DNA of 49,448 bases from Desulfobacterales bacterium (lineage in GTDB: Bacteria; Desulfobacterota; Desulfobacteria; Desulfobacterales; SURF-7), in contig JABHLN010000014.1 of the NCBI GenBank assembly GCA_018693105.1, forward strand, positions 1 through 49,448. Direction: 5' to 3'. Below the pieces are notes generated by a model. It saw only the letters and a list, made by a program, of their open reading frames with translations, was not told the origin of the DNA and ran no database searches. Made by a program: the position numbers and the translations under genes. The stretch's first letter is position 1; each line of letters begins with the position of its first letter. Below are positions 1 through 49,448 of this stretch, piece after piece.

Positions 1-567
1 GTTGACTCTGTTTCCCTGTCAGTTAACTTACGTGACCTTAAAGAGGTTATTAAAAAAAGCAAGACCCGCCAGGTACTTGTTAATCTTGAAATAGAAAATG
101 GTGAAACAAAATCTGCAATGATTCAAGACCTGCAAAGAGATCCTGTTTCAGGGAATTATCTGCACGTTGATTTTTATCATGTTGAAATGGATCGAAAAAT
201 CAAAGCCAAAGTTCCTGTTACAATATCAGGTAAATCAATAGGCGTTGAAAAAGGCGGTCTGGCACAGCTCGTAAGACGAGAACTTGAAATCATGTGTCTG
301 CCCCAGGATATTCTTGAATTTATTAATATTGACATAACTGACATGGATATTGGTGATTCAGTTCATGTTGATGAAATACCTCTTGAAGGCGACACAGAAA
401 TATTAAGGGATGTTAATTATACTGTAGTCACAATACTAAGTCCGAAGAAAGAGGAAGAAGAAGAAGTTGAAGAAGTTGAAGGTGAAGAAGGTGAAGAAGG
501 TGAAGAAGGTGAAGAAGGTGAAGCTGCCGAAGGTGACGAAGGTGACGATTCTCCATCAGAAAAATAG
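1..567 (+). CDS. rplY: 50S ribosomal protein L25 (CTC family), 5' end outside window
   Basis: The open frame is already running at base 1, so the N-terminus is cut by the window edge. L25 binds 5S rRNA in the large subunit. The visible part holds the end of the N-terminal 5S-binding domain (QDLQRDPVSGNYLHVDFYHV, a family hallmark) followed by the beta-rich CTC domain. The C-terminal tail is almost entirely Glu/Gly/Asp and is encoded partly by four perfect 9-bp repeats (481-516). Acidic tails are common in this family but vary in length. pth follows after 48 bp, the usual rplY-pth pairing, and the two are probably co-transcribed. Confidence 0.95.
   Translation, partial: VDSVSLSVNLRDLKEVIKKSKTRQVLVNLEIENGETKSAMIQDLQRDPVSGNYLHVDFYHVEMDRKIKAKVPVTISGKSIGVEKGGLAQLVRRELEIMCLPQDILEFINIDITDMDIGDSVHVDEIPLEGDTEILRDVNYTVVTILSPKKEEEEEVEEVEGEEGEEGEEGEEGEAAEGDEGDDSPSEK
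481..516 (+). repeat. In-frame 9-bp tandem repeat in the rplY acidic tail
   Basis: Four perfect copies of GGTGAAGAA, each encoding Gly-Glu-Glu, with degenerate copies on both sides. Because the unit is a multiple of three, slippage would change only the tail length and would not break the frame. Confidence 0.9.
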
Positions 568-615
568 GAATATTTCACCATTGAATTCAGAACCGGGTTT
601 TATATCAGGCCTTAT

Positions 616-1200
616 ATGACTGGGAAAAAGCTTCAACTGCTTGTTGGTCTGGGAAACCCCGGGAGAAAATATTCCAGAACCCGTCATAATGTCGGATTTA
701 TGGTAGCAGACAGGATTGCAGAAAATTTTTCCATAAATTTGAACAGCAAAAAGTTTGATACTGAATTTGGCAAGGGACAAATAAACGGCAATAACGTAAT
801 TATTGCAAAACCGATGGCCTATATGAACAGAAGCGGGCCTCCGGTATTGAACCTTGCGAAATATTACAACATATTAATAGAGGACTTGTTGGTCATCCAT
901 GACGACATAGACCTCGATTTTGAAAGAATAAAAATAAAATCGAAAGGAGGACACGGAGGGCACAAAGGAATAAAATCTTTAATTGACGCCTTTGGTAGTG
1001 GTGATTTTTCAAGGATCCGCATCGGTGTTGGCCGACCTGAAGTTCAAGTGGATGTTTCCGATCATGTACTTGGAAAATTCTCTTCCGGAGAAAAAAAGTT
1101 TCTTGTCCGGCTTGTTGAAAGATCCGGTGAAGCTGCCGTCAATGTTCTTTGTGAAGGAATAATTAAAGGAATGAACAGGTTTAATTTTATTAATATTTAA
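616..1200 (+). CDS. pth: Peptidyl-tRNA hydrolase
   Basis: Pth cleaves the ester bond of peptidyl-tRNAs that drop off ribosomes, recycling tRNA in the cytoplasm. At 194 aa it has normal length. The N-terminal GLGNPGRKYSRTRHNVG block carries the family Asn and the catalytic His (HNVG). The Asp of HDDIDL is present. In the GGHGGHKG segment the position that is Asn in the E. coli enzyme (GGHGGHN) is Lys, a substitution I believe occurs in other deltaproteobacterial Pth proteins. The ATG at 616 gives the expected N-terminus. It lies 48 bp after rplY and 32 bp before hppA, whose own SD (GGAGG) is clear. Confidence 0.95.
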   Translation: MTGKKLQLLVGLGNPGRKYSRTRHNVGFMVADRIAENFSINLNSKKFDTEFGKGQINGNNVIIAKPMAYMNRSGPPVLNLAKYYNILIEDLLVIHDDIDLDFERIKIKSKGGHGGHKGIKSLIDAFGSGDFSRIRIGVGRPEVQVDVSDHVLGKFSSGEKKFLVRLVERSGEAAVNVLCEGIIKGMNRFNFINI

Positions 1201-1232
1201 CGTTTTTTTTAACTTTATTTTTTGGAGGAAAT

Positions 1233-3270
1233 ATGGAAGCTATTATTGGAAATCTGCCCTTGGTATGTACCCTCGTGGGTTTGGCAGGTGTTGTATTCGC
1301 AGCTGTTATGGGAATGTCCGTAAAAGCAGCTCCGGCAGGTAATGAAAGAATGACTGAGATTGCAGATGCTATTAAAGCAGGCGCACTCGCATATCTTTAC
1401 CGCCAGATGAAAAGTATGGGTATTGTTGGTGCTATCATTGCCGTAATTCTTTTCTTTGCTCCCCATTACGGGAAATATGCAACCATGGGATTTGTCCTTG
1501 GAGCGGTTGCATCATTTTTAGCAGGTTATTTCGGAATGCGAGTTTCCGTTATTGCAAATGTAAGAACTGCTGAAGCAAGTAGAAACGGTCTTAATGCCGG
1601 TCTTACTATGGCATTCAAGGGCGGTTCAGTTACAGGTATGATCGTTGCCTCTCTTGCACTCACTGTATGTGCAGGTCTTTATTATTTTCTGTCAGGACAG
1701 GAAGGAATTACTTCTAAAGAAATTTCTGCAGCTATGATTGCTCTTGGTTTTGGTGGAAGTCTTATTTCTATCTTCGCACGTCTTGGTGGTGGAATATTCA
1801 CAAAGGGCGCTGATGTTGGTGCTGACCTTGTGGGTAAAGTAGAAGCCGGTATTCCTGAAGATGATCCAAGAAACCCAGGGGTTATTGCAGACAACGTTGG
1901 AGACAATGTTGGAGACGTTGCAGGCATGGGATCAGATATTTTTGAATCATACTGCTGTAACAATTGTTGCTGCTATGGTTCTTGCAGAACTTACATTCAA
2001 AAATAATGAAGTGACTATAATCTTTCCGCTCGCACTTGGAGCTGTATCTATTATCGCATCAGCCATTGCATGCTTCTTTGTAAGACTCAAAGAAGGAAGC
2101 GACTACATCATGGGCGCGCTATACAAAGGCATGTTCGGAGCCGCAATAATCGCAGGTGCCGCATTTTATCCTGTAACCAGTGAACTTATGGGCGGTGTTG
2201 AAGGCCTTTCAGTTGCTGCAATTTATAAATCTGCAATGGTTGGTCTTGTACTTACAGTTGTAATCGTTTTTATTACTGAATATTATACAGGTATTTATAA
2301 ACCGGTTAAAGATATTGCCGAAGCATCTACAACAGGCCACGGTACAAACATCATCCAGGGTCTTGCTGTAAGTATGCAGTCAACAGCTCTTCCTGTTCTT
2401 GCTATTTGTCTTGCAATCTTTTTAGCTGACCATTTTGCCGGACTTTACGGAATCGCAGTTGCCGCAGTTTCAATGCTTTCCATGACAGGTATGGTTATAG
2501 CTATTGATGCATACGGTCCTATTACAGATAATGCCGGTGGTATCGCTGAAATGGCTGAGATGGATGAAGCTGTTCGAGCTGTAACAGATCCTCTTGATGC
2601 AGTTGGAAATACTACAAAGGCTGTAACAAAAGGTTATGCAATCGGTTCTGCTGCACTTGCAGCTCTGGTCCTTTTTGCTGCTTATACACAGGAATTTGAA
2701 GCTCTTGGTAAAAAGCTTTCTTTCGAAATTTCTGATGTTAATGTTCTTATGGGCCTTTTTCTTGGCGGACTCCTTCCTTTCCTTTTCGGTTCAATGGCTA
2801 TGACAGCTGTTGGTAAAGCAGGTCATGCGGTTGTTAAGGAAGTTAGACGTCAGTTTGCTGAAATTCCGGGAATCATGGAAGGTACTGCAAAACCTGATTA
2901 TGCTGCATGTGTTGATATCGTAACAAAGTTTGCACTTTCAGAAATGATGATTCCTGCTATACTTCCTGTAATAGCTCCCGTTATCGTGGGTTTTGTTCTT
3001 GGACCGGAAGCTCTTGGCGGACTCCTTATCGGTAGTATCACAACCGGTATTTTTGTTGCCATATCAATGACAACAGGTGGTGCTGCATGGGATAATGCAA
3101 AAAAATACATCGAAGACGGAAACCTTGGCGGAAAAGGCAGCGATGCTCATAAAGCAGCGGTTACCGGTGATACAGTAGGCGACCCTTACAAAGACACTGC
3201 GGGTCCTGCTATCAACCCAATGATCAAGATTCTGAACGTTGTTGCACTTCTTCTCGTTCCATTCCTGTAG
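1233..3270 (+). pseudogene. hppA: Membrane-bound proton-translocating pyrophosphatase, frameshifted
   Basis: HppA hydrolyses cytoplasmic PPi and pumps ions across the inner membrane. The reading frame that starts at 1233 (SD GGAGG) runs through the substrate site ([13 protein letters not shown], then [19 protein letters not shown]) to FESYCCN, then goes out of frame. From 1963 the neighbouring frame carries the rest ([10 protein letters not shown] to the stop at 3270), including the second acidic motif [11 protein letters not shown]. Skipping one base near 1956-1963 restores about 678 aa, a normal mPPase length, and restores family spacing after FES. GNTTKA near 2610 has Lys at the position that marks the K+-independent H+-pumping class. 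All else is well preserved, so this is a recent mutation or a sequencing/assembly error. Confidence 0.85.
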
Positions 3271-3302
3271 TCTTGAATCATAAATATTTATACTGATATA
3301 AG

Positions 3303-3336
3303 GGGGATCGGATTTAATTCCGATCCCTCTTTTTAT
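3303..3336 (+). terminator. Rho-independent terminator after hppA
   Basis: A perfect 9-bp stem (GGGATCGGA at 3304-3312 and TCCGATCCC at 3319-3327) with a 6-nt loop is followed by a T-rich run. It lies 33 bp after the hppA stop and would end the rplY-pth-hppA transcript. Confidence 0.85.
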
Positions 3337-3592
3337 TTGTTCACTCATACCTTTGAAAAACTATTTTCTATTAAACTAAAGACTTATATATCTGTCACAA
3401 CACAAATAAGAATAAAAACATTGAGACTGACAAGGAAACTGGCAAAGCTGTTATAATTCAAAGGTCTTTCACTGTTTACCATCCGAGTTTGTATGTTCAA
3501 CCTTTATGGTTGATTGTTTTAGATATTTTTGATATAAATATATAATTTTGTTTCACATTAAATAGCTAATATAAAAAAGCCGGGGTTTAAAA
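3337..3592 (+). other. Intergenic region between hppA terminator and carD
   Basis: AT-rich and without a credible coding frame. It has a small hairpin (TCAACC/GGTTGA around 3498-3515) followed by Ts, which could be a weak terminator or part of a leader. The carD promoter is expected here, but I cannot single out -35/-10 boxes with confidence. Confidence 0.5.
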
Positions 3593-4138
3593 ATGGCAGA
3601 AAAGGCAATCAAAAACAAAGATAGTGTTGAAGGCCAGGAACAAAAAACATTCAATCCTGGAGATCTTGCGGTTTATCCTGCGCATGGCGTTGGTATAATT
3701 GAATCAATTGAAAGCCGTGAAATCGGGGGTGAAAAAATGAATTTTTATATCATGAAGATCATTGAAAATAATATGGTCATCATGATACCCACAAAAAACG
3801 TTACATCTGTGGGCCTTAGAAGTGTAATCAATAAAAAAGATATCAAAAAAGTATACGGGGTTATTCAAAAAGATAACGACAACTCTCTTGACAACCAGAC
3901 CTGGAATCGCAGACATCGTGAATATATGGAAAAAATAAAAACAGGCTCACTATACGATGTAGCTGAAGTTTTCAGAGACCTATTTACTTTAAAATTTTCA
4001 AAAGACCTTTCTTTTGGTGAACGTAAACTTTTTGATACAGCTCAGGGGCTGCTTTTAAAAGAACTATGCATTTCCACAGGCAAGGATGAGAAAAACATTC
4101 TCTCCGAAATTGAGGCTCTTTTCGAAACAAAAAATTAA
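3593..4138 (+). CDS. carD: CarD/CdnL-family RNA polymerase-binding regulator
   Basis: CarD/CdnL proteins bind the RNA polymerase beta subunit through an N-terminal Tudor-like domain and stabilise open complexes. At 181 aa it has family size. After about 20 polar residues, the segment FNPGDLAVYPAHGVGIIESI is the typical start of the RNAP-interaction domain. The remainder (to about residue 175) is the helical DNA-contacting domain. The gene sits alone behind its own upstream region and is followed 17 bp later by the rluD-like gene, so the two may share a transcript. The exact biological target set cannot be read from sequence. Confidence 0.92.
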   Translation: MAEKAIKNKDSVEGQEQKTFNPGDLAVYPAHGVGIIESIESREIGGEKMNFYIMKIIENNMVIMIPTKNVTSVGLRSVINKKDIKKVYGVIQKDNDNSLDNQTWNRRHREYMEKIKTGSLYDVAEVFRDLFTLKFSKDLSFGERKLFDTAQGLLLKELCISTGKDEKNILSEIEALFETKN

Positions 4139-4155
4139 AATAGTTATCTTCGCAA

Positions 4156-5118
4156 ATGCCCGACAGGGATTTATTTTCCATAATCGTTGAAGAACGCGAC
4201 ACAAATATTCGTCTTGATTCCCTAGTTGCGTCCCACATATCCGACTGTTCCAGGAATACCGCATCGACTCTGATACAAAAAGGAATAATACTAGTTCAGG
4301 GTATTGCAAAAAAACCCGGGTACCGTGTTAAAACAGGCGAAAAAATATCTGGGTATATACCCCCACCTGAAATCATATCATTTGATCCTGAGCCTATAAC
4401 AATTGATATTATCTATGAAGATGAGCATATCGTAGTCGTAAATAAAGCTGCCGGTATGGTTGTACATCCTGCTCCCGGGCATTACACAGGCACACTTGTT
4501 AATGCACTCCTTTTCAAATGCCGCGATCTCAAAAGCATTGGGGACAAATTACGTCCGGGAATAGTTCATCGCCTTGATATGAACACTTCAGGTATAATCG
4601 TCGTTGCAAAAAATCAAAATGCCCACGAGCAGCTTTCTTCAGATTTTAAATTAAGAAAAATAAATAAGAAATACCTGGCATTAGTATACAACGATATGGA
4701 ATCCAGATCCGGTGTTATTGAATTACCTATTGGCCGACACCCTACTGATCGGAAAAAAATGTCGGTAAAAAGTAAAAAATCCAGAAAAGCTGAAACAACC
4801 TGGCAGCTTATTGAAAAGTTCGGGGGTCTGTCACTCCTCGAATTAAAACTTATTACAGGCAGAACTCACCAGATACGTGTTCATTGTGCTGCTATCAACC
4901 ATCATATAGTCGGTGATTCGGTTTACGGCCGGAAAAATGGGGGAAGAAATCTTTCAGATGAGGTTAGAAAAATATTAAAACCAGCTAAGAGACAATTGCT
5001 TCATTCATGGCAGATAGGGTTTTCACACCCTGCAACAGGTATATATATGGATCTTAAAGCACCGATTCCTGAAGACATGAATCAAATAATATCTGGTTTA
5101 AAAGGCCTGGGCCAATAG
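4156..5118 (+). CDS. rluD: RluA-family 23S rRNA pseudouridine synthase (RluD-like)
   Basis: The protein isomerises uridine to pseudouridine in RNA, most likely in 23S rRNA helix 69 if it is a true RluD. It has an N-terminal S4 RNA-binding domain (about residues 18-65, RLDSLVA...), then the catalytic domain with HRLDMNTSG containing the catalytic Asp at residue 141, and the late RTHQIRVH motif. At 320 aa it is full length. The S4 domain and length favour RluD over RluA or RluC, but substrate choice among paralogs is inferred. It is convergent with the rnf operon. Confidence 0.9.
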   Translation: MPDRDLFSIIVEERDTNIRLDSLVASHISDCSRNTASTLIQKGIILVQGIAKKPGYRVKTGEKISGYIPPPEIISFDPEPITIDIIYEDEHIVVVNKAAGMVVHPAPGHYTGTLVNALLFKCRDLKSIGDKLRPGIVHRLDMNTSGIIVVAKNQNAHEQLSSDFKLRKINKKYLALVYNDMESRSGVIELPIGRHPTDRKKMSVKSKKSRKAETTWQLIEKFGGLSLLELKLITGRTHQIRVHCAAINHHIVGDSVYGRKNGGRNLSDEVRKILKPAKRQLLHSWQIGFSHPATGIYMDLKAPIPEDMNQIISGLKGLGQ

Positions 5119-5176
5119 GCACGGCTTTAGTTTAACCGTTTTAATTGGTTTGATTGGTTCTGTTGTTAAACTAATA

Positions 5177-5221
5177 AAACCATTAAAACCAATGAAACCA
5201 ATGAAACCAATGAAACCAATG
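5177..5221. repeat. 9-bp tandem repeat between convergent operons
   Basis: Four perfect copies of AAACCAATG (5186-5221) follow a degenerate copy (5177-5185). Upstream, 5137-5160 carries TTGGTTT-type sequence that can pair with the repeats, so the tract may fold and act as a loose bidirectional terminator between rluD (+) and rnfB (-). Any reading through it is only a (KPM)n peptide and is not a gene. Confidence 0.75.
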
Positions 5222-5231
5222 AAACCCTTAT

Positions 5232-7319
5232 TTATGCAGCAACATCCCTGTTATAACAAATCCTGCAACAATCAAGGCACCGTTTTGACTCTTTTATTGC
5301 GTCCTTTTGGGTTATTACAAGGTCTGCCTCTTCAAAGGTTTTGATCCTTTCATCAACAGGAAGTTCAGGCATCTCAGTTCTTGTGCTTTGTTCAATCCCG
5401 GGAACAGATTCGAAAATTGTTCCTGGAATATGTGTTTTAAACAATGACCTTTTTACAGGTGTTACTTCCTCACCGTTCAAATAAAGATGTATGGATCTTG
5501 CCGCTCTTCTGCCGCCACCTATTGCTTCTACAACAAGAGAAGCTCCTGTAGCAGAGTCACCGCCAGTAAAGATATAGGGAATATTAGTCTGGAGAGTTTC
5601 AGGGTCAGCCGAATCTATTGTGCTCCATCTCGTAGTCTCAAGATTTTCTAATGCAATATCCGTTTCTTTAAATGAAACATCCGGACCCTGACCTATTGCT
5701 GTAACCAGCATATCAGTATCAAGAACAGTTTCCGAACCTTCGATGGGAACCGGCCTTCTTCTGCCGCTTTCATCAGGTTCCCCTAATTCCATTTTTAAAT
5801 ACTCAAGACCCTTTACATTTCCGTTCTCATCAGCAACAACCTTATTAGGTGCTGCAAGGAAATGGAAATTAATACCTTCATGTTCGGCAGCCTCAATTTC
5901 AACCATATTGGCGGGCATTTCTTTTCTTGTACGCCTGTAAACAATTGAAACTTCATCAGCACCAAGTCTCACGAGTGTTCTTACACAATCAATTGCAGTA
6001 TTACCACCACCGATAACGACACATTTCTTACCTACAAATATCTTCTCATCACTATCGCCATGCTGGGTCAGGGAAAAGCGTGAAAGAAAATCAATTCCTG
6101 TATAACAACCATTAAGATCTTCACCTTCAATGCCGAGGTTATAATCCTTCCATGCTCCTATACCCATAAATATTGCATCAAAACCCTTTTCTTTAAGGGA
6201 ATCAACGGTAATATCCTGGCCAAGCTTTACATTAACATGAGACTTTATACCAAGATTTAATATACCTTCAATTTCCCATTCAAGCACTTTCTTGGGTAAG
6301 CGATATTCAGGAATTCCATATCGTATCATTCCGCCTAATTTTGGCATCATATCAAATATTTCAACATCATGACCAAGTCGACGGAGAAAGAAAGCACAAC
6401 TTAAACCAGCAGGTCCACCACCAATAACAGCTACCTTTTTCCCCGTAGAAGGAGCGCATGGTATATTGAACCGACTTCCGGAATTCATCTCAAAGTCAGC
6501 AACAAAACGTTTCATCTGGTTTATTGAGACCGGTTCTTCATCCTCAATATCCCTGCGGCATTTATCTTCACAAGGATGCGGACATACTCGACCGCATGAT
6601 AAAAGAAGCGGATTCCTTTCACGAATAGTATGAACAGAACCTTCGTAGTCACCTTCTCTTATTTGCCTTATATATTTTGGTATGTCTATTTCGGCAGGGC
6701 ATGTTTGAGCACATGGTGATAACGCTGCATCAAACTGGTTAAAAGTAAGAAGCCTGTCAGACATTGTTTTGACTTTAATAATATTTTTCGGACATGCAGT
6801 CTGGCAAGCACCACATCCTACACATTTGCTTTCAATAACTACCGGATAATTTTCAGGCCCCATTTCAATAGCATCAAATATACAAGCCTTTATACAGTCC
6901 CCGTATCCAAGACAACCTATACTGCATACACGTTTACCTCCGTGAATTGAATCAATTGCGCTGCAGCTGGTTACTCCCATATATTCATACTTATCTTCGG
7001 CCCTGTCACCGCCCCTGCACTCATTTTCAGACAACAGGGTCTCGGCAGTGCCCGGATCCATGCCCATAACCTGGGCTATTGCAGTAGCTGCCTCCATCCC
7101 TGCAATTACACATACGCTCGGTTTAGCTTTCTTACCAACAACCGCAGTAGCTGCTGCCGCACAACCGGTATAACCGCATCCGCCACAGTTTGCACCTGAG
7201 GTAAGTGATTCTATTTCAGCAATTCGGGGGTCCTCATACACATAAAATACTCTTGAGGCAACGGCGAGAACAATTCCGCAAGCACCGCCTATGCCCAACA
7301 TAAATAAAAACGCAGTCAC
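5232..7319 (-). CDS. rnfB: RnfB fused to a GltD-like FAD/NAD(P) oxidoreductase
   Basis: RnfB carries electrons between ferredoxin and the membrane part of the Rnf ion pump. The N-terminus has the usual single membrane helix (about 1-28), the RnfB cluster motif (Cys45, 48, 53, 70) and two 4Fe-4S ferredoxin motifs (about 130-190). Instead of ending there, it continues for about 500 residues as a GltD-type protein: a Cys-rich cluster domain (CAQTCPAEIDIPKYI, CGRVCPHPCEDKC), an FAD fold (VAVIGGGPAGLSCAFFLRRL) and a NAD(P) fold (VVIGGGNTAIDCVRTL). Total 695 aa against about 200-300 for plain RnfB. The start is GTG with a strong SD (GGAGG, 5-6 nt away). The frame is unbroken. It is the last gene of the operon, 91 bp after rnfA. 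Confidence 0.93.
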   Translation of the reverse strand: MTAFLFMLGIGGACGIVLAVASRVFYVYEDPRIAEIESLTSGANCGGCGYTGCAAAATAVVGKKAKPSVCVIAGMEAATAIAQVMGMDPGTAETLLSENECRGGDRAEDKYEYMGVTSCSAIDSIHGGKRVCSIGCLGYGDCIKACIFDAIEMGPENYPVVIESKCVGCGACQTACPKNIIKVKTMSDRLLTFNQFDAALSPCAQTCPAEIDIPKYIRQIREGDYEGSVHTIRERNPLLLSCGRVCPHPCEDKCRRDIEDEEPVSINQMKRFVADFEMNSGSRFNIPCAPSTGKKVAVIGGGPAGLSCAFFLRRLGHDVEIFDMMPKLGGMIRYGIPEYRLPKKVLEWEIEGILNLGIKSHVNVKLGQDITVDSLKEKGFDAIFMGIGAWKDYNLGIEGEDLNGCYTGIDFLSRFSLTQHGDSDEKIFVGKKCVVIGGGNTAIDCVRTLVRLGADEVSIVYRRTRKEMPANMVEIEAAEHEGINFHFLAAPNKVVADENGNVKGLEYLKMELGEPDESGRRRPVPIEGSETVLDTDMLVTAIGQGPDVSFKETDIALENLETTRWSTIDSADPETLQTNIPYIFTGGDSATGASLVVEAIGGGRRAARSIHLYLNGEEVTPVKRSLFKTHIPGTIFESVPGIEQSTRTEMPELPVDERIKTFEEADLVITQKDAIKESKRCLDCCRICYNRDVAA

Positions 7320-7410
7320 AATATCCTCCGGTTTATTAACTTAAGAAGAAAAGGAGAGAATAATAAATAGCTTTAAAGGAATACATGCCTTAATAATATC
7401 TATATTGTTA

Positions 7411-7983
7411 TTATACCATCCCTTTAAATGCGTAAAAGGCTAATGCAATTACACCTGCAGTAACAAGGCCTATTGAAGTATCTTCAAGCTGTTTTGGTAC
7501 TCTTGCCAGAATAATTCTTTCACGAACGCCTGCAAATAAAATAAGAGCAAGACCAAAACCAACTGCATAAGCAAATGAAGCAACCAATGACTGTACAAAT
7601 GTAAGTTCCTTATCAACATTTAGAACACAGGCACCCATGACCGCACAATTGGTAGTTATAAGCGGTAAAAAGATACCAAGACCGGCATATAATGCCGGTA
7701 TGCTCTTTTTTAAAAACATCTCTACAAATTGTACCAGTGAAGCGATCACAAGAATAAAAGAAATCGTTCTAAGATATACCAGATCAAAGCGGACAAGAAT
7801 TAAGTCATATATCAGCCATGTAATTGTTCCGGCCAGAACCAGTACAAATATAACAGCCATTGACATACCGACAGCTGTCTCCATCTTTTTGGATGTACCT
7901 AAAAATGGACAGTTGCCCAGAAATTGAGCAAGCAGAATATTGTTTACAAAAATACATCCTATGATAATTTCCATGTAGCCCAT
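7411..7983 (-). CDS. rnfA: Rnf complex integral membrane subunit A
   Basis: RnfA is a six-helix inner-membrane subunit related to NqrE. With RnfE it forms the membrane core that in known structures holds a 2Fe-2S cluster between Cys residues. The early NILLAQFLGNCPFLGTSKK segment and the central TNCAVMGACV segment are characteristic; each contains a conserved Cys. At 190 aa it has normal length. It starts 9 bp after the rnfE stop, so the pair is transcribed and probably translated together. Confidence 0.96.
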   Translation of the reverse strand: MGYMEIIIGCIFVNNILLAQFLGNCPFLGTSKKMETAVGMSMAVIFVLVLAGTITWLIYDLILVRFDLVYLRTISFILVIASLVQFVEMFLKKSIPALYAGLGIFLPLITTNCAVMGACVLNVDKELTFVQSLVASFAYAVGFGLALILFAGVRERIILARVPKQLEDTSIGLVTAGVIALAFYAFKGMV

Positions 7984-7992
7984 TTTATTCTC

Positions 7993-8586
7993 CTACTTAC
8001 TTCCAATAATATTCATACCGCAAAGCATAAGTCCTAGACAGACAAACGCACCAGGGGCCTGGACCATAAATGCAAACGGCTCATATGAAGCGCCGAAAAC
8101 TGACATGCCAAGAAACATTCCTGTTCCCAATATTTCTCTTACTGCTCCAAGGGCACCCAGGGAAAGAGTAAAACCGACACCCATGCCAAGCCCATCAGCA
8201 ACTGACGGGATAAGCTTGTTTTTAAAAGCAAACGCTTCCGCACGACCAAGTACAAGACAATTAACAACAATAAGGGGTATAAAAACACCGAGTTTTAAAA
8301 ATAAAGGATACGCAAAGGCCTGCATAAGAAGCTCAACCACAGTTACAAATGTCGCAATAATAACAATAAAACATGCAATTCTTACTTTTGCAGGAATAAA
8401 TTTACGCAAAATTGAAACAAGTATATTTGAACAAACCAGAACAAAGGTTGTGGCAAGGCCCATTCCAATACCATTTTCCATGGTTGTCGTCACACCCAGT
8501 ACAGGGCATAAGCCAAGCACAAGACGAAATGGTGCAATTTCTTCCCATAAGCCTTTGGTGAATTCCTGAGTTACAGTTTTAGCCAT
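7993..8586 (-). CDS. rnfE: Rnf complex integral membrane subunit E
   Basis: RnfE is the partner of RnfA (related to NqrD) in the electron-carrying membrane core. The N-terminal segment LVLGLCPVLGVTTTMENG and the middle IVVNCLVLGRAEAFA segment are family signatures, with the conserved Cys in each. The 197-aa length is normal and several hydrophobic helices cover most of it. It begins 17 bp after the rnfG stop. Identity is secure from motif content and operon position. Confidence 0.96.
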   Translation of the reverse strand: MAKTVTQEFTKGLWEEIAPFRLVLGLCPVLGVTTTMENGIGMGLATTFVLVCSNILVSILRKFIPAKVRIACFIVIIATFVTVVELLMQAFAYPLFLKLGVFIPLIVVNCLVLGRAEAFAFKNKLIPSVADGLGMGVGFTLSLGALGAVREILGTGMFLGMSVFGASYEPFAFMVQAPGAFVCLGLMLCGMNIIGSK

Positions 8587-8603
8587 ATTAATGTCTCCCT
8601 ATT

Positions 8604-9194
8604 TCAAAAGCTTTTAACTTTCTCTGTAAGCTGAGATTTTATTTCTTTATATATTTTACCTGCATCATTTGCAGCATTACAAACCGCACGTGATGTTATG
8701 GTTGCACCGCTCATGGCATTTATTTTACCACCGTCATTTGTTACCAGAATTGGAGATTCTATTGAAAGGCCTTTTAATTGAGATACAAAGCTCGGATCTT
8801 CCTTGGCTTTTGCACCCAGTCCGGGGGTTTCACTGTGAGTTGTAACAGCAGCGCCCAAAACCGAGCCATTATCAATATCGACACCTATCATAAGACCGAT
8901 ATCCCCACCGTAACCGCCTTTACCGAATCCTTCAAAAGCAACACAATTCGTTTTCCCATCAAACTTGCCGACAAAAAAATTCTTTTCTGTTTCACCAACC
9001 TTTAATGTAAAACGATCTGCTGTAGGATCATTTGAAGAACCTTCGAAAATTGACTTTAATGCAGGACCTTTAACAAACTTAACTTGCTGGTCTTCAATCT
9101 TGCTGCTTGTTTGAGTTTTAAGCCAGTGAAGAAGACCACCGGAAGAAGAACTTAATAATACAAGAACAACTACCATTTTTATTAATTCAGTCAT
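8604..9194 (-). CDS. rnfG: Rnf complex subunit G, covalent-FMN protein
   Basis: RnfG is a periplasm-facing subunit with FMN covalently linked to a Thr in the S(T)GAT motif. Here that motif is SGATITSRAV near the C-terminus, and an N-terminal membrane helix (MTELIKMVVVLVLL) anchors it. I place the start at ATG 9194, three codons inside the longest open frame. The earlier codon at 9203 is TTG and overlaps the rnfD stop, whereas the ATG is preceded by GGAAAGG at suitable spacing. The resulting 196 aa is normal for the family. Confidence 0.94.
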   Translation of the reverse strand: MTELIKMVVVLVLLSSSSGGLLHWLKTQTSSKIEDQQVKFVKGPALKSIFEGSSNDPTADRFTLKVGETEKNFFVGKFDGKTNCVAFEGFGKGGYGGDIGLMIGVDIDNGSVLGAAVTTHSETPGLGAKAKEDPSFVSQLKGLSIESPILVTNDGGKINAMSGATITSRAVCNAANDAGKIYKEIKSQLTEKVKSF

Positions 9195-9195
9195 T

Positions 9196-10155
9196 TTACG
9201 CAACCTTTCCGATAGCTTTTGGTCTTATCTTATCTATAAGTGGATTGGCCAGATTCATTAAAAGAATTGCCAGAACCACACCATCAACATAAGCGCCAAT
9301 GTTTCTTATCAGCACGGTCATAACACCACAACCCGCTCCATATATCAGCATCGGGATAAAATTTACCGGTGACGACGAATCTTCAGTCGAAAGATAGAAT
9401 GCACCGAGCAGAGTATATCCGGTTAATAAGTGAAATACAGGCCCTGCATAATTTTGGGGATCGGAAATCTGAAAAGCCAGGGCTGTAATAAATATACCGG
9501 CCAGAAAGGAAATTGTGATTTCCCACCGGATAAACCCCCTGATGATAAGATAAATACCGCCTAAGATAATTCCAATACCAAATGTAGCCCCTATTCCTCC
9601 AACCTGTTTTCCGGTTAGTAGATCAATTATTGAGAACTGATCTACAATCGATACCCCAAAATTTTTAAGGTATGCAAGAGGATAAACCATAACCATATCA
9701 AGATCATAGTTTACAAGGGCCGCGTCAAAATCGAAATAATCCTTCCAGGCGACCATCAGGATGGACATGCCGATAAGTACCGGGTTAAAGGGATTGGCTC
9801 CTATGCCTCCAAAAATCTGCTTACCTATGATAACAGCCACAAAAGTACCTGTTACTACAACCCACCATGGCGAGGTTGCGGGCAGCATCATGGCAAACAA
9901 AAGACCTATTAGAGAGGCATTCCCGTCACCCACCGAAACCGGTTGCTTGGAAATTTTATTGAATGCAAGTTCCCAGAGAATTGCAGAAGAAACGGACATG
10001 GAAACAACAGCAACTGCAGAGGCACCATACATAATCAAACCGGGTATGATGGCAAGCATTGCTGCTAACATGATATGATAACTTCTAGTGGTTATTGAGC
10101 TCCCATCGTGCCAGAAAGGCGCATGGGAAACAATTAATTTTTTCTGACTATGCAT
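9196..10155 (-). CDS. rnfD: Rnf complex integral membrane subunit D
   Basis: RnfD (related to NqrB) is a multi-helix membrane subunit that normally carries covalent FMN and takes part in ion translocation. The N-terminal LIVSHAPFWHDGSSITTRSY and the long hydrophobic body match the family; the STEDSSSPVN stretch lies where the family has a T/S-rich flavin-attachment segment. The start is set at ATG 10155 (MHSQKK), because the longer frame would add a Lys/Arg-rich leader inside rnfC. This start overlaps the rnfC stop by 8 bp, consistent with translational coupling. Confidence 0.93.
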   Translation of the reverse strand: MHSQKKLIVSHAPFWHDGSSITTRSYHIMLAAMLAIIPGLIMYGASAVAVVSMSVSSAILWELAFNKISKQPVSVGDGNASLIGLLFAMMLPATSPWWVVVTGTFVAVIIGKQIFGGIGANPFNPVLIGMSILMVAWKDYFDFDAALVNYDLDMVMVYPLAYLKNFGVSIVDQFSIIDLLTGKQVGGIGATFGIGIILGGIYLIIRGFIRWEITISFLAGIFITALAFQISDPQNYAGPVFHLLTGYTLLGAFYLSTEDSSSPVNFIPMLIYGAGCGVMTVLIRNIGAYVDGVVLAILLMNLANPLIDKIRPKAIGKVA

Positions 10156-11461
10156 TCTCTTCCTCCGCTGCCTCAGTCTCTTCCTCTGCTTCCACTTCTG
10201 CAGGGGCATTGGCAAGTTCATATTTTGCTAATCTTATATATTGAAATACCGGCATTTTAGAGGTGCATACATAACTGCATAGACCACACTCAACACATGA
10301 ATAAAGGTCATGAGCATCAGCAGCCTCCTGATATTCACCGGCTTCAAGAAAGCGAACAAGGATATTGACCTGAATCTTTGAAGGACAGATTCTGACACAT
10401 TCACCGCAGTTAATACATGGATAGTCTGAAACAGTTTCAACTTTTGAGCCATCCTGGATAATAACTGCATCTGTATCAGCCTGAACAGGATAATCCACTG
10501 AATATATTGATGATCCAGTCATAGGGCCACCAACAATCACTCTGTCCTTATCTTTAACTTTGATATCAAATGCTTTAAAAACATCACTTACCGGGGTTCC
10601 CATTGTTACAGACACATATTTCTTGCTTCCGTCCTTATCAACTATTTCTACAACCTTTTTTACAGGTATTTTGCCCTCGGTATATGCAGCGCCCAATGAT
10701 GCTATGGCCTCTGCGCTTATCAGGCAAATACCCATGTCTTCAAGTGATCTGCCGGCAGGAACATAATCACCAAGAACCTCTTTTGCAATCATGAACGGCA
10801 GGGCTGAGGGATACTCTTTATCAATGATTGTGACATCTGCTCCAGTTTTATTAGCATTATGCATCAAGGAGGATGGAACAGCCATTGTAATATTTTCAAT
10901 CCCGGTAATTTCCTTCAGTATGCCGATACCTTTAATTATTAAATCGGTCCTTGTTTTTACAACAAACTGGGTTGTTGTCATCAGAAGGTCCTTATCCATC
11001 CCGTATATAACAATCCTGTTAATAGATTTTTCAGGATCGTTTAAAATTTTTAAGGGTAGTCCACCCGGTACGGATCCAAGGAAGTCCACTGCATTTGCAA
11101 GGTCTGGCTTATTACAGATTTCTCCGAATTTTTCATCGATTTCTTCAGTATCATCCGTGTCTATGGTAATGGAGGTAAAAGCCCTGCCAAAATTACCGGT
11201 ATAATTTGATATTGATGAGATAGTTCCAGTAACCGTGGAAATCACATAATCTTCGCTATCAATAACCGGTACCAGTTTCTGGCCTGTTTTAACCTTATCA
11301 CCCACTTTTAATTGAACGGCATCACTACGTTCAAAAGATGTACCTGATAAGATTGTAACCTTCTTTGGGGCCGGAATTATTTCGGGCTCTGTATGTGTTG
11401 CACTTAAAATATCATATTCAAGCCTGGGTTTTAATAATCCGACAAATGTTTTTTTAATCAT
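10148..11461 (-). CDS. rnfC: Rnf complex ferredoxin/NADH-interacting subunit C
   Basis: RnfC is the peripheral subunit that exchanges electrons with NAD(H). It has an N-terminal barrel-sandwich region (residues 1-110), a flavoprotein-like central domain, an SLBB region and two 4Fe-4S motifs near the end (CINCGECVRICP and CVECGLCSYVC), followed by a short acidic tail. I choose ATG 11461 (MIKKTFVG), which has GAAAAGGG upstream and gives 437 aa; an open extension to 11539 overlaps the preceding gene and lacks family similarity. It follows the cytochrome gene by 62 bp. Confidence 0.95.
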   Translation of the reverse strand: MIKKTFVGLLKPRLEYDILSATHTEPEIIPAPKKVTILSGTSFERSDAVQLKVGDKVKTGQKLVPVIDSEDYVISTVTGTISSISNYTGNFGRAFTSITIDTDDTEEIDEKFGEICNKPDLANAVDFLGSVPGGLPLKILNDPEKSINRIVIYGMDKDLLMTTTQFVVKTRTDLIIKGIGILKEITGIENITMAVPSSLMHNANKTGADVTIIDKEYPSALPFMIAKEVLGDYVPAGRSLEDMGICLISAEAIASLGAAYTEGKIPVKKVVEIVDKDGSKKYVSVTMGTPVSDVFKAFDIKVKDKDRVIVGGPMTGSSIYSVDYPVQADTDAVIIQDGSKVETVSDYPCINCGECVRICPSKIQVNILVRFLEAGEYQEAADAHDLYSCVECGLCSYVCTSKMPVFQYIRLAKYELANAPAEVEAEEETEAAEEENA

Positions 11462-11523
11462 AATTAAACCCTTTTCTGCCGTAATAGTTTTAAACACCTT
11501 ATACCGGCAGCTAAAAATTACTT

Positions 11524-11967
11524 TTACATTACGTGGCAATCAGCGCATTCTACCGGACCGGCTTCGGTTTCAAAGTCCTGGTGGCATGTAATGCACTGTC
11601 CGTGGAAAGCATCGGCTTTTTTCAGCATTTCAGTATCTTCAATTTCATCCGCCTCGTGACATTCCAGGCAGGACTCCAGATCTGCAGTATCACCGGATTG
11701 ATGGCAATCTCCACAGGCACTGGTATCTATTTCGTCTTCTTCAGGATGATGATGGCAGTCCACACAGGCAAGTCCGTAACCGGAATCCGATGTATGTACC
11801 TTATGAGTGAATAAAACCTTTCCTGCATCACTCTTAAACATAATCCTAACCGGCTCAAAAGTTTTTTCGGTAACCTTTGCAGAAACTGCAGTGTAGCATA
11901 CCACTCCGACAATAAATAAAATAATTGCCAGCCTGTATGCTGTCTGAATCTCATTCTTTGAAGTCAT
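11524..11967 (-). CDS. Membrane-anchored multiheme cytochrome c (c3/c7-like), first gene of the rnf operon
   Basis: A 147-aa exported cytochrome. An N-terminal hydrophobic helix (about 11-29) serves as uncleaved anchor or signal. Five CXXCH heme-binding sites follow (Cys68, 85, 100, 125 and 141), with extra His residues (THKVH at 55-58, HHH at 72-74, His122) able to act as distal ligands, as in class III cytochromes. It leads the rnf genes and has an SD-like AAAGGGA. By analogy with other Rnf operons that include multiheme cytochromes, it probably connects Rnf to the periplasmic cytochrome pool. Its redox partner is inferred. Confidence 0.9.
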   Translation of the reverse strand: MTSKNEIQTAYRLAIILFIVGVVCYTAVSAKVTEKTFEPVRIMFKSDAGKVLFTHKVHTSDSGYGLACVDCHHHPEEDEIDTSACGDCHQSGDTADLESCLECHEADEIEDTEMLKKADAFHGQCITCHQDFETEAGPVECADCHVM

Positions 11968-12492
11968 TGCTATCTAAATCCCTTTAAAAAGTGTTATCGT
12001 TTTCATACCGGATACAAGCAAAACGCGAATAGAAACAGGTACCATAATACTTGTAAGGTTTCAAGTTTTTTTCAATGAAAAAAATAATTTCCATCATTGC
12101 CGGGCAAAAAATAAATGTTTAGGTAGTTTATTCTGATATCAAACCAGAAACATAATATTCTTTCCAATACTGCACACTATTCTTCATTATCGATACAACT
12201 GCACCCTTTCTCAGTCGAATTCCATGTGAAATGATGGCCGGCACCTAAACCAAGCTGTTTCGAAAGGTACTATATTGAATTAATGCAATTTTGATGTTAA
12301 TGTGAAAATTCATTGTTTTGCTATAATTTGTTTTATGCAATACCTGCTTTAAATTTCAAAATGTTAACACTTTCGGGTAAGTTAAAAACTGTGTGCTATC
12401 AATTCATATGAACATCTATTATTTATTCTACATGAAATCTGTTTCTTAAGATTAAATCTAAACGGGGTATACAGCAAATTGAAATAATTTCC
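11968..12492. other. Divergent intergenic region, rnf operon / SDR gene
   Basis: 525 bp, AT-rich, no credible coding frame. It must contain promoters for both the leftward rnf operon and the rightward SDR gene. A consensus-like TATAAT lies at 12322-12327 on the plus strand, but no convincing -35 at standard spacing goes with it. I see no strong operator palindrome or terminator. Confidence 0.5.
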
Positions 12493-14037
12493 ATGGCGAA
12501 AAGACTAAATAAAAAAAAAATACTTTTAACCGGGGCTTCAGGATTTATAGGGCGGAATCTTCTTGGGCACTTATGCCAGGAATATTACGTTTATGCCTTC
12601 GCGAGACGTACCCAGCAGGAAGCCGGTGTTAAAACACATAAAAACATTAAATGGATACTTGTGGACATCGCCCGTGAATCGAGTCTGACCAAAGTTATTG
12701 AAAGCATAAAAAAAGAAGGTGGTGTCGATTATATTATTCATCTTGCTGCTTATTACGATTTCGACAACAAATCTCACCCCGAGTTTGATCGTACAAATAT
12801 ATTAGGAACCCGCCTGTTATTGGAGAATTCTAAAGAATTGGGTATAAAACGTTTTATTTATGCCAGTTCCATCGCTGCCAGTAATTTCCCTTCTCCCGGA
12901 AAAGCGGTTAATGAACAGAGTCCTCTTGATGCAGATTACCCCTACGCAATAAGCAAGAAAAAAGGGGAGGAGATGCTGAAGGAATATTCAAAAAATTTCC
13001 CATGCTCTTCCATCCGTCTTGCAGCAGTATATGGAGACTGGTGTGAATACGGCCTCCTTTATATCTTATTAAAAACATGGCTTTCATCTTCATGGAAATC
13101 AAGAATAATAGCAGGTAACGGGGAATCGGCCATACCTTATATTCATGTTAATTGTATCAAGAGTTTGATTTCTCTTGTCCTCGAAAAATCAGATCACCTT
13201 TTACAGTTTGATATTTACCTGGCCAGCCCTGAGGGAGCCACTTCCCATAGAGAACTTTATGAAATGGCCACAAGATACTATTTCGGCGAAATAAAAAGTC
13301 CTGTTCTTATGCCCAAGTGGATTGCCTTGATCGGTGTTTATTTTCTGGATTTTATGGGAGGTATAATCGGAAAAAGACCGTTTGAACGACCGTGGATGAT
13401 AAAATATGTCGATAAAAAATTAACTGCTGAAACAGATTATACGAAAAAGACCCTTGGATGGGAACCTAAGAAAAAATATCACATCATACGCAGGCTGCTC
13501 TTCCTTATTGAAAATTTAAAAAGCTTTCCTGTTAAATGGGAACAAAGAAACATATCCGCACTGGCAAAACCAAGTATAGAAAGGCCCAATCTTATTCTTG
13601 CCGAATTAATGCAAAACATACAGGAAGAGGTGACAAACCGGATCATGGAATACATGATTTCCCCTGATCATACCGACCAGTTTAAACACTACTATGACAT
13701 TCATGATCCGCAAAAAGTAAAGTGGTATATAGAAGCCGCTTACAACCTTTTAATTAATTCGGTTCGCAATGGTGACAGATACGCGCTTATTAATTATGCC
13801 CGCTCCTTGGCCAACATGAGAAGTAGAGAGGGTTTTGAATCTGAGGAGGTGTGCCGGGCACTAATGGTTACAGGGGATCACATAAGTTCAGCGCTACTTG
13901 CAATTCCTGAAACCAAAGGGATGGAACTTCTAATACACGACTGGATAACCCTGGCCATTCAACTTGCTGTTGATGAAGTAGAAGATTCATTTGAAAGAAT
14001 TGAACAATCAGAAAAGGCGGAAACAGGTTATTTTTAA
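12493..14037 (+). CDS. NAD-dependent epimerase/dehydratase (extended SDR) with helical C-terminal domain
   Basis: Residues 1-340 are an extended short-chain dehydrogenase: GASGFIG nucleotide motif near residue 14, SSIAAS catalytic-Ser region, and the YPYAISKKK motif with the catalytic Tyr and Lys. Such enzymes act on nucleotide sugars, sterols or similar substrates; the substrate cannot be read here. Residues about 370-514 are predicted all-helical and soluble. The pattern RNGDRYALINYARSLANMR...GFESEEVCRAL resembles RsbRD-N-type sensor domains, which is a tentative match by eye. At 514 aa it is clearly longer than the usual 300-350. It stands alone between divergent and convergent neighbours. 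The SD before ATG 12493 is weak. Confidence 0.8.
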   Translation: MAKRLNKKKILLTGASGFIGRNLLGHLCQEYYVYAFARRTQQEAGVKTHKNIKWILVDIARESSLTKVIESIKKEGGVDYIIHLAAYYDFDNKSHPEFDRTNILGTRLLLENSKELGIKRFIYASSIAASNFPSPGKAVNEQSPLDADYPYAISKKKGEEMLKEYSKNFPCSSIRLAAVYGDWCEYGLLYILLKTWLSSSWKSRIIAGNGESAIPYIHVNCIKSLISLVLEKSDHLLQFDIYLASPEGATSHRELYEMATRYYFGEIKSPVLMPKWIALIGVYFLDFMGGIIGKRPFERPWMIKYVDKKLTAETDYTKKTLGWEPKKKYHIIRRLLFLIENLKSFPVKWEQRNISALAKPSIERPNLILAELMQNIQEEVTNRIMEYMISPDHTDQFKHYYDIHDPQKVKWYIEAAYNLLINSVRNGDRYALINYARSLANMRSREGFESEEVCRALMVTGDHISSALLAIPETKGMELLIHDWITLAIQLAVDEVEDSFERIEQSEKAETGYF

Positions 14038-14099
14038 AGATTTAATATCTTCTTATTAATAAAAAACTTCTCCCCTGACATGTTTTTTTAGACCAGGTA

Positions 14100-14630
14100 T
14101 CAAAGGGACAGATTAATATTTCGCAAATATACTGCTATTTCATCTACTACAGTATATATTCCTTTTTTTACTTCAGGTGAAATATCAAGGCCGGTGGAAA
14201 CATGTTTTGGCTCTATTCCAAAAAGAACCATATTCTTCGGAAGTGCATTTGAAATATCGGCAAGGGCAAGAACATCGCAAAGCCCGATCTGGTGTGGGGA
14301 TATTTTTTTCTGAAAAAAAGCATGGGGATCGTTTATCCTGACAACTGTACCGGGAGGTTTGCCGGATTTCACGGCATCAACGATAATAAGGTGAGAGCGG
14401 TTTTCAATATTGTAAAGGAGTTCAAAACCGATTGTTCCTCCGTCAATCAACTCTACCTGATCCGGAACAGAATACCTTTCCCTTAATATTTCAAGTGCTT
14501 TTATACCCGCGCCTTCATCGGACAAAAGGATGTTTCCAATACCTAAAATAAGCACATCCCGGTTTGGCTGGTGCGACAACTCTTTTGATAAGGATACATC
14601 CGGATCCGGACCTGCAATATTGTTCGCCAT
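14100..14630 (-). CDS. hybD: [NiFe] hydrogenase maturation protease (HybD family)
   Basis: This endopeptidase removes the C-terminal peptide of the hydrogenase large subunit after nickel insertion. The family Ni-sensing residues are present: Glu in LGIGNILLSDEGAG, Asp in IVDAVKSG, and His in SPHQIGLCDVL. At 176 aa it has about 25 extra N-terminal residues relative to typical members, so an internal start is possible, though the ATG at 14630 sits 3 bp from the large-subunit stop, as expected for coupled translation. It is the last gene of the hydrogenase operon, next to its substrate gene. Confidence 0.93.
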   Translation of the reverse strand: MANNIAGPDPDVSLSKELSHQPNRDVLILGIGNILLSDEGAGIKALEILRERYSVPDQVELIDGGTIGFELLYNIENRSHLIIVDAVKSGKPPGTVVRINDPHAFFQKKISPHQIGLCDVLALADISNALPKNMVLFGIEPKHVSTGLDISPEVKKGIYTVVDEIAVYLRNINLSL

Positions 14631-14633
14631 GAT

Positions 14634-16334
14634 TTAAATGACTTTTATTTTTACAATTTCATTTTTGTCTGCATCCACCATATGAATTGCACATGCCAGG
14701 CATGGATCAAATGAATGAATTGTTCTTAAGACTTCAAGCGGCTTTTCAGGATCTGCAACCGGGGTTCCGATAAGTGATGCCTCATAAGGTCCAAGCTCAT
14801 CATTACTATTTCGTGGTCCTGCATTCCATGTTGATGGAACAACGCACTGGTAATTCTTTATTTTGCCATCCTGTATTACTATCCAGTGAGAAAGAACTCC
14901 CCTCGGTGCTTCATGGAAACCATATCCTTTTTGTTCTCCTTTTGGGAAAATAGGTTTATTATATGTGTCAACATCACCTTTACCAATATTTTTAACTAGA
15001 AGGTCCCACTGATTTACCAGGGATTCATGCAGAACAGCTGCCTTTATTGATCTGGCAGCAATCCTTCCTATTGTTGAATGAAGCGCCCCTATTCCTACTT
15101 TAACTCCTGCCACAGAACTTACTGTATCAAGCATTTTTGTAGCGTATTTAACAGTAGCTTTATGCCCGGCGGCAAACATGCATAAAACATTTGACAACGG
15201 TCCTACCTGCGCCGGCTTGCCCAAAAAGGTCGGGGCTTTGACCCATGAATATTTACCATTATCCTGAAATTCAGTGTAAGCAGGCTCTGTCTCTTCATCA
15301 TAGGGATGACGGTCCCAATCCCCCTTGTACCAGGAATGCTTGATGCTTTCTTTTACTCCCTCGCCGAAAAAGTCATCATTAAATGATTTTATCGGCTTAA
15401 AACTCTTTACATCACCATCTGCAATATAACCGCCGGGCAGTTCAAACTTAGTACCCGCGGTATCAAGAACCATCTCAGGAACACTTAAATAGTTTTTTAC
15501 CCCAGCTCCGTAAGCTGTCCAGTCAGCATAAAGAGCACCAACAGCAGCAACATCAACCATTAAAACATTATGGATAAAATCCCCGATTTCATCAATAAGA
15601 GTTTTTACATGATATAATTTTTCCATATTGAGGGCTGACTGGTTGTCGGGGTTAACAGGGTTGGCAACCCCTCCTACAGCAAGGTTCTGAATATGCGGTG
15701 TCTTGCTTCCGAGTATTGCTACAACCTTGTTAATTTTTCTCTGGTATTCGAGAGCCTGCAGATAATGACACGCGGCAAGAAGGTTTACCTTCGGCGGGAG
15801 TTTCATCGCCGGATGTCCCCAGTAGCCGCTTGCAAAAACACCAAGCTGGCCGGAGCTGACCAGGGTCTGTAATCTTTTCTGGGCTTTTTCCATCTCCTGT
15901 TTACTGTTTCTTGTCCATGGAGATAGAGATTGAGCCAGTTTTGCGGCTTCAGAAGGACTTGCGCTAAGTGCGGAAACCACATCAACCCAGTCAAGGGCTG
16001 ACAGGTGATAAAAATGAACTATATGGTCAAAAACACCGTGTGCTCCTATAATTAAATTTCTTATATACTGTGCATTCAGGGGCACTTCAAGTTTAAGCGC
16101 ATTTTCAACAGCACGTACCGATGTAATAGCATGTACTGTTGTACATACACCGCAAATCCTCTGTGTATACATCCATGCATCCCGGGGATCAAGCCCTTTG
16201 AGAATGGTTTCTATTCCGCGCCACATTTGACCTGATGACCATGCGTTAACTACCTTACCTTTATCAACTTCGCACTCAATCCTCAGATGACCTTCTATTC
16301 TGGTTATCGGATCTATAACAATTCGCTTGGACAT
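14634..16334 (-). CDS. hybC: [NiFe] hydrogenase large subunit (HybC-like)
   Basis: This catalytic subunit carries the Ni-Fe(CN)2(CO) centre. The four Cys ligands are visible: Cys61 and Cys64 in RICGVC, and Cys545 and Cys548 in DPCLACAIH. The first Cys of the last motif is an ordinary Cys codon, so this is not a selenocysteine enzyme. Cleavage after His551 would remove a 15-residue peptide (MVDADKNEIVKIKVI). At 566 aa it matches the family. The AAAGGAG SD precedes the ATG. Context (Tat-type small subunit, HybA, HybB) points to an E. coli Hyd-2-like periplasmic, quinone-linked hydrogenase. Confidence 0.97.
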   Translation of the reverse strand: MSKRIVIDPITRIEGHLRIECEVDKGKVVNAWSSGQMWRGIETILKGLDPRDAWMYTQRICGVCTTVHAITSVRAVENALKLEVPLNAQYIRNLIIGAHGVFDHIVHFYHLSALDWVDVVSALSASPSEAAKLAQSLSPWTRNSKQEMEKAQKRLQTLVSSGQLGVFASGYWGHPAMKLPPKVNLLAACHYLQALEYQRKINKVVAILGSKTPHIQNLAVGGVANPVNPDNQSALNMEKLYHVKTLIDEIGDFIHNVLMVDVAAVGALYADWTAYGAGVKNYLSVPEMVLDTAGTKFELPGGYIADGDVKSFKPIKSFNDDFFGEGVKESIKHSWYKGDWDRHPYDEETEPAYTEFQDNGKYSWVKAPTFLGKPAQVGPLSNVLCMFAAGHKATVKYATKMLDTVSSVAGVKVGIGALHSTIGRIAARSIKAAVLHESLVNQWDLLVKNIGKGDVDTYNKPIFPKGEQKGYGFHEAPRGVLSHWIVIQDGKIKNYQCVVPSTWNAGPRNSNDELGPYEASLIGTPVADPEKPLEVLRTIHSFDPCLACAIHMVDADKNEIVKIKVI

Positions 16335-16379
16335 AAAGTGTCTCCTTTATCTGTTATTAGAACGCATAAATATTTTGTA

Positions 16380-17507
16380 TCATGCCTTCTGAAACACAGG
16401 CAGTCTTTTAATACACCAAATGTAAACCATAATTTCTATGGCAATGATCCCCAATGTTATTATTATTTCCGGTGCAGCTGGAAAATAGTGCCAGCCGTTA
16501 CCGGGGTTAAAACCAACAAGATAGGAGTTAAATCTAAGGAGTCCGCCTGAAAACATCATGGAAAGTGCTGAAAGAAATAAAACCCTCGGTTTCTTCCGGT
16601 TGGAAGGTATCGCGAGCATGCATACAGGAACTATAAGAAGAACATTTTCAATAATAAAAATATTGCCGAGTAAATCTCCTTTAAAGATAAGTTCAAAATG
16701 TCCCCTCAATGCTATATCGCATATCCTCAGCACAAGGAAAATTCCGGCAAGCAGGGCCAGAACTTTGGCAATTTTTCCAAGAATTTCAGTCTCGTCAGGA
16801 AGTTTATATCTTAATGTTGATATACTTGACTCTACCATGACCACTGCATATCCCATCATGACTGCCGAAATAAGATATAAAAGGGGCAAAAAAGACGACC
16901 ACCACAATGGATAAAGCTTGTGGCCCGCGACAATCATGAGAGAACCTAGAGATGACTGGTGCATGGTGGGAAGAAGAACTCCAAGTGCAATCAAAATAAA
17001 CATGATTTTATTCAGTGCCGCCTGAAGTTTTTCCAAATTAAACTTTGCTAAGATAGTCGGGGCAAACTCAAACCAGAGAACAAATGTATAAACAGCAATA
17101 CAGAGAGCTACTTCAAAAAGTACAGAGTTAACATTTCCGTACCATGGGAGGAAAATGTTATACAGCTGCCAGTACCTCCCCACATCTAAAAAAACAGCGA
17201 CACTGGACATTGTATATCCTAATAAACTTGTAAGGATAGCGGACTTCATAAGGGGATGATACTCCCTTTTATTAAACACATATATCAACAGGGCTGTTGC
17301 GTAGCCCCCACAGGCAAAAGCTGTCCCCACCACTACATCATAAGTAATCCAGATACCCCACGGGTAACCGTCATTCAAGTTTGTGACGGCCCCTAATCCC
17401 AATACAAACCGCTTTCCTAAAAAATAGAGGCTGATAAGTGCAATGATAAAAAATATTGTAAAAGGGATTGTAAAAATCCTGCCACCCAAAGGTTTTTCAC
17501 TTTTCAT
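16380..17507 (-). CDS. hybB: HybB-like quinone-linked membrane subunit (NrfD/PsrC family)
   Basis: An integral membrane protein of about ten hydrophobic segments over 375 aa, matching NrfD/HybB proteins that pass electrons between a periplasmic iron-sulfur protein and the quinone pool. The early YPWGIWITYDVVVGTAFACGG-type segment (residues 44-64) is characteristic. It lies between HybA and the large subunit, with SD AAAGGAG before the ATG at 17507. It binds no heme of its own by motif. Direction of electron flow (H2 uptake to menaquinone, or the reverse) is inferred from family only. Confidence 0.93.
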   Translation of the reverse strand: MKSEKPLGGRIFTIPFTIFFIIALISLYFLGKRFVLGLGAVTNLNDGYPWGIWITYDVVVGTAFACGGYATALLIYVFNKREYHPLMKSAILTSLLGYTMSSVAVFLDVGRYWQLYNIFLPWYGNVNSVLFEVALCIAVYTFVLWFEFAPTILAKFNLEKLQAALNKIMFILIALGVLLPTMHQSSLGSLMIVAGHKLYPLWWSSFLPLLYLISAVMMGYAVVMVESSISTLRYKLPDETEILGKIAKVLALLAGIFLVLRICDIALRGHFELIFKGDLLGNIFIIENVLLIVPVCMLAIPSNRKKPRVLFLSALSMMFSGGLLRFNSYLVGFNPGNGWHYFPAAPEIIITLGIIAIEIMVYIWCIKRLPVFQKA

Positions 17508-17531
17508 ATATCGCTCCTTTACAAAAGGATT

Positions 17532-18485
17532 TTATTCATTATTATTTTTATTTTTTGCTACCAGATACGTCAGACCTCCGAAAATAATAACGGGAAGAAT
17601 CATACCCCGGTATAGCGTATGCTGAATATTTTCAGATATTGAAGTGTATGATCTGTCCGGAAGATCCGGTAATCCGATCTTATTAAAGGGAACACCCGAA
17701 AGCATAAGTACCTGGGTTCCGCCGATTTCAGTCTCACCGTAAATCCGGGGAATGTACTTTGAGGCACTTTTTTCATTGGTTTTACCGCTTTTTAATGAGT
17801 TTGCGGGAAAATAGTAGTATTTTCCGGGCTCCATATTCTGCCTTCGTTTAGCCTCTATTAAAAGGCTTTCAACGGGACCGAAAATTGTAGCTCCGGTTGG
17901 ACATTCGCTGCAGCAGGCTGGAATTTCTCCTTTTGCCTGAAGGTGAGAACACATCTCACATTTTGCAATCTCCGGGAAAGGGCTATCCCATTCAAATTTC
18001 GGTATATTAAACGGACATGCCACCTGACAGTATCTACACCCGATACATGCTTCAGGATTATAGGACACAACACCTGTTTCTTTATCTTTAGTCATGGCCG
18101 ATGCGGGGCATGCAGACACGCATGAAGGATCAACACAATGCATACATTGTGATTTTACAAAAGAAAATCCGTTAATTTCATTATCTTTGACCTTTCCTGT
18201 TCCGTTCTGATATTTCTTGATGATGTTATACGTTTCAAAGGACAGGTTTTTGGGGTTGTCCCAGAGCTTTTGGATTCCTGTAGGCTGAGGGGATAAATTA
18301 TTAGCCTTTCTGCAGGCTACCATGCAGACCTCACATCCAATACACAAAGTAGCATCATACAGCATACCCATAGCACCCGGGAGACGTTTTTTTCCTGGAG
18401 AAGATGCAAAAGACAAAGATGGACTCACCGCCATTGCCGTAGTACCTGCAACTACTTTTAGGAAATCTCTCCTTCTTATCTCCAT
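17532..18485 (-). CDS. hybA: HybA-like Tat-exported four-cluster ferredoxin subunit
   Basis: The N-terminus has a twin-arginine signal (RRRDFLKVVAGTT). The mature part contains four Cys-rich 4Fe-4S motifs, including CIGCEVCMVACRK, CMHCVDPSCVSACP, CIGCRYCQVACP and CEMCSH...CCSECP. A hydrophobic helix near the C-terminus (about 293-308) anchors it to the membrane, as in E. coli HybA. It would carry electrons from the small subunit to HybB. The gene starts 3 bp after the small-subunit stop, with an AGGAGA SD, and is 317 aa, close to family length. Confidence 0.95.
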   Translation of the reverse strand: MEIRRRDFLKVVAGTTAMAVSPSLSFASSPGKKRLPGAMGMLYDATLCIGCEVCMVACRKANNLSPQPTGIQKLWDNPKNLSFETYNIIKKYQNGTGKVKDNEINGFSFVKSQCMHCVDPSCVSACPASAMTKDKETGVVSYNPEACIGCRYCQVACPFNIPKFEWDSPFPEIAKCEMCSHLQAKGEIPACCSECPTGATIFGPVESLLIEAKRRQNMEPGKYYYFPANSLKSGKTNEKSASKYIPRIYGETEIGGTQVLMLSGVPFNKIGLPDLPDRSYTSISENIQHTLYRGMILPVIIFGGLTYLVAKNKNNNE

Positions 18486-18488
18486 GAA

Positions 18489-19625
18489 CTATTCTCCTTT
18501 GTCAGAATTGTCTGATTCACCAAGATTTCTGGTTATTACAGCTGCTGCACCAACAACAGCGCCTGCGGCACCTGCCAAAACAGCTGCCGAGCCTTTTGAC
18601 ATGCCTTTACCTTGTTCTGATTTAATCGGTGCAATTACTGATGAAGGTGTAATATTCTCAACATCGGCAAGAGAGTGAAGAGGAATGTTAAATCCGATAC
18701 CCTTTTCAGTACATCCAAAGCATGGGTGCCCTGTACCCACGGGCCAAACTCCGCCGCCGGCCTCGTTGAACAGAATTGACGGACAATTGGCATGGGTCAT
18801 CGGGCCTTTACAACCAAGCTTATACAAGCAATAACCGTTACGATGCCCATCATCGCCAAAGGTTTCAGCAAATCTCCCGGCATCAAAATGGGGTCTTCGT
18901 TCACAGTTCTCATGTATAAGGTTTCCATAGGCGAATATAGGTCTGTTTTTATCATCAAGGGCTGGAAGCTTACTAAATGTCAGAAAATGGAGAACTGTTG
19001 AAAGAAAATTATATGGGTTTGGAGGACATCCCGGAATTGTAACAACGGTTTTATCTTTTAACACGTCGGGAACCCCTGTTGCACCTGTGGGATTTGGATA
19101 TGAAGACTGAATTCCTCCCCACGAAGCACAGGACCCGATGGCTATAATGGCCCCGGCTTTAGCCGCTGTTTCTTTGACAATATCTACAAAAGGGCGGTTA
19201 CCGATCTTACAGTAAATTCCTCCATCCTTTACGGGAATTGCCCCTTCGATTACCAGGATGTATTTCCCTGCATTCTCCTGCATTGACTTTTTCATTGCAG
19301 CTTCAGCCTGGTGTCCCGCACCGGCATTCAGGGTTTCATGATAATCAAGGGAAATCAGATCCAGTATAAGGTGCTCAAGTGAAGGATGTGATGGACGCAA
19401 TAATGTTTCCGTACAACCGGTGCACTCCTGTCCATGGAGCCATATAACAGGAGGACGTTTTTTTGGATTGGTAACCGCTTCGGCAATTTTTTGTCCCATA
19501 GTAACTGGAAACCCCATACCGACAGCCATTACACCACAGAATTTAATAAAATCTCTCCTAGATACTCCCCTTAGTTCTTTAAACGTTGAATGCGTGAGAT
19601 GCTTTTTTTTCATTTTCCCCCTCAT
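18489..19625 (-). CDS. hybO: [NiFe] hydrogenase small subunit, Tat-exported (HybO-like)
   Basis: The small subunit holds three Fe-S clusters that take electrons from the Ni-Fe site. A Tat signal (SRRDFIKFCG, Arg23-Arg24) directs export of the folded heterodimer. The proximal-cluster Cys pair is Cys68/Cys71 (ECTGCTE); GSCASWGG and GCPPNPYNFL supply further ligands. The C-terminus has an Ala/Gly-rich hydrophobic helix (about 340-365), which suggests membrane anchoring. It is the first gene of the operon. ATG 19625 is used, but ATG 19613 directly follows AGGGGGAAA and may be the true start; both keep the signal. Confidence 0.95.
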   Translation of the reverse strand: MRGKMKKKHLTHSTFKELRGVSRRDFIKFCGVMAVGMGFPVTMGQKIAEAVTNPKKRPPVIWLHGQECTGCTETLLRPSHPSLEHLILDLISLDYHETLNAGAGHQAEAAMKKSMQENAGKYILVIEGAIPVKDGGIYCKIGNRPFVDIVKETAAKAGAIIAIGSCASWGGIQSSYPNPTGATGVPDVLKDKTVVTIPGCPPNPYNFLSTVLHFLTFSKLPALDDKNRPIFAYGNLIHENCERRPHFDAGRFAETFGDDGHRNGYCLYKLGCKGPMTHANCPSILFNEAGGGVWPVGTGHPCFGCTEKGIGFNIPLHSLADVENITPSSVIAPIKSEQGKGMSKGSAAVLAGAAGAVVGAAAVITRNLGESDNSDKGE

Positions 19626-20350
19626 TTATTCCGAAAAAGTAAAATATTTTTTTCAGCTAAAAAAATAATTATACCGAATCTTGAACTAAACGGATCAAAT
19701 TACCAAAATCTATCTCAAAAACACTTATATCGCTCGCTGGCTGTTTGATGTGCAGATTCAAAATGCTCACATACTATGTGTATGCCGCTTTTTCTCATCA
19801 ACATATACTTTGCCATCAAACCCGATCTGCACTTTTGAGATCGGTTCTAAAAGAATTGTTGTAAAAATAACTTAAGAGAGCTGAGGCGAAATGCATGCAA
19901 ATGATTACGATAAATAAAGAGAAAGAATTTCAGGATGCGCGCTGTTAGAATATAATATTTTAAATATTTCTAAATAAAGATATGAGACTTTTTCATATTG
20001 TCCGTATTTTTGTCCATTTTTTTAGTCAGGCGAAAATTTTAATAATTAAATAACTAAATTTATTATTATGAATAAAATTTTACCTTCACAATAACTAGAA
20101 CAAAAATTAACATTATAAGCATATAGTCGTAGAAGAGTTTAATAAACGTCGTAGTTTAGGCGCAATTAGAGATCGAATATATAATAACTAGTTTCATGTC
20201 AAGCATTATTTTATCTGAATTTATAAAATAACTACATTTTCTCTGAAATATTATAATTCTTTTTTTATTCACAGGATTGGGGTATAGATAAAATTTCAGC
20301 ATTGAAGTCTGTTTTATACATATCAAAAATCTTTTAGGGAAAACATAAAA
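19626..20350. other. Divergent intergenic region between hydrogenase and hyp operons
   Basis: 725 bp with no convincing gene. The left part (19713-19843) is a complex palindromic segment listed separately. The right part (about 19860-20340) is very AT-rich. It holds one possible 17-codon frame (ATG at about 19900, MQMITINKEK...) that I cannot link to any gene and do not call. Promoters for both operons must lie here, but I cannot assign boxes or a sigma-54 site. Confidence 0.5.
19713..19843. repeat. Complex palindromic element upstream of the hydrogenase operon
   Basis: Several matched arms are seen: TCTCAAAA (19713) with TTTTGAGA (19833); GTTTGATG (19743) with CATCAAAC (19814); GTGCAGAT (19750) with ATCTGCAC (19825); CCGATC (19822) with GATCGG (19838). 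The centre has a perfect 13-bp palindrome, CACATACTATGTG (19768-19780). Two arm pairs cross rather than nest. The GTTTGAT...CATACTA...GTATGCC order recurs at the right edge of the window (49412-49446), so this is probably a member of an intergenic repeat family. Confidence 0.7.
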
Positions 20351-20596
20351 ATGTGTATAGCTATACCTTCGAAAATCATCAAAATTGATGGAAACTCCAT
20401 GGCGACAATTGATGTTGAAGGTGCTAAACGTACTGCCAGCCTGCTCCTTCTGGATGACGCTGAAGTTGGCGATTATGTTATTGTACATGCCGGTTTTGCC
20501 ATCAACAAGGTTAACGAGGAAGAAGCCCTGAAAACGATAGAAATTCTTCGTAAAACAGTCAGTATGATGAAAACAGCCTCTGATGAAAAACCATGA
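20351..20596 (+). CDS. hypC: Hydrogenase assembly chaperone HypC/HybG family
   Basis: A small chaperone (81 aa) that, with HypD, carries the Fe(CN)2CO unit and delivers it to the large-subunit precursor. The essential N-terminal Cys2 is present (MCIAIPSKI), and the short beta-barrel pattern (GAKRTASLLLL, GDYVIVHAGFAI) is typical. Its divergence from the hydrogenase operon suggests shared regulation. Its stop overlaps an ATG (ATGA) that opens the hypF remnant, a relic of translational coupling. Confidence 0.95.
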   Translation: MCIAIPSKIIKIDGNSMATIDVEGAKRTASLLLLDDAEVGDYVIVHAGFAINKVNEEEALKTIEILRKTVSMMKTASDEKP

Positions 20597-20772
20597 GGAA
20601 AAAAAATTTATCTGAAAAACACCCGATTGCATACATTAGTGAACTTTCAGATCATGTCCGACCCGTCAGAAAATTTTAAGATTTTAATATTTCAGAAAAC
20701 TGGGAGTGTCAGTTTAAAACGACTCTAATATCCCCTGATATTTCGATCTGTGATGACTGCAAAAATGGTTGA
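20593..20772 (+). pseudogene. hypF: hypF remnant (internal fragment)
   Basis: Starting at an ATG overlapping the hypC stop, this frame encodes a fragment that aligns by eye with the end of the HypF acylphosphatase domain and the start of its zinc-finger region. HPIAYISELSDHVRP corresponds to the PPLARIDSV... region, DFNIS to the FRI.S segment, and TLISPDISICDDC to the strongly conserved TLISPDIATCDDC motif. A stop codon (20677-20679) interrupts the frame, the match ends right after CDDC, and a second stop follows at 20770. Full HypF is about 750 aa, so nearly all of it is missing. A working hypF must be elsewhere if the hydrogenase is active. Confidence 0.75.
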
Positions 20773-20780
20773 GAAAGCCC

Positions 20781-21128
20781 ATGCATGAAATGAGTATCGC
20801 GATACAGATTATAGAAATTGCAGGAGCATCAATACCGGATGAACTGAAAGGAACACCTGTAGAGAAATTGAATTTAAAAATAGGCAAGCTTTCTGCTGTT
20901 ATACCTGACAGCCTGGTTTTCTGCTTTGACATAGCCGCGGAAAATACCGCTTTTGAAGGTTCATTCTTAAATATTGAAGAGATACCGGTTCGGCTAAAAT
21001 GCCTGTCATGCGATCATCAATGGATAATTGAAGAACCGGCTTTTAAATGCGATAGCTGCAACAGCGGCAGCATTGAGGTTATTTCAGGCAGGGAACTGGA
21101 TATTGAATCCATAGAGTTTCAAGATTAA
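20781..21128 (+). CDS. hypA: Hydrogenase nickel-incorporation protein HypA
   Basis: HypA binds nickel through its N-terminal MHE motif and inserts it, with HypB, into the large subunit. Here the protein begins MHEMSIAIQII. I choose ATG 20781 because the start MHE is needed for nickel binding; the upstream in-frame TTG at 20769 would mask it. The structural zinc site is formed by CLSC and CDSC near residues 77 and 92. At 115 aa it has normal length. It follows the hypF remnant by 8 bp. Confidence 0.95.
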   Translation: MHEMSIAIQIIEIAGASIPDELKGTPVEKLNLKIGKLSAVIPDSLVFCFDIAAENTAFEGSFLNIEEIPVRLKCLSCDHQWIIEEPAFKCDSCNSGSIEVISGRELDIESIEFQD

Positions 21129-21157
21129 TTAAACGATTAGCCTGGAGAGGGTATCAT

Positions 21158-21820
21158 ATGGAAATTAAAGTTGCTCAAAAAATGCTTGATGCAAATGACG
21201 AGATGGCAAGACATAACAGGCTTCTCTTTAAAGAAAAAAACGTCTTTGTCATTAATATTATGAGTTCACCAGGATCGGGTAAGACAACCCTGCTGGAAAA
21301 GACTCTTGGAAGGATACAACCAGACATAAACTGCGGTATCATTGTCGGTGATATCTGTACAAAAAACGATGCTGAACGTATATTAAAAACAGGTGCCCCG
21401 GCGATTCAGATTAACACGGACGCCTTTGGGGGTGAATGCCACCTCTCGGCCGGCTCGATTGAAAAAGCGGCCTCGGATTTTAACCTTGAAGAGATGGATT
21501 TATTAATTGTAGAGAATGTTGGCAACCTTGTCTGTCCTGCGGAATTTGATATTGGAGAAGATGTGCGTGTAGTTGTTTTAAGTGTTACGGAAGGTGAAGA
21601 TAAACCTTTAAAGTATCCATTGATGTTCCGTGAAAGCAGCCTTGCACTTTTAAATAAAATAGATCTATTGCCTTATCTTGATTACGATATCGGTTTAACG
21701 AAAAAATATATCACCCGGATAAATGCTGAAATGCCTGTCATTGAAATTTCATCAAAGACTTTGGAAGGTTTTGACCAGTGGATTGAATGGCTGAAAAACA
21801 GAATCATCCAAAAAAAATAA
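21158..21820 (+). CDS. hypB: Hydrogenase nickel-incorporation GTPase HypB
   Basis: HypB is a SIMIBI-class GTPase that powers nickel delivery to the hydrogenase. Walker A (SSPGSGKTTLLEKT) is near residues 36-50; the metal-site motif GGECHLSAG and the NVGNLVCP segment follow, with NKIDLLPY as the base-specificity motif. At 220 aa it lacks both the N-terminal CXXCGC nickel site and any His-rich stretch found in some homologs, so it is the minimal form. It is 29 bp after hypA. Confidence 0.95.
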   Translation: MEIKVAQKMLDANDEMARHNRLLFKEKNVFVINIMSSPGSGKTTLLEKTLGRIQPDINCGIIVGDICTKNDAERILKTGAPAIQINTDAFGGECHLSAGSIEKAASDFNLEEMDLLIVENVGNLVCPAEFDIGEDVRVVVLSVTEGEDKPLKYPLMFRESSLALLNKIDLLPYLDYDIGLTKKYITRINAEMPVIEISSKTLEGFDQWIEWLKNRIIQKK

Positions 21821-21830
21821 GGAGGGACAT

Positions 21831-21917
21831 GTGACACTATAATATACTAATGAATACAGAGAGAATGACCTGCCACAAGAGCTTATAAAAAGAACGTATA
21901 TGGATGACTATCTATGA
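21831..21917 (+). pseudogene. hypD: Possible hypD N-terminal remnant
   Basis: Ten bases after hypB, behind an SD-like GGAGGG, a GTG-started frame hits a stop at codon 4 and then reads YTNEYRENDLPQELIK before another stop at codon 29. This resembles the N-terminus of HypD (consensus like Y.DEYRD..LA..LI). hypD normally follows hypB or hypC in hyp operons, so position supports it. The match is short (about 16 residues), so confidence is moderate. The remaining 160 bp up to 22078 show nothing recognisable beyond a weak hairpin around 21966-21995. Confidence 0.5.
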
Positions 21918-22078
21918 TACAGCTTCCATTAAAAAACCACGGCTGATCAATTAATTGTTTTGATAGAAGTATCGGTTTTGCTATATTGATACCTTAATTT
22001 AAGTTTCTGTTTTATTATCTGTTGAGAAAAATGCTTATCCATACTGAAGGAAGATCGAAAAGGTTATATTTCCATATT

Positions 22079-23074
22079 TCAGAGAATTTCCGACATAAAT
22101 ATTTTCACCCGCGCCTTTTTTTTTAACCGGTTTGAGTAATTAATTATCTCTTTTCTGACTTTTATATCCTTTATAAGTTCAATAATCTTTTTCTTAACCT
22201 CTTGTAATGGTACAATAGATTTATTTTGTTTCCCAGTTATTTTTATAATATGATACCCTGAATCGGTTTTGACAATATCGCTAATCTCATCAATTTTTAA
22301 TTCAAATGCAATATCATCAAAAATCTTTATCAACTGGCCTTTATTAAAAAAACCCAGATCTCCCCCTTTTGTACCGGCAGAACCGTCCGAGTATTTTTTT
22401 GCAATTTCTGCAAAGTTTTCACCTTTTAATATTCTTTGACGTATATTCTCAATTTTTTTACGGGCGTTTGTCTTTTGAATTATGTTGCTTTTCGGGCCGG
22501 CATTAATAAGGACCCTGCTTATTCTTACCCTCGCTGGTCTAATGAATGACTCTTTATGGCTTTTATAAAAGGCAGCTACTTCTTTTTCTGATATTGAGAC
22601 CCTATCAGTAATTTTTTTTTGAATTATTTTTTTTATGGAAAGATCACGATTTATTTGATGCTTAAAGGATTCAATGTTGTATTCCATCTTTTTCATCCAC
22701 TCATGGAGGTCTTTGTTTTTTCCTATTTCATTTTTTAATTTTTCATACTCTATTTCCATTAGTTCATTTTCAACTTTTATACCTTCTTTAAGGCTTTCCT
22801 GGTACAAAAGCTCCTGATCGATAATTGTATCAAGTACCTTTTCTTTAATTTCTTTGAGCTGCTTTTCGTTATACTTTACCCCTTGAGTTGTAACCTGCTG
22901 AAGGACCTGATAATAGGTCCGGTAAAAATCATCTTTTGTAATAACCTTTCCATTAACAATAGCAACTTTGCTGATTATTTTCATGGCATTTACAAAATCT
23001 GCCGGCAGAAAAATAATAATAGAAATAAATGAAATTACTATTATTGCCCGCCATTCTTTAATTTTAACCGCCAT
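22079..23074 (-). CDS. Periplasmic peptidyl-prolyl isomerase, SurA/PrsA-like parvulin
   Basis: An exported chaperone/isomerase of 331 aa. A signal peptide covers about residues 1-30 (IIVISFISIIIFLP...VNA). Then comes a SurA-N-like helical region (VAIVNGKVITKDDFYRTYYQ) and one parvulin domain (about 180-285: RISRVLINAG, FAEIAKKYSDGSAGTKGGDLGFF, DSGYHIIKITG). Such proteins assist folding of secreted and outer-membrane proteins. There is one PPIase domain instead of the two in E. coli SurA, so I leave the gene unnamed. It is convergent with the hyp operon; the radical SAM gene lies 101 bp upstream. Confidence 0.88.
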   Translation of the reverse strand: MAVKIKEWRAIIVISFISIIIFLPADFVNAMKIISKVAIVNGKVITKDDFYRTYYQVLQQVTTQGVKYNEKQLKEIKEKVLDTIIDQELLYQESLKEGIKVENELMEIEYEKLKNEIGKNKDLHEWMKKMEYNIESFKHQINRDLSIKKIIQKKITDRVSISEKEVAAFYKSHKESFIRPARVRISRVLINAGPKSNIIQKTNARKKIENIRQRILKGENFAEIAKKYSDGSAGTKGGDLGFFNKGQLIKIFDDIAFELKIDEISDIVKTDSGYHIIKITGKQNKSIVPLQEVKKKIIELIKDIKVRKEIINYSNRLKKKARVKIFMSEIL

Positions 23075-23175
23075 TATCAGCGTTCTCTCTATTGAATTTT
23101 CTTTGATTATATAAGGATTGATGAACTCATAAAAAGTATAACAGGTACTTGATCCTCCTTAAATCCGGTACAAAT

Positions 23176-24912
23176 TTATTGATCAGTTTCTTTTTCCGGA
23201 TCACATACGCCGCAAATTGAACATGATTTCATTGGGCAGTCCGGAGACTCAATATTTTGATATGCCTTTTTATATTCATTGAAAAGATATGACCTGTGTA
23301 AACCATGATCGATAAAATCCCATGGAAACAATTCGTCTTCTTTCCTTTCTCTTAATATGTAAAAATCGGTGTTAATTGCTGTCTCTTTAAAGGTTTTCGG
23401 CCAGTTCCCGTTATTTTCACAGGCCGATACCAATATGTCAGCAACCTTCCTGTCTCCACGCGAAAGTAATGCCTGGATATAAGCTTTACGAGGATTTTCA
23501 GCCTGCACCTTTATATTTGCAACTCTTTTCAATCCGCTCCTTATTATTTTAATTTTTTTATTCAATAGGCTCAAACTATCCATGCTGCTCCATTGAAAAG
23601 GTGTAAACGGTTTTGGAATAAAAGGGTTAATGCTGACCGTTATTTCACCAATACGTTTTTTCACCCTGCTTTCATCAAGGAATGCAGATTTAATCTTAAC
23701 ACAAAGATCTATGACAGCTTCAACATCATCCATAGTTTCTGTTGGCAGGCCGATCATAAAATAAAGTTTAATATTAGGAATATTTCCTGAAACAAGTGCC
23801 CTTACAGCATTTAATATGGTTTTCTCATCAATCCCCTTATTTATAACTTTTCGCATTCTCTCCGAACCGGCATCGGGTGCAATTGTGGCAGTTTTAACAC
23901 CACTTTGCTTCAGCGTATCAACAAGTTCGGGAACCAGGGCTTCGGCTCTTAAAGAGCTGAATGATATTCTTGTATTACTTTGGTCGACTGTCTTACACAA
24001 ACCAGCAATTCCGGGAAGATCGGAAACCGCCGCACCAACAAGACCAATTTTGTTTGTTAAGGCAGCTCCCTTTTCTATGCACTCTTCAAGAAGCAGTATT
24101 GGCCTGAATCTTGGAGGTCTGCTTATATATCCTGCACTGCAAAAGCGGCAGCCGTGCGGACAGCCTCTGCTGACTTCGATTAGGTAGGTCTGATCAAATG
24201 TTGTATGTGGTGTTAAGATGGAACTGCAGGTGGGAATACCGGATAAATTCTTCGAGTATGCTTTTTTTATTTTATCAGGAACATCATCTACCGGTTTAAA
24301 TGAGCATAAGGTTCCATCCGGATGATAGTCAGCCTTGTAAAATTCAGGAACATATGCTCCGGGAACCTCCATAGCAATTTTTTTAAGGCAGCTTTTTCTA
24401 TTTTCACCCGGGTCATAGATATTAAAAAAACTTTTTAAAAAAACTTCGGCTTCTCCAATTAAGAAGCAGTCAATAAAAGAGGCTACCGGTTCAGGGTTCA
24501 AAAAACAGGCAACTCCCCCTGCAATCACTAAGGGGTGGGGGTTTCCTCTGACGGCAGATTGCAGCGGGAGCCCTGCTTTTTGCATAATTTTTAGAATATT
24601 AATATAGTCATTTTCAAATGAAATTGAAAAAGCAATAATATCAAACTCGGTCAAACTTCTCTTCGACTCTATGGTCAGGACATTTTTGGAGTTACCAGCC
24701 TCCTTCTCCGGTAAAAAAGCTCTCTCACATACCACATGCTCTATTTCGTTTAAAAGTCTGTAGACTGCCTGAAAACCAAGATTTGACATCCCAACAAAAT
24801 AGCTGTTGGGATAAACCAGGGCCACACTGACATGTCCCTTCCATTCTTTTCGTATGGCACCGGATTCAGTTTCGGAAAAATCACGGTACGGTCTTTGCGT
24901 TTTTCGAACCAT
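23176..24912 (-). CDS. B12-binding-type radical SAM protein of unknown substrate
   Basis: The radical SAM cluster motif is clear: SRGCPHGCRFCSAGY (Cys-x3-Cys-x2-Cys) near residue 250. The N-terminal 200 residues have the layout of a cobalamin-binding-like domain (VALVYPNSYFVGMSNLGFQA), as in the TIGR03960-type family. The C-terminal end is Cys-rich (CPMKSCSICGVCDPEK). At 578 aa it is at the short end for that family, in which an additional C-terminal DUF2344 domain or adjacent gene is often present; I see none here. Reaction and substrate are unknown. It is separated by 94 bp from the ftsZ end of the dcw cluster. Confidence 0.85.
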   Translation of the reverse strand: MVRKTQRPYRDFSETESGAIRKEWKGHVSVALVYPNSYFVGMSNLGFQAVYRLLNEIEHVVCERAFLPEKEAGNSKNVLTIESKRSLTEFDIIAFSISFENDYINILKIMQKAGLPLQSAVRGNPHPLVIAGGVACFLNPEPVASFIDCFLIGEAEVFLKSFFNIYDPGENRKSCLKKIAMEVPGAYVPEFYKADYHPDGTLCSFKPVDDVPDKIKKAYSKNLSGIPTCSSILTPHTTFDQTYLIEVSRGCPHGCRFCSAGYISRPPRFRPILLLEECIEKGAALTNKIGLVGAAVSDLPGIAGLCKTVDQSNTRISFSSLRAEALVPELVDTLKQSGVKTATIAPDAGSERMRKVINKGIDEKTILNAVRALVSGNIPNIKLYFMIGLPTETMDDVEAVIDLCVKIKSAFLDESRVKKRIGEITVSINPFIPKPFTPFQWSSMDSLSLLNKKIKIIRSGLKRVANIKVQAENPRKAYIQALLSRGDRKVADILVSACENNGNWPKTFKETAINTDFYILRERKEDELFPWDFIDHGLHRSYLFNEYKKAYQNIESPDCPMKSCSICGVCDPEKETDQ

Positions 24913-25006
24913 TACATATAATATAGATCGCCGGTTCTATGAATTAAAAACAAATCATAGCAAGCTGAAGAATTGCCTTACTAAAAACAAAGCTTTAATA
25001 ATATTT

Positions 25007-26197
25007 TTAATCAGCCTGCCTTCTTAAAAAAGTCGGCACTTCAAGGTCACCATTGTCAATAACCAGCCCTTTGTAACCACGATATTCAGCCCCGCTGTTC
25101 TCACCTACCGCTTCCTGGTTACGCATAAATGTCGGTTCATCAAGTATAGCTGCATCATTCTCAAGATCTTCCGGAGTTACATCCCGCAACTTACCCCTTA
25201 AACCTTTAGCAGCCTTATACGGAAAAACCGAATCCGATGTTCCTGCACCTATTCCTGTAGCTATAACAGTTATGCGCATTTCTTCTCCAATAGATTCATC
25301 AAAAGCCTGGCCCCAGATAATTTCAGCTTCTTCTCCAACCTCTTCGTATATCTTGTCAGAAGCTTCAATAACCTCTTCCAGCGTTATATCGCTTGAGCAG
25401 GTAATATTCATCAGCACTCCCCTTGCCCCGGCAATCGGTATATCTTCTAAGAGAGGATGTGAAATTGCTTTTTCCGCAGCTTCGATCGCTCTGTTTTCGC
25501 CACTAGCTATACCGATACCCATAAGCGCCAGACCCGCTTTTGACATAATTGTTTTAACATCAGCAAAGTCAAGATTAACAAGCCCCGGCATCATGATAAG
25601 GTCAGTAATACCTTTTACAGAGTGGTGAAGAATTTCATCTGCTTTCATAAACATATCAATCATTGTGGCTTTTTTCGGAGCAATACTGCGTAACCTGTTA
25701 TTTGGTATTGTTATAACAGTATCCGCAACATCCCTGAGTAAAGCAACTCCTTCATCAGCCTGATTTGATCTCTTCTTCCCTTCAAATGAAAAAGGCTTTG
25801 TAACTACAGCAACTGTAAGTGCACCGATCTCCTTACATATTTCCGCAACTACCGGAGCAGCACCTGTACCTGTACCGCCCCCTAACCCTGCAGTTATAAA
25901 CACCATGTGACTTCCCTGAAGAGCTTCTTTGATCGCATCAATACTTTCCTTGGCGGCTTCGCGTCCTACCTGGGGATTTGCGCCGGCACCAAGACCTTCG
26001 GTCAGAACCTCTCCGATCTGGATCTTAGTTGATGCATTTGAAATATCCAGAGCTTGTGCATCAGTATTTGCTACAATAAATTCAACCCCCTGCAGGCCCG
26101 AATTAACCATATTATTGACAGCGTTCCCGCCTGCACCTCCCACACCAACAACTCTTATCTTCGCTCTTTTGTCATCCTCAATAACAGAAAAACTCAT
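25007..26197 (-). CDS. ftsZ: Cell division GTPase FtsZ
   Basis: FtsZ polymerises into the cytokinetic ring. The tubulin signature GGGTGTG is near residue 105. The N-terminal [13 protein letters not shown] nucleotide motif and the synergy-loop region are intact. The extreme C-terminus [11 protein letters not shown] is the conserved peptide that binds FtsA and other anchors, so the protein is complete. At 396 aa it has normal length. A strong SD (GGAGGTGGGG) precedes the ATG. It is the last gene of the dcw cluster, 91 bp after ftsA. Confidence 0.98.
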
Positions 26198-26288
26198 TTC
26201 CCCACCTCCATTGTTTGGTTATTAGTATTACTACCGTCAGATATTCCTTTCCCATAAAAAAATGTCTTCGTTGCACTGTTATGTTTAA

Positions 26289-27512
26289 TCATATTACTTC
26301 CTTGAACCATTTTTTCATCCGGACCATAACACGGTTAAAAATATTTGAATCACGAATCCTGAATTTGTTATCAGAGTGGTTCTTTGCTCCGAATAAAACA
26401 AGTCCTACACCGGTTGCATACATAGGATTATTTACTACATCAACTAGCCCGTTTATTCCATGGGGCTTTCCTAGTCGTGACGGAAGATCAAAGACAGCCT
26501 CCGCAATTTCCGGAACACCGTCAAGCAGTGCTGTTCCGCCTGTTACGACAACTCCTGAAGCAATTAAATTTTCCATACCGGCTCTATATATTTCACGATT
26601 TACTATAGAAAACATTTCCTCAATCCTTGGTTCAAGTATTTCTCCTATGAATTGCCGCTGAATTCTTTTGGGATCTCGTCCCCCCATTCCGGGGACTTCA
26701 ATTGTTTCATCCGGTTTTACACTTCCACTTATACATGTTCCGTATTTTTTCTTGATCTTTTCAGCCTCGGCATTGGAAGCTCTTAATCCGAATGACAGAT
26801 CTGTTGTCAGGTTATCTCCTCCCAAAGCAAGTACGAAAGTATGTCTGATATTTCTCCCTTTAAAAATAGCAAGATCTGTTGTACCACCTCCAAGATCCAG
26901 GAGAGCAACGCCAAGGTCTTTTTCCTCATCGGTCAGAACAGATTCCCCGGAGGCAAGAGACTCAAGAACAATATCACAAACATCAAGACCCGCCTTATTC
27001 GCACATTTGACTATATTATGTGCTGATGTTACTGCACCTGTTACAATGTGAATTTTTGCCTCAAGCCTCACACCTGACATCCCGATAGGGTTCTGAATAC
27101 CCCGTTCATCATCGACAAAATATTCCTGTGGAAGGACATGAATAACTTCCCTATCCATGGGTATTGCCACAGCCCTTGCAGCATCAATAACACGATCAAC
27201 ATCATTTTGTGTTATCTCGTCTCCTTTAACAGCAATAATTCCATGACTGTTAAATCCTGTAATATGCCCGCCGGCAATTCCGGCATATACTGATGTAATT
27301 TCACAGCCCGCCATGAGTTCGGCTTCTTCAACAGCCTTTTTTATTGAATCAACGGTGGATTCAATATTTACTACAACCCCCTTCCTAAGACCGATAGAAG
27401 GATGCGAACCTATACCTATTATATTAATACCATCACTAGAAACTTCACCAACAACAGCACAGATTTTGGTGGTCCCGATATCAAGGCCAACGATTATTTC
27501 CCGTCCTTGCAC
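26289..27512 (-). CDS. ftsA: Cell division actin-like protein FtsA
   Basis: FtsA tethers FtsZ filaments to the membrane. The actin-fold phosphate loop VGLDIGTTKICAVVGE opens the protein, the second phosphate motif is LLDLGGGTTDLAIF, and GVVVTGGTALLDG is the adenosine motif. The C-terminal MVRMKKWFKEVI is the amphipathic membrane-targeting helix. At 407 aa it is full length. The gene begins one base after the ftsQ stop, so translation is probably coupled. Confidence 0.97.
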   Translation of the reverse strand: MQGREIIVGLDIGTTKICAVVGEVSSDGINIIGIGSHPSIGLRKGVVVNIESTVDSIKKAVEEAELMAGCEITSVYAGIAGGHITGFNSHGIIAVKGDEITQNDVDRVIDAARAVAIPMDREVIHVLPQEYFVDDERGIQNPIGMSGVRLEAKIHIVTGAVTSAHNIVKCANKAGLDVCDIVLESLASGESVLTDEEKDLGVALLDLGGGTTDLAIFKGRNIRHTFVLALGGDNLTTDLSFGLRASNAEAEKIKKKYGTCISGSVKPDETIEVPGMGGRDPKRIQRQFIGEILEPRIEEMFSIVNREIYRAGMENLIASGVVVTGGTALLDGVPEIAEAVFDLPSRLGKPHGINGLVDVVNNPMYATGVGLVLFGAKNHSDNKFRIRDSNIFNRVMVRMKKWFKEVI

Positions 27513-27513
27513 G

Positions 27514-28374
27514 TTAAACCTCCTTTTGCTTTTTGGTTTGTGATTGATGAAAAACAGGCCTGATTACAATACGATTCGAACTTTTCAAGTCAATTAAATC
27601 TACATCTGCAAACCTGTTAATATTATTCAGGTACGACAATACATTCTTAAAGTTTCCATATTTATCAGGATAATCATCATAGCCTATATCAAACATAACC
27701 GTCCTCCCATGTTCGCTCATATACAATGTAAGGCCAATGTCTCTGTCTACATCAATTCTTTTTATTGTCATACCATGCATTAAATAATTACTTCCGCCCC
27801 AAAGTTTTAAAGCATCCAAAACAGCGGTAAAGTATTTACCTGCCTGTTCCCCGGGACTGTTAAAATCGGAAAAGTCAAGGCCGGTTATAACAGGAAACGT
27901 ACCAATGTTTTTTTCTGTTATTTTCTTAAACATTTCACCACGGTCATTTATAAGAAAGTTCTGCCCAAGATCGATAACGGCTAACGGTTTGTGCTCTGTT
28001 ATTCTTATAACAACCCTTGAAGGAAGCTCCCTGCGAACTTCTGCTTGTGCTACCCATGGGTGACCAAGAAGCTTTTTTCTTACCATGGAAAGATTAATGG
28101 AAAGAATATTTTCACCCTCCGATATGCCGGTTTGATCAATAATTTCCATGTCAGGAAGGCTGACAGCACCATTAATTTCTATGGATTTTGTCATAAAATA
28201 ATCCCATTGTGTAAAAAAGTTATAGCAGAAGATAAAAGCAAAACTCATAAAACCAAGGAAGAATATGCCGGTAAAGAGTTTTAAGCATAGAAAGAACCTT
28301 GACTTTACCCCGGTACTTTTCTTTGCCCTATCACTTTTATAGCAATTTTTTCTTACCCGTTTATTCCCCAACAA
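27514..28374 (-). CDS. ftsQ: Cell division protein FtsQ
   Basis: FtsQ is a bitopic divisome protein: a short basic cytoplasmic tail, one membrane helix (about residues 28-52), then a POTRA domain (about 60-130: SIEINGAVSLPDMEI, ENILSINLSMVRKKLLGHPW) and a periplasmic beta domain. The start is TTG at 28374, fixed by GGAGG placed 6 nt upstream; the first in-frame ATG would cut into the membrane helix. It overlaps the murB stop by 14 bp. At 286 aa it has normal length. Confidence 0.94.
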   Translation of the reverse strand: MLGNKRVRKNCYKSDRAKKSTGVKSRFFLCLKLFTGIFFLGFMSFAFIFCYNFFTQWDYFMTKSIEINGAVSLPDMEIIDQTGISEGENILSINLSMVRKKLLGHPWVAQAEVRRELPSRVVIRITEHKPLAVIDLGQNFLINDRGEMFKKITEKNIGTFPVITGLDFSDFNSPGEQAGKYFTAVLDALKLWGGSNYLMHGMTIKRIDVDRDIGLTLYMSEHGRTVMFDIGYDDYPDKYGNFKNVLSYLNNINRFADVDLIDLKSSNRIVIRPVFHQSQTKKQKEV

Positions 28375-29311
28375 TTTTTACCTCCGGTTCCAGATTAATG
28401 TTAAACATTTCCAATACTTTGTTTTGAATAATTTCCTTTAATTCAAGTATATCAGCAGCAGTCCCTTCACCCTCATTTACTATAAAATTTGCGTGCCTGG
28501 TCGAAACCCTTACACCACCTATCTTTTTCCCCTTAAGACCGGCTCTTTCAATAAGTTCTCCTGCTGATTTTTCAGGTTCCGGATTTTTAAAAAAACAACC
28601 CGCGGTTCCGAATGCTTTTGGCTGGGTTACCATACGCTTTTCAATAAGTTTTTCAGCCTCTTTTTTAAGCATACTCGAACCTGACTTTTTCAACCCGAAT
28701 GTCCCCGATACGATTATCGGTTTTTCTTCGGGATCACTTTTTAAAGACCGACTCCAGTCAACCTTCCTGTATGAAAAATTAATATCCTTTCTCGTAATTT
28801 TTTCCCTCAGATCAAGTGAGAGTATTACATCTACAGAATCCAGAACATCGCCAACCGAACCGATCCTGGTACCTGCATTCATCATTATACCTCCACCAAC
28901 AGTTCCGGGAATCCCTGCGGCAAAATTCATACCTTCAAGACCAAGGTCAACAGCATACCTGCAAAGAGACTGCATTCTTGCACCTGCCATGGCCTTAACC
29001 ATGATTTTATCTCCTGCCTTTCCTTCAATGGAAATTTTTCTCATATCCTGAACCATTGAGATTACTATACCTCTTATCCCCCCATCTTTTACCAGGAGGT
29101 TTGTTCCATCACCTATTACAAGTATTGGCAGCTTGTTCTGCCCGGCCCATCTTATAACTTTAGTAAATACCTCAACACTTTCCGATATAACATATGCATC
29201 TGCGGGCCCACCTACTCTAAAAGAAGTATGAACTGACATGGGCTCGTCAAACCCAACCCTGTCTCCAAGCTGCTCTGAAAGCCACTTTTTGTATTCAGTG
29301 TTAATCGACAT
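28361..29311 (-). CDS. murB: UDP-N-acetylenolpyruvoylglucosamine reductase
   Basis: MurB reduces UDP-GlcNAc-enolpyruvate to UDP-MurNAc with NADPH and FAD. The FAD-binding motifs GDGTNLLVKDGGIRG and AAGIPGTVGGGIMMNAG are present, and the proton-donor region reads GCFFKNPEP, with Cys where many homologs have Ser. The C-terminal Glu is in NLEPEVKIVGE. There is no extra Tyr-loop insertion, so it looks type II. At 316 aa it is full length. It follows murC by 3 bp. Confidence 0.97.
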   Translation of the reverse strand: MSINTEYKKWLSEQLGDRVGFDEPMSVHTSFRVGGPADAYVISESVEVFTKVIRWAGQNKLPILVIGDGTNLLVKDGGIRGIVISMVQDMRKISIEGKAGDKIMVKAMAGARMQSLCRYAVDLGLEGMNFAAGIPGTVGGGIMMNAGTRIGSVGDVLDSVDVILSLDLREKITRKDINFSYRKVDWSRSLKSDPEEKPIIVSGTFGLKKSGSSMLKKEAEKLIEKRMVTQPKAFGTAGCFFKNPEPEKSAGELIERAGLKGKKIGGVRVSTRHANFIVNEGEGTAADILELKEIIQNKVLEMFNINLEPEVKIVGE

Positions 29312-29314
29312 TTT

Positions 29315-30688
29315 TTACTTCTTAAATTCCTGTATAAAAGTTTCTCCAAGTCTCCACACATTCCCGGCACCCAGTGTCAAAATTATATCCCCGACTTTTG
29401 CTGTCTTTTTCAGACGGGAAATGACAGCTTCCTGATCTTCGCAGAATGTCACATTCTTATGCCCATGCAATCGGATTCCCTCATAAAGTGCACCACCATC
29501 AACTTCACTAATTATTTCTTCACCTGCAGCATATATGGGTAAAATAAGGAGCATATCTGTCTGGTAAAATGATCGGGTAAATTCACCGAAAAGTGCCTTT
29601 GTTCTTGTATATCGGTGAGGTTGAAATACTACGACTATCCTTTTATCAGGCCAGCTTTCTCTGACAGCTGCAATTGTGGTTTTTATCTCGGTAGGATGGT
29701 GGCCATAATCATCCATAACAATCACACCTGATATTTCCCCTTTTATTTCCATCCTCCGCTGAACACCCCCAAGACCTTCAAGCGCTTTCTTTATAACCTT
29801 GAAAGGTATATCCAGTTCAATTCCAACTGCTATACTGGCAAGAGAATTATTTATATTGTGAATACCAGGTAGATTTAACTTTACTTTTCCAAGTTTTTCC
29901 CCGAAATGATAAACGGAAAATTCACTTGTCGGCCCCCTGAACTTAGTATTTTTTGCCTGGAGATCAGCCTGGGTATTCATTCCGTATGTGGTATAACGGC
30001 TCTTTATTTCAGGTAAAAGATCCTGTATGTTTTCATTGTCAAGGCAAAGTATAGCAAGACCGTAAAACGGTATCCTTCCTATAAAATCCAGGAATACTTT
30101 TTTTATGGAATCAAGATCTTTATAAAAATCAAGATGCTCCCTGTCTATGTTAGTAACTACAGCAATTGTAGGTGAAAATTTAAGAAATGACCCGTCACTC
30201 TCATCAGCTTCAGCTACGATAAAGTCTCCTTCACCTAGAAGCGCATTTGTACCTATATTCTTGAGCTTTCCTCCTATAACAACTGTAGGGTCAAGCCCAC
30301 CCTGTTCAAGAACCGCAGCTACTATCGAAGTCGTAGTAGTTTTACCGTGAGCCCCGGAGACAGCAACACTGTATTTCAGTCTCATGAGTTCAGCCAGCAT
30401 CTCTGCTCTGGGTATAACAGGAACAGACTTTTTTCTTGAAGTAACTACTTCGGGGTTGTTGGAGTCAATTGCTGATGATACGACTAGTACATCAACCCCT
30501 TTAATGTTATCTTCCGAATGCCCAATAAATATTCTACCTCCAAGACTTTCAAGCCGTCTTGTGGTTGGTGAAGCTTTTATATCAGATCCTGATACCCTGT
30601 AACCGAGGGTTAAAAGCAGTTCAGCAATACCGCTCATACCTATGCCGCCTATTCCCACAAAAAAAATATGATATCTGTTCTGATACAT
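29315..30688 (-). CDS. murC: UDP-N-acetylmuramate--L-alanine ligase
   Basis: MurC adds L-Ala to UDP-MurNAc using ATP. The N-terminal GIGGIGMSGIAELLL dinucleotide-like motif and the ATP loop GAHGKTTTTSIVAAVLE are diagnostic for MurC. The central domain (EADESDGSFLKF) and C-terminal DDYGHHPTEIKTT motif are intact. At 457 aa it is full length. It lies between murG (20 bp upstream) and murB. Confidence 0.98.
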   Translation of the reverse strand: MYQNRYHIFFVGIGGIGMSGIAELLLTLGYRVSGSDIKASPTTRRLESLGGRIFIGHSEDNIKGVDVLVVSSAIDSNNPEVVTSRKKSVPVIPRAEMLAELMRLKYSVAVSGAHGKTTTTSIVAAVLEQGGLDPTVVIGGKLKNIGTNALLGEGDFIVAEADESDGSFLKFSPTIAVVTNIDREHLDFYKDLDSIKKVFLDFIGRIPFYGLAILCLDNENIQDLLPEIKSRYTTYGMNTQADLQAKNTKFRGPTSEFSVYHFGEKLGKVKLNLPGIHNINNSLASIAVGIELDIPFKVIKKALEGLGGVQRRMEIKGEISGVIVMDDYGHHPTEIKTTIAAVRESWPDKRIVVVFQPHRYTRTKALFGEFTRSFYQTDMLLILPIYAAGEEIISEVDGGALYEGIRLHGHKNVTFCEDQEAVISRLKKTAKVGDIILTLGAGNVWRLGETFIQEFKK

Positions 30689-30708
30689 TAATTATTTCCC
30701 GCTGTTTT

Positions 30709-31860
30709 TTACTCTGTTATCATCCCGTAACAATCTTTAACGATTTCCATAGCAGCATCAGGTCTTCCGAACGCCCTTGATCTTGATGCCATATCTTCAA
30801 GTTCATCTGTGGAAGTTACATAATGTTCAATTCTTTCAGCAAGAATGCTTCCGTCTATCTCATTTTCAAGAATCACTTCAGCAGCACCTGCATCTTCAAG
30901 CTCTCTTGCATTTAAAACCTGGTGATTGTCAGCAGCCTGTGGGAAGGGAATAAAAATTACAGCCTTCCCAAGGACTGTTATTTCAGCTACTGTGGTAGCT
31001 CCAGCTCTGCATATTATAAGATCCGCCTTTGTATACTGCACCGGCATGTCATAAAAGAAGGCCTGAACTGTGCAGGGAATTTCGTTTCCCAAATAAGCTT
31101 TTCTGACTGTATCTTCGTCTTTTGACCCTGTCTGATGAATAAAATAGAGGTGCTCCATTTCCTTAAGATTTTTCATAGCCTCAATTATAATCATATTAAT
31201 GCTGTGGGCTCCCTGACTTCCTCCAACTACAAGGATAGTAAAAGGTCTTTTCTTAATTCGCCCATCTGGAATGTCTTCTCTTGAATCCGCCACATATTCC
31301 CTAATCTCTTTTCTAACAGGATTGCCGGTGACTTTAACCTTCTCAGGGTTAAACCTATGGGCTGTCGTCTTGAAAGAAACATATATTCTGTCAGTAAAAT
31401 ATGACAAAATACGGTTTGTTATTCCCGGCAAAATATTCTGCTCATGGATAGCTATCCTGATCCGGAAAAACCATGCCCCTAAAACCATTGGCCCGGAAGA
31501 ATAACCACCCACCCCAATGACAATATCCGGCTTGAATGTTTTAAGAATCCTGAAAGCTCCATACACACCTTTTGGTGTTTTTATAACAGCTATTGCCTTC
31601 TTAAATATACTCAAACCCTTTATCCCTTGTGCAGTTATCTTTTTATGGGCAAAACCTGCATTTGATAATGTATCAATTTCAAAAGGCTTGCCTGTATTTA
31701 CAAATAGAATCCCGTTTTCCGGGTTACACTCCATAAACAATTCGGCTATTGCAATACCAGGGAAAAGGTGACCTCCTGTACCTCCTCCCGCAATAAGTAC
31801 ATTTATTGCCCGCGCTTTAATCCAATCCGACATATAATTGTTGCCTTTTTCAAAGCTCAT
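30709..31860 (-). CDS. murG: UDP-GlcNAc:lipid I N-acetylglucosaminyltransferase
   Basis: MurG transfers GlcNAc to lipid I to make lipid II at the cytoplasmic face of the membrane. The N-terminal GGGTGGHLFPGIAIAE and the GGSQGAHSIN motifs are MurG signatures, and CRAGATTVAEI is the UDP-sugar site. The ATG at 31860 overlaps the ftsW stop as ATGA; an internal ATG at 31833 (MSDWIKARAINVLIA) is also possible and would remove nine residues. At 383 aa it is slightly longer than E. coli MurG. Confidence 0.97.
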   Translation of the reverse strand: MSFEKGNNYMSDWIKARAINVLIAGGGTGGHLFPGIAIAELFMECNPENGILFVNTGKPFEIDTLSNAGFAHKKITAQGIKGLSIFKKAIAVIKTPKGVYGAFRILKTFKPDIVIGVGGYSSGPMVLGAWFFRIRIAIHEQNILPGITNRILSYFTDRIYVSFKTTAHRFNPEKVKVTGNPVRKEIREYVADSREDIPDGRIKKRPFTILVVGGSQGAHSINMIIIEAMKNLKEMEHLYFIHQTGSKDEDTVRKAYLGNEIPCTVQAFFYDMPVQYTKADLIICRAGATTVAEITVLGKAVIFIPFPQAADNHQVLNARELEDAGAAEVILENEIDGSILAERIEHYVTSTDELEDMASRSRAFGRPDAAMEIVKDCYGMITE

Positions 31861-32966
31861 CCGGACCTGCCTATATTCATTAGTATCCCAACAAACGCCA
31901 TATTAAGGAGTAACGAAGTCCCGCCATAACTCAAAAAAGGAAGTGTCAATCCTTTTGTGGGGAAAAGTGCAAGCGCAACACCCATATTGAAAAAAACCTG
32001 AAGCCCTATCGCAACAGTCAGACCAAGTGCCAGATATGACCCGAAAAGGTCATCCGTATTTTTTGCTATTATTATCCCTCTCCATAATACAAGAGCATAT
32101 AGGGAAATAATTATGACAACTCCTACAAAACCGAGCTCTTCCCCTATAACGGAAAAAATGAAGTCTGTATGAGGTTCGGGGAGATAGAACAGTTTCTGGT
32201 ACCCCTGTCCTATCCCCGAACCCCAAAGGCCGCCCGTACCGAAGGCCATAAGGGAATGAATTATCTGGTATCCTTCATCTCTAGGGTACTTCCATGGATC
32301 AAGAAAACTAATAAGCCTCTGTATCCTATACTGAGCAGTCATCATGTAATATACAGCAACAGGAAGTATTAATAGTAATGATGTAGTAAGATGCATTATT
32401 CTAACGCCTCCGACAAACATCATAATCCAGGTGATAATTGCAAGTATTACAACTGAGCCAAAATCTGGCTGCATGAATATAAGAGCCGAGAATATACCAA
32501 GTACAATTACATGGGGGAGAAATCCTATATATAGATTCTTTATATTTTCATGTTTCTTGCTCAATGAGTATGCCATATAGATAACCAGAGCAAACCGTGC
32601 AAATTCCGACGGCTGGAAAGAAAATCCTTTAAAACGAAGCCATCTGGTCGCACCACCGGCTTCATACCCCATACCGGAAACTTTTAATATTATAAGAAGC
32701 CCAAGGCCTGTTATAAGAAAAAGATAGGAAAAGTGACGCAACAACCTGTATGGAGTATAAGAAAAAACTATCATCGCAAAAATTCCGATAAGAGTTGCAA
32801 TACCCTGTTTCTTCAGGAAGAGATAATCGTTGCCATATTTTTTAAATGCAACTTCGGAACTTGCACTATAAACCATAACGATACCTATCCCGACAAGAAG
32901 AAGAACCGGAAGTAGAAGTGAAAAATCATACCCCCCTGAATTTTTTTTCCGGTTTTTTGTAATCAT
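31857..32966 (-). CDS. ftsW: SEDS peptidoglycan glycosyltransferase FtsW
   Basis: FtsW is the septal SEDS glycosyltransferase that polymerises lipid II with FtsI. About ten membrane helices span the 369 aa. Family motifs GGATRWLRF, FQPSEFARFA, MQPDFGS and the late FLSYGGTSLLLNMA are seen. It is named FtsW and not RodA because it lies within dcw between murD and murG. It overlaps the murD stop by 4 bp (ATGA) and the murG start in the same way. Confidence 0.96.
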   Translation of the reverse strand: MITKNRKKNSGGYDFSLLLPVLLLVGIGIVMVYSASSEVAFKKYGNDYLFLKKQGIATLIGIFAMIVFSYTPYRLLRHFSYLFLITGLGLLIILKVSGMGYEAGGATRWLRFKGFSFQPSEFARFALVIYMAYSLSKKHENIKNLYIGFLPHVIVLGIFSALIFMQPDFGSVVILAIITWIMMFVGGVRIMHLTTSLLLILPVAVYYMMTAQYRIQRLISFLDPWKYPRDEGYQIIHSLMAFGTGGLWGSGIGQGYQKLFYLPEPHTDFIFSVIGEELGFVGVVIIISLYALVLWRGIIIAKNTDDLFGSYLALGLTVAIGLQVFFNMGVALALFPTKGLTLPFLSYGGTSLLLNMAFVGILMNIGRSG

Positions 32967-34324
32967 TTTTCCTTAACCTTAAGATATTTTACTTCTTTAC
33001 TAAAAGCATTTCCTCGTTGTGCATAACTTTGAAACATATCAAAACTTGAACATGCCGGTGACAAAAGCATGACATCCCCTGGTTCAGTAGAGCTCCATGC
33101 CATTGAGACAGCTTCTTCCATGGAAGAAGCCCTTTTTACCGGTGCAAATGCTCCAAGTGCATTTTCAATATTATCTTTTGCTTCACCAATAACCACAAGG
33201 GTCTTGACACGTTCCTTTACAAGACTTTCAAGCTTATGGTAACCGCCCATTTTGTCCCGTCCACCCATTATAAGAACTACGGGCTCACTGAAAGTTTCAA
33301 TTGCTCTTGCTACAGCATCCACGTTTGTTGCTTTGGAGTCGTCATAAAACCTTACACCGTTGATTGTATCCACATATTCCAGCCTGTGGGAAAGACCCTG
33401 AAACTCATCAATTGCAGACTGCATCCCATTGATAGTTCCTCCAACTGCAAGGGCTGCAAGACCTGCGGCAGATATATTTTCAAGGTTATGGGCTCCTGAG
33501 AGTGATGCTTTATGCATATCAAGGATCTCTTCCTTACAATCAGGCAAGTTAAACTTTATCGTTCTGCCGTTAATATAAGCTTTATTTTCAGTTTCATCTT
33601 CCGAGTTGAAAAATAATCTTCTGCTCCTGATGTTACGACAGGTTTTCCGAGCATAGATATCTCTTCCATTGACAATTGCCAGGTCATTGTGATCCTGGTT
33701 TTCAAATATTCTTCCTTTTGACATGACGTATTCATTAAAATCTTTGTAACGGTCAAGATGATCAGCAGTAATATTCAAAAGAACACTCACATGAGGCCTG
33801 AAGGCAGATATTGTATCAAGTTGAAAACTGCTAACCTCGACCACAACCACATCTGCTTTCTCCTTACTATCAGTATAATCTATTAAAGGATTACCGATAT
33901 TGCCTCCTACAAAAACTTTGAAACCGGATTTCTTCAACATCTCACCCAGAAGCGTTGTTGTAGTCGTTTTACCATTAGTGCCTGTAACTGCTATAATAGG
34001 TTCCTTTATAAAAGAAGCGGCAAGTTCAATTTCCCCAATTATTTCTACACCGTTTTTTTTTGCCTCCAAAACAGGAGAAATAGTATCTGGAACACCGGGG
34101 CTTAATACAATTAAATCAGATTCGCAAAATGTTTCATTTCTGTGATACCCAAGTTCTTCCTTAATACCGATTTCACGAATTTCTGATACAAATTGTCCAA
34201 GATTATTTTCATCCGCTTTATCAGTTATAGTTACATTGGCTCCGTTTTTTTTTAGAAACCTTGCAACTGCAACTCCGGACTTTCCAAGCCCGACTACAAG
34301 AATATTTTTCTTTTCAATCTTCAT
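32963..34324 (-). CDS. murD: UDP-N-acetylmuramoyl-L-alanine--D-glutamate ligase
   Basis: MurD adds D-Glu to UDP-MurNAc-L-Ala. The N-terminal VVGLGKSGVAVARFL motif, ATP loop VTGTNGKTTTTTLLGEML, central LNITADHLDRYKD and C-terminal DDSKATNVDAV / MGGRDKMGGY motifs identify it. At 453 aa it is complete. It starts 53 bp after the mraY stop and overlaps ftsW by 4 bp. Confidence 0.97.
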   Translation of the reverse strand: MKIEKKNILVVGLGKSGVAVARFLKKNGANVTITDKADENNLGQFVSEIREIGIKEELGYHRNETFCESDLIVLSPGVPDTISPVLEAKKNGVEIIGEIELAASFIKEPIIAVTGTNGKTTTTTLLGEMLKKSGFKVFVGGNIGNPLIDYTDSKEKADVVVVEVSSFQLDTISAFRPHVSVLLNITADHLDRYKDFNEYVMSKGRIFENQDHNDLAIVNGRDIYARKTCRNIRSRRLFFNSEDETENKAYINGRTIKFNLPDCKEEILDMHKASLSGAHNLENISAAGLAALAVGGTINGMQSAIDEFQGLSHRLEYVDTINGVRFYDDSKATNVDAVARAIETFSEPVVLIMGGRDKMGGYHKLESLVKERVKTLVVIGEAKDNIENALGAFAPVKRASSMEEAVSMAWSSTEPGDVMLLSPACSSFDMFQSYAQRGNAFSKEVKYLKVKEK

Positions 34325-34377
34325 AAATATTAAAAATCCAAAAAATATTATTCAGGAAAACTGTAAGCTCCCTGCCA

Positions 34378-35457
34378 TCACCTCAGTTTCAGAGTACTTA
34401 TGGAAATAAGTGCAAGGGTAATAGCTATAATCCAGAATCTAACAATAACTTTTGGTTCAGCCCATCCTTTAAGTTCAAAATGATGATGTAATGGAGCCAT
34501 CCTGAATATCCGCCGTCCCTTTGAAATCTTGAAGTATCCGACCTGTATGATCACAGAAAGGGCTTCAATAACAAAAATACCTCCTACCAGTACAAGAAGA
34601 ATTTCCTGTTTAGTAATAACCGCTATAGTTCCGAGAATAGCACCTAACGACAAGGAGCCTACATCTCCCATAAATATTTGAGCCGGATATGTATTAAACC
34701 ATAAGAATCCCATGGATGCCCCGGCCAGGGCTCCGCATAGAACTGTCACCTCTCCTCCACCGATTACAAAGTTTATCTGCAGATATTCTGCTATCTTTAC
34801 ATGCCCGGCTGCATAAGCAAAAAGCATATATGTGACAGATGCTATGAGAATAGGTCCGATTGCAAGGCCGTCAAGGCCGTCTGTAAGGTTAACGGCATTT
34901 GAAGTGCCAACTATTACTAACGCCGCAAACAATATATACCCGACTCCTAAATCAGGGGATATATTCTTGAAGAAGGGGATTGTTACTCTAGTATCAAAAT
35001 CCGGAGTCATGTATACTAAGAAGCCGATAAGAACGGCAAATACAACCTGCATCGAAAATTTACCCCAGGCACTGAGCCCTTTGCTTCGTTTCTTTATCTG
35101 CATAAGGTAATCATCAATAAATCCTATCAGGCCGAAGCTGAAAGCAGACAGAAGAATTATCCAGACATAAAAATTTTTCAGGTCAGCCCACAAAAGAGAA
35201 GATACAATAACTGCAAAAAGTATTAATAATCCTCCCATAGTTGGAGTCCCTGCCTTGTCAAGATGAGTCTCGGGCCCGGCCTTCCTTATATACTGGCCAA
35301 TCTGCATTTCCCTGATTTTCCTGATAACAAACGGGCCGAAAACAAAACAGATAAGAAATGCTGTCAGACTTGCATAAATGGTCCTGAAAGTTATGTATCT
35401 AAATACGTTTAAGAATGATAACTTCGTATGTAGTGGATATAAAAAATTATAAATCAT
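34378..35457 (-). CDS. mraY: Phospho-N-acetylmuramoyl-pentapeptide transferase
   Basis: MraY moves phospho-MurNAc-pentapeptide onto undecaprenyl phosphate to form lipid I. The polytopic protein (359 aa, about ten helices) has the catalytic aspartate segments GFIDDYL and [10 protein letters not shown], and the His-rich loop [19 protein letters not shown] near residue 70 is also a family mark. It lies 12 bp after murF. Confidence 0.98.
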
Positions 35458-35469
35458 GGTAAATGAACC

Positions 35470-36879
35470 TTATCCGTTTCCCCATTTTACAAGACGATTG
35501 ACTATCTTTTCCATGCTCATTGCCCTTGAACCTTTCACCAATACCCAGTCTCCCGCATCAAGGTTTTCAATAATATCACTGAAGATCTCTTCTCTGGTTC
35601 CCTTAAGAATCTTTTCGGTTTTCATATTCTCTGTCTTTGCACCCTTTGCAACAGAATCGGCATATTCACCGAATATGTATAATTTTGTCATCCCTGACCT
35701 TCCGACAAGTTCTCCAACAACCTCATGCAATTCTTCAGATCTATTACCCAATTCATACATATCACCGATAACGACAAACCCTCTTTCTTCTCCCTTCACA
35801 GACGACAAAGTATGAATCGCCGCTTGCATGGAGTCCGGGTTCGCATTATAGGTATCATCTAATATATGAATATTGTTCCTGGTTTCTATTATGTTCATCC
35901 TTCCCTGAACAGGCCTGAAGCATTCAATGCCTTTTTTTATTCCCCTTGCTCCGACTCCTGCCAGACGACCTACGGCTGCTGCTGCAAGAGCATTCGACAC
36001 CATGAAATCACCCGTTATATTCATTTCAATATCAATGGTTTCATCAGGCAAAACCAGAGTAAATGATATGCCCGTATCATTACTTTCAACAGATTCAGCC
36101 CTTATTGCGGCTTCCTTTGAAATTCCGAAAAGAGTAACTTCAGCTGATGTTTTTTCAGCAAGCCGCATAACCATAGGGTCATCAATATTAAGAACAGCCT
36201 TCCCGTTAACTCCCAGGCTGGTTAAAAGTTCTCCCTTGGCATTCATAACACCTTCAATATTACCAACCCCTTCAAGATGCGCCCGACCGATATTGGTAAT
36301 AACTCCGATTTCAGGCATACAGACTTCTGCAAGTCTTGAAATTTCTCCGGGATGATTCATCCCAAGTTCCAACACTGCCCAGTTATGTTTCGGATCAAGG
36401 TTAAAAAGAGTCAGGGGAAGACCGATTTCATTGTTAAAATTACCCATAGTCTCAAGAGTGTTATATTTCTGCCGAACCACGGAAGCTGTAAGTCCTCTTG
36501 TTGTTGTTTTGCCGTTTGATCCTGTTATGGCAATTACCGAAGCATTCGATCGTTTTAGCTGAAATGAAGCAAGATCACCAAGAGCCCTAATTGAATCCTT
36601 TACTGAAAGACAGACCGTCCCTTCCTTTTCCCATTTTTCCAATGGAAGTGTCCCGGTTTTGTCCTTTTCAGCAATTACCCCCCTTACACCACGACAAATA
36701 ACATCACTGATAAAATCATGCGCATCATAGATATTGCCTTTTATAGCTACAAAAACATTACCGTCGGATATGTTGCGAGAGTCTATCGAGACACCTGAAA
36801 AAGCCAGTCCCCTGTCACCACAAAGCAAATCGCCTTTTGTAGCATCAAGAAGATTTTCAGTTGTCCATGCAAACGACAT
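35470..36879 (-). CDS. murF: UDP-N-acetylmuramoyl-tripeptide--D-alanyl-D-alanine ligase
   Basis: MurF adds D-Ala-D-Ala to the UDP-MurNAc tripeptide. The ATP loop is ITGSNGKTTTRGLTASV, the central domain has NNEIGLPLTLF and ELGMNHPGEI, and the C-terminal domain has DDTYNANPDSM. These combinations are specific for MurF among Mur ligases. At 469 aa it is complete. It sits 19 bp after murE. No ddl gene occurs in this cluster, so the dipeptide must come from a ligase encoded elsewhere. Confidence 0.97.
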   Translation of the reverse strand: MSFAWTTENLLDATKGDLLCGDRGLAFSGVSIDSRNISDGNVFVAIKGNIYDAHDFISDVICRGVRGVIAEKDKTGTLPLEKWEKEGTVCLSVKDSIRALGDLASFQLKRSNASVIAITGSNGKTTTRGLTASVVRQKYNTLETMGNFNNEIGLPLTLFNLDPKHNWAVLELGMNHPGEISRLAEVCMPEIGVITNIGRAHLEGVGNIEGVMNAKGELLTSLGVNGKAVLNIDDPMVMRLAEKTSAEVTLFGISKEAAIRAESVESNDTGISFTLVLPDETIDIEMNITGDFMVSNALAAAAVGRLAGVGARGIKKGIECFRPVQGRMNIIETRNNIHILDDTYNANPDSMQAAIHTLSSVKGEERGFVVIGDMYELGNRSEELHEVVGELVGRSGMTKLYIFGEYADSVAKGAKTENMKTEKILKGTREEIFSDIIENLDAGDWVLVKGSRAMSMEKIVNRLVKWGNG

Positions 36880-36898
36880 TATTTAATCCCTTTATAGT

Positions 36899-38464
36899 TT
36901 ATGCACTTCCAGCTATCTCAAGACCGGCAAGAACCTTTTCTGCTTCAACCCTGTCATCAAAATCCAACGACTCTTTACCAACCAACTGGTAAGTTTCATG
37001 ACCTTTTCCGGCTATCAGGACAGTATCTCCCGGCTCGGAGACCATAATCCCCATATGAATTGCCGTGCGACGATCCGGCTCTACCAGATAACCTTTTTCT
37101 TCAAAACCTGTACTTATATTTTCATTATTATATTCGTATCCCGAAACATTTTGAGTTCCGTTAAGTATCTGAGAGATTATTGTCTCAGGCTTTTCCGTAC
37201 GCGGATTATCGGAAGTAATTACGGTAAGGTCTGAAAGCCTTCCGGCGATTTCTCCCATCAAAGGACGTTTTTCCATGTCCCTGTCACCTCCGCACCCGAA
37301 TATGGATATTATTCTGCCATTAGTCACATCCCCCACAGCCGTGAGCACATTCTCAAGCGCATCAGGTGTATGTGCATAATCAACAAAAACAAATCGCCCG
37401 GTATTATTCTCAATCCTTTCGAGACGCCCTGGTACACATGAAAAATTTTCAATACCTGCCTTGATTTCATCAACAGAAAGTCCAAGAACTATACCGACGC
37501 CTGCAGCACATAATATGTTTTCTAAATTGTATTTACCCACTAGTGTTGATTTGAATGTAACATCACCCACAGGTGTTGATATTCTACCTGTAGTACCGTT
37601 CAAGCCAAATTCGGCATCGACCAGATTTATATTTTCGTTACCGCTGCTTCCCTCATTGCCGGTCCTTCCCAATGACATCACAGACAATTCATCGAACTGT
37701 TCGGCAAGATTTTCAGCAAGCAGTCTACCATATTCGTTACAGCAGTTTATAACTGCCTTTGCCTCACCTGATTTTGCCCCTGTAGTCAGACATTCGTAAA
37801 ACATTTTTTTCTTACATGCCCAGTATGATTCCATATCCCTATGATAATCCAGGTGATCCTGGCTAAGATTGGTAAAAACCCCAATATTTAAAAGGCAATG
37901 ATCAACACGGTTCAAATCAAGAGCATGAGAAGAAATTTCAAGAACGACATGTGTAACACCCTCATTAACCATTTCAGACAATATCTTTTGCAAATCCATT
38001 GATTCGGGAGTTGTCATGGGATTTTTGAAAATCTTTCCTGAATAACGATAATTAACAGTTCCAATAACTCCAACTCTTACACCCGCTGCATTAAGAATAC
38101 TTTCTATCAGATAAGTTATAGTTGTCTTGCCGTTCGTGCCGGTTATACCTGTTACATTCAATCGTCTGGAAGGTTCATTATAGAACCGTGCCGATATTGC
38201 CGATAAAGCTTTTCTTGTATTTTCAACCTCTATAATCACAGAATCCTTTTGAACAGGTTTCTGGGCTATTATTGCTGATGCTCCTTTAGCCAGTGCTTCA
38301 TCTATAAAAGAGTGGCCATCAACCACATGTCCTGAAACAGCAAAAAATAAACCTCCAGGTAAAACAGTTTCCGCCCTGTAATGAAGGGATGTTATTTCCG
38401 GATCCATGTTATTATCGTTTATCCGGACAGGAGTAACTGATTTTATCAGGTCTGAAAGTTTCAC
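36899..38464 (-). CDS. murE: UDP-MurNAc-L-Ala-D-Glu--meso-diaminopimelate ligase
   Basis: MurE adds the third peptide residue. The ATP loop ITGTNGKTTITYLIE and the HTPDALENVL motif identify it. The SDNPRTEKP motif contains DNPR, the marker for meso-diaminopimelate specificity, so the wall is Gram-negative A1-gamma type. The start is GTG at 38464 with GGAGA upstream. At 521 aa it is slightly longer than average through a polar loop around residues 270-285. It lies 62 bp after ftsI. Confidence 0.96.
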   Translation of the reverse strand: MKLSDLIKSVTPVRINDNNMDPEITSLHYRAETVLPGGLFFAVSGHVVDGHSFIDEALAKGASAIIAQKPVQKDSVIIEVENTRKALSAISARFYNEPSRRLNVTGITGTNGKTTITYLIESILNAAGVRVGVIGTVNYRYSGKIFKNPMTTPESMDLQKILSEMVNEGVTHVVLEISSHALDLNRVDHCLLNIGVFTNLSQDHLDYHRDMESYWACKKKMFYECLTTGAKSGEAKAVINCCNEYGRLLAENLAEQFDELSVMSLGRTGNEGSSGNENINLVDAEFGLNGTTGRISTPVGDVTFKSTLVGKYNLENILCAAGVGIVLGLSVDEIKAGIENFSCVPGRLERIENNTGRFVFVDYAHTPDALENVLTAVGDVTNGRIISIFGCGGDRDMEKRPLMGEIAGRLSDLTVITSDNPRTEKPETIISQILNGTQNVSGYEYNNENISTGFEEKGYLVEPDRRTAIHMGIMVSEPGDTVLIAGKGHETYQLVGKESLDFDDRVEAEKVLAGLEIAGSA

Positions 38465-38526
38465 TTTGTCTCCAGTACTTATAATGCCTTTCTAATATCT
38501 CCCCGGTAGTTCCTTACTAATACAGG

Positions 38527-40227
38527 TCATTTCCGTACAGCCGCTATCTGTGGAGTAATAGTCAAATAATTAAAAGTTTCCGAAACTATCTTTTTAAAAG
38601 CCGGTGCAGCTACAGCACCTCCGGAATGTTTAATTTGGGGCTCATCTACAGTAACGAGTACGGCAAGTTCAGGATTATCTCCAGGTGCAAAGCCAATAAA
38701 CGAAGCTATACATTTACCCTTTTCATATTCACCTTTTTTATTTATTTTTCTTGCAGTACCGGTTTTTCCGCTAACCTTAAATCCTTCAATTGCAGCTCCA
38801 ACCCCGGTACCTCCACTTGTAGTGACTGTAGCCATAATGTCTCTGACAGTTTTTGCAGTAGTCTCTGAAATCACTCTCCTTACTCTTTGAGGTCTGAAAC
38901 TGCTTACAAACTGTCCATTTTCATCTGTTATCGCCTTGACAATATAAGGCTTCATGAGTACACCACCATTTGCAATTGCAGAAACAGCTGTTATGAGCTG
39001 AATAGCTGAAACTGAAATACCGTAACCATATGATATGGTCCCGGCTTCAACTTTTGACCATCGTAAATACGACTTCAAGCTTCCTGATGTCTCTCCGGGG
39101 CAGTCAATACCTGTTTTACTTCCGAATCCGAAGTCTTTTAATGTATTATACAGATTCTTATTCCCTATCATTTCTGCAACTTTCACTGCACCATTATTGT
39201 CTGAGAATTTTATAATCTGCTGTAATGTCTTCCATTGTTTTTCTTTAGCGCCTTCCCATAACTCTTCTTCAATATTATGCTCCCCATTGCATTGAAAAAT
39301 TGAATCGGGCGAACAGTATCCGGATTCTATGGCAGCTGCGGCAAGAAATGTTTTCATTGTTGATCCCGGTTCAAAAGGATCTGTAATTGCCCTGTTTCTC
39401 CACAGCCCACGATCATATTTGCCAAAAGAATTCAGATTAAAGAAAGGGTAGTGAGCATGTGCAAGAATTGCCCCTGTCTTAGGGTCCATAATAATTGCCA
39501 TTCCCGACCTCGCGCCAAAATCGTTGACAGTCTTTTCCAAAGCTCTTTCAGCAATATATTGAATCGTACTATCAATTGTAAGAATCAGGTTATTCCCGTT
39601 ATAATCACTGACTCTTTTTTCATGATCAAAACCGCGTCCCAGGGCATCTTTTATTACAACCTGTTCTGCATCCTCGCCCTCCAGGTAGGAGTCATAGTAA
39701 AACTCGATTCCCTCAAGCCCTTTACCGTCTATTCCTGAGAAGCCAATAAGTTGGGCAGCGATTGTTTTTTTTGGATAAACCCTTGTATGCTCTTTTATAA
39801 AGTCGACCCCCTCAAAATTCAGGTCCTTGATATTTTTTGCCTTTTTTGGAGTTACATGCCTTTTGATCCATACAAAAGACTTTTTGGAATTAAGTTTTTT
39901 GAGAAGCCTTTTTTCATTAACATCCAAATATTTTGCAATGGTTTTTGAATCATCTTTTTTATCTTTTATTTTTTTTGGATATGCTCCTATTGAAATGGAA
40001 TCTATACTGACTCCCATTTCCTTATGTTTTGAATCATATATGGTTCCACGTTTTCCACTCGCATAATACATTTTTTCATACTGGTCCGCTGCCTTCTGAG
40101 AAAGTGTGGGGCCTCGATATATCTGTTCGTATGCAGCCTTTGCACCTATCACCAAATAAAAGACGGTAAAAATAACGCCCACTATAATGATTCGAATCTT
40201 TATTTTCTTTTCTTCGGTTCTCTTCAT
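38527..40227 (-). CDS. ftsI: Septal penicillin-binding protein (FtsI/PBP3-type transpeptidase)
   Basis: A class B PBP that cross-links septal peptidoglycan together with FtsW. One N-terminal membrane helix (about 10-30) precedes the dimerisation domain and the transpeptidase domain. The catalytic triad motifs are STMK (in EPGSTMKTF), SDN (in KFSDNNGAV) and KTGT (in VSGKTGTARK). At 566 aa it has no C-terminal PASTA domain. Its ATG overlaps the ftsL stop by 4 bp. Confidence 0.96.
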   Translation of the reverse strand: MKRTEEKKIKIRIIIVGVIFTVFYLVIGAKAAYEQIYRGPTLSQKAADQYEKMYYASGKRGTIYDSKHKEMGVSIDSISIGAYPKKIKDKKDDSKTIAKYLDVNEKRLLKKLNSKKSFVWIKRHVTPKKAKNIKDLNFEGVDFIKEHTRVYPKKTIAAQLIGFSGIDGKGLEGIEFYYDSYLEGEDAEQVVIKDALGRGFDHEKRVSDYNGNNLILTIDSTIQYIAERALEKTVNDFGARSGMAIIMDPKTGAILAHAHYPFFNLNSFGKYDRGLWRNRAITDPFEPGSTMKTFLAAAAIESGYCSPDSIFQCNGEHNIEEELWEGAKEKQWKTLQQIIKFSDNNGAVKVAEMIGNKNLYNTLKDFGFGSKTGIDCPGETSGSLKSYLRWSKVEAGTISYGYGISVSAIQLITAVSAIANGGVLMKPYIVKAITDENGQFVSSFRPQRVRRVISETTAKTVRDIMATVTTSGGTGVGAAIEGFKVSGKTGTARKINKKGEYEKGKCIASFIGFAPGDNPELAVLVTVDEPQIKHSGGAVAAPAFKKIVSETFNYLTITPQIAAVRK

Positions 40228-40520
40228 TTTATTATAACAATTTGATCAGGGTCTGGAATTATAAGTCCGAGTTCCTCTTTTGCAATTTTTGAAATCCGGT
40301 CTGGTGATTTCAAGCGAGCAAGCTCAATCCTTAAATTTTTCTGCAGGGTAGTTATGCGTTCACGCCTTTCGGCTTCCTGAGATATCTCATATCCTACTCT
40401 TACATATTGAACCCTGCACCAGGTATTAAAAAAAAGTTCTGAAATAAAGACTGCAATGAAAACAATCCAAATCAATGTCATTTTTCTTCCGGTTTGTTTC
40501 TTTTTACCCTTCTTTTTCAT
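40224..40520 (-). CDS. ftsL: Cell division protein FtsL
   Basis: A 98-aa bitopic protein with a Lys-rich cytoplasmic start, one membrane helix (about 13-32) and a periplasmic coiled coil with leucine-type heptads (LQKNLRIELARLKSPDRISKIAKEEL region, residues about 53-80). Sequence conservation of FtsL is always low, so the call rests on size, topology and position between rsmH and ftsI. It would link FtsQ/FtsB-type partners to FtsW-FtsI activation. Confidence 0.88.
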   Translation of the reverse strand: MKKKGKKKQTGRKMTLIWIVFIAVFISELFFNTWCRVQYVRVGYEISQEAERRERITTLQKNLRIELARLKSPDRISKIAKEELGLIIPDPDQIVIIK

Positions 40521-40600
40521 ATGTCCTTATCATAAGGCCCGTAGACCCTGTGGTATCACCCTGTGTTATAAATAGGCTACTACAAAAATCATGCGCCTTC

Positions 40601-41539
40601 TCAAAGCCGCTCGGCGATTCTTAACCTTGCACTGCGTGACATCGGATTTCTTTCAATTTCCTCTTCAGTTGGTGTCAATCCTTTTCTGAAAAGAGACCGG
40701 AAAATCTTTTTGTTACCACATACACATTCAGGAAAATCCGGGGGGCAGGAACATACATGTTCCATTGCCCTGATACTGTGCTTTACGATCCTGTCCTCAA
40801 GTGAATGAAAAGATATCACACAAAGACGCCCTCCGGGATTCAGGAGGTCTGCCACCTTCTTCATGAAGAAATCAAGCCTTTCAAGTTCAGAGTTTACAGC
40901 AATCCTTAATGCCATAAATACTCTTGTCGCGGGGTGTATCTTCTGATTATACAACGCTTTTTTGGGAAGCGAATTTAGTATAATATCCGCCAACTGCCTG
41001 CTCGTTCTTATCGGATTGTTTTCTCTTTCTCTTACAATATTTCTAGCAATCAAGCGTGATCTGCGCTCTTCTCCGAATTCGAAAAAGATCTTTGCAAGTT
41101 CTTTCTCTTGCGAATTGTTAATTATATCTTTTGCCATTGTGTCTGATTGAGTATTCATGCGCATATCCAGTGGTTCATCCTTTTTAAAGCTAAACCCCCT
41201 GCCGCTCTCTTCGAAATGATGAAGTGAAAGTCCAAGATCGAGAAGAATACCGTCTACAGAATCGATATTTAATTGTGAAAGAATTTCTGGAAGATAAATA
41301 AAATTTTTATGAAAAAGACGAATATTTGTCTTATATTTTTTTAGAATTTTTCTGGCGTTTTCAATTGCATCAGCATCCTGATCTATTCCGATCATAATCC
41401 CGTCAGGAATGATATTTTTTACAATTATTTCAGAATGTCCTGCACCTCCCATAGTGCAATCAACATATATTTTCCCCGGCATTAAATTCATATACTCTGT
41501 AACTTCAGCCGGCATCACAGGGATATGAGTATAAGTCAT
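40601..41539 (-). CDS. rsmH: 16S rRNA (cytosine1402-N4)-methyltransferase
   Basis: RsmH (MraW) methylates C1402 in the ribosomal P site. The N-terminal HIPVMPAEV and the SAM motif DCTMGGAGHSEII are family signatures; FHSLEDRIVK lies in the C-terminal half. The CSCPPDFPECVCGNK segment near residue 265 is the usual Cys-containing loop. At 312 aa it is complete. It begins 4 bp after the mraZ stop. Confidence 0.97.
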   Translation of the reverse strand: MTYTHIPVMPAEVTEYMNLMPGKIYVDCTMGGAGHSEIIVKNIIPDGIMIGIDQDADAIENARKILKKYKTNIRLFHKNFIYLPEILSQLNIDSVDGILLDLGLSLHHFEESGRGFSFKKDEPLDMRMNTQSDTMAKDIINNSQEKELAKIFFEFGEERRSRLIARNIVRERENNPIRTSRQLADIILNSLPKKALYNQKIHPATRVFMALRIAVNSELERLDFFMKKVADLLNPGGRLCVISFHSLEDRIVKHSIRAMEHVCSCPPDFPECVCGNKKIFRSLFRKGLTPTEEEIERNPMSRSARLRIAERL

Positions 41540-41543
41540 AGGA

Positions 41544-41990
41544 TCAGAGTCCTAACTTTGCAATTTCGTTACTTACTTCCTCCCTTTGCATATCCTCTTC
41601 CATCATCATATTCTCATTATCCCAGTTTGTACGGGACCATATTTCAAAATGATTAAGAACTCCAACAAGTACGATATCCTTTTTAAGCCCGGCGTACTCC
41701 CTTAATGCAGGAGGAATTAGAAAGCGCCCCTGTTTGTCGAGAGAGCACTCAAAAGCCCCACCTACAAAAACACGTCTGAAACGCCGCATACTATCATTTT
41801 TTTCAGCAAGGGATATTATTTTCGCCTCAATTTTACCCCACTCATCATATGTATAAGCGAAAAGAGACCGGTCCATGCGAGTCACCATAACCCCGGTGGT
41901 TCCGCTGGCTCTTACAACATCCCGAAACCTTGTCGGAATTATCATTCGGCCTTTTTGATCTATAGTGTGAAAGGAACTTCCCCTGAACAT
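41544..41990 (-). CDS. mraZ: Transcriptional regulator MraZ
   Basis: MraZ is an AbrB/SpoVT-fold regulator that represses or tunes its own dcw operon. Two repeats carry the DNA-contact pattern: DQKGRMIIPTRFRD and DKQGRFLIPPALREY. I start the protein at ATG 41990 (MFRGSSFHT), just after AGGGGGG, giving 148 aa; the longer open frame to 42020 reads through the operator repeats and is unlikely to be translated. It is the first gene of the cluster. Confidence 0.94.
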   Translation of the reverse strand: MFRGSSFHTIDQKGRMIIPTRFRDVVRASGTTGVMVTRMDRSLFAYTYDEWGKIEAKIISLAEKNDSMRRFRRVFVGGAFECSLDKQGRFLIPPALREYAGLKKDIVLVGVLNHFEIWSRTNWDNENMMMEEDMQREEVSNEIAKLGL

Positions 41991-42030
41991 ATCCCCCCTA
42001 TTACATCCACTTAACTCCACTGTGCCCCTA
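41988..42030 (-). promoter_or_regulatory. Putative MraZ operator (10-bp-phased boxes)
   Basis: Read on the minus strand, four boxes recur every 10 bp just before the mraZ ATG: AGGGG, TGGAG, TGGAT and AGGGG. Known MraZ sites are TGGGN-like boxes with 5-nt spacers at this same position and period, so autoregulation is likely. A TTGACA (-35-like) is at 42054-42059 on the minus strand, but I cannot pick a good -10. Confidence 0.65.
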
Positions 42031-42141
42031 AAAAAAACACTTTTATACCCCTATGTCAAGAAAAAAATACTTTTTTTAATGTTTTTTTTAATAATTTCCA
42101 GTATTAAAGAGATTAAACATTTGTGGAGTTAAGTGGTGTAA
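42001..42141. repeat. Inverted repeat containing two mirrored MraZ-type box pairs
   Basis: CCACTTAACTCCAC (42007-42020) is repeated in inverse orientation as GTGGAGTTAAGTGG (42123-42136), and the match extends through TTACA/TGTAA with one indel. The arms enclose about 100 bp of very AT-rich DNA. The outer arm has no recognisable gene to serve on the plus strand. Confidence 0.85.
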
Positions 42142-42503
42142 TACTGATAGACTATAGAAAAATAATAAAAAAATGCAACCAAATATTAATGAATAGAAAT
42201 ATTGACTATTATTTCAGGATATTGAGAAGCGACAGAGGCGATCACTATTTTAAAAATTTCAAAATCAGATTTTTGATTATAGTGAACTGGTTATTCAGCA
42301 TTATTACATAAATGAAGATTATTCAGAAAAAAAGGAAGGGAGCTTTGGTATATAAAAATTTTTTAGGACTCAAATCGATTCCATCGAACATTGATAAGAT
42401 GAAGTCGACCCTGTCATGACTTTATTGAAACATTGAATATAGTTAATATAGAGAATAAAGATTTGATCTGAAAAAAGAGATCTGAAAAAATGAGGATGCA
42501 AAA
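42142..42503. other. Intergenic region left of the lipoprotein gene
   Basis: AT-rich, without a supported gene. A 62-codon plus-strand frame (42123-42311) begins inside the inverted repeat and looks random. A short direct repeat, GATCTGAAAAAA, occurs twice around 42464-42489. Confidence 0.5.
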
Positions 42504-43223
42504 TTAAAGACCTATTGGAAGAAATGATGCAGATGTAACAGATTTAACTACATTGTTTATAGTCCTGTTTGTTCTGCCTGAAACAACACTTGCCATCATA
42601 TCCTGAATCGCAATCATTTTTCCAAAAATACGCTCAAAACTCAGGTTAGAAATATTACCATCGACTCCGTTTGTAAGAAGAAACAGGTTTTCGTTTTCAT
42701 CTTTTTTATTACTCAATCTCCAAACAAGTATTTCTATGTTTCTTGCACTGTTGTTCAATTTCTGCTCGTCTAGAAAATCAAGCATATAAAATTCAGGCAG
42801 ATTATTATAAGAATAACGTATCATACCCACAAGGCCGGCCATAACAGCAAAAACCCTGTCTCCGGTGAACTTTTGATCAAAGCACAACAACATGGCATCA
42901 ATAACCTGTTTGTTGTCAAGTTCCTCGAAAATAAGAGGGCGGTTCATGTTGAATGTTTGTGCGACGCGACTTTCAATAGTTTCACCCGGCCTTTTTTCTA
43001 ATTCCCTTGGATTCCGTTTATAAAGTTTTATCATTAACTCCTGCATAAGAACATTCATTTCATTCAGATGAGAATCTGCAATCATGTCAATATCAGTCTT
43101 TACAACATTTTTTATTTTAAAGGATCCATTAGAACATCCTGGAACTATCGTAGAAATTAAAATTACAAGGGCAACCCGAAAAATAATGTTTGTTTCAATG
43201 TAATGCCCGAGTGCTATTTTCAT
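42504..43223 (-). CDS. Putative lipoprotein of unknown function
   Basis: I do not recognise a named family. The likely start is ATG 43223 (MKIALGHYIETN), which puts a hydrophobic signal (IIFRVALVILISTIVPGC) with a lipobox-like Cys at the right distance; the open frame extends to 43394 but the extra 57 residues look non-coding. The mature part (about 205 aa) is helical, with conserved-looking stretches such as VFAVMAGLVGMIRYSYNN, FYMLDFLDEQKL and ARNIEILVWRL. It ends with a segment rich in Val/Ser/Thr. It would be membrane-anchored in the cell envelope. It stands alone between the dcw upstream region and a repeat-bearing spacer. Confidence 0.7.
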   Translation of the reverse strand: MKIALGHYIETNIIFRVALVILISTIVPGCSNGSFKIKNVVKTDIDMIADSHLNEMNVLMQELMIKLYKRNPRELEKRPGETIESRVAQTFNMNRPLIFEELDNKQVIDAMLLCFDQKFTGDRVFAVMAGLVGMIRYSYNNLPEFYMLDFLDEQKLNNSARNIEILVWRLSNKKDENENLFLLTNGVDGNISNLSFERIFGKMIAIQDMMASVVSGRTNRTINNVVKSVTSASFLPIGL

Positions 43224-43618
43224 GTATTGCCGAAATTTTAATAAAAGCAGGCATGACTTATGGTTTATATCTATTACATGTATTCTGTGATGGGGAAAAA
43301 TTATTTTCATAGAGAACTTAATTTTTTTATGATGAAAACATATTAGATAAGTCTTTATTAGTGAGACTATAGATAAAGGAAACTTGTGTGTCAATTTAAA
43401 AACAACCCCAATATATGGGAAGGTTTAATTCACATAAATTTAGTCTCTGGAAAATAAAATTTACTACAAAGCTTATACTTGATGAACCTGTAAAATGTAA
43501 AATCGATGGCTAAGTATAAATCTTCATATTCAAGTTATAGCGGTTGATGGAGACTTTTTACGACGCCATCGTATATGAATTATTGACATTAAATACAGTT
43601 ACCGAGTAGATATGTCCC
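43224..43618. other. Spacer between lipoprotein gene and gmhB
   Basis: Divergent upstream regions of the lipoprotein gene and gmhB. It includes one copy of the palindromic intergenic repeat (43546-43570). A TTGACA at 43583-43588 and TAGATA at 43607-43612 are 18 bp apart on the plus strand. If used as a promoter, transcription would begin at or next to the gmhB ATG, so this is only a weak suggestion. Confidence 0.4.
43546..43570 (+). repeat. Palindromic intergenic repeat, copy 1
   Basis: A 25-bp segment (GATGGAGACT...GACGCCATC) identical, in inverse orientation, to 49373-49397. Its ends are themselves inverted (GATGG/CCATC). Flanking TATAGCG-like sequence also resembles the other copy, but more weakly, so this copy may be truncated. 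Confidence 0.85.
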
Positions 43619-44194
43619 ATGGGAAATGAAAAGAACAAAAGAATAATCTTTCTTGACAGGGACGGAGTTATAAACCACGATTCTAAAGATTATATCAAAA
43701 ATCCTTCAGAATTTAATTTTATTTCAGGCAGCCCGGCAGCAATAAGAAAATTAAATGAAAACTCCTTTGAAGTTATCGTAATTACTAACCAGTCAGCTGT
43801 AAACCGTAAAATGGTAACTATTGCTATTATTGAATCAATTTTTTCAAAAATGAAATCCGGTATAAAAGACGCAGGTGGAATAATAAAGGATATCTTCTAT
43901 TGTCCTCATATACCTGAAGAAAACTGCAACTGCCGGAAGCCGATGCCCGGAATGATCCATGCCGCCCGTAAAAAGTACAATATCGATCTTGAGTCTTCAT
44001 ACATGATAGGTGACAGTGTCAAAGACATTGAATGCGCTAAAAAAGCAGGCTGCGGTATGGCTATTCTTGTACTGACAGGTAATGGTATTAAATCAGAAAA
44101 AATACTTATTGAAAAAAATATTCTCCCTGACCATGTAGCCGAGAATCTTCTTAAAGCAGCAGAATGGATAATATCTCAACAGGAAAAACGATAA
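43619..44194 (+). CDS. gmhB: D-glycero-D-manno-heptose 1,7-bisphosphate 7-phosphatase (HAD-IIIA)
   Basis: GmhB removes the 7-phosphate during synthesis of ADP-heptose for the LPS inner core. HAD motifs are FLDRDGVIN (nucleophile Asp), VITNQSA, and GDSVKDIECAKKAG. The zinc loop CPHIPEENCNCRKP is typical for GmhB and separates it from histidinol-phosphatase relatives only partly, so that alternative remains. At 191 aa it is complete. It is 24 bp upstream of recD2. The SD is weak, and the ATG at 43619 is the only good start. Confidence 0.88.
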   Translation: MGNEKNKRIIFLDRDGVINHDSKDYIKNPSEFNFISGSPAAIRKLNENSFEVIVITNQSAVNRKMVTIAIIESIFSKMKSGIKDAGGIIKDIFYCPHIPEENCNCRKPMPGMIHAARKKYNIDLESSYMIGDSVKDIECAKKAGCGMAILVLTGNGIKSEKILIEKNILPDHVAENLLKAAEWIISQQEKR

Positions 44195-44218
44195 GGATCA
44201 ATCTACTCGGTCAAAAAA

Positions 44219-46390
44219 ATGATTACTATAAACGGATATCTAGAGCATATTACATATTATAATAAAGAAAATCACTACACCATTGCAAAAATAAAGACCA
44301 AAGATTCCGCTACCCCTCTTACTGTTGTCGGTTATATGGCAGGTGCTGCTCCCGGGCAATCACTTAAAATAAAAGGAACATGGGAAACACACAGAAGATA
44401 CGGCCTACAGATCAAAGTTGATTCCTTTGAAGTCATACTTCCAGATACAGTTGACGGAATAGTCAAATACCTTGAATCAGGTATCATAAAAGGCATAGGG
44501 AAAAAAACAGCATCAAGAATTGTTAATCTTTTCGGAGCCAAAACGCTTGAAATAATCGAAAAGTATCCTGAAGAATTAACAAGGGTCGAAGGTATCGGGG
44601 GTGCAAAGGCAGCCCTCATAAACAAATCCTGGAAAAATCATCATACGGTAAGGGCTCTTATGAGCTTTCTACAGGAAAACGGTATAAAAACATCAAGCAG
44701 CGCAAAAATATTGAAAGTATACGGTGAAGACGCGATTGACATTATAAAAAATGACCCGTTCCGGCTTGCAGCAGATATTCCCGGAGAGGGCTTTTTTATT
44801 GCAGATGCAATTACGAGAAACATGGGTATTGAAAATGATGACTCAAGAAGAGTAAAGGCCTGTATCAGCTATATAATATCGCAGCATATTGAAGACGGTC
44901 ATGTCTTTGCCTGTAGAGACCAGATTATCTACAAGTGCAGTGAAAACTTCAATATTGACCATGACGTATCCGAGACTTTTCTTGATGAGCTCGCAGATGA
45001 AGGCGAAATAGTCATGGAAACTAATTTGGCCAACCCCGATCTGACAGCTGTTTACCCGAAATTGATGCACATATTTGAAAAAGGGATCACCAACAGGCTA
45101 TTTGCTCTTTTGTCCACACCTCTACCAATCCCTTCAATTAATACGGAGAGAATTTCGCAGGAGATCCTGAAAAAACTTGCAATAAAACTATCACCAGCTC
45201 AACTTGAAGTTCTTGAACAGGCTCTTTTTCACAGGGTAGTAATAATAACCGGGGGGCCTGGAACAGGCAAGACAACTCTTATACAGTCAATTACGGCAAT
45301 ATTTGAAGGACTTGGTAAAATAGTTTCCCTTGCTGCACCAACAGGCAGAGCAGCCAGAAGGCTATCAGAAGTTACAGGACGGGATGCAAAAACAATCCAC
45401 AGACTCCTCGGGTATAACTTTATTGATGATTGTTTTGAAAAGAACATTGATGATCCCCTTGAGGCTGATGCTGTCATCATTGACGAGACATCAATGGTAG
45501 ACATATCTTTAATGTTTCACCTCCTAAAAGCAATACCTTCAACATCAGTTCTCATACTTGTCGGAGACATATTTCAACTACCTTCGGTAGGGCCGGGCAA
45601 TGTTCTTTCGGACATGATAAGATCCGAATTAATCCCTGCCTATTACCTGAAAGAAATATTCAGGCAGGCCGAAGAAAGCCCCATAATACTCAATGCCCAC
45701 AAAGTTAGAAACGGCGAACTACCTGATCTCGATTCTGCATCATGGAACAACGGTCATTCGGAATTTTATTTTATTGAACAGGACAAACCGGAAGGAATCG
45801 TTAAAACGATTGTCAATTTATCCAAAAAGGATGTCCCTGAAAAATTCGGATTAGATCCGGCAAATGACATACAGATTTTGACACCAATGCACAAGGGTGA
45901 TGCAGGAACCATAAATCTTAACCGTGAATTGCAAAAAGCATTAAACCGGAATCCTGTGGTGGCTGAAAGCATGAGCAACATCTTCAGAGTTGGAGATAAG
46001 GTCATGCACCTTAAAAACAACTACCATAAAGAGGTCTTTAACGGTGATATAGGAACTATCAGCACAATCAATCCCGAGTCAAAAAGAATTTCAGTAATTT
46101 ATTACGGCAGAACAGTGAACTACGACTCTGAAGAAACAGGTGAAATAACACTTGCTTATGCAATATCGGTTCACAAGTCTCAGGGTTCCGAATATCCGGC
46201 GGTTATAGTCCCTTTGACAACCCATCATTACATACTTCTCCAGAGGAACCTTCTTTATACAGCTATGACAAGAGGGAAAAAACTCGTAATCCTGGTGGGT
46301 TCAAAAAAAGCCTTTAAAATTGCATTGAATAACGACAGGCGGACTTTAAGGCTTTCAAATCTTGCTGAAAGACTTATGAATATGGCATAA
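44219..46390 (+). CDS. recD2: RecD2-type ATP-dependent DNA helicase
   Basis: A superfamily 1B 5'-3' helicase acting in DNA repair without RecBC. The N-terminal region has an OB-like domain (about 1-80) and helix-hairpin-helix motifs (GIIKGIGKKTASRIV, VEGIGGAKAALI), as in RecD2/YrrC. Walker A (GGPGTGKTTLI) is near residue 345, Walker B-like DETSMVD near 425, and C-terminal AISVHKSQGSEYPAV plus YTAMTRGKKLVIL complete the helicase core. At 723 aa it has the usual length. The extended N-terminus rules out RecD1 of the RecBCD complex. Confidence 0.95.
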   Translation: MITINGYLEHITYYNKENHYTIAKIKTKDSATPLTVVGYMAGAAPGQSLKIKGTWETHRRYGLQIKVDSFEVILPDTVDGIVKYLESGIIKGIGKKTASRIVNLFGAKTLEIIEKYPEELTRVEGIGGAKAALINKSWKNHHTVRALMSFLQENGIKTSSSAKILKVYGEDAIDIIKNDPFRLAADIPGEGFFIADAITRNMGIENDDSRRVKACISYIISQHIEDGHVFACRDQIIYKCSENFNIDHDVSETFLDELADEGEIVMETNLANPDLTAVYPKLMHIFEKGITNRLFALLSTPLPIPSINTERISQEILKKLAIKLSPAQLEVLEQALFHRVVIITGGPGTGKTTLIQSITAIFEGLGKIVSLAAPTGRAARRLSEVTGRDAKTIHRLLGYNFIDDCFEKNIDDPLEADAVIIDETSMVDISLMFHLLKAIPSTSVLILVGDIFQLPSVGPGNVLSDMIRSELIPAYYLKEIFRQAEESPIILNAHKVRNGELPDLDSASWNNGHSEFYFIEQDKPEGIVKTIVNLSKKDVPEKFGLDPANDIQILTPMHKGDAGTINLNRELQKALNRNPVVAESMSNIFRVGDKVMHLKNNYHKEVFNGDIGTISTINPESKRISVIYYGRTVNYDSEETGEITLAYAISVHKSQGSEYPAVIVPLTTHHYILLQRNLLYTAMTRGKKLVILVGSKKAFKIALNNDRRTLRLSNLAERLMNMA

Positions 46391-46739
46391 ATATAAAATA
46401 ATATCTAAAATTTATTTTATGTGTGATTAGTAAATGTGATAATCTACAATATTTAGAATTATGAATCTTTCAAAATCCCCCCTTTCAGAATATTGAAATA
46501 TATCATTGTATTTTAAAAATTATCTATGCCATAAAATTAATAGAATTTACCAATAAGAACAGAATCATACCCTGTAAAACCAGCTTTAAAATCCAAAATT
46601 AATAACAGTTTATACCTGTCAATGAACAGGCTAATTTTTGGTATTCATTTTTTATTGATTTTAGAGTATGGTGACATTTGAAAAAACATTTAATAGCACA
46701 AAGTTTCTTCTCGCAATAATGGTAAAAAGGAAAAGATTC
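46391..46739. other. Spacer and probable leader of the cold-shock gene
   Basis: About 350 bp of AT-rich DNA without a supported gene. A small hairpin CCTGT/ACAGG (46615-46630) is followed by a T-rich stretch. A long untranslated leader would be usual for a cspA-like mRNA, but I see no recognisable cold-box. An AT-only stem just after recD2 (around 46395-46420) is too weak to call a terminator. Confidence 0.4.
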
Positions 46740-46940
46740 ATGGGAACAGGAAAAGTAAAGTGGTTTAATGAAAAAAGAGGTTTTGGTTTTATATCACAAG
46801 ATGAAGGTGATGATGTATTTGTTCATTATTCATCTATCAATATGCCTGGCTTCAAGATACTTAGTGAAGGCGAAAAAGTTAAATTTGAGATTAAAAGTGA
46901 TCCAAGGGGACTTGCCGCAGAATATGTAGAAAAAATCTGA
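46740..46940 (+). CDS. Cold-shock domain protein (CspA family)
   Basis: A 66-aa single-strand nucleic-acid-binding protein that melts RNA structure. It carries RNP1 (RGFGFI) and RNP2 (VFVHYS) on the standard scaffold [19 protein letters not shown] choose ATG 46740, which gives the conserved start [10 protein letters not shown]; the open frame continues upstream to 46668 but that extension is unlike any Csp. AAAAAGG lies at suitable spacing upstream. Members of this family serve in cold response or general growth, and the sequence cannot tell which. Confidence 0.94.
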
Positions 46941-47001
46941 TATATGAATGCTGTATATTCCCTGGGAAATCTAATAAAATTTTTGCCCGTATTGTTTCGA
47001 A

Positions 47002-47334
47002 CTATTCATAAGTCATCATATTATTTTCTCTAATTGATTTGCTGCAGCAAGCAAAGGATCCCAAGCCGGGCCAAACGGTGGTGCATAACCAAGGTCTGTT
47101 TGACAGAACTGAGGTACTTTCATAAGATTGATTCCCTGAAAACCCTTGCCTGTCTGACAACAAGATCTTCAATCTCCCTTTCCTTATCAGCAATGTTGTA
47201 TGGCATGCCACAGGCGCTGTATGAGACATCGTGTGTTTTTCAAGAACTATTACTTCCATATCCTTAAAATTTCTTTTTGCCCTGCTCGCAGCACTCATAC
47301 CAGCAGCATCCCCACCAATGATCAGAAATTTCAT
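47002..47334 (-). pseudogene. Remnant of a CoA-disulfide reductase/NADH oxidase-like flavoprotein
   Basis: Three pieces of one protein survive. (1) The FAD-binding start KFLIIGGDAAGMSAASRAK from ATG 47334. (2) After a one-base loss in an A-run near 47262, another frame gives DVSYSACGMPYNIADKERE and EDLVVRQARVF, including the redox-active Cys region. (3) After deletion of most of the protein, DLGYAPPFGPAWDPLLAAANQL survives, which is the C-terminal signature of the family. An intact gene would be about 440-560 codons. Neither frame gives a working enzyme. Confidence 0.85.
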
Positions 47335-47543
47335 GGTTTTTTGTCCTTTAGTTTAAAAATTGACTAACTTCCGATTTATGAGAAACTTGTAGCGAATATA
47401 CATTTTCTAACTCAAATATCATTATTACAGGGGGGGGCCGGGTAAAGTAATATTGTCTTATATACTATAGCAAAGTCGCCCGGGCAGAATAAAACCCGTG
47501 CAGCATCTACTTACTTTGCACAAATACAGGTAAAATTTATTTT

Positions 47544-48452
47544 TCACACGAGAAACCGGTCGGCAAGTACCAGCAGCAGCATAATCATAAGTGATGTGTT
47601 GAGCATTTTAAACAATTTATTGTAATTTACTTCAGGTACTAAAAAAAACCTGTAAGCAAAAAAAATAACAAGGCAGAAGGCGTTGAGTACAAGTCCTCTG
47701 AAAGCAATGGTGGTTGATATGACATCCAAAGGTGCAAGAACCAACATTAAAAAAGAAATACTCATAATCCAGGCAAAAATAATCCTGTTCAGTGATGCAC
47801 AGGTAAAAATATCCAGTATGCTTGACAGATTCCCCTGTTTATAGTCATCATGATGTTCAAGTACAACAAGAAAATAATGAGGGACCTGCCACAGGCCGAA
47901 AAGTATGGCAACGGCAATAATACGAAAATCATGAATATGCGCTCCCGCAACAAGAGACCCTATAAAGGGTGGCAGCATTCCGCATAAAGCACCCGGGAAA
48001 ATCGCCATAAATGTTTTAATCTTCATTTTTGTATATATAAAATTATACAATATGATTGCAGCTGCACTGAAAATAACCGGCATTATTGTGTAACCGGCTA
48101 TATAAACAAGTATAAGACCGGATGTAATCAATAGAACAGCCTGAACAGAAGCAGAAAGCTCAGATATTTTATTTTGGGGCAGTGCCCTGTTTTTCGTTCG
48201 TTTTAGATGCCTGTCGAATTCCTTATCCTGAATATTGTTAAGGGTTGCACATCCACATGCAAGAAAAAATATACCTGCCGCTGTCAGAAAAGACATGGGA
48301 GAAAATTCCGGTTTGACAACCTCATATCCAACAAAAGATGAAAATGAAATAAATAAACACATGGGTACTTTGGCTATTTCAGAATGCAGAAGTAATCTTG
48401 AAACCAAATTAGATACAAATATATCCGAATGCATATTTGATACCTTATTCAT
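47544..48452 (-). CDS. ctaB: Protoheme IX farnesyltransferase (heme O synthase)
   Basis: CtaB/CyoE attaches a farnesyl group to heme B, giving heme O for terminal oxidases. It is a UbiA-family membrane protein with about eight to nine helices and the prenyl-diphosphate motif NIQDKEFDRHLKRTKNRALP. It overlaps the coxB stop. Several ATGs cluster at the start; I pick 48452 (MNKVSNM) because GAGG stands 6 nt upstream, giving 302 aa, but 48464 is possible. No ctaA (heme A synthase) is visible in this window. Confidence 0.93.
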   Translation of the reverse strand: MNKVSNMHSDIFVSNLVSRLLLHSEIAKVPMCLFISFSSFVGYEVVKPEFSPMSFLTAAGIFFLACGCATLNNIQDKEFDRHLKRTKNRALPQNKISELSASVQAVLLITSGLILVYIAGYTIMPVIFSAAAIILYNFIYTKMKIKTFMAIFPGALCGMLPPFIGSLVAGAHIHDFRIIAVAILFGLWQVPHYFLVVLEHHDDYKQGNLSSILDIFTCASLNRIIFAWIMSISFLMLVLAPLDVISTTIAFRGLVLNAFCLVIFFAYRFFLVPEVNYNKLFKMLNTSLMIMLLLVLADRFLV

Positions 48453-49062
48453 CTTCATCCTCATCTATTTCAAGCCATATATTGTATTCTTCTTCGGGTA
48501 CAATCTTTAAAACAGCTTTCATCAGTGAATGATCACGCCCGCAGTATTCAGCGCACATTATATCGTATTCTCCCTGTTTATCAGCATAAAACCAGACGTA
48601 GGTACTCATGCCTTTAACAGCATCCACCTTTACCCTGAATGCGGGTATAAAAAGGCTGTGAAGCACATCAGCCGAAGTAATATTCAGCTTGACCGGTTTT
48701 CCCTGGGGAACGACAAGTTCGTTTTCCGTTTCCTTATCATTTGGATAGAAGAAGAGCCATGTAAACATTTGACCCTCAACATCAATTTCAATTGCCCCTG
48801 GAGGTACATTACGAAGGCCCAGGTATGATGTCCATCCGAAGTAAAACATGGAAAGCGCAATTATAGTCGGGATTATTGTCCAGGCCACTTCAAGCTTCCA
48901 GTTGTCCCTTATATCGGAAGGATCGGGGTTTTTACTGCGGCGGTACCTGATCACAAAATATATCATGACAATGGTGATGAAGATAAGCAGCACAACAGAA
49001 AAGCCGAGAATATACAAAAATGTCTGATCTACCTGTTTAACAGGGTTAATTAAAGTGTTCAT
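48445..49062 (-). CDS. coxB: Cytochrome c oxidase subunit II
   Basis: Subunit II accepts electrons from cytochrome c at its CuA centre. Two N-terminal helices (about 15-45 and 60-85) anchor it, and the periplasmic cupredoxin domain carries the CuA ligands: His in VLHSLFIPAF, then CAEYCGRDHSLM with two Cys, His and Met. There is no CXXCH, so this is not the heme-c-fused caa3 form. The start is set at ATG 49062 (MNTLINP) because AGGTGAG is well placed before it. The C-terminal tail is acidic (EIDEDEDE). Confidence 0.95.
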   Translation of the reverse strand: MNTLINPVKQVDQTFLYILGFSVVLLIFITIVMIYFVIRYRRSKNPDPSDIRDNWKLEVAWTIIPTIIALSMFYFGWTSYLGLRNVPPGAIEIDVEGQMFTWLFFYPNDKETENELVVPQGKPVKLNITSADVLHSLFIPAFRVKVDAVKGMSTYVWFYADKQGEYDIMCAEYCGRDHSLMKAVLKIVPEEEYNIWLEIDEDEDE

Positions 49063-49069
49063 GATAGTC

Positions 49070-49360
49070 TCACCTGAATGCAACGTCCCAGAATGTAAAG
49101 CTGATCATTATCCCGAGAAAAATAATAGTACTGATAAACGATAGCGTTATGACCCTGCTTTCATATTTCAGATGCATGAAAAAAAGAGTGACCAAAGATG
49201 CTTTGGACGATGCTATAAGAAGTGCAACCCATACATTAAGCCTTCCAAGGTCAATATAAGAAATACCAACTGTAGCACCTGTGAGCATGAGCAGGGCAGC
49301 AAATACCAGAAAGAGCTTTTTATACGACAAAATATGCATATCACTGTCTGTTTTCATCAT
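49070..49360 (-). CDS. Cytochrome c oxidase subunit IV family protein
   Basis: A 96-aa protein with three hydrophobic helices, matching the small prokaryotic COX4 (CtaF/CoxD-type) subunit. The middle segment with ASSKASLVTLFFMHLKYE is a family hallmark (K..LV..FFMHL). It stabilises the heme-copper oxidase. It ends 8 bp before coxB. Subunits I and III are not in the window and would be expected upstream, beyond the right edge, unless the repeat at 49373 marks a break. Confidence 0.88.
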   Translation of the reverse strand: MMKTDSDMHILSYKKLFLVFAALLMLTGATVGISYIDLGRLNVWVALLIASSKASLVTLFFMHLKYESRVITLSFISTIIFLGIMISFTFWDVAFR

Positions 49361-49372
49361 CTCACCTTAATT

Positions 49373-49448
49373 GATGGCGTCGTAAAAAGTCTCCATCTAC
49401 TGCGTTATAGCGTTTGATCAGAAGTTCGACATACTACATGTATGCCTT
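49373..49448 (-). repeat. Palindromic intergenic repeat, copy 2 (runs off the window edge)
   Basis: Begins with the 25 bp shared in inverse orientation with 43546-43570 (49373-49397), continues through GCGTTATAGCG (49402-49412), GTTTGATC and a CATAC...GTATG inverted pair (49430-49444). The second half resembles the element at 19743-19790. It sits in the upstream region of the cox subunit IV gene. The full element length is unknown because the window ends. Confidence 0.8.

Follow-up and report, generated by a model that had tools for sequence, protein, structure and literature searches.

The last gene of an rnf operon in the window (the whole stretch of 49,448 nt that was analysed, from a Desulfobacterales bacterium) codes for an RnfB protein joined in-frame to a flavoprotein of the StnC/NfnABC kind. 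This fusion is a further member of the published Tol2-type, or Rnf2, complexes, a kind that is already known from marine sulfate reducers. We consider it reasonably likely, with ample room for doubt, that the protein is the RnfB of a cytochrome-linked Rnf2 that would take electrons from NADPH through its StnC-like module and from ferredoxin through RnfB, and pass them, with ion coupling, to periplasmic cytochrome c.

The operon runs on the minus strand from position 11967 to 5232 and contains, in this order, a gene for a cytochrome with five hemes, rnfC, rnfD, rnfG, rnfE, rnfA and the fusion gene, and thus all six Rnf subunits (Table 1). The reading frame of the fusion starts with a GTG codon (7319-7317, minus strand) and has no internal stops. 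A domain search of the 695-aa product against Pfam and NCBIfam placed the RnfB matches (TIGR01944 above its cut-off, FeS and Fer4) entirely within residues 1-190, followed by Fer4_20 and Pyr_redox_2 matches spanning residues 201-602; the module is ordered as a two-cluster domain (Fer4_20), an FAD Rossmann fold and an NAD(P)H Rossmann fold. The first-pass annotation had described a terminal Rnf gene in which RnfB is fused in-frame to a flavoprotein, and both the position and the uninterrupted frame are borne out.

Table 1. Features of the fusion gene and of its operon in the window.
Feature	Position	Strand	Basis and remarks
rnfB-gltD fusion gene	5232..7319	-	695 aa, class I, predicted nucleotide site intact; ORF and family scans
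GGAGG ribosome-binding site	7325..7329	-	5 nt upstream of the GTG start; sequence
N-terminal membrane helix of RnfB, residues 2-24	7248..7316	-	Helix in the model, hydrophobic sequence, RnfB topology in PMC11889175
Mobile Fd-like [4Fe-4S] domain of RnfB, Cys 45/48/53/70	7110..7187	-	Pfam FeS, residues 42-71; Cys invariant in 84 fused proteins
Dicluster ferredoxin domain of RnfB, Cys 132/136/142/146 and 166/169/172/176	6792..6926	-	Pfam Fer4; Cys invariant
GltD/StnC-like module, residues 198-620	5460..6728	-	Family scans, phmmer alignment, structural alignment
NAD(P)H site GGGNTAxD...YRRTRKEMPA, residues 437-470	5910..6011	-	Predicted; nearly unchanged across the 48 proteins of class I, decayed in the 36 of class II
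C-terminal tail, residues 646-688, Cys 681/684/688	5256..5384	-	phmmer alignment; structural alignment through residue 686
rnfA	7411..7983	-	TIGR01943 above cut-off
rnfE	7993..8586	-	TIGR01948 above cut-off
rnfG, periplasmic covalent-FMN subunit	8604..9203	-	NF045876 (RnfG_DVU2794) and TIGR01947 above cut-off; FMN_bind
rnfD	9196..10221	-	TIGR01946 above cut-off; ORF from the first start codon, true start possibly further in
rnfC without NADH/FMN motifs, both 4Fe-4S motifs present	10148..11539	-	ORF from the first start codon
Five-heme class III c-type cytochrome, 147 aa, N-terminal signal/anchor	11524..11967	-	Cytochrom_CIII; five CxxCH; first gene of the operon

Large fused RnfB proteins are recurrent in the phylum. 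A survey of 395 of its genomes identified 30 loci with a full-length fusion, ca. 50-100% identical to the window protein and all free of stops, as well as at least 26 further full-length matches, among those listed, with ca. 37-42% identity and belonging to a second class (class II, see below). In the loci that were fetched, the same fusion with an intact nucleotide site (class I) occurs in 48 distinct proteins, the window's included. Carriers include Desulfosarcina alkanivorans, an isolate with a complete chromosome (L068), Desulfopila aestuarii, Desulfocarbo indianensis and many MAGs. An error of assembly or of frame, joining two separate halves, was considered as the origin of the gene, but it is ruled out for practical purposes by these stop-free loci in independent genomes, including the complete isolate chromosome, and by the published detection of Rnf2 subunits of D. 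multivorans by proteomics (PMC5109826). In a tree of the RnfB halves, 85 fused proteins formed one group (SH-aLRT 97) separate from 21 small RnfB proteins, which suggests a single origin for the fusion.

The flavoprotein half had been assigned to the small subunit of glutamate synthase (GltD), with Fe-S cysteines of its own. The Fe-S content stands, and GltD-type holds at the level of the superfamily; nevertheless, sequence and modelling place this half with StnC/NfnABC rather than with GltD proper. The AlphaFold2 model of the fusion protein is confident over its whole length (pLDDT 94.5, pTM 0.90) and replaced an earlier one, made from 19 sequences, that was poor in the Fe-S parts (pLDDT 68.7). 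Its best structural match with VIA-align was 9bov_A (Z 43.3, rmsd 1.6 over 467 residues, model residues 198-686), with a second protein of the StnC/NfnABC type, 8oh5_C, at Z 42.0; structures of NfnB (Z about 33) and GltD (about 28-32) ranked below these. Likewise, in a tree of the module, the fusion clusters (SH-aLRT 99) with a 599-aa protein and with StnC-like proteins 830-1270 aa long, and not with NfnB. Residue R239 of StnC aligns with R340 of the window protein, and this arginine is invariant in all 84 aligned fused proteins. The FAD of StnC is reported to oxidise NADPH without bifurcation and to feed a linear Fe-S chain (PMC10482914).

The module is also not a simply appended GltD, its first Fe-S segment being located at the C-terminus, as it is in StnC/NfnABC: the tail of the fusion (residues 646-688) is homologous, by phmmer, to residues ~4-45 of NfnB, with residues 646-684 forming the aligned stretch. 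The large subunits of StnC/NfnABC (8oh5_C, 9bov_A, 9n5u_A) share with the window protein a GltD module with FAD and NADPH sites, an Fe-S tail at the C-terminal side and linear transfer into Fe-S clusters, but they are joined to NuoG/FdhF-like domains and work with a bifurcating StnAB, while that of the window is joined to RnfB; no genes for StnA/StnB-like partners occur in the window operon, where the neighbours are rnf and cytochrome genes. NfnB (5jca_L, 4ylf_B) has a homologous NADPH/FAD/two-cluster module, although its CxxC segment is N-terminal, as opposed to C-terminal in the window protein, and it bifurcates together with NfnA. The operon contains neither an NfnA-like gene nor a gltB-like gene for the partner of GltD in glutamate synthase. 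A replacement of Nfn by the fusion was rejected, because the same genome carries nfnA and nfnB as neighbours on another contig (C88).

The alignment of 84 fused proteins comprises the 48 of class I and 36 of class II. In class I, the GGGN.A.D, YRR, EMPA and GRRRP segments are 88-100% conserved, whereas class II has lost most residues of the nucleotide site and retains the FAD GxGxxG motif, R340 and all cluster cysteines except C242 and C685. Class II is nested within class I on the module tree, with one main loss and a separate one in L084. Since the residues of the site are kept in class I and mostly lost in class II, where most cluster cysteines persist, their conservation points to selection on the predicted site in class I. 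Access of NAD(P)H through the fused module, as first proposed, is supported. The contrast between both classes also offers a natural control for testing the site.

The two classes also differ in their surroundings. Other rnf genes were seen with 35 of the 48 class I genes, about 13 having none nearby (some of the fetched stretches are short), and they were not seen with 31 of 37 class II genes; 21 of the 37 lie less than 2 kb from a gene for RseC. Six class II genes are situated in rnf operons whose RnfC lacks its motifs, which would leave these complexes without any nucleotide site. The genome of the window itself carries a second RnfB-GltD fusion (contig C24, L036:6673-8724, minus strand; 683 aa), of class II and with a decayed nucleotide site, which is away from rnf genes and adjoins an RseC_MucC gene (L036:6200-6637, minus strand), a pairing common in relatives. 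Whole cytochrome-rnf operons with a class II fused RnfB were found in MAGs with labels from outside the phylum, Spirochaetes (L097) and Aminicenantes (L100), possibly by transfer or binning error. The 599-aa relative (genome G074, L054:6898-8697, plus strand) lacks the membrane anchor and first cluster domain of RnfB and is situated near genes for 2-oxoacid:ferredoxin oxidoreductase and succinyl-CoA-synthetase-like proteins, a location that fits a possible ferredoxin/NADP role.

In canonical Rnf, electrons flow from RnfB through the [2Fe-2S] cluster of RnfA/E, RnfG and RnfD to RnfC, where NAD+ is reduced; this U-shaped path has been established in A. woodii (PMC11889175). RnfC from the window scored below the cut-off of TIGR01945 (187.9 versus 245.95 bits) and of Complex1_51K (23.8 versus 31.2 bits) and gave no SLBB match in Pfam; aligned to 7zc6_C, 9eri_C and 8ahx_C, it lacks the GxGGAxFP (NADH) and ECEP (FMN) motifs, and it seems incapable of reducing NAD+ at the end of the route. 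Both motifs are present in 14 operons with a small RnfB and absent in all 33 with a fused one, a count that does not stand for 33 independent cases nor give statistical proof of an association, because on the RnfC tree the loss is one change. A strict one-to-one tie between fusion and motif loss is ruled out by two complete-looking operons, from a Desulfofervidaceae MAG (L124) and Desulfovibrio sp. ZJ369 (L136), that combine a small RnfB with an RnfC missing both motifs, showing that the loss does not need the fusion; L126 was left out of this comparison, since its contig ends before its 3' genes. With neither motif in the RnfC of the operon, the only nucleotide site is probably the one on RnfB. 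The annotated role of the module as a second NAD(P)H route beside RnfC was therefore probably wrong.

In 20 of the 33 fused operons, rnfC adjoins a gene for a cytochrome with 4-10 heme motifs. Several of the others are cut by contig ends, but none was seen near the operons of L048, L051, L052, L081 and L085. In Desulfovibrio sp. ZJ369, rnfC is preceded by a gene for a 10-heme cytochrome.

For the complex of the window we infer an electron route, a use of NADP(H) over NAD(H), a coupling to ions and a periplasmic partner as follows. NADPH (or NADP+) would bind the StnC-like module on RnfB, whose FAD would split the hydride into single electrons; these would pass through the two GltD clusters to the dicluster ferredoxin of RnfB and on to its mobile Fd-like domain, a chain that soluble ferredoxin could load as well. 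The [2Fe-2S] cluster of RnfA/E would then carry them across the membrane to the flavin of RnfG, coupled to the movement of Na+ or H+ as in other Rnf complexes, and the c-type cytochrome of the same operon would receive or supply them on the periplasmic side, an exit suggested by the apparent absence of an NADH/FMN site in RnfC. The likeness of the module to NfnB and StnC favours NADP(H) over NAD(H). In cells NADPH is at about -370 mV and class III cytochromes at about -200 to -350 mV; with potentials this close the drop would be small and reversal possible. On a wider scale, and only tentatively, with doubt slightly outweighing belief, Rnf2 might work as an NADPH(ferredoxin):cytochrome c oxidoreductase that translocates ions, its nucleotide port having shifted from RnfC to RnfB with a switch from NADH to NADPH; a derived class, whose genes are mostly orphans and often adjoin rseC, would then have lost the site and retained the FAD-type fold and the clusters. 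If electrons from NADPH and ferredoxin do reach the periplasmic cytochrome pool with ion coupling, Rnf2 would be a main energy-coupling site in organisms that are important for the turnover of carbon and sulfur in the seabed.

Other readings of the flavoprotein half have to be weighed against this one. It could be a tethered ferredoxin:NADP+ oxidoreductase on a side branch, swapping electrons between ferredoxin and NADP(H) inside RnfB, with only ferredoxin electrons entering the membrane part; the 599-aa relative, which lacks the membrane domain and adjoins a 2-oxoacid:ferredoxin oxidoreductase, and the class I genes without rnf neighbours are in line with such a role. We nevertheless regard this as unlikely, given that the mobile Fd-like cluster is kept in all 84 aligned fused proteins and that 35 of 48 class I genes accompany other rnf genes. 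Somewhat less probable still is a module that uses NAD(H), by which Rnf2 would remain NAD-linked and only the place of the site would have shifted from RnfC to RnfB: the YRRxxxEMPA and SGRRRP segments match those of the NADPH-using relatives NfnB and StnC, even though two published accounts annotate NAD+-binding sites in homologues (PMC5109826) and state a linkage to the NADH pool (PMC11887813).

A bifurcating site as in Nfn, at which the electrons of NADPH would part, one going to ferredoxin and one to the pump and cytochrome, would be compatible with the homology to NfnB and with the conserved flavin arginine, but appears very improbable: the closest relatives are of the StnC type, with an FAD reported as non-bifurcating (PMC10482914), the module tree sets the fusion apart from NfnB, and the operon has no NfnA-like gene. 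The persistence of class II proteins despite their lost site could indicate that the flavoprotein half no longer performs any nucleotide chemistry and is a remnant with a structural or regulatory part to play; for the window protein, of class I and with a site near-invariant in 48 proteins, this is the hardest of the four to credit. The reading that we prefer thus remains that of an RnfB fed by NADPH and ferredoxin in a cytochrome-linked Rnf2.

Enlarged RnfB proteins in some Desulfobacterales, which the first-pass annotation mentioned, are on record in two publications. The Tol2-type Rnf of D. toluolica is described with an RnfB of ~700 aa with NAD+-binding sites, an RnfC without NADH domains and a 15-kDa cytochrome in the cluster, and the complex was detected by proteomics (PMC5109826); Rnf2 is assigned to the core genome of Desulfobacteraceae and was constitutively formed in six strains (PMC11887813). 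Compared by description with Tol2 and D. multivorans, the complex of the window shows no difference in kind: its RnfB, at 695 aa, corresponds to the ~700-aa protein with Fe-S and nucleotide-binding parts, its RnfC likewise lacks the NADH:quinone-oxidoreductase and SLBB domains, and its cytochrome (147 aa, five CxxCH) corresponds to the small acidic one (15 kDa) encoded in the Tol2 cluster. The fusion from a Desulfobacula sp. MAG (L069) is 66% identical to the window protein. We found no paper on an RnfB-GltD or RnfB-glutamate synthase fusion by that name, the relevant literature using "large RnfB" and "Rnf2"; in the Rnf2 literature, the primary Tol2 account and the supplement of PMC11887813 apart, we also met no mention of a kinship with StnC, a permuted tail, two classes of fusion or a link to RseC.

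The canonical complexes of A. woodii (9eri) and C. tetanomorphum (7zc6) share the six subunits and the same membrane core with that of the window, but have a short RnfB and an RnfC that binds FMN and NADH, whereas the window RnfC lacks the motifs for both and appears to have no such site. A c-type cytochrome has also been added to the Rnf complex of Methanosarcina, compared here from the literature; we know of no NADPH module on its RnfB. The cytochrome in question, the multiheme MmcA, is an extra part of that complex (PMC12174285).

The genome of the window, which is 91.8% complete, contains further genes of this type. A second RnfC, canonical and with both motifs, is encoded at the end of contig C131 (L166:3709-5076), and the start of C11 (L167:466-4425) carries RnfD/NqrB-, RnfG/NqrC-, NqrD-, NqrE- and NqrF-like genes; if both contig ends are contiguous, they would form an RnfC plus Nqr-like hybrid. 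In a relative (G408, L170) there is a B-F set without an adjacent RnfC. Within the window, an HppA-like membrane pyrophosphatase gene (1233-3270, plus strand) appears as a pair of ORFs (1233-2006 and 1861-3270) that overlap and differ in frame, whereas a relative (L042) has a single ORF; either a frame error or a break in the gene could account for this. Directly downstream of the rnfB stop codon (about 5180-5226) there is a short run of near-identical accaatgaa units.
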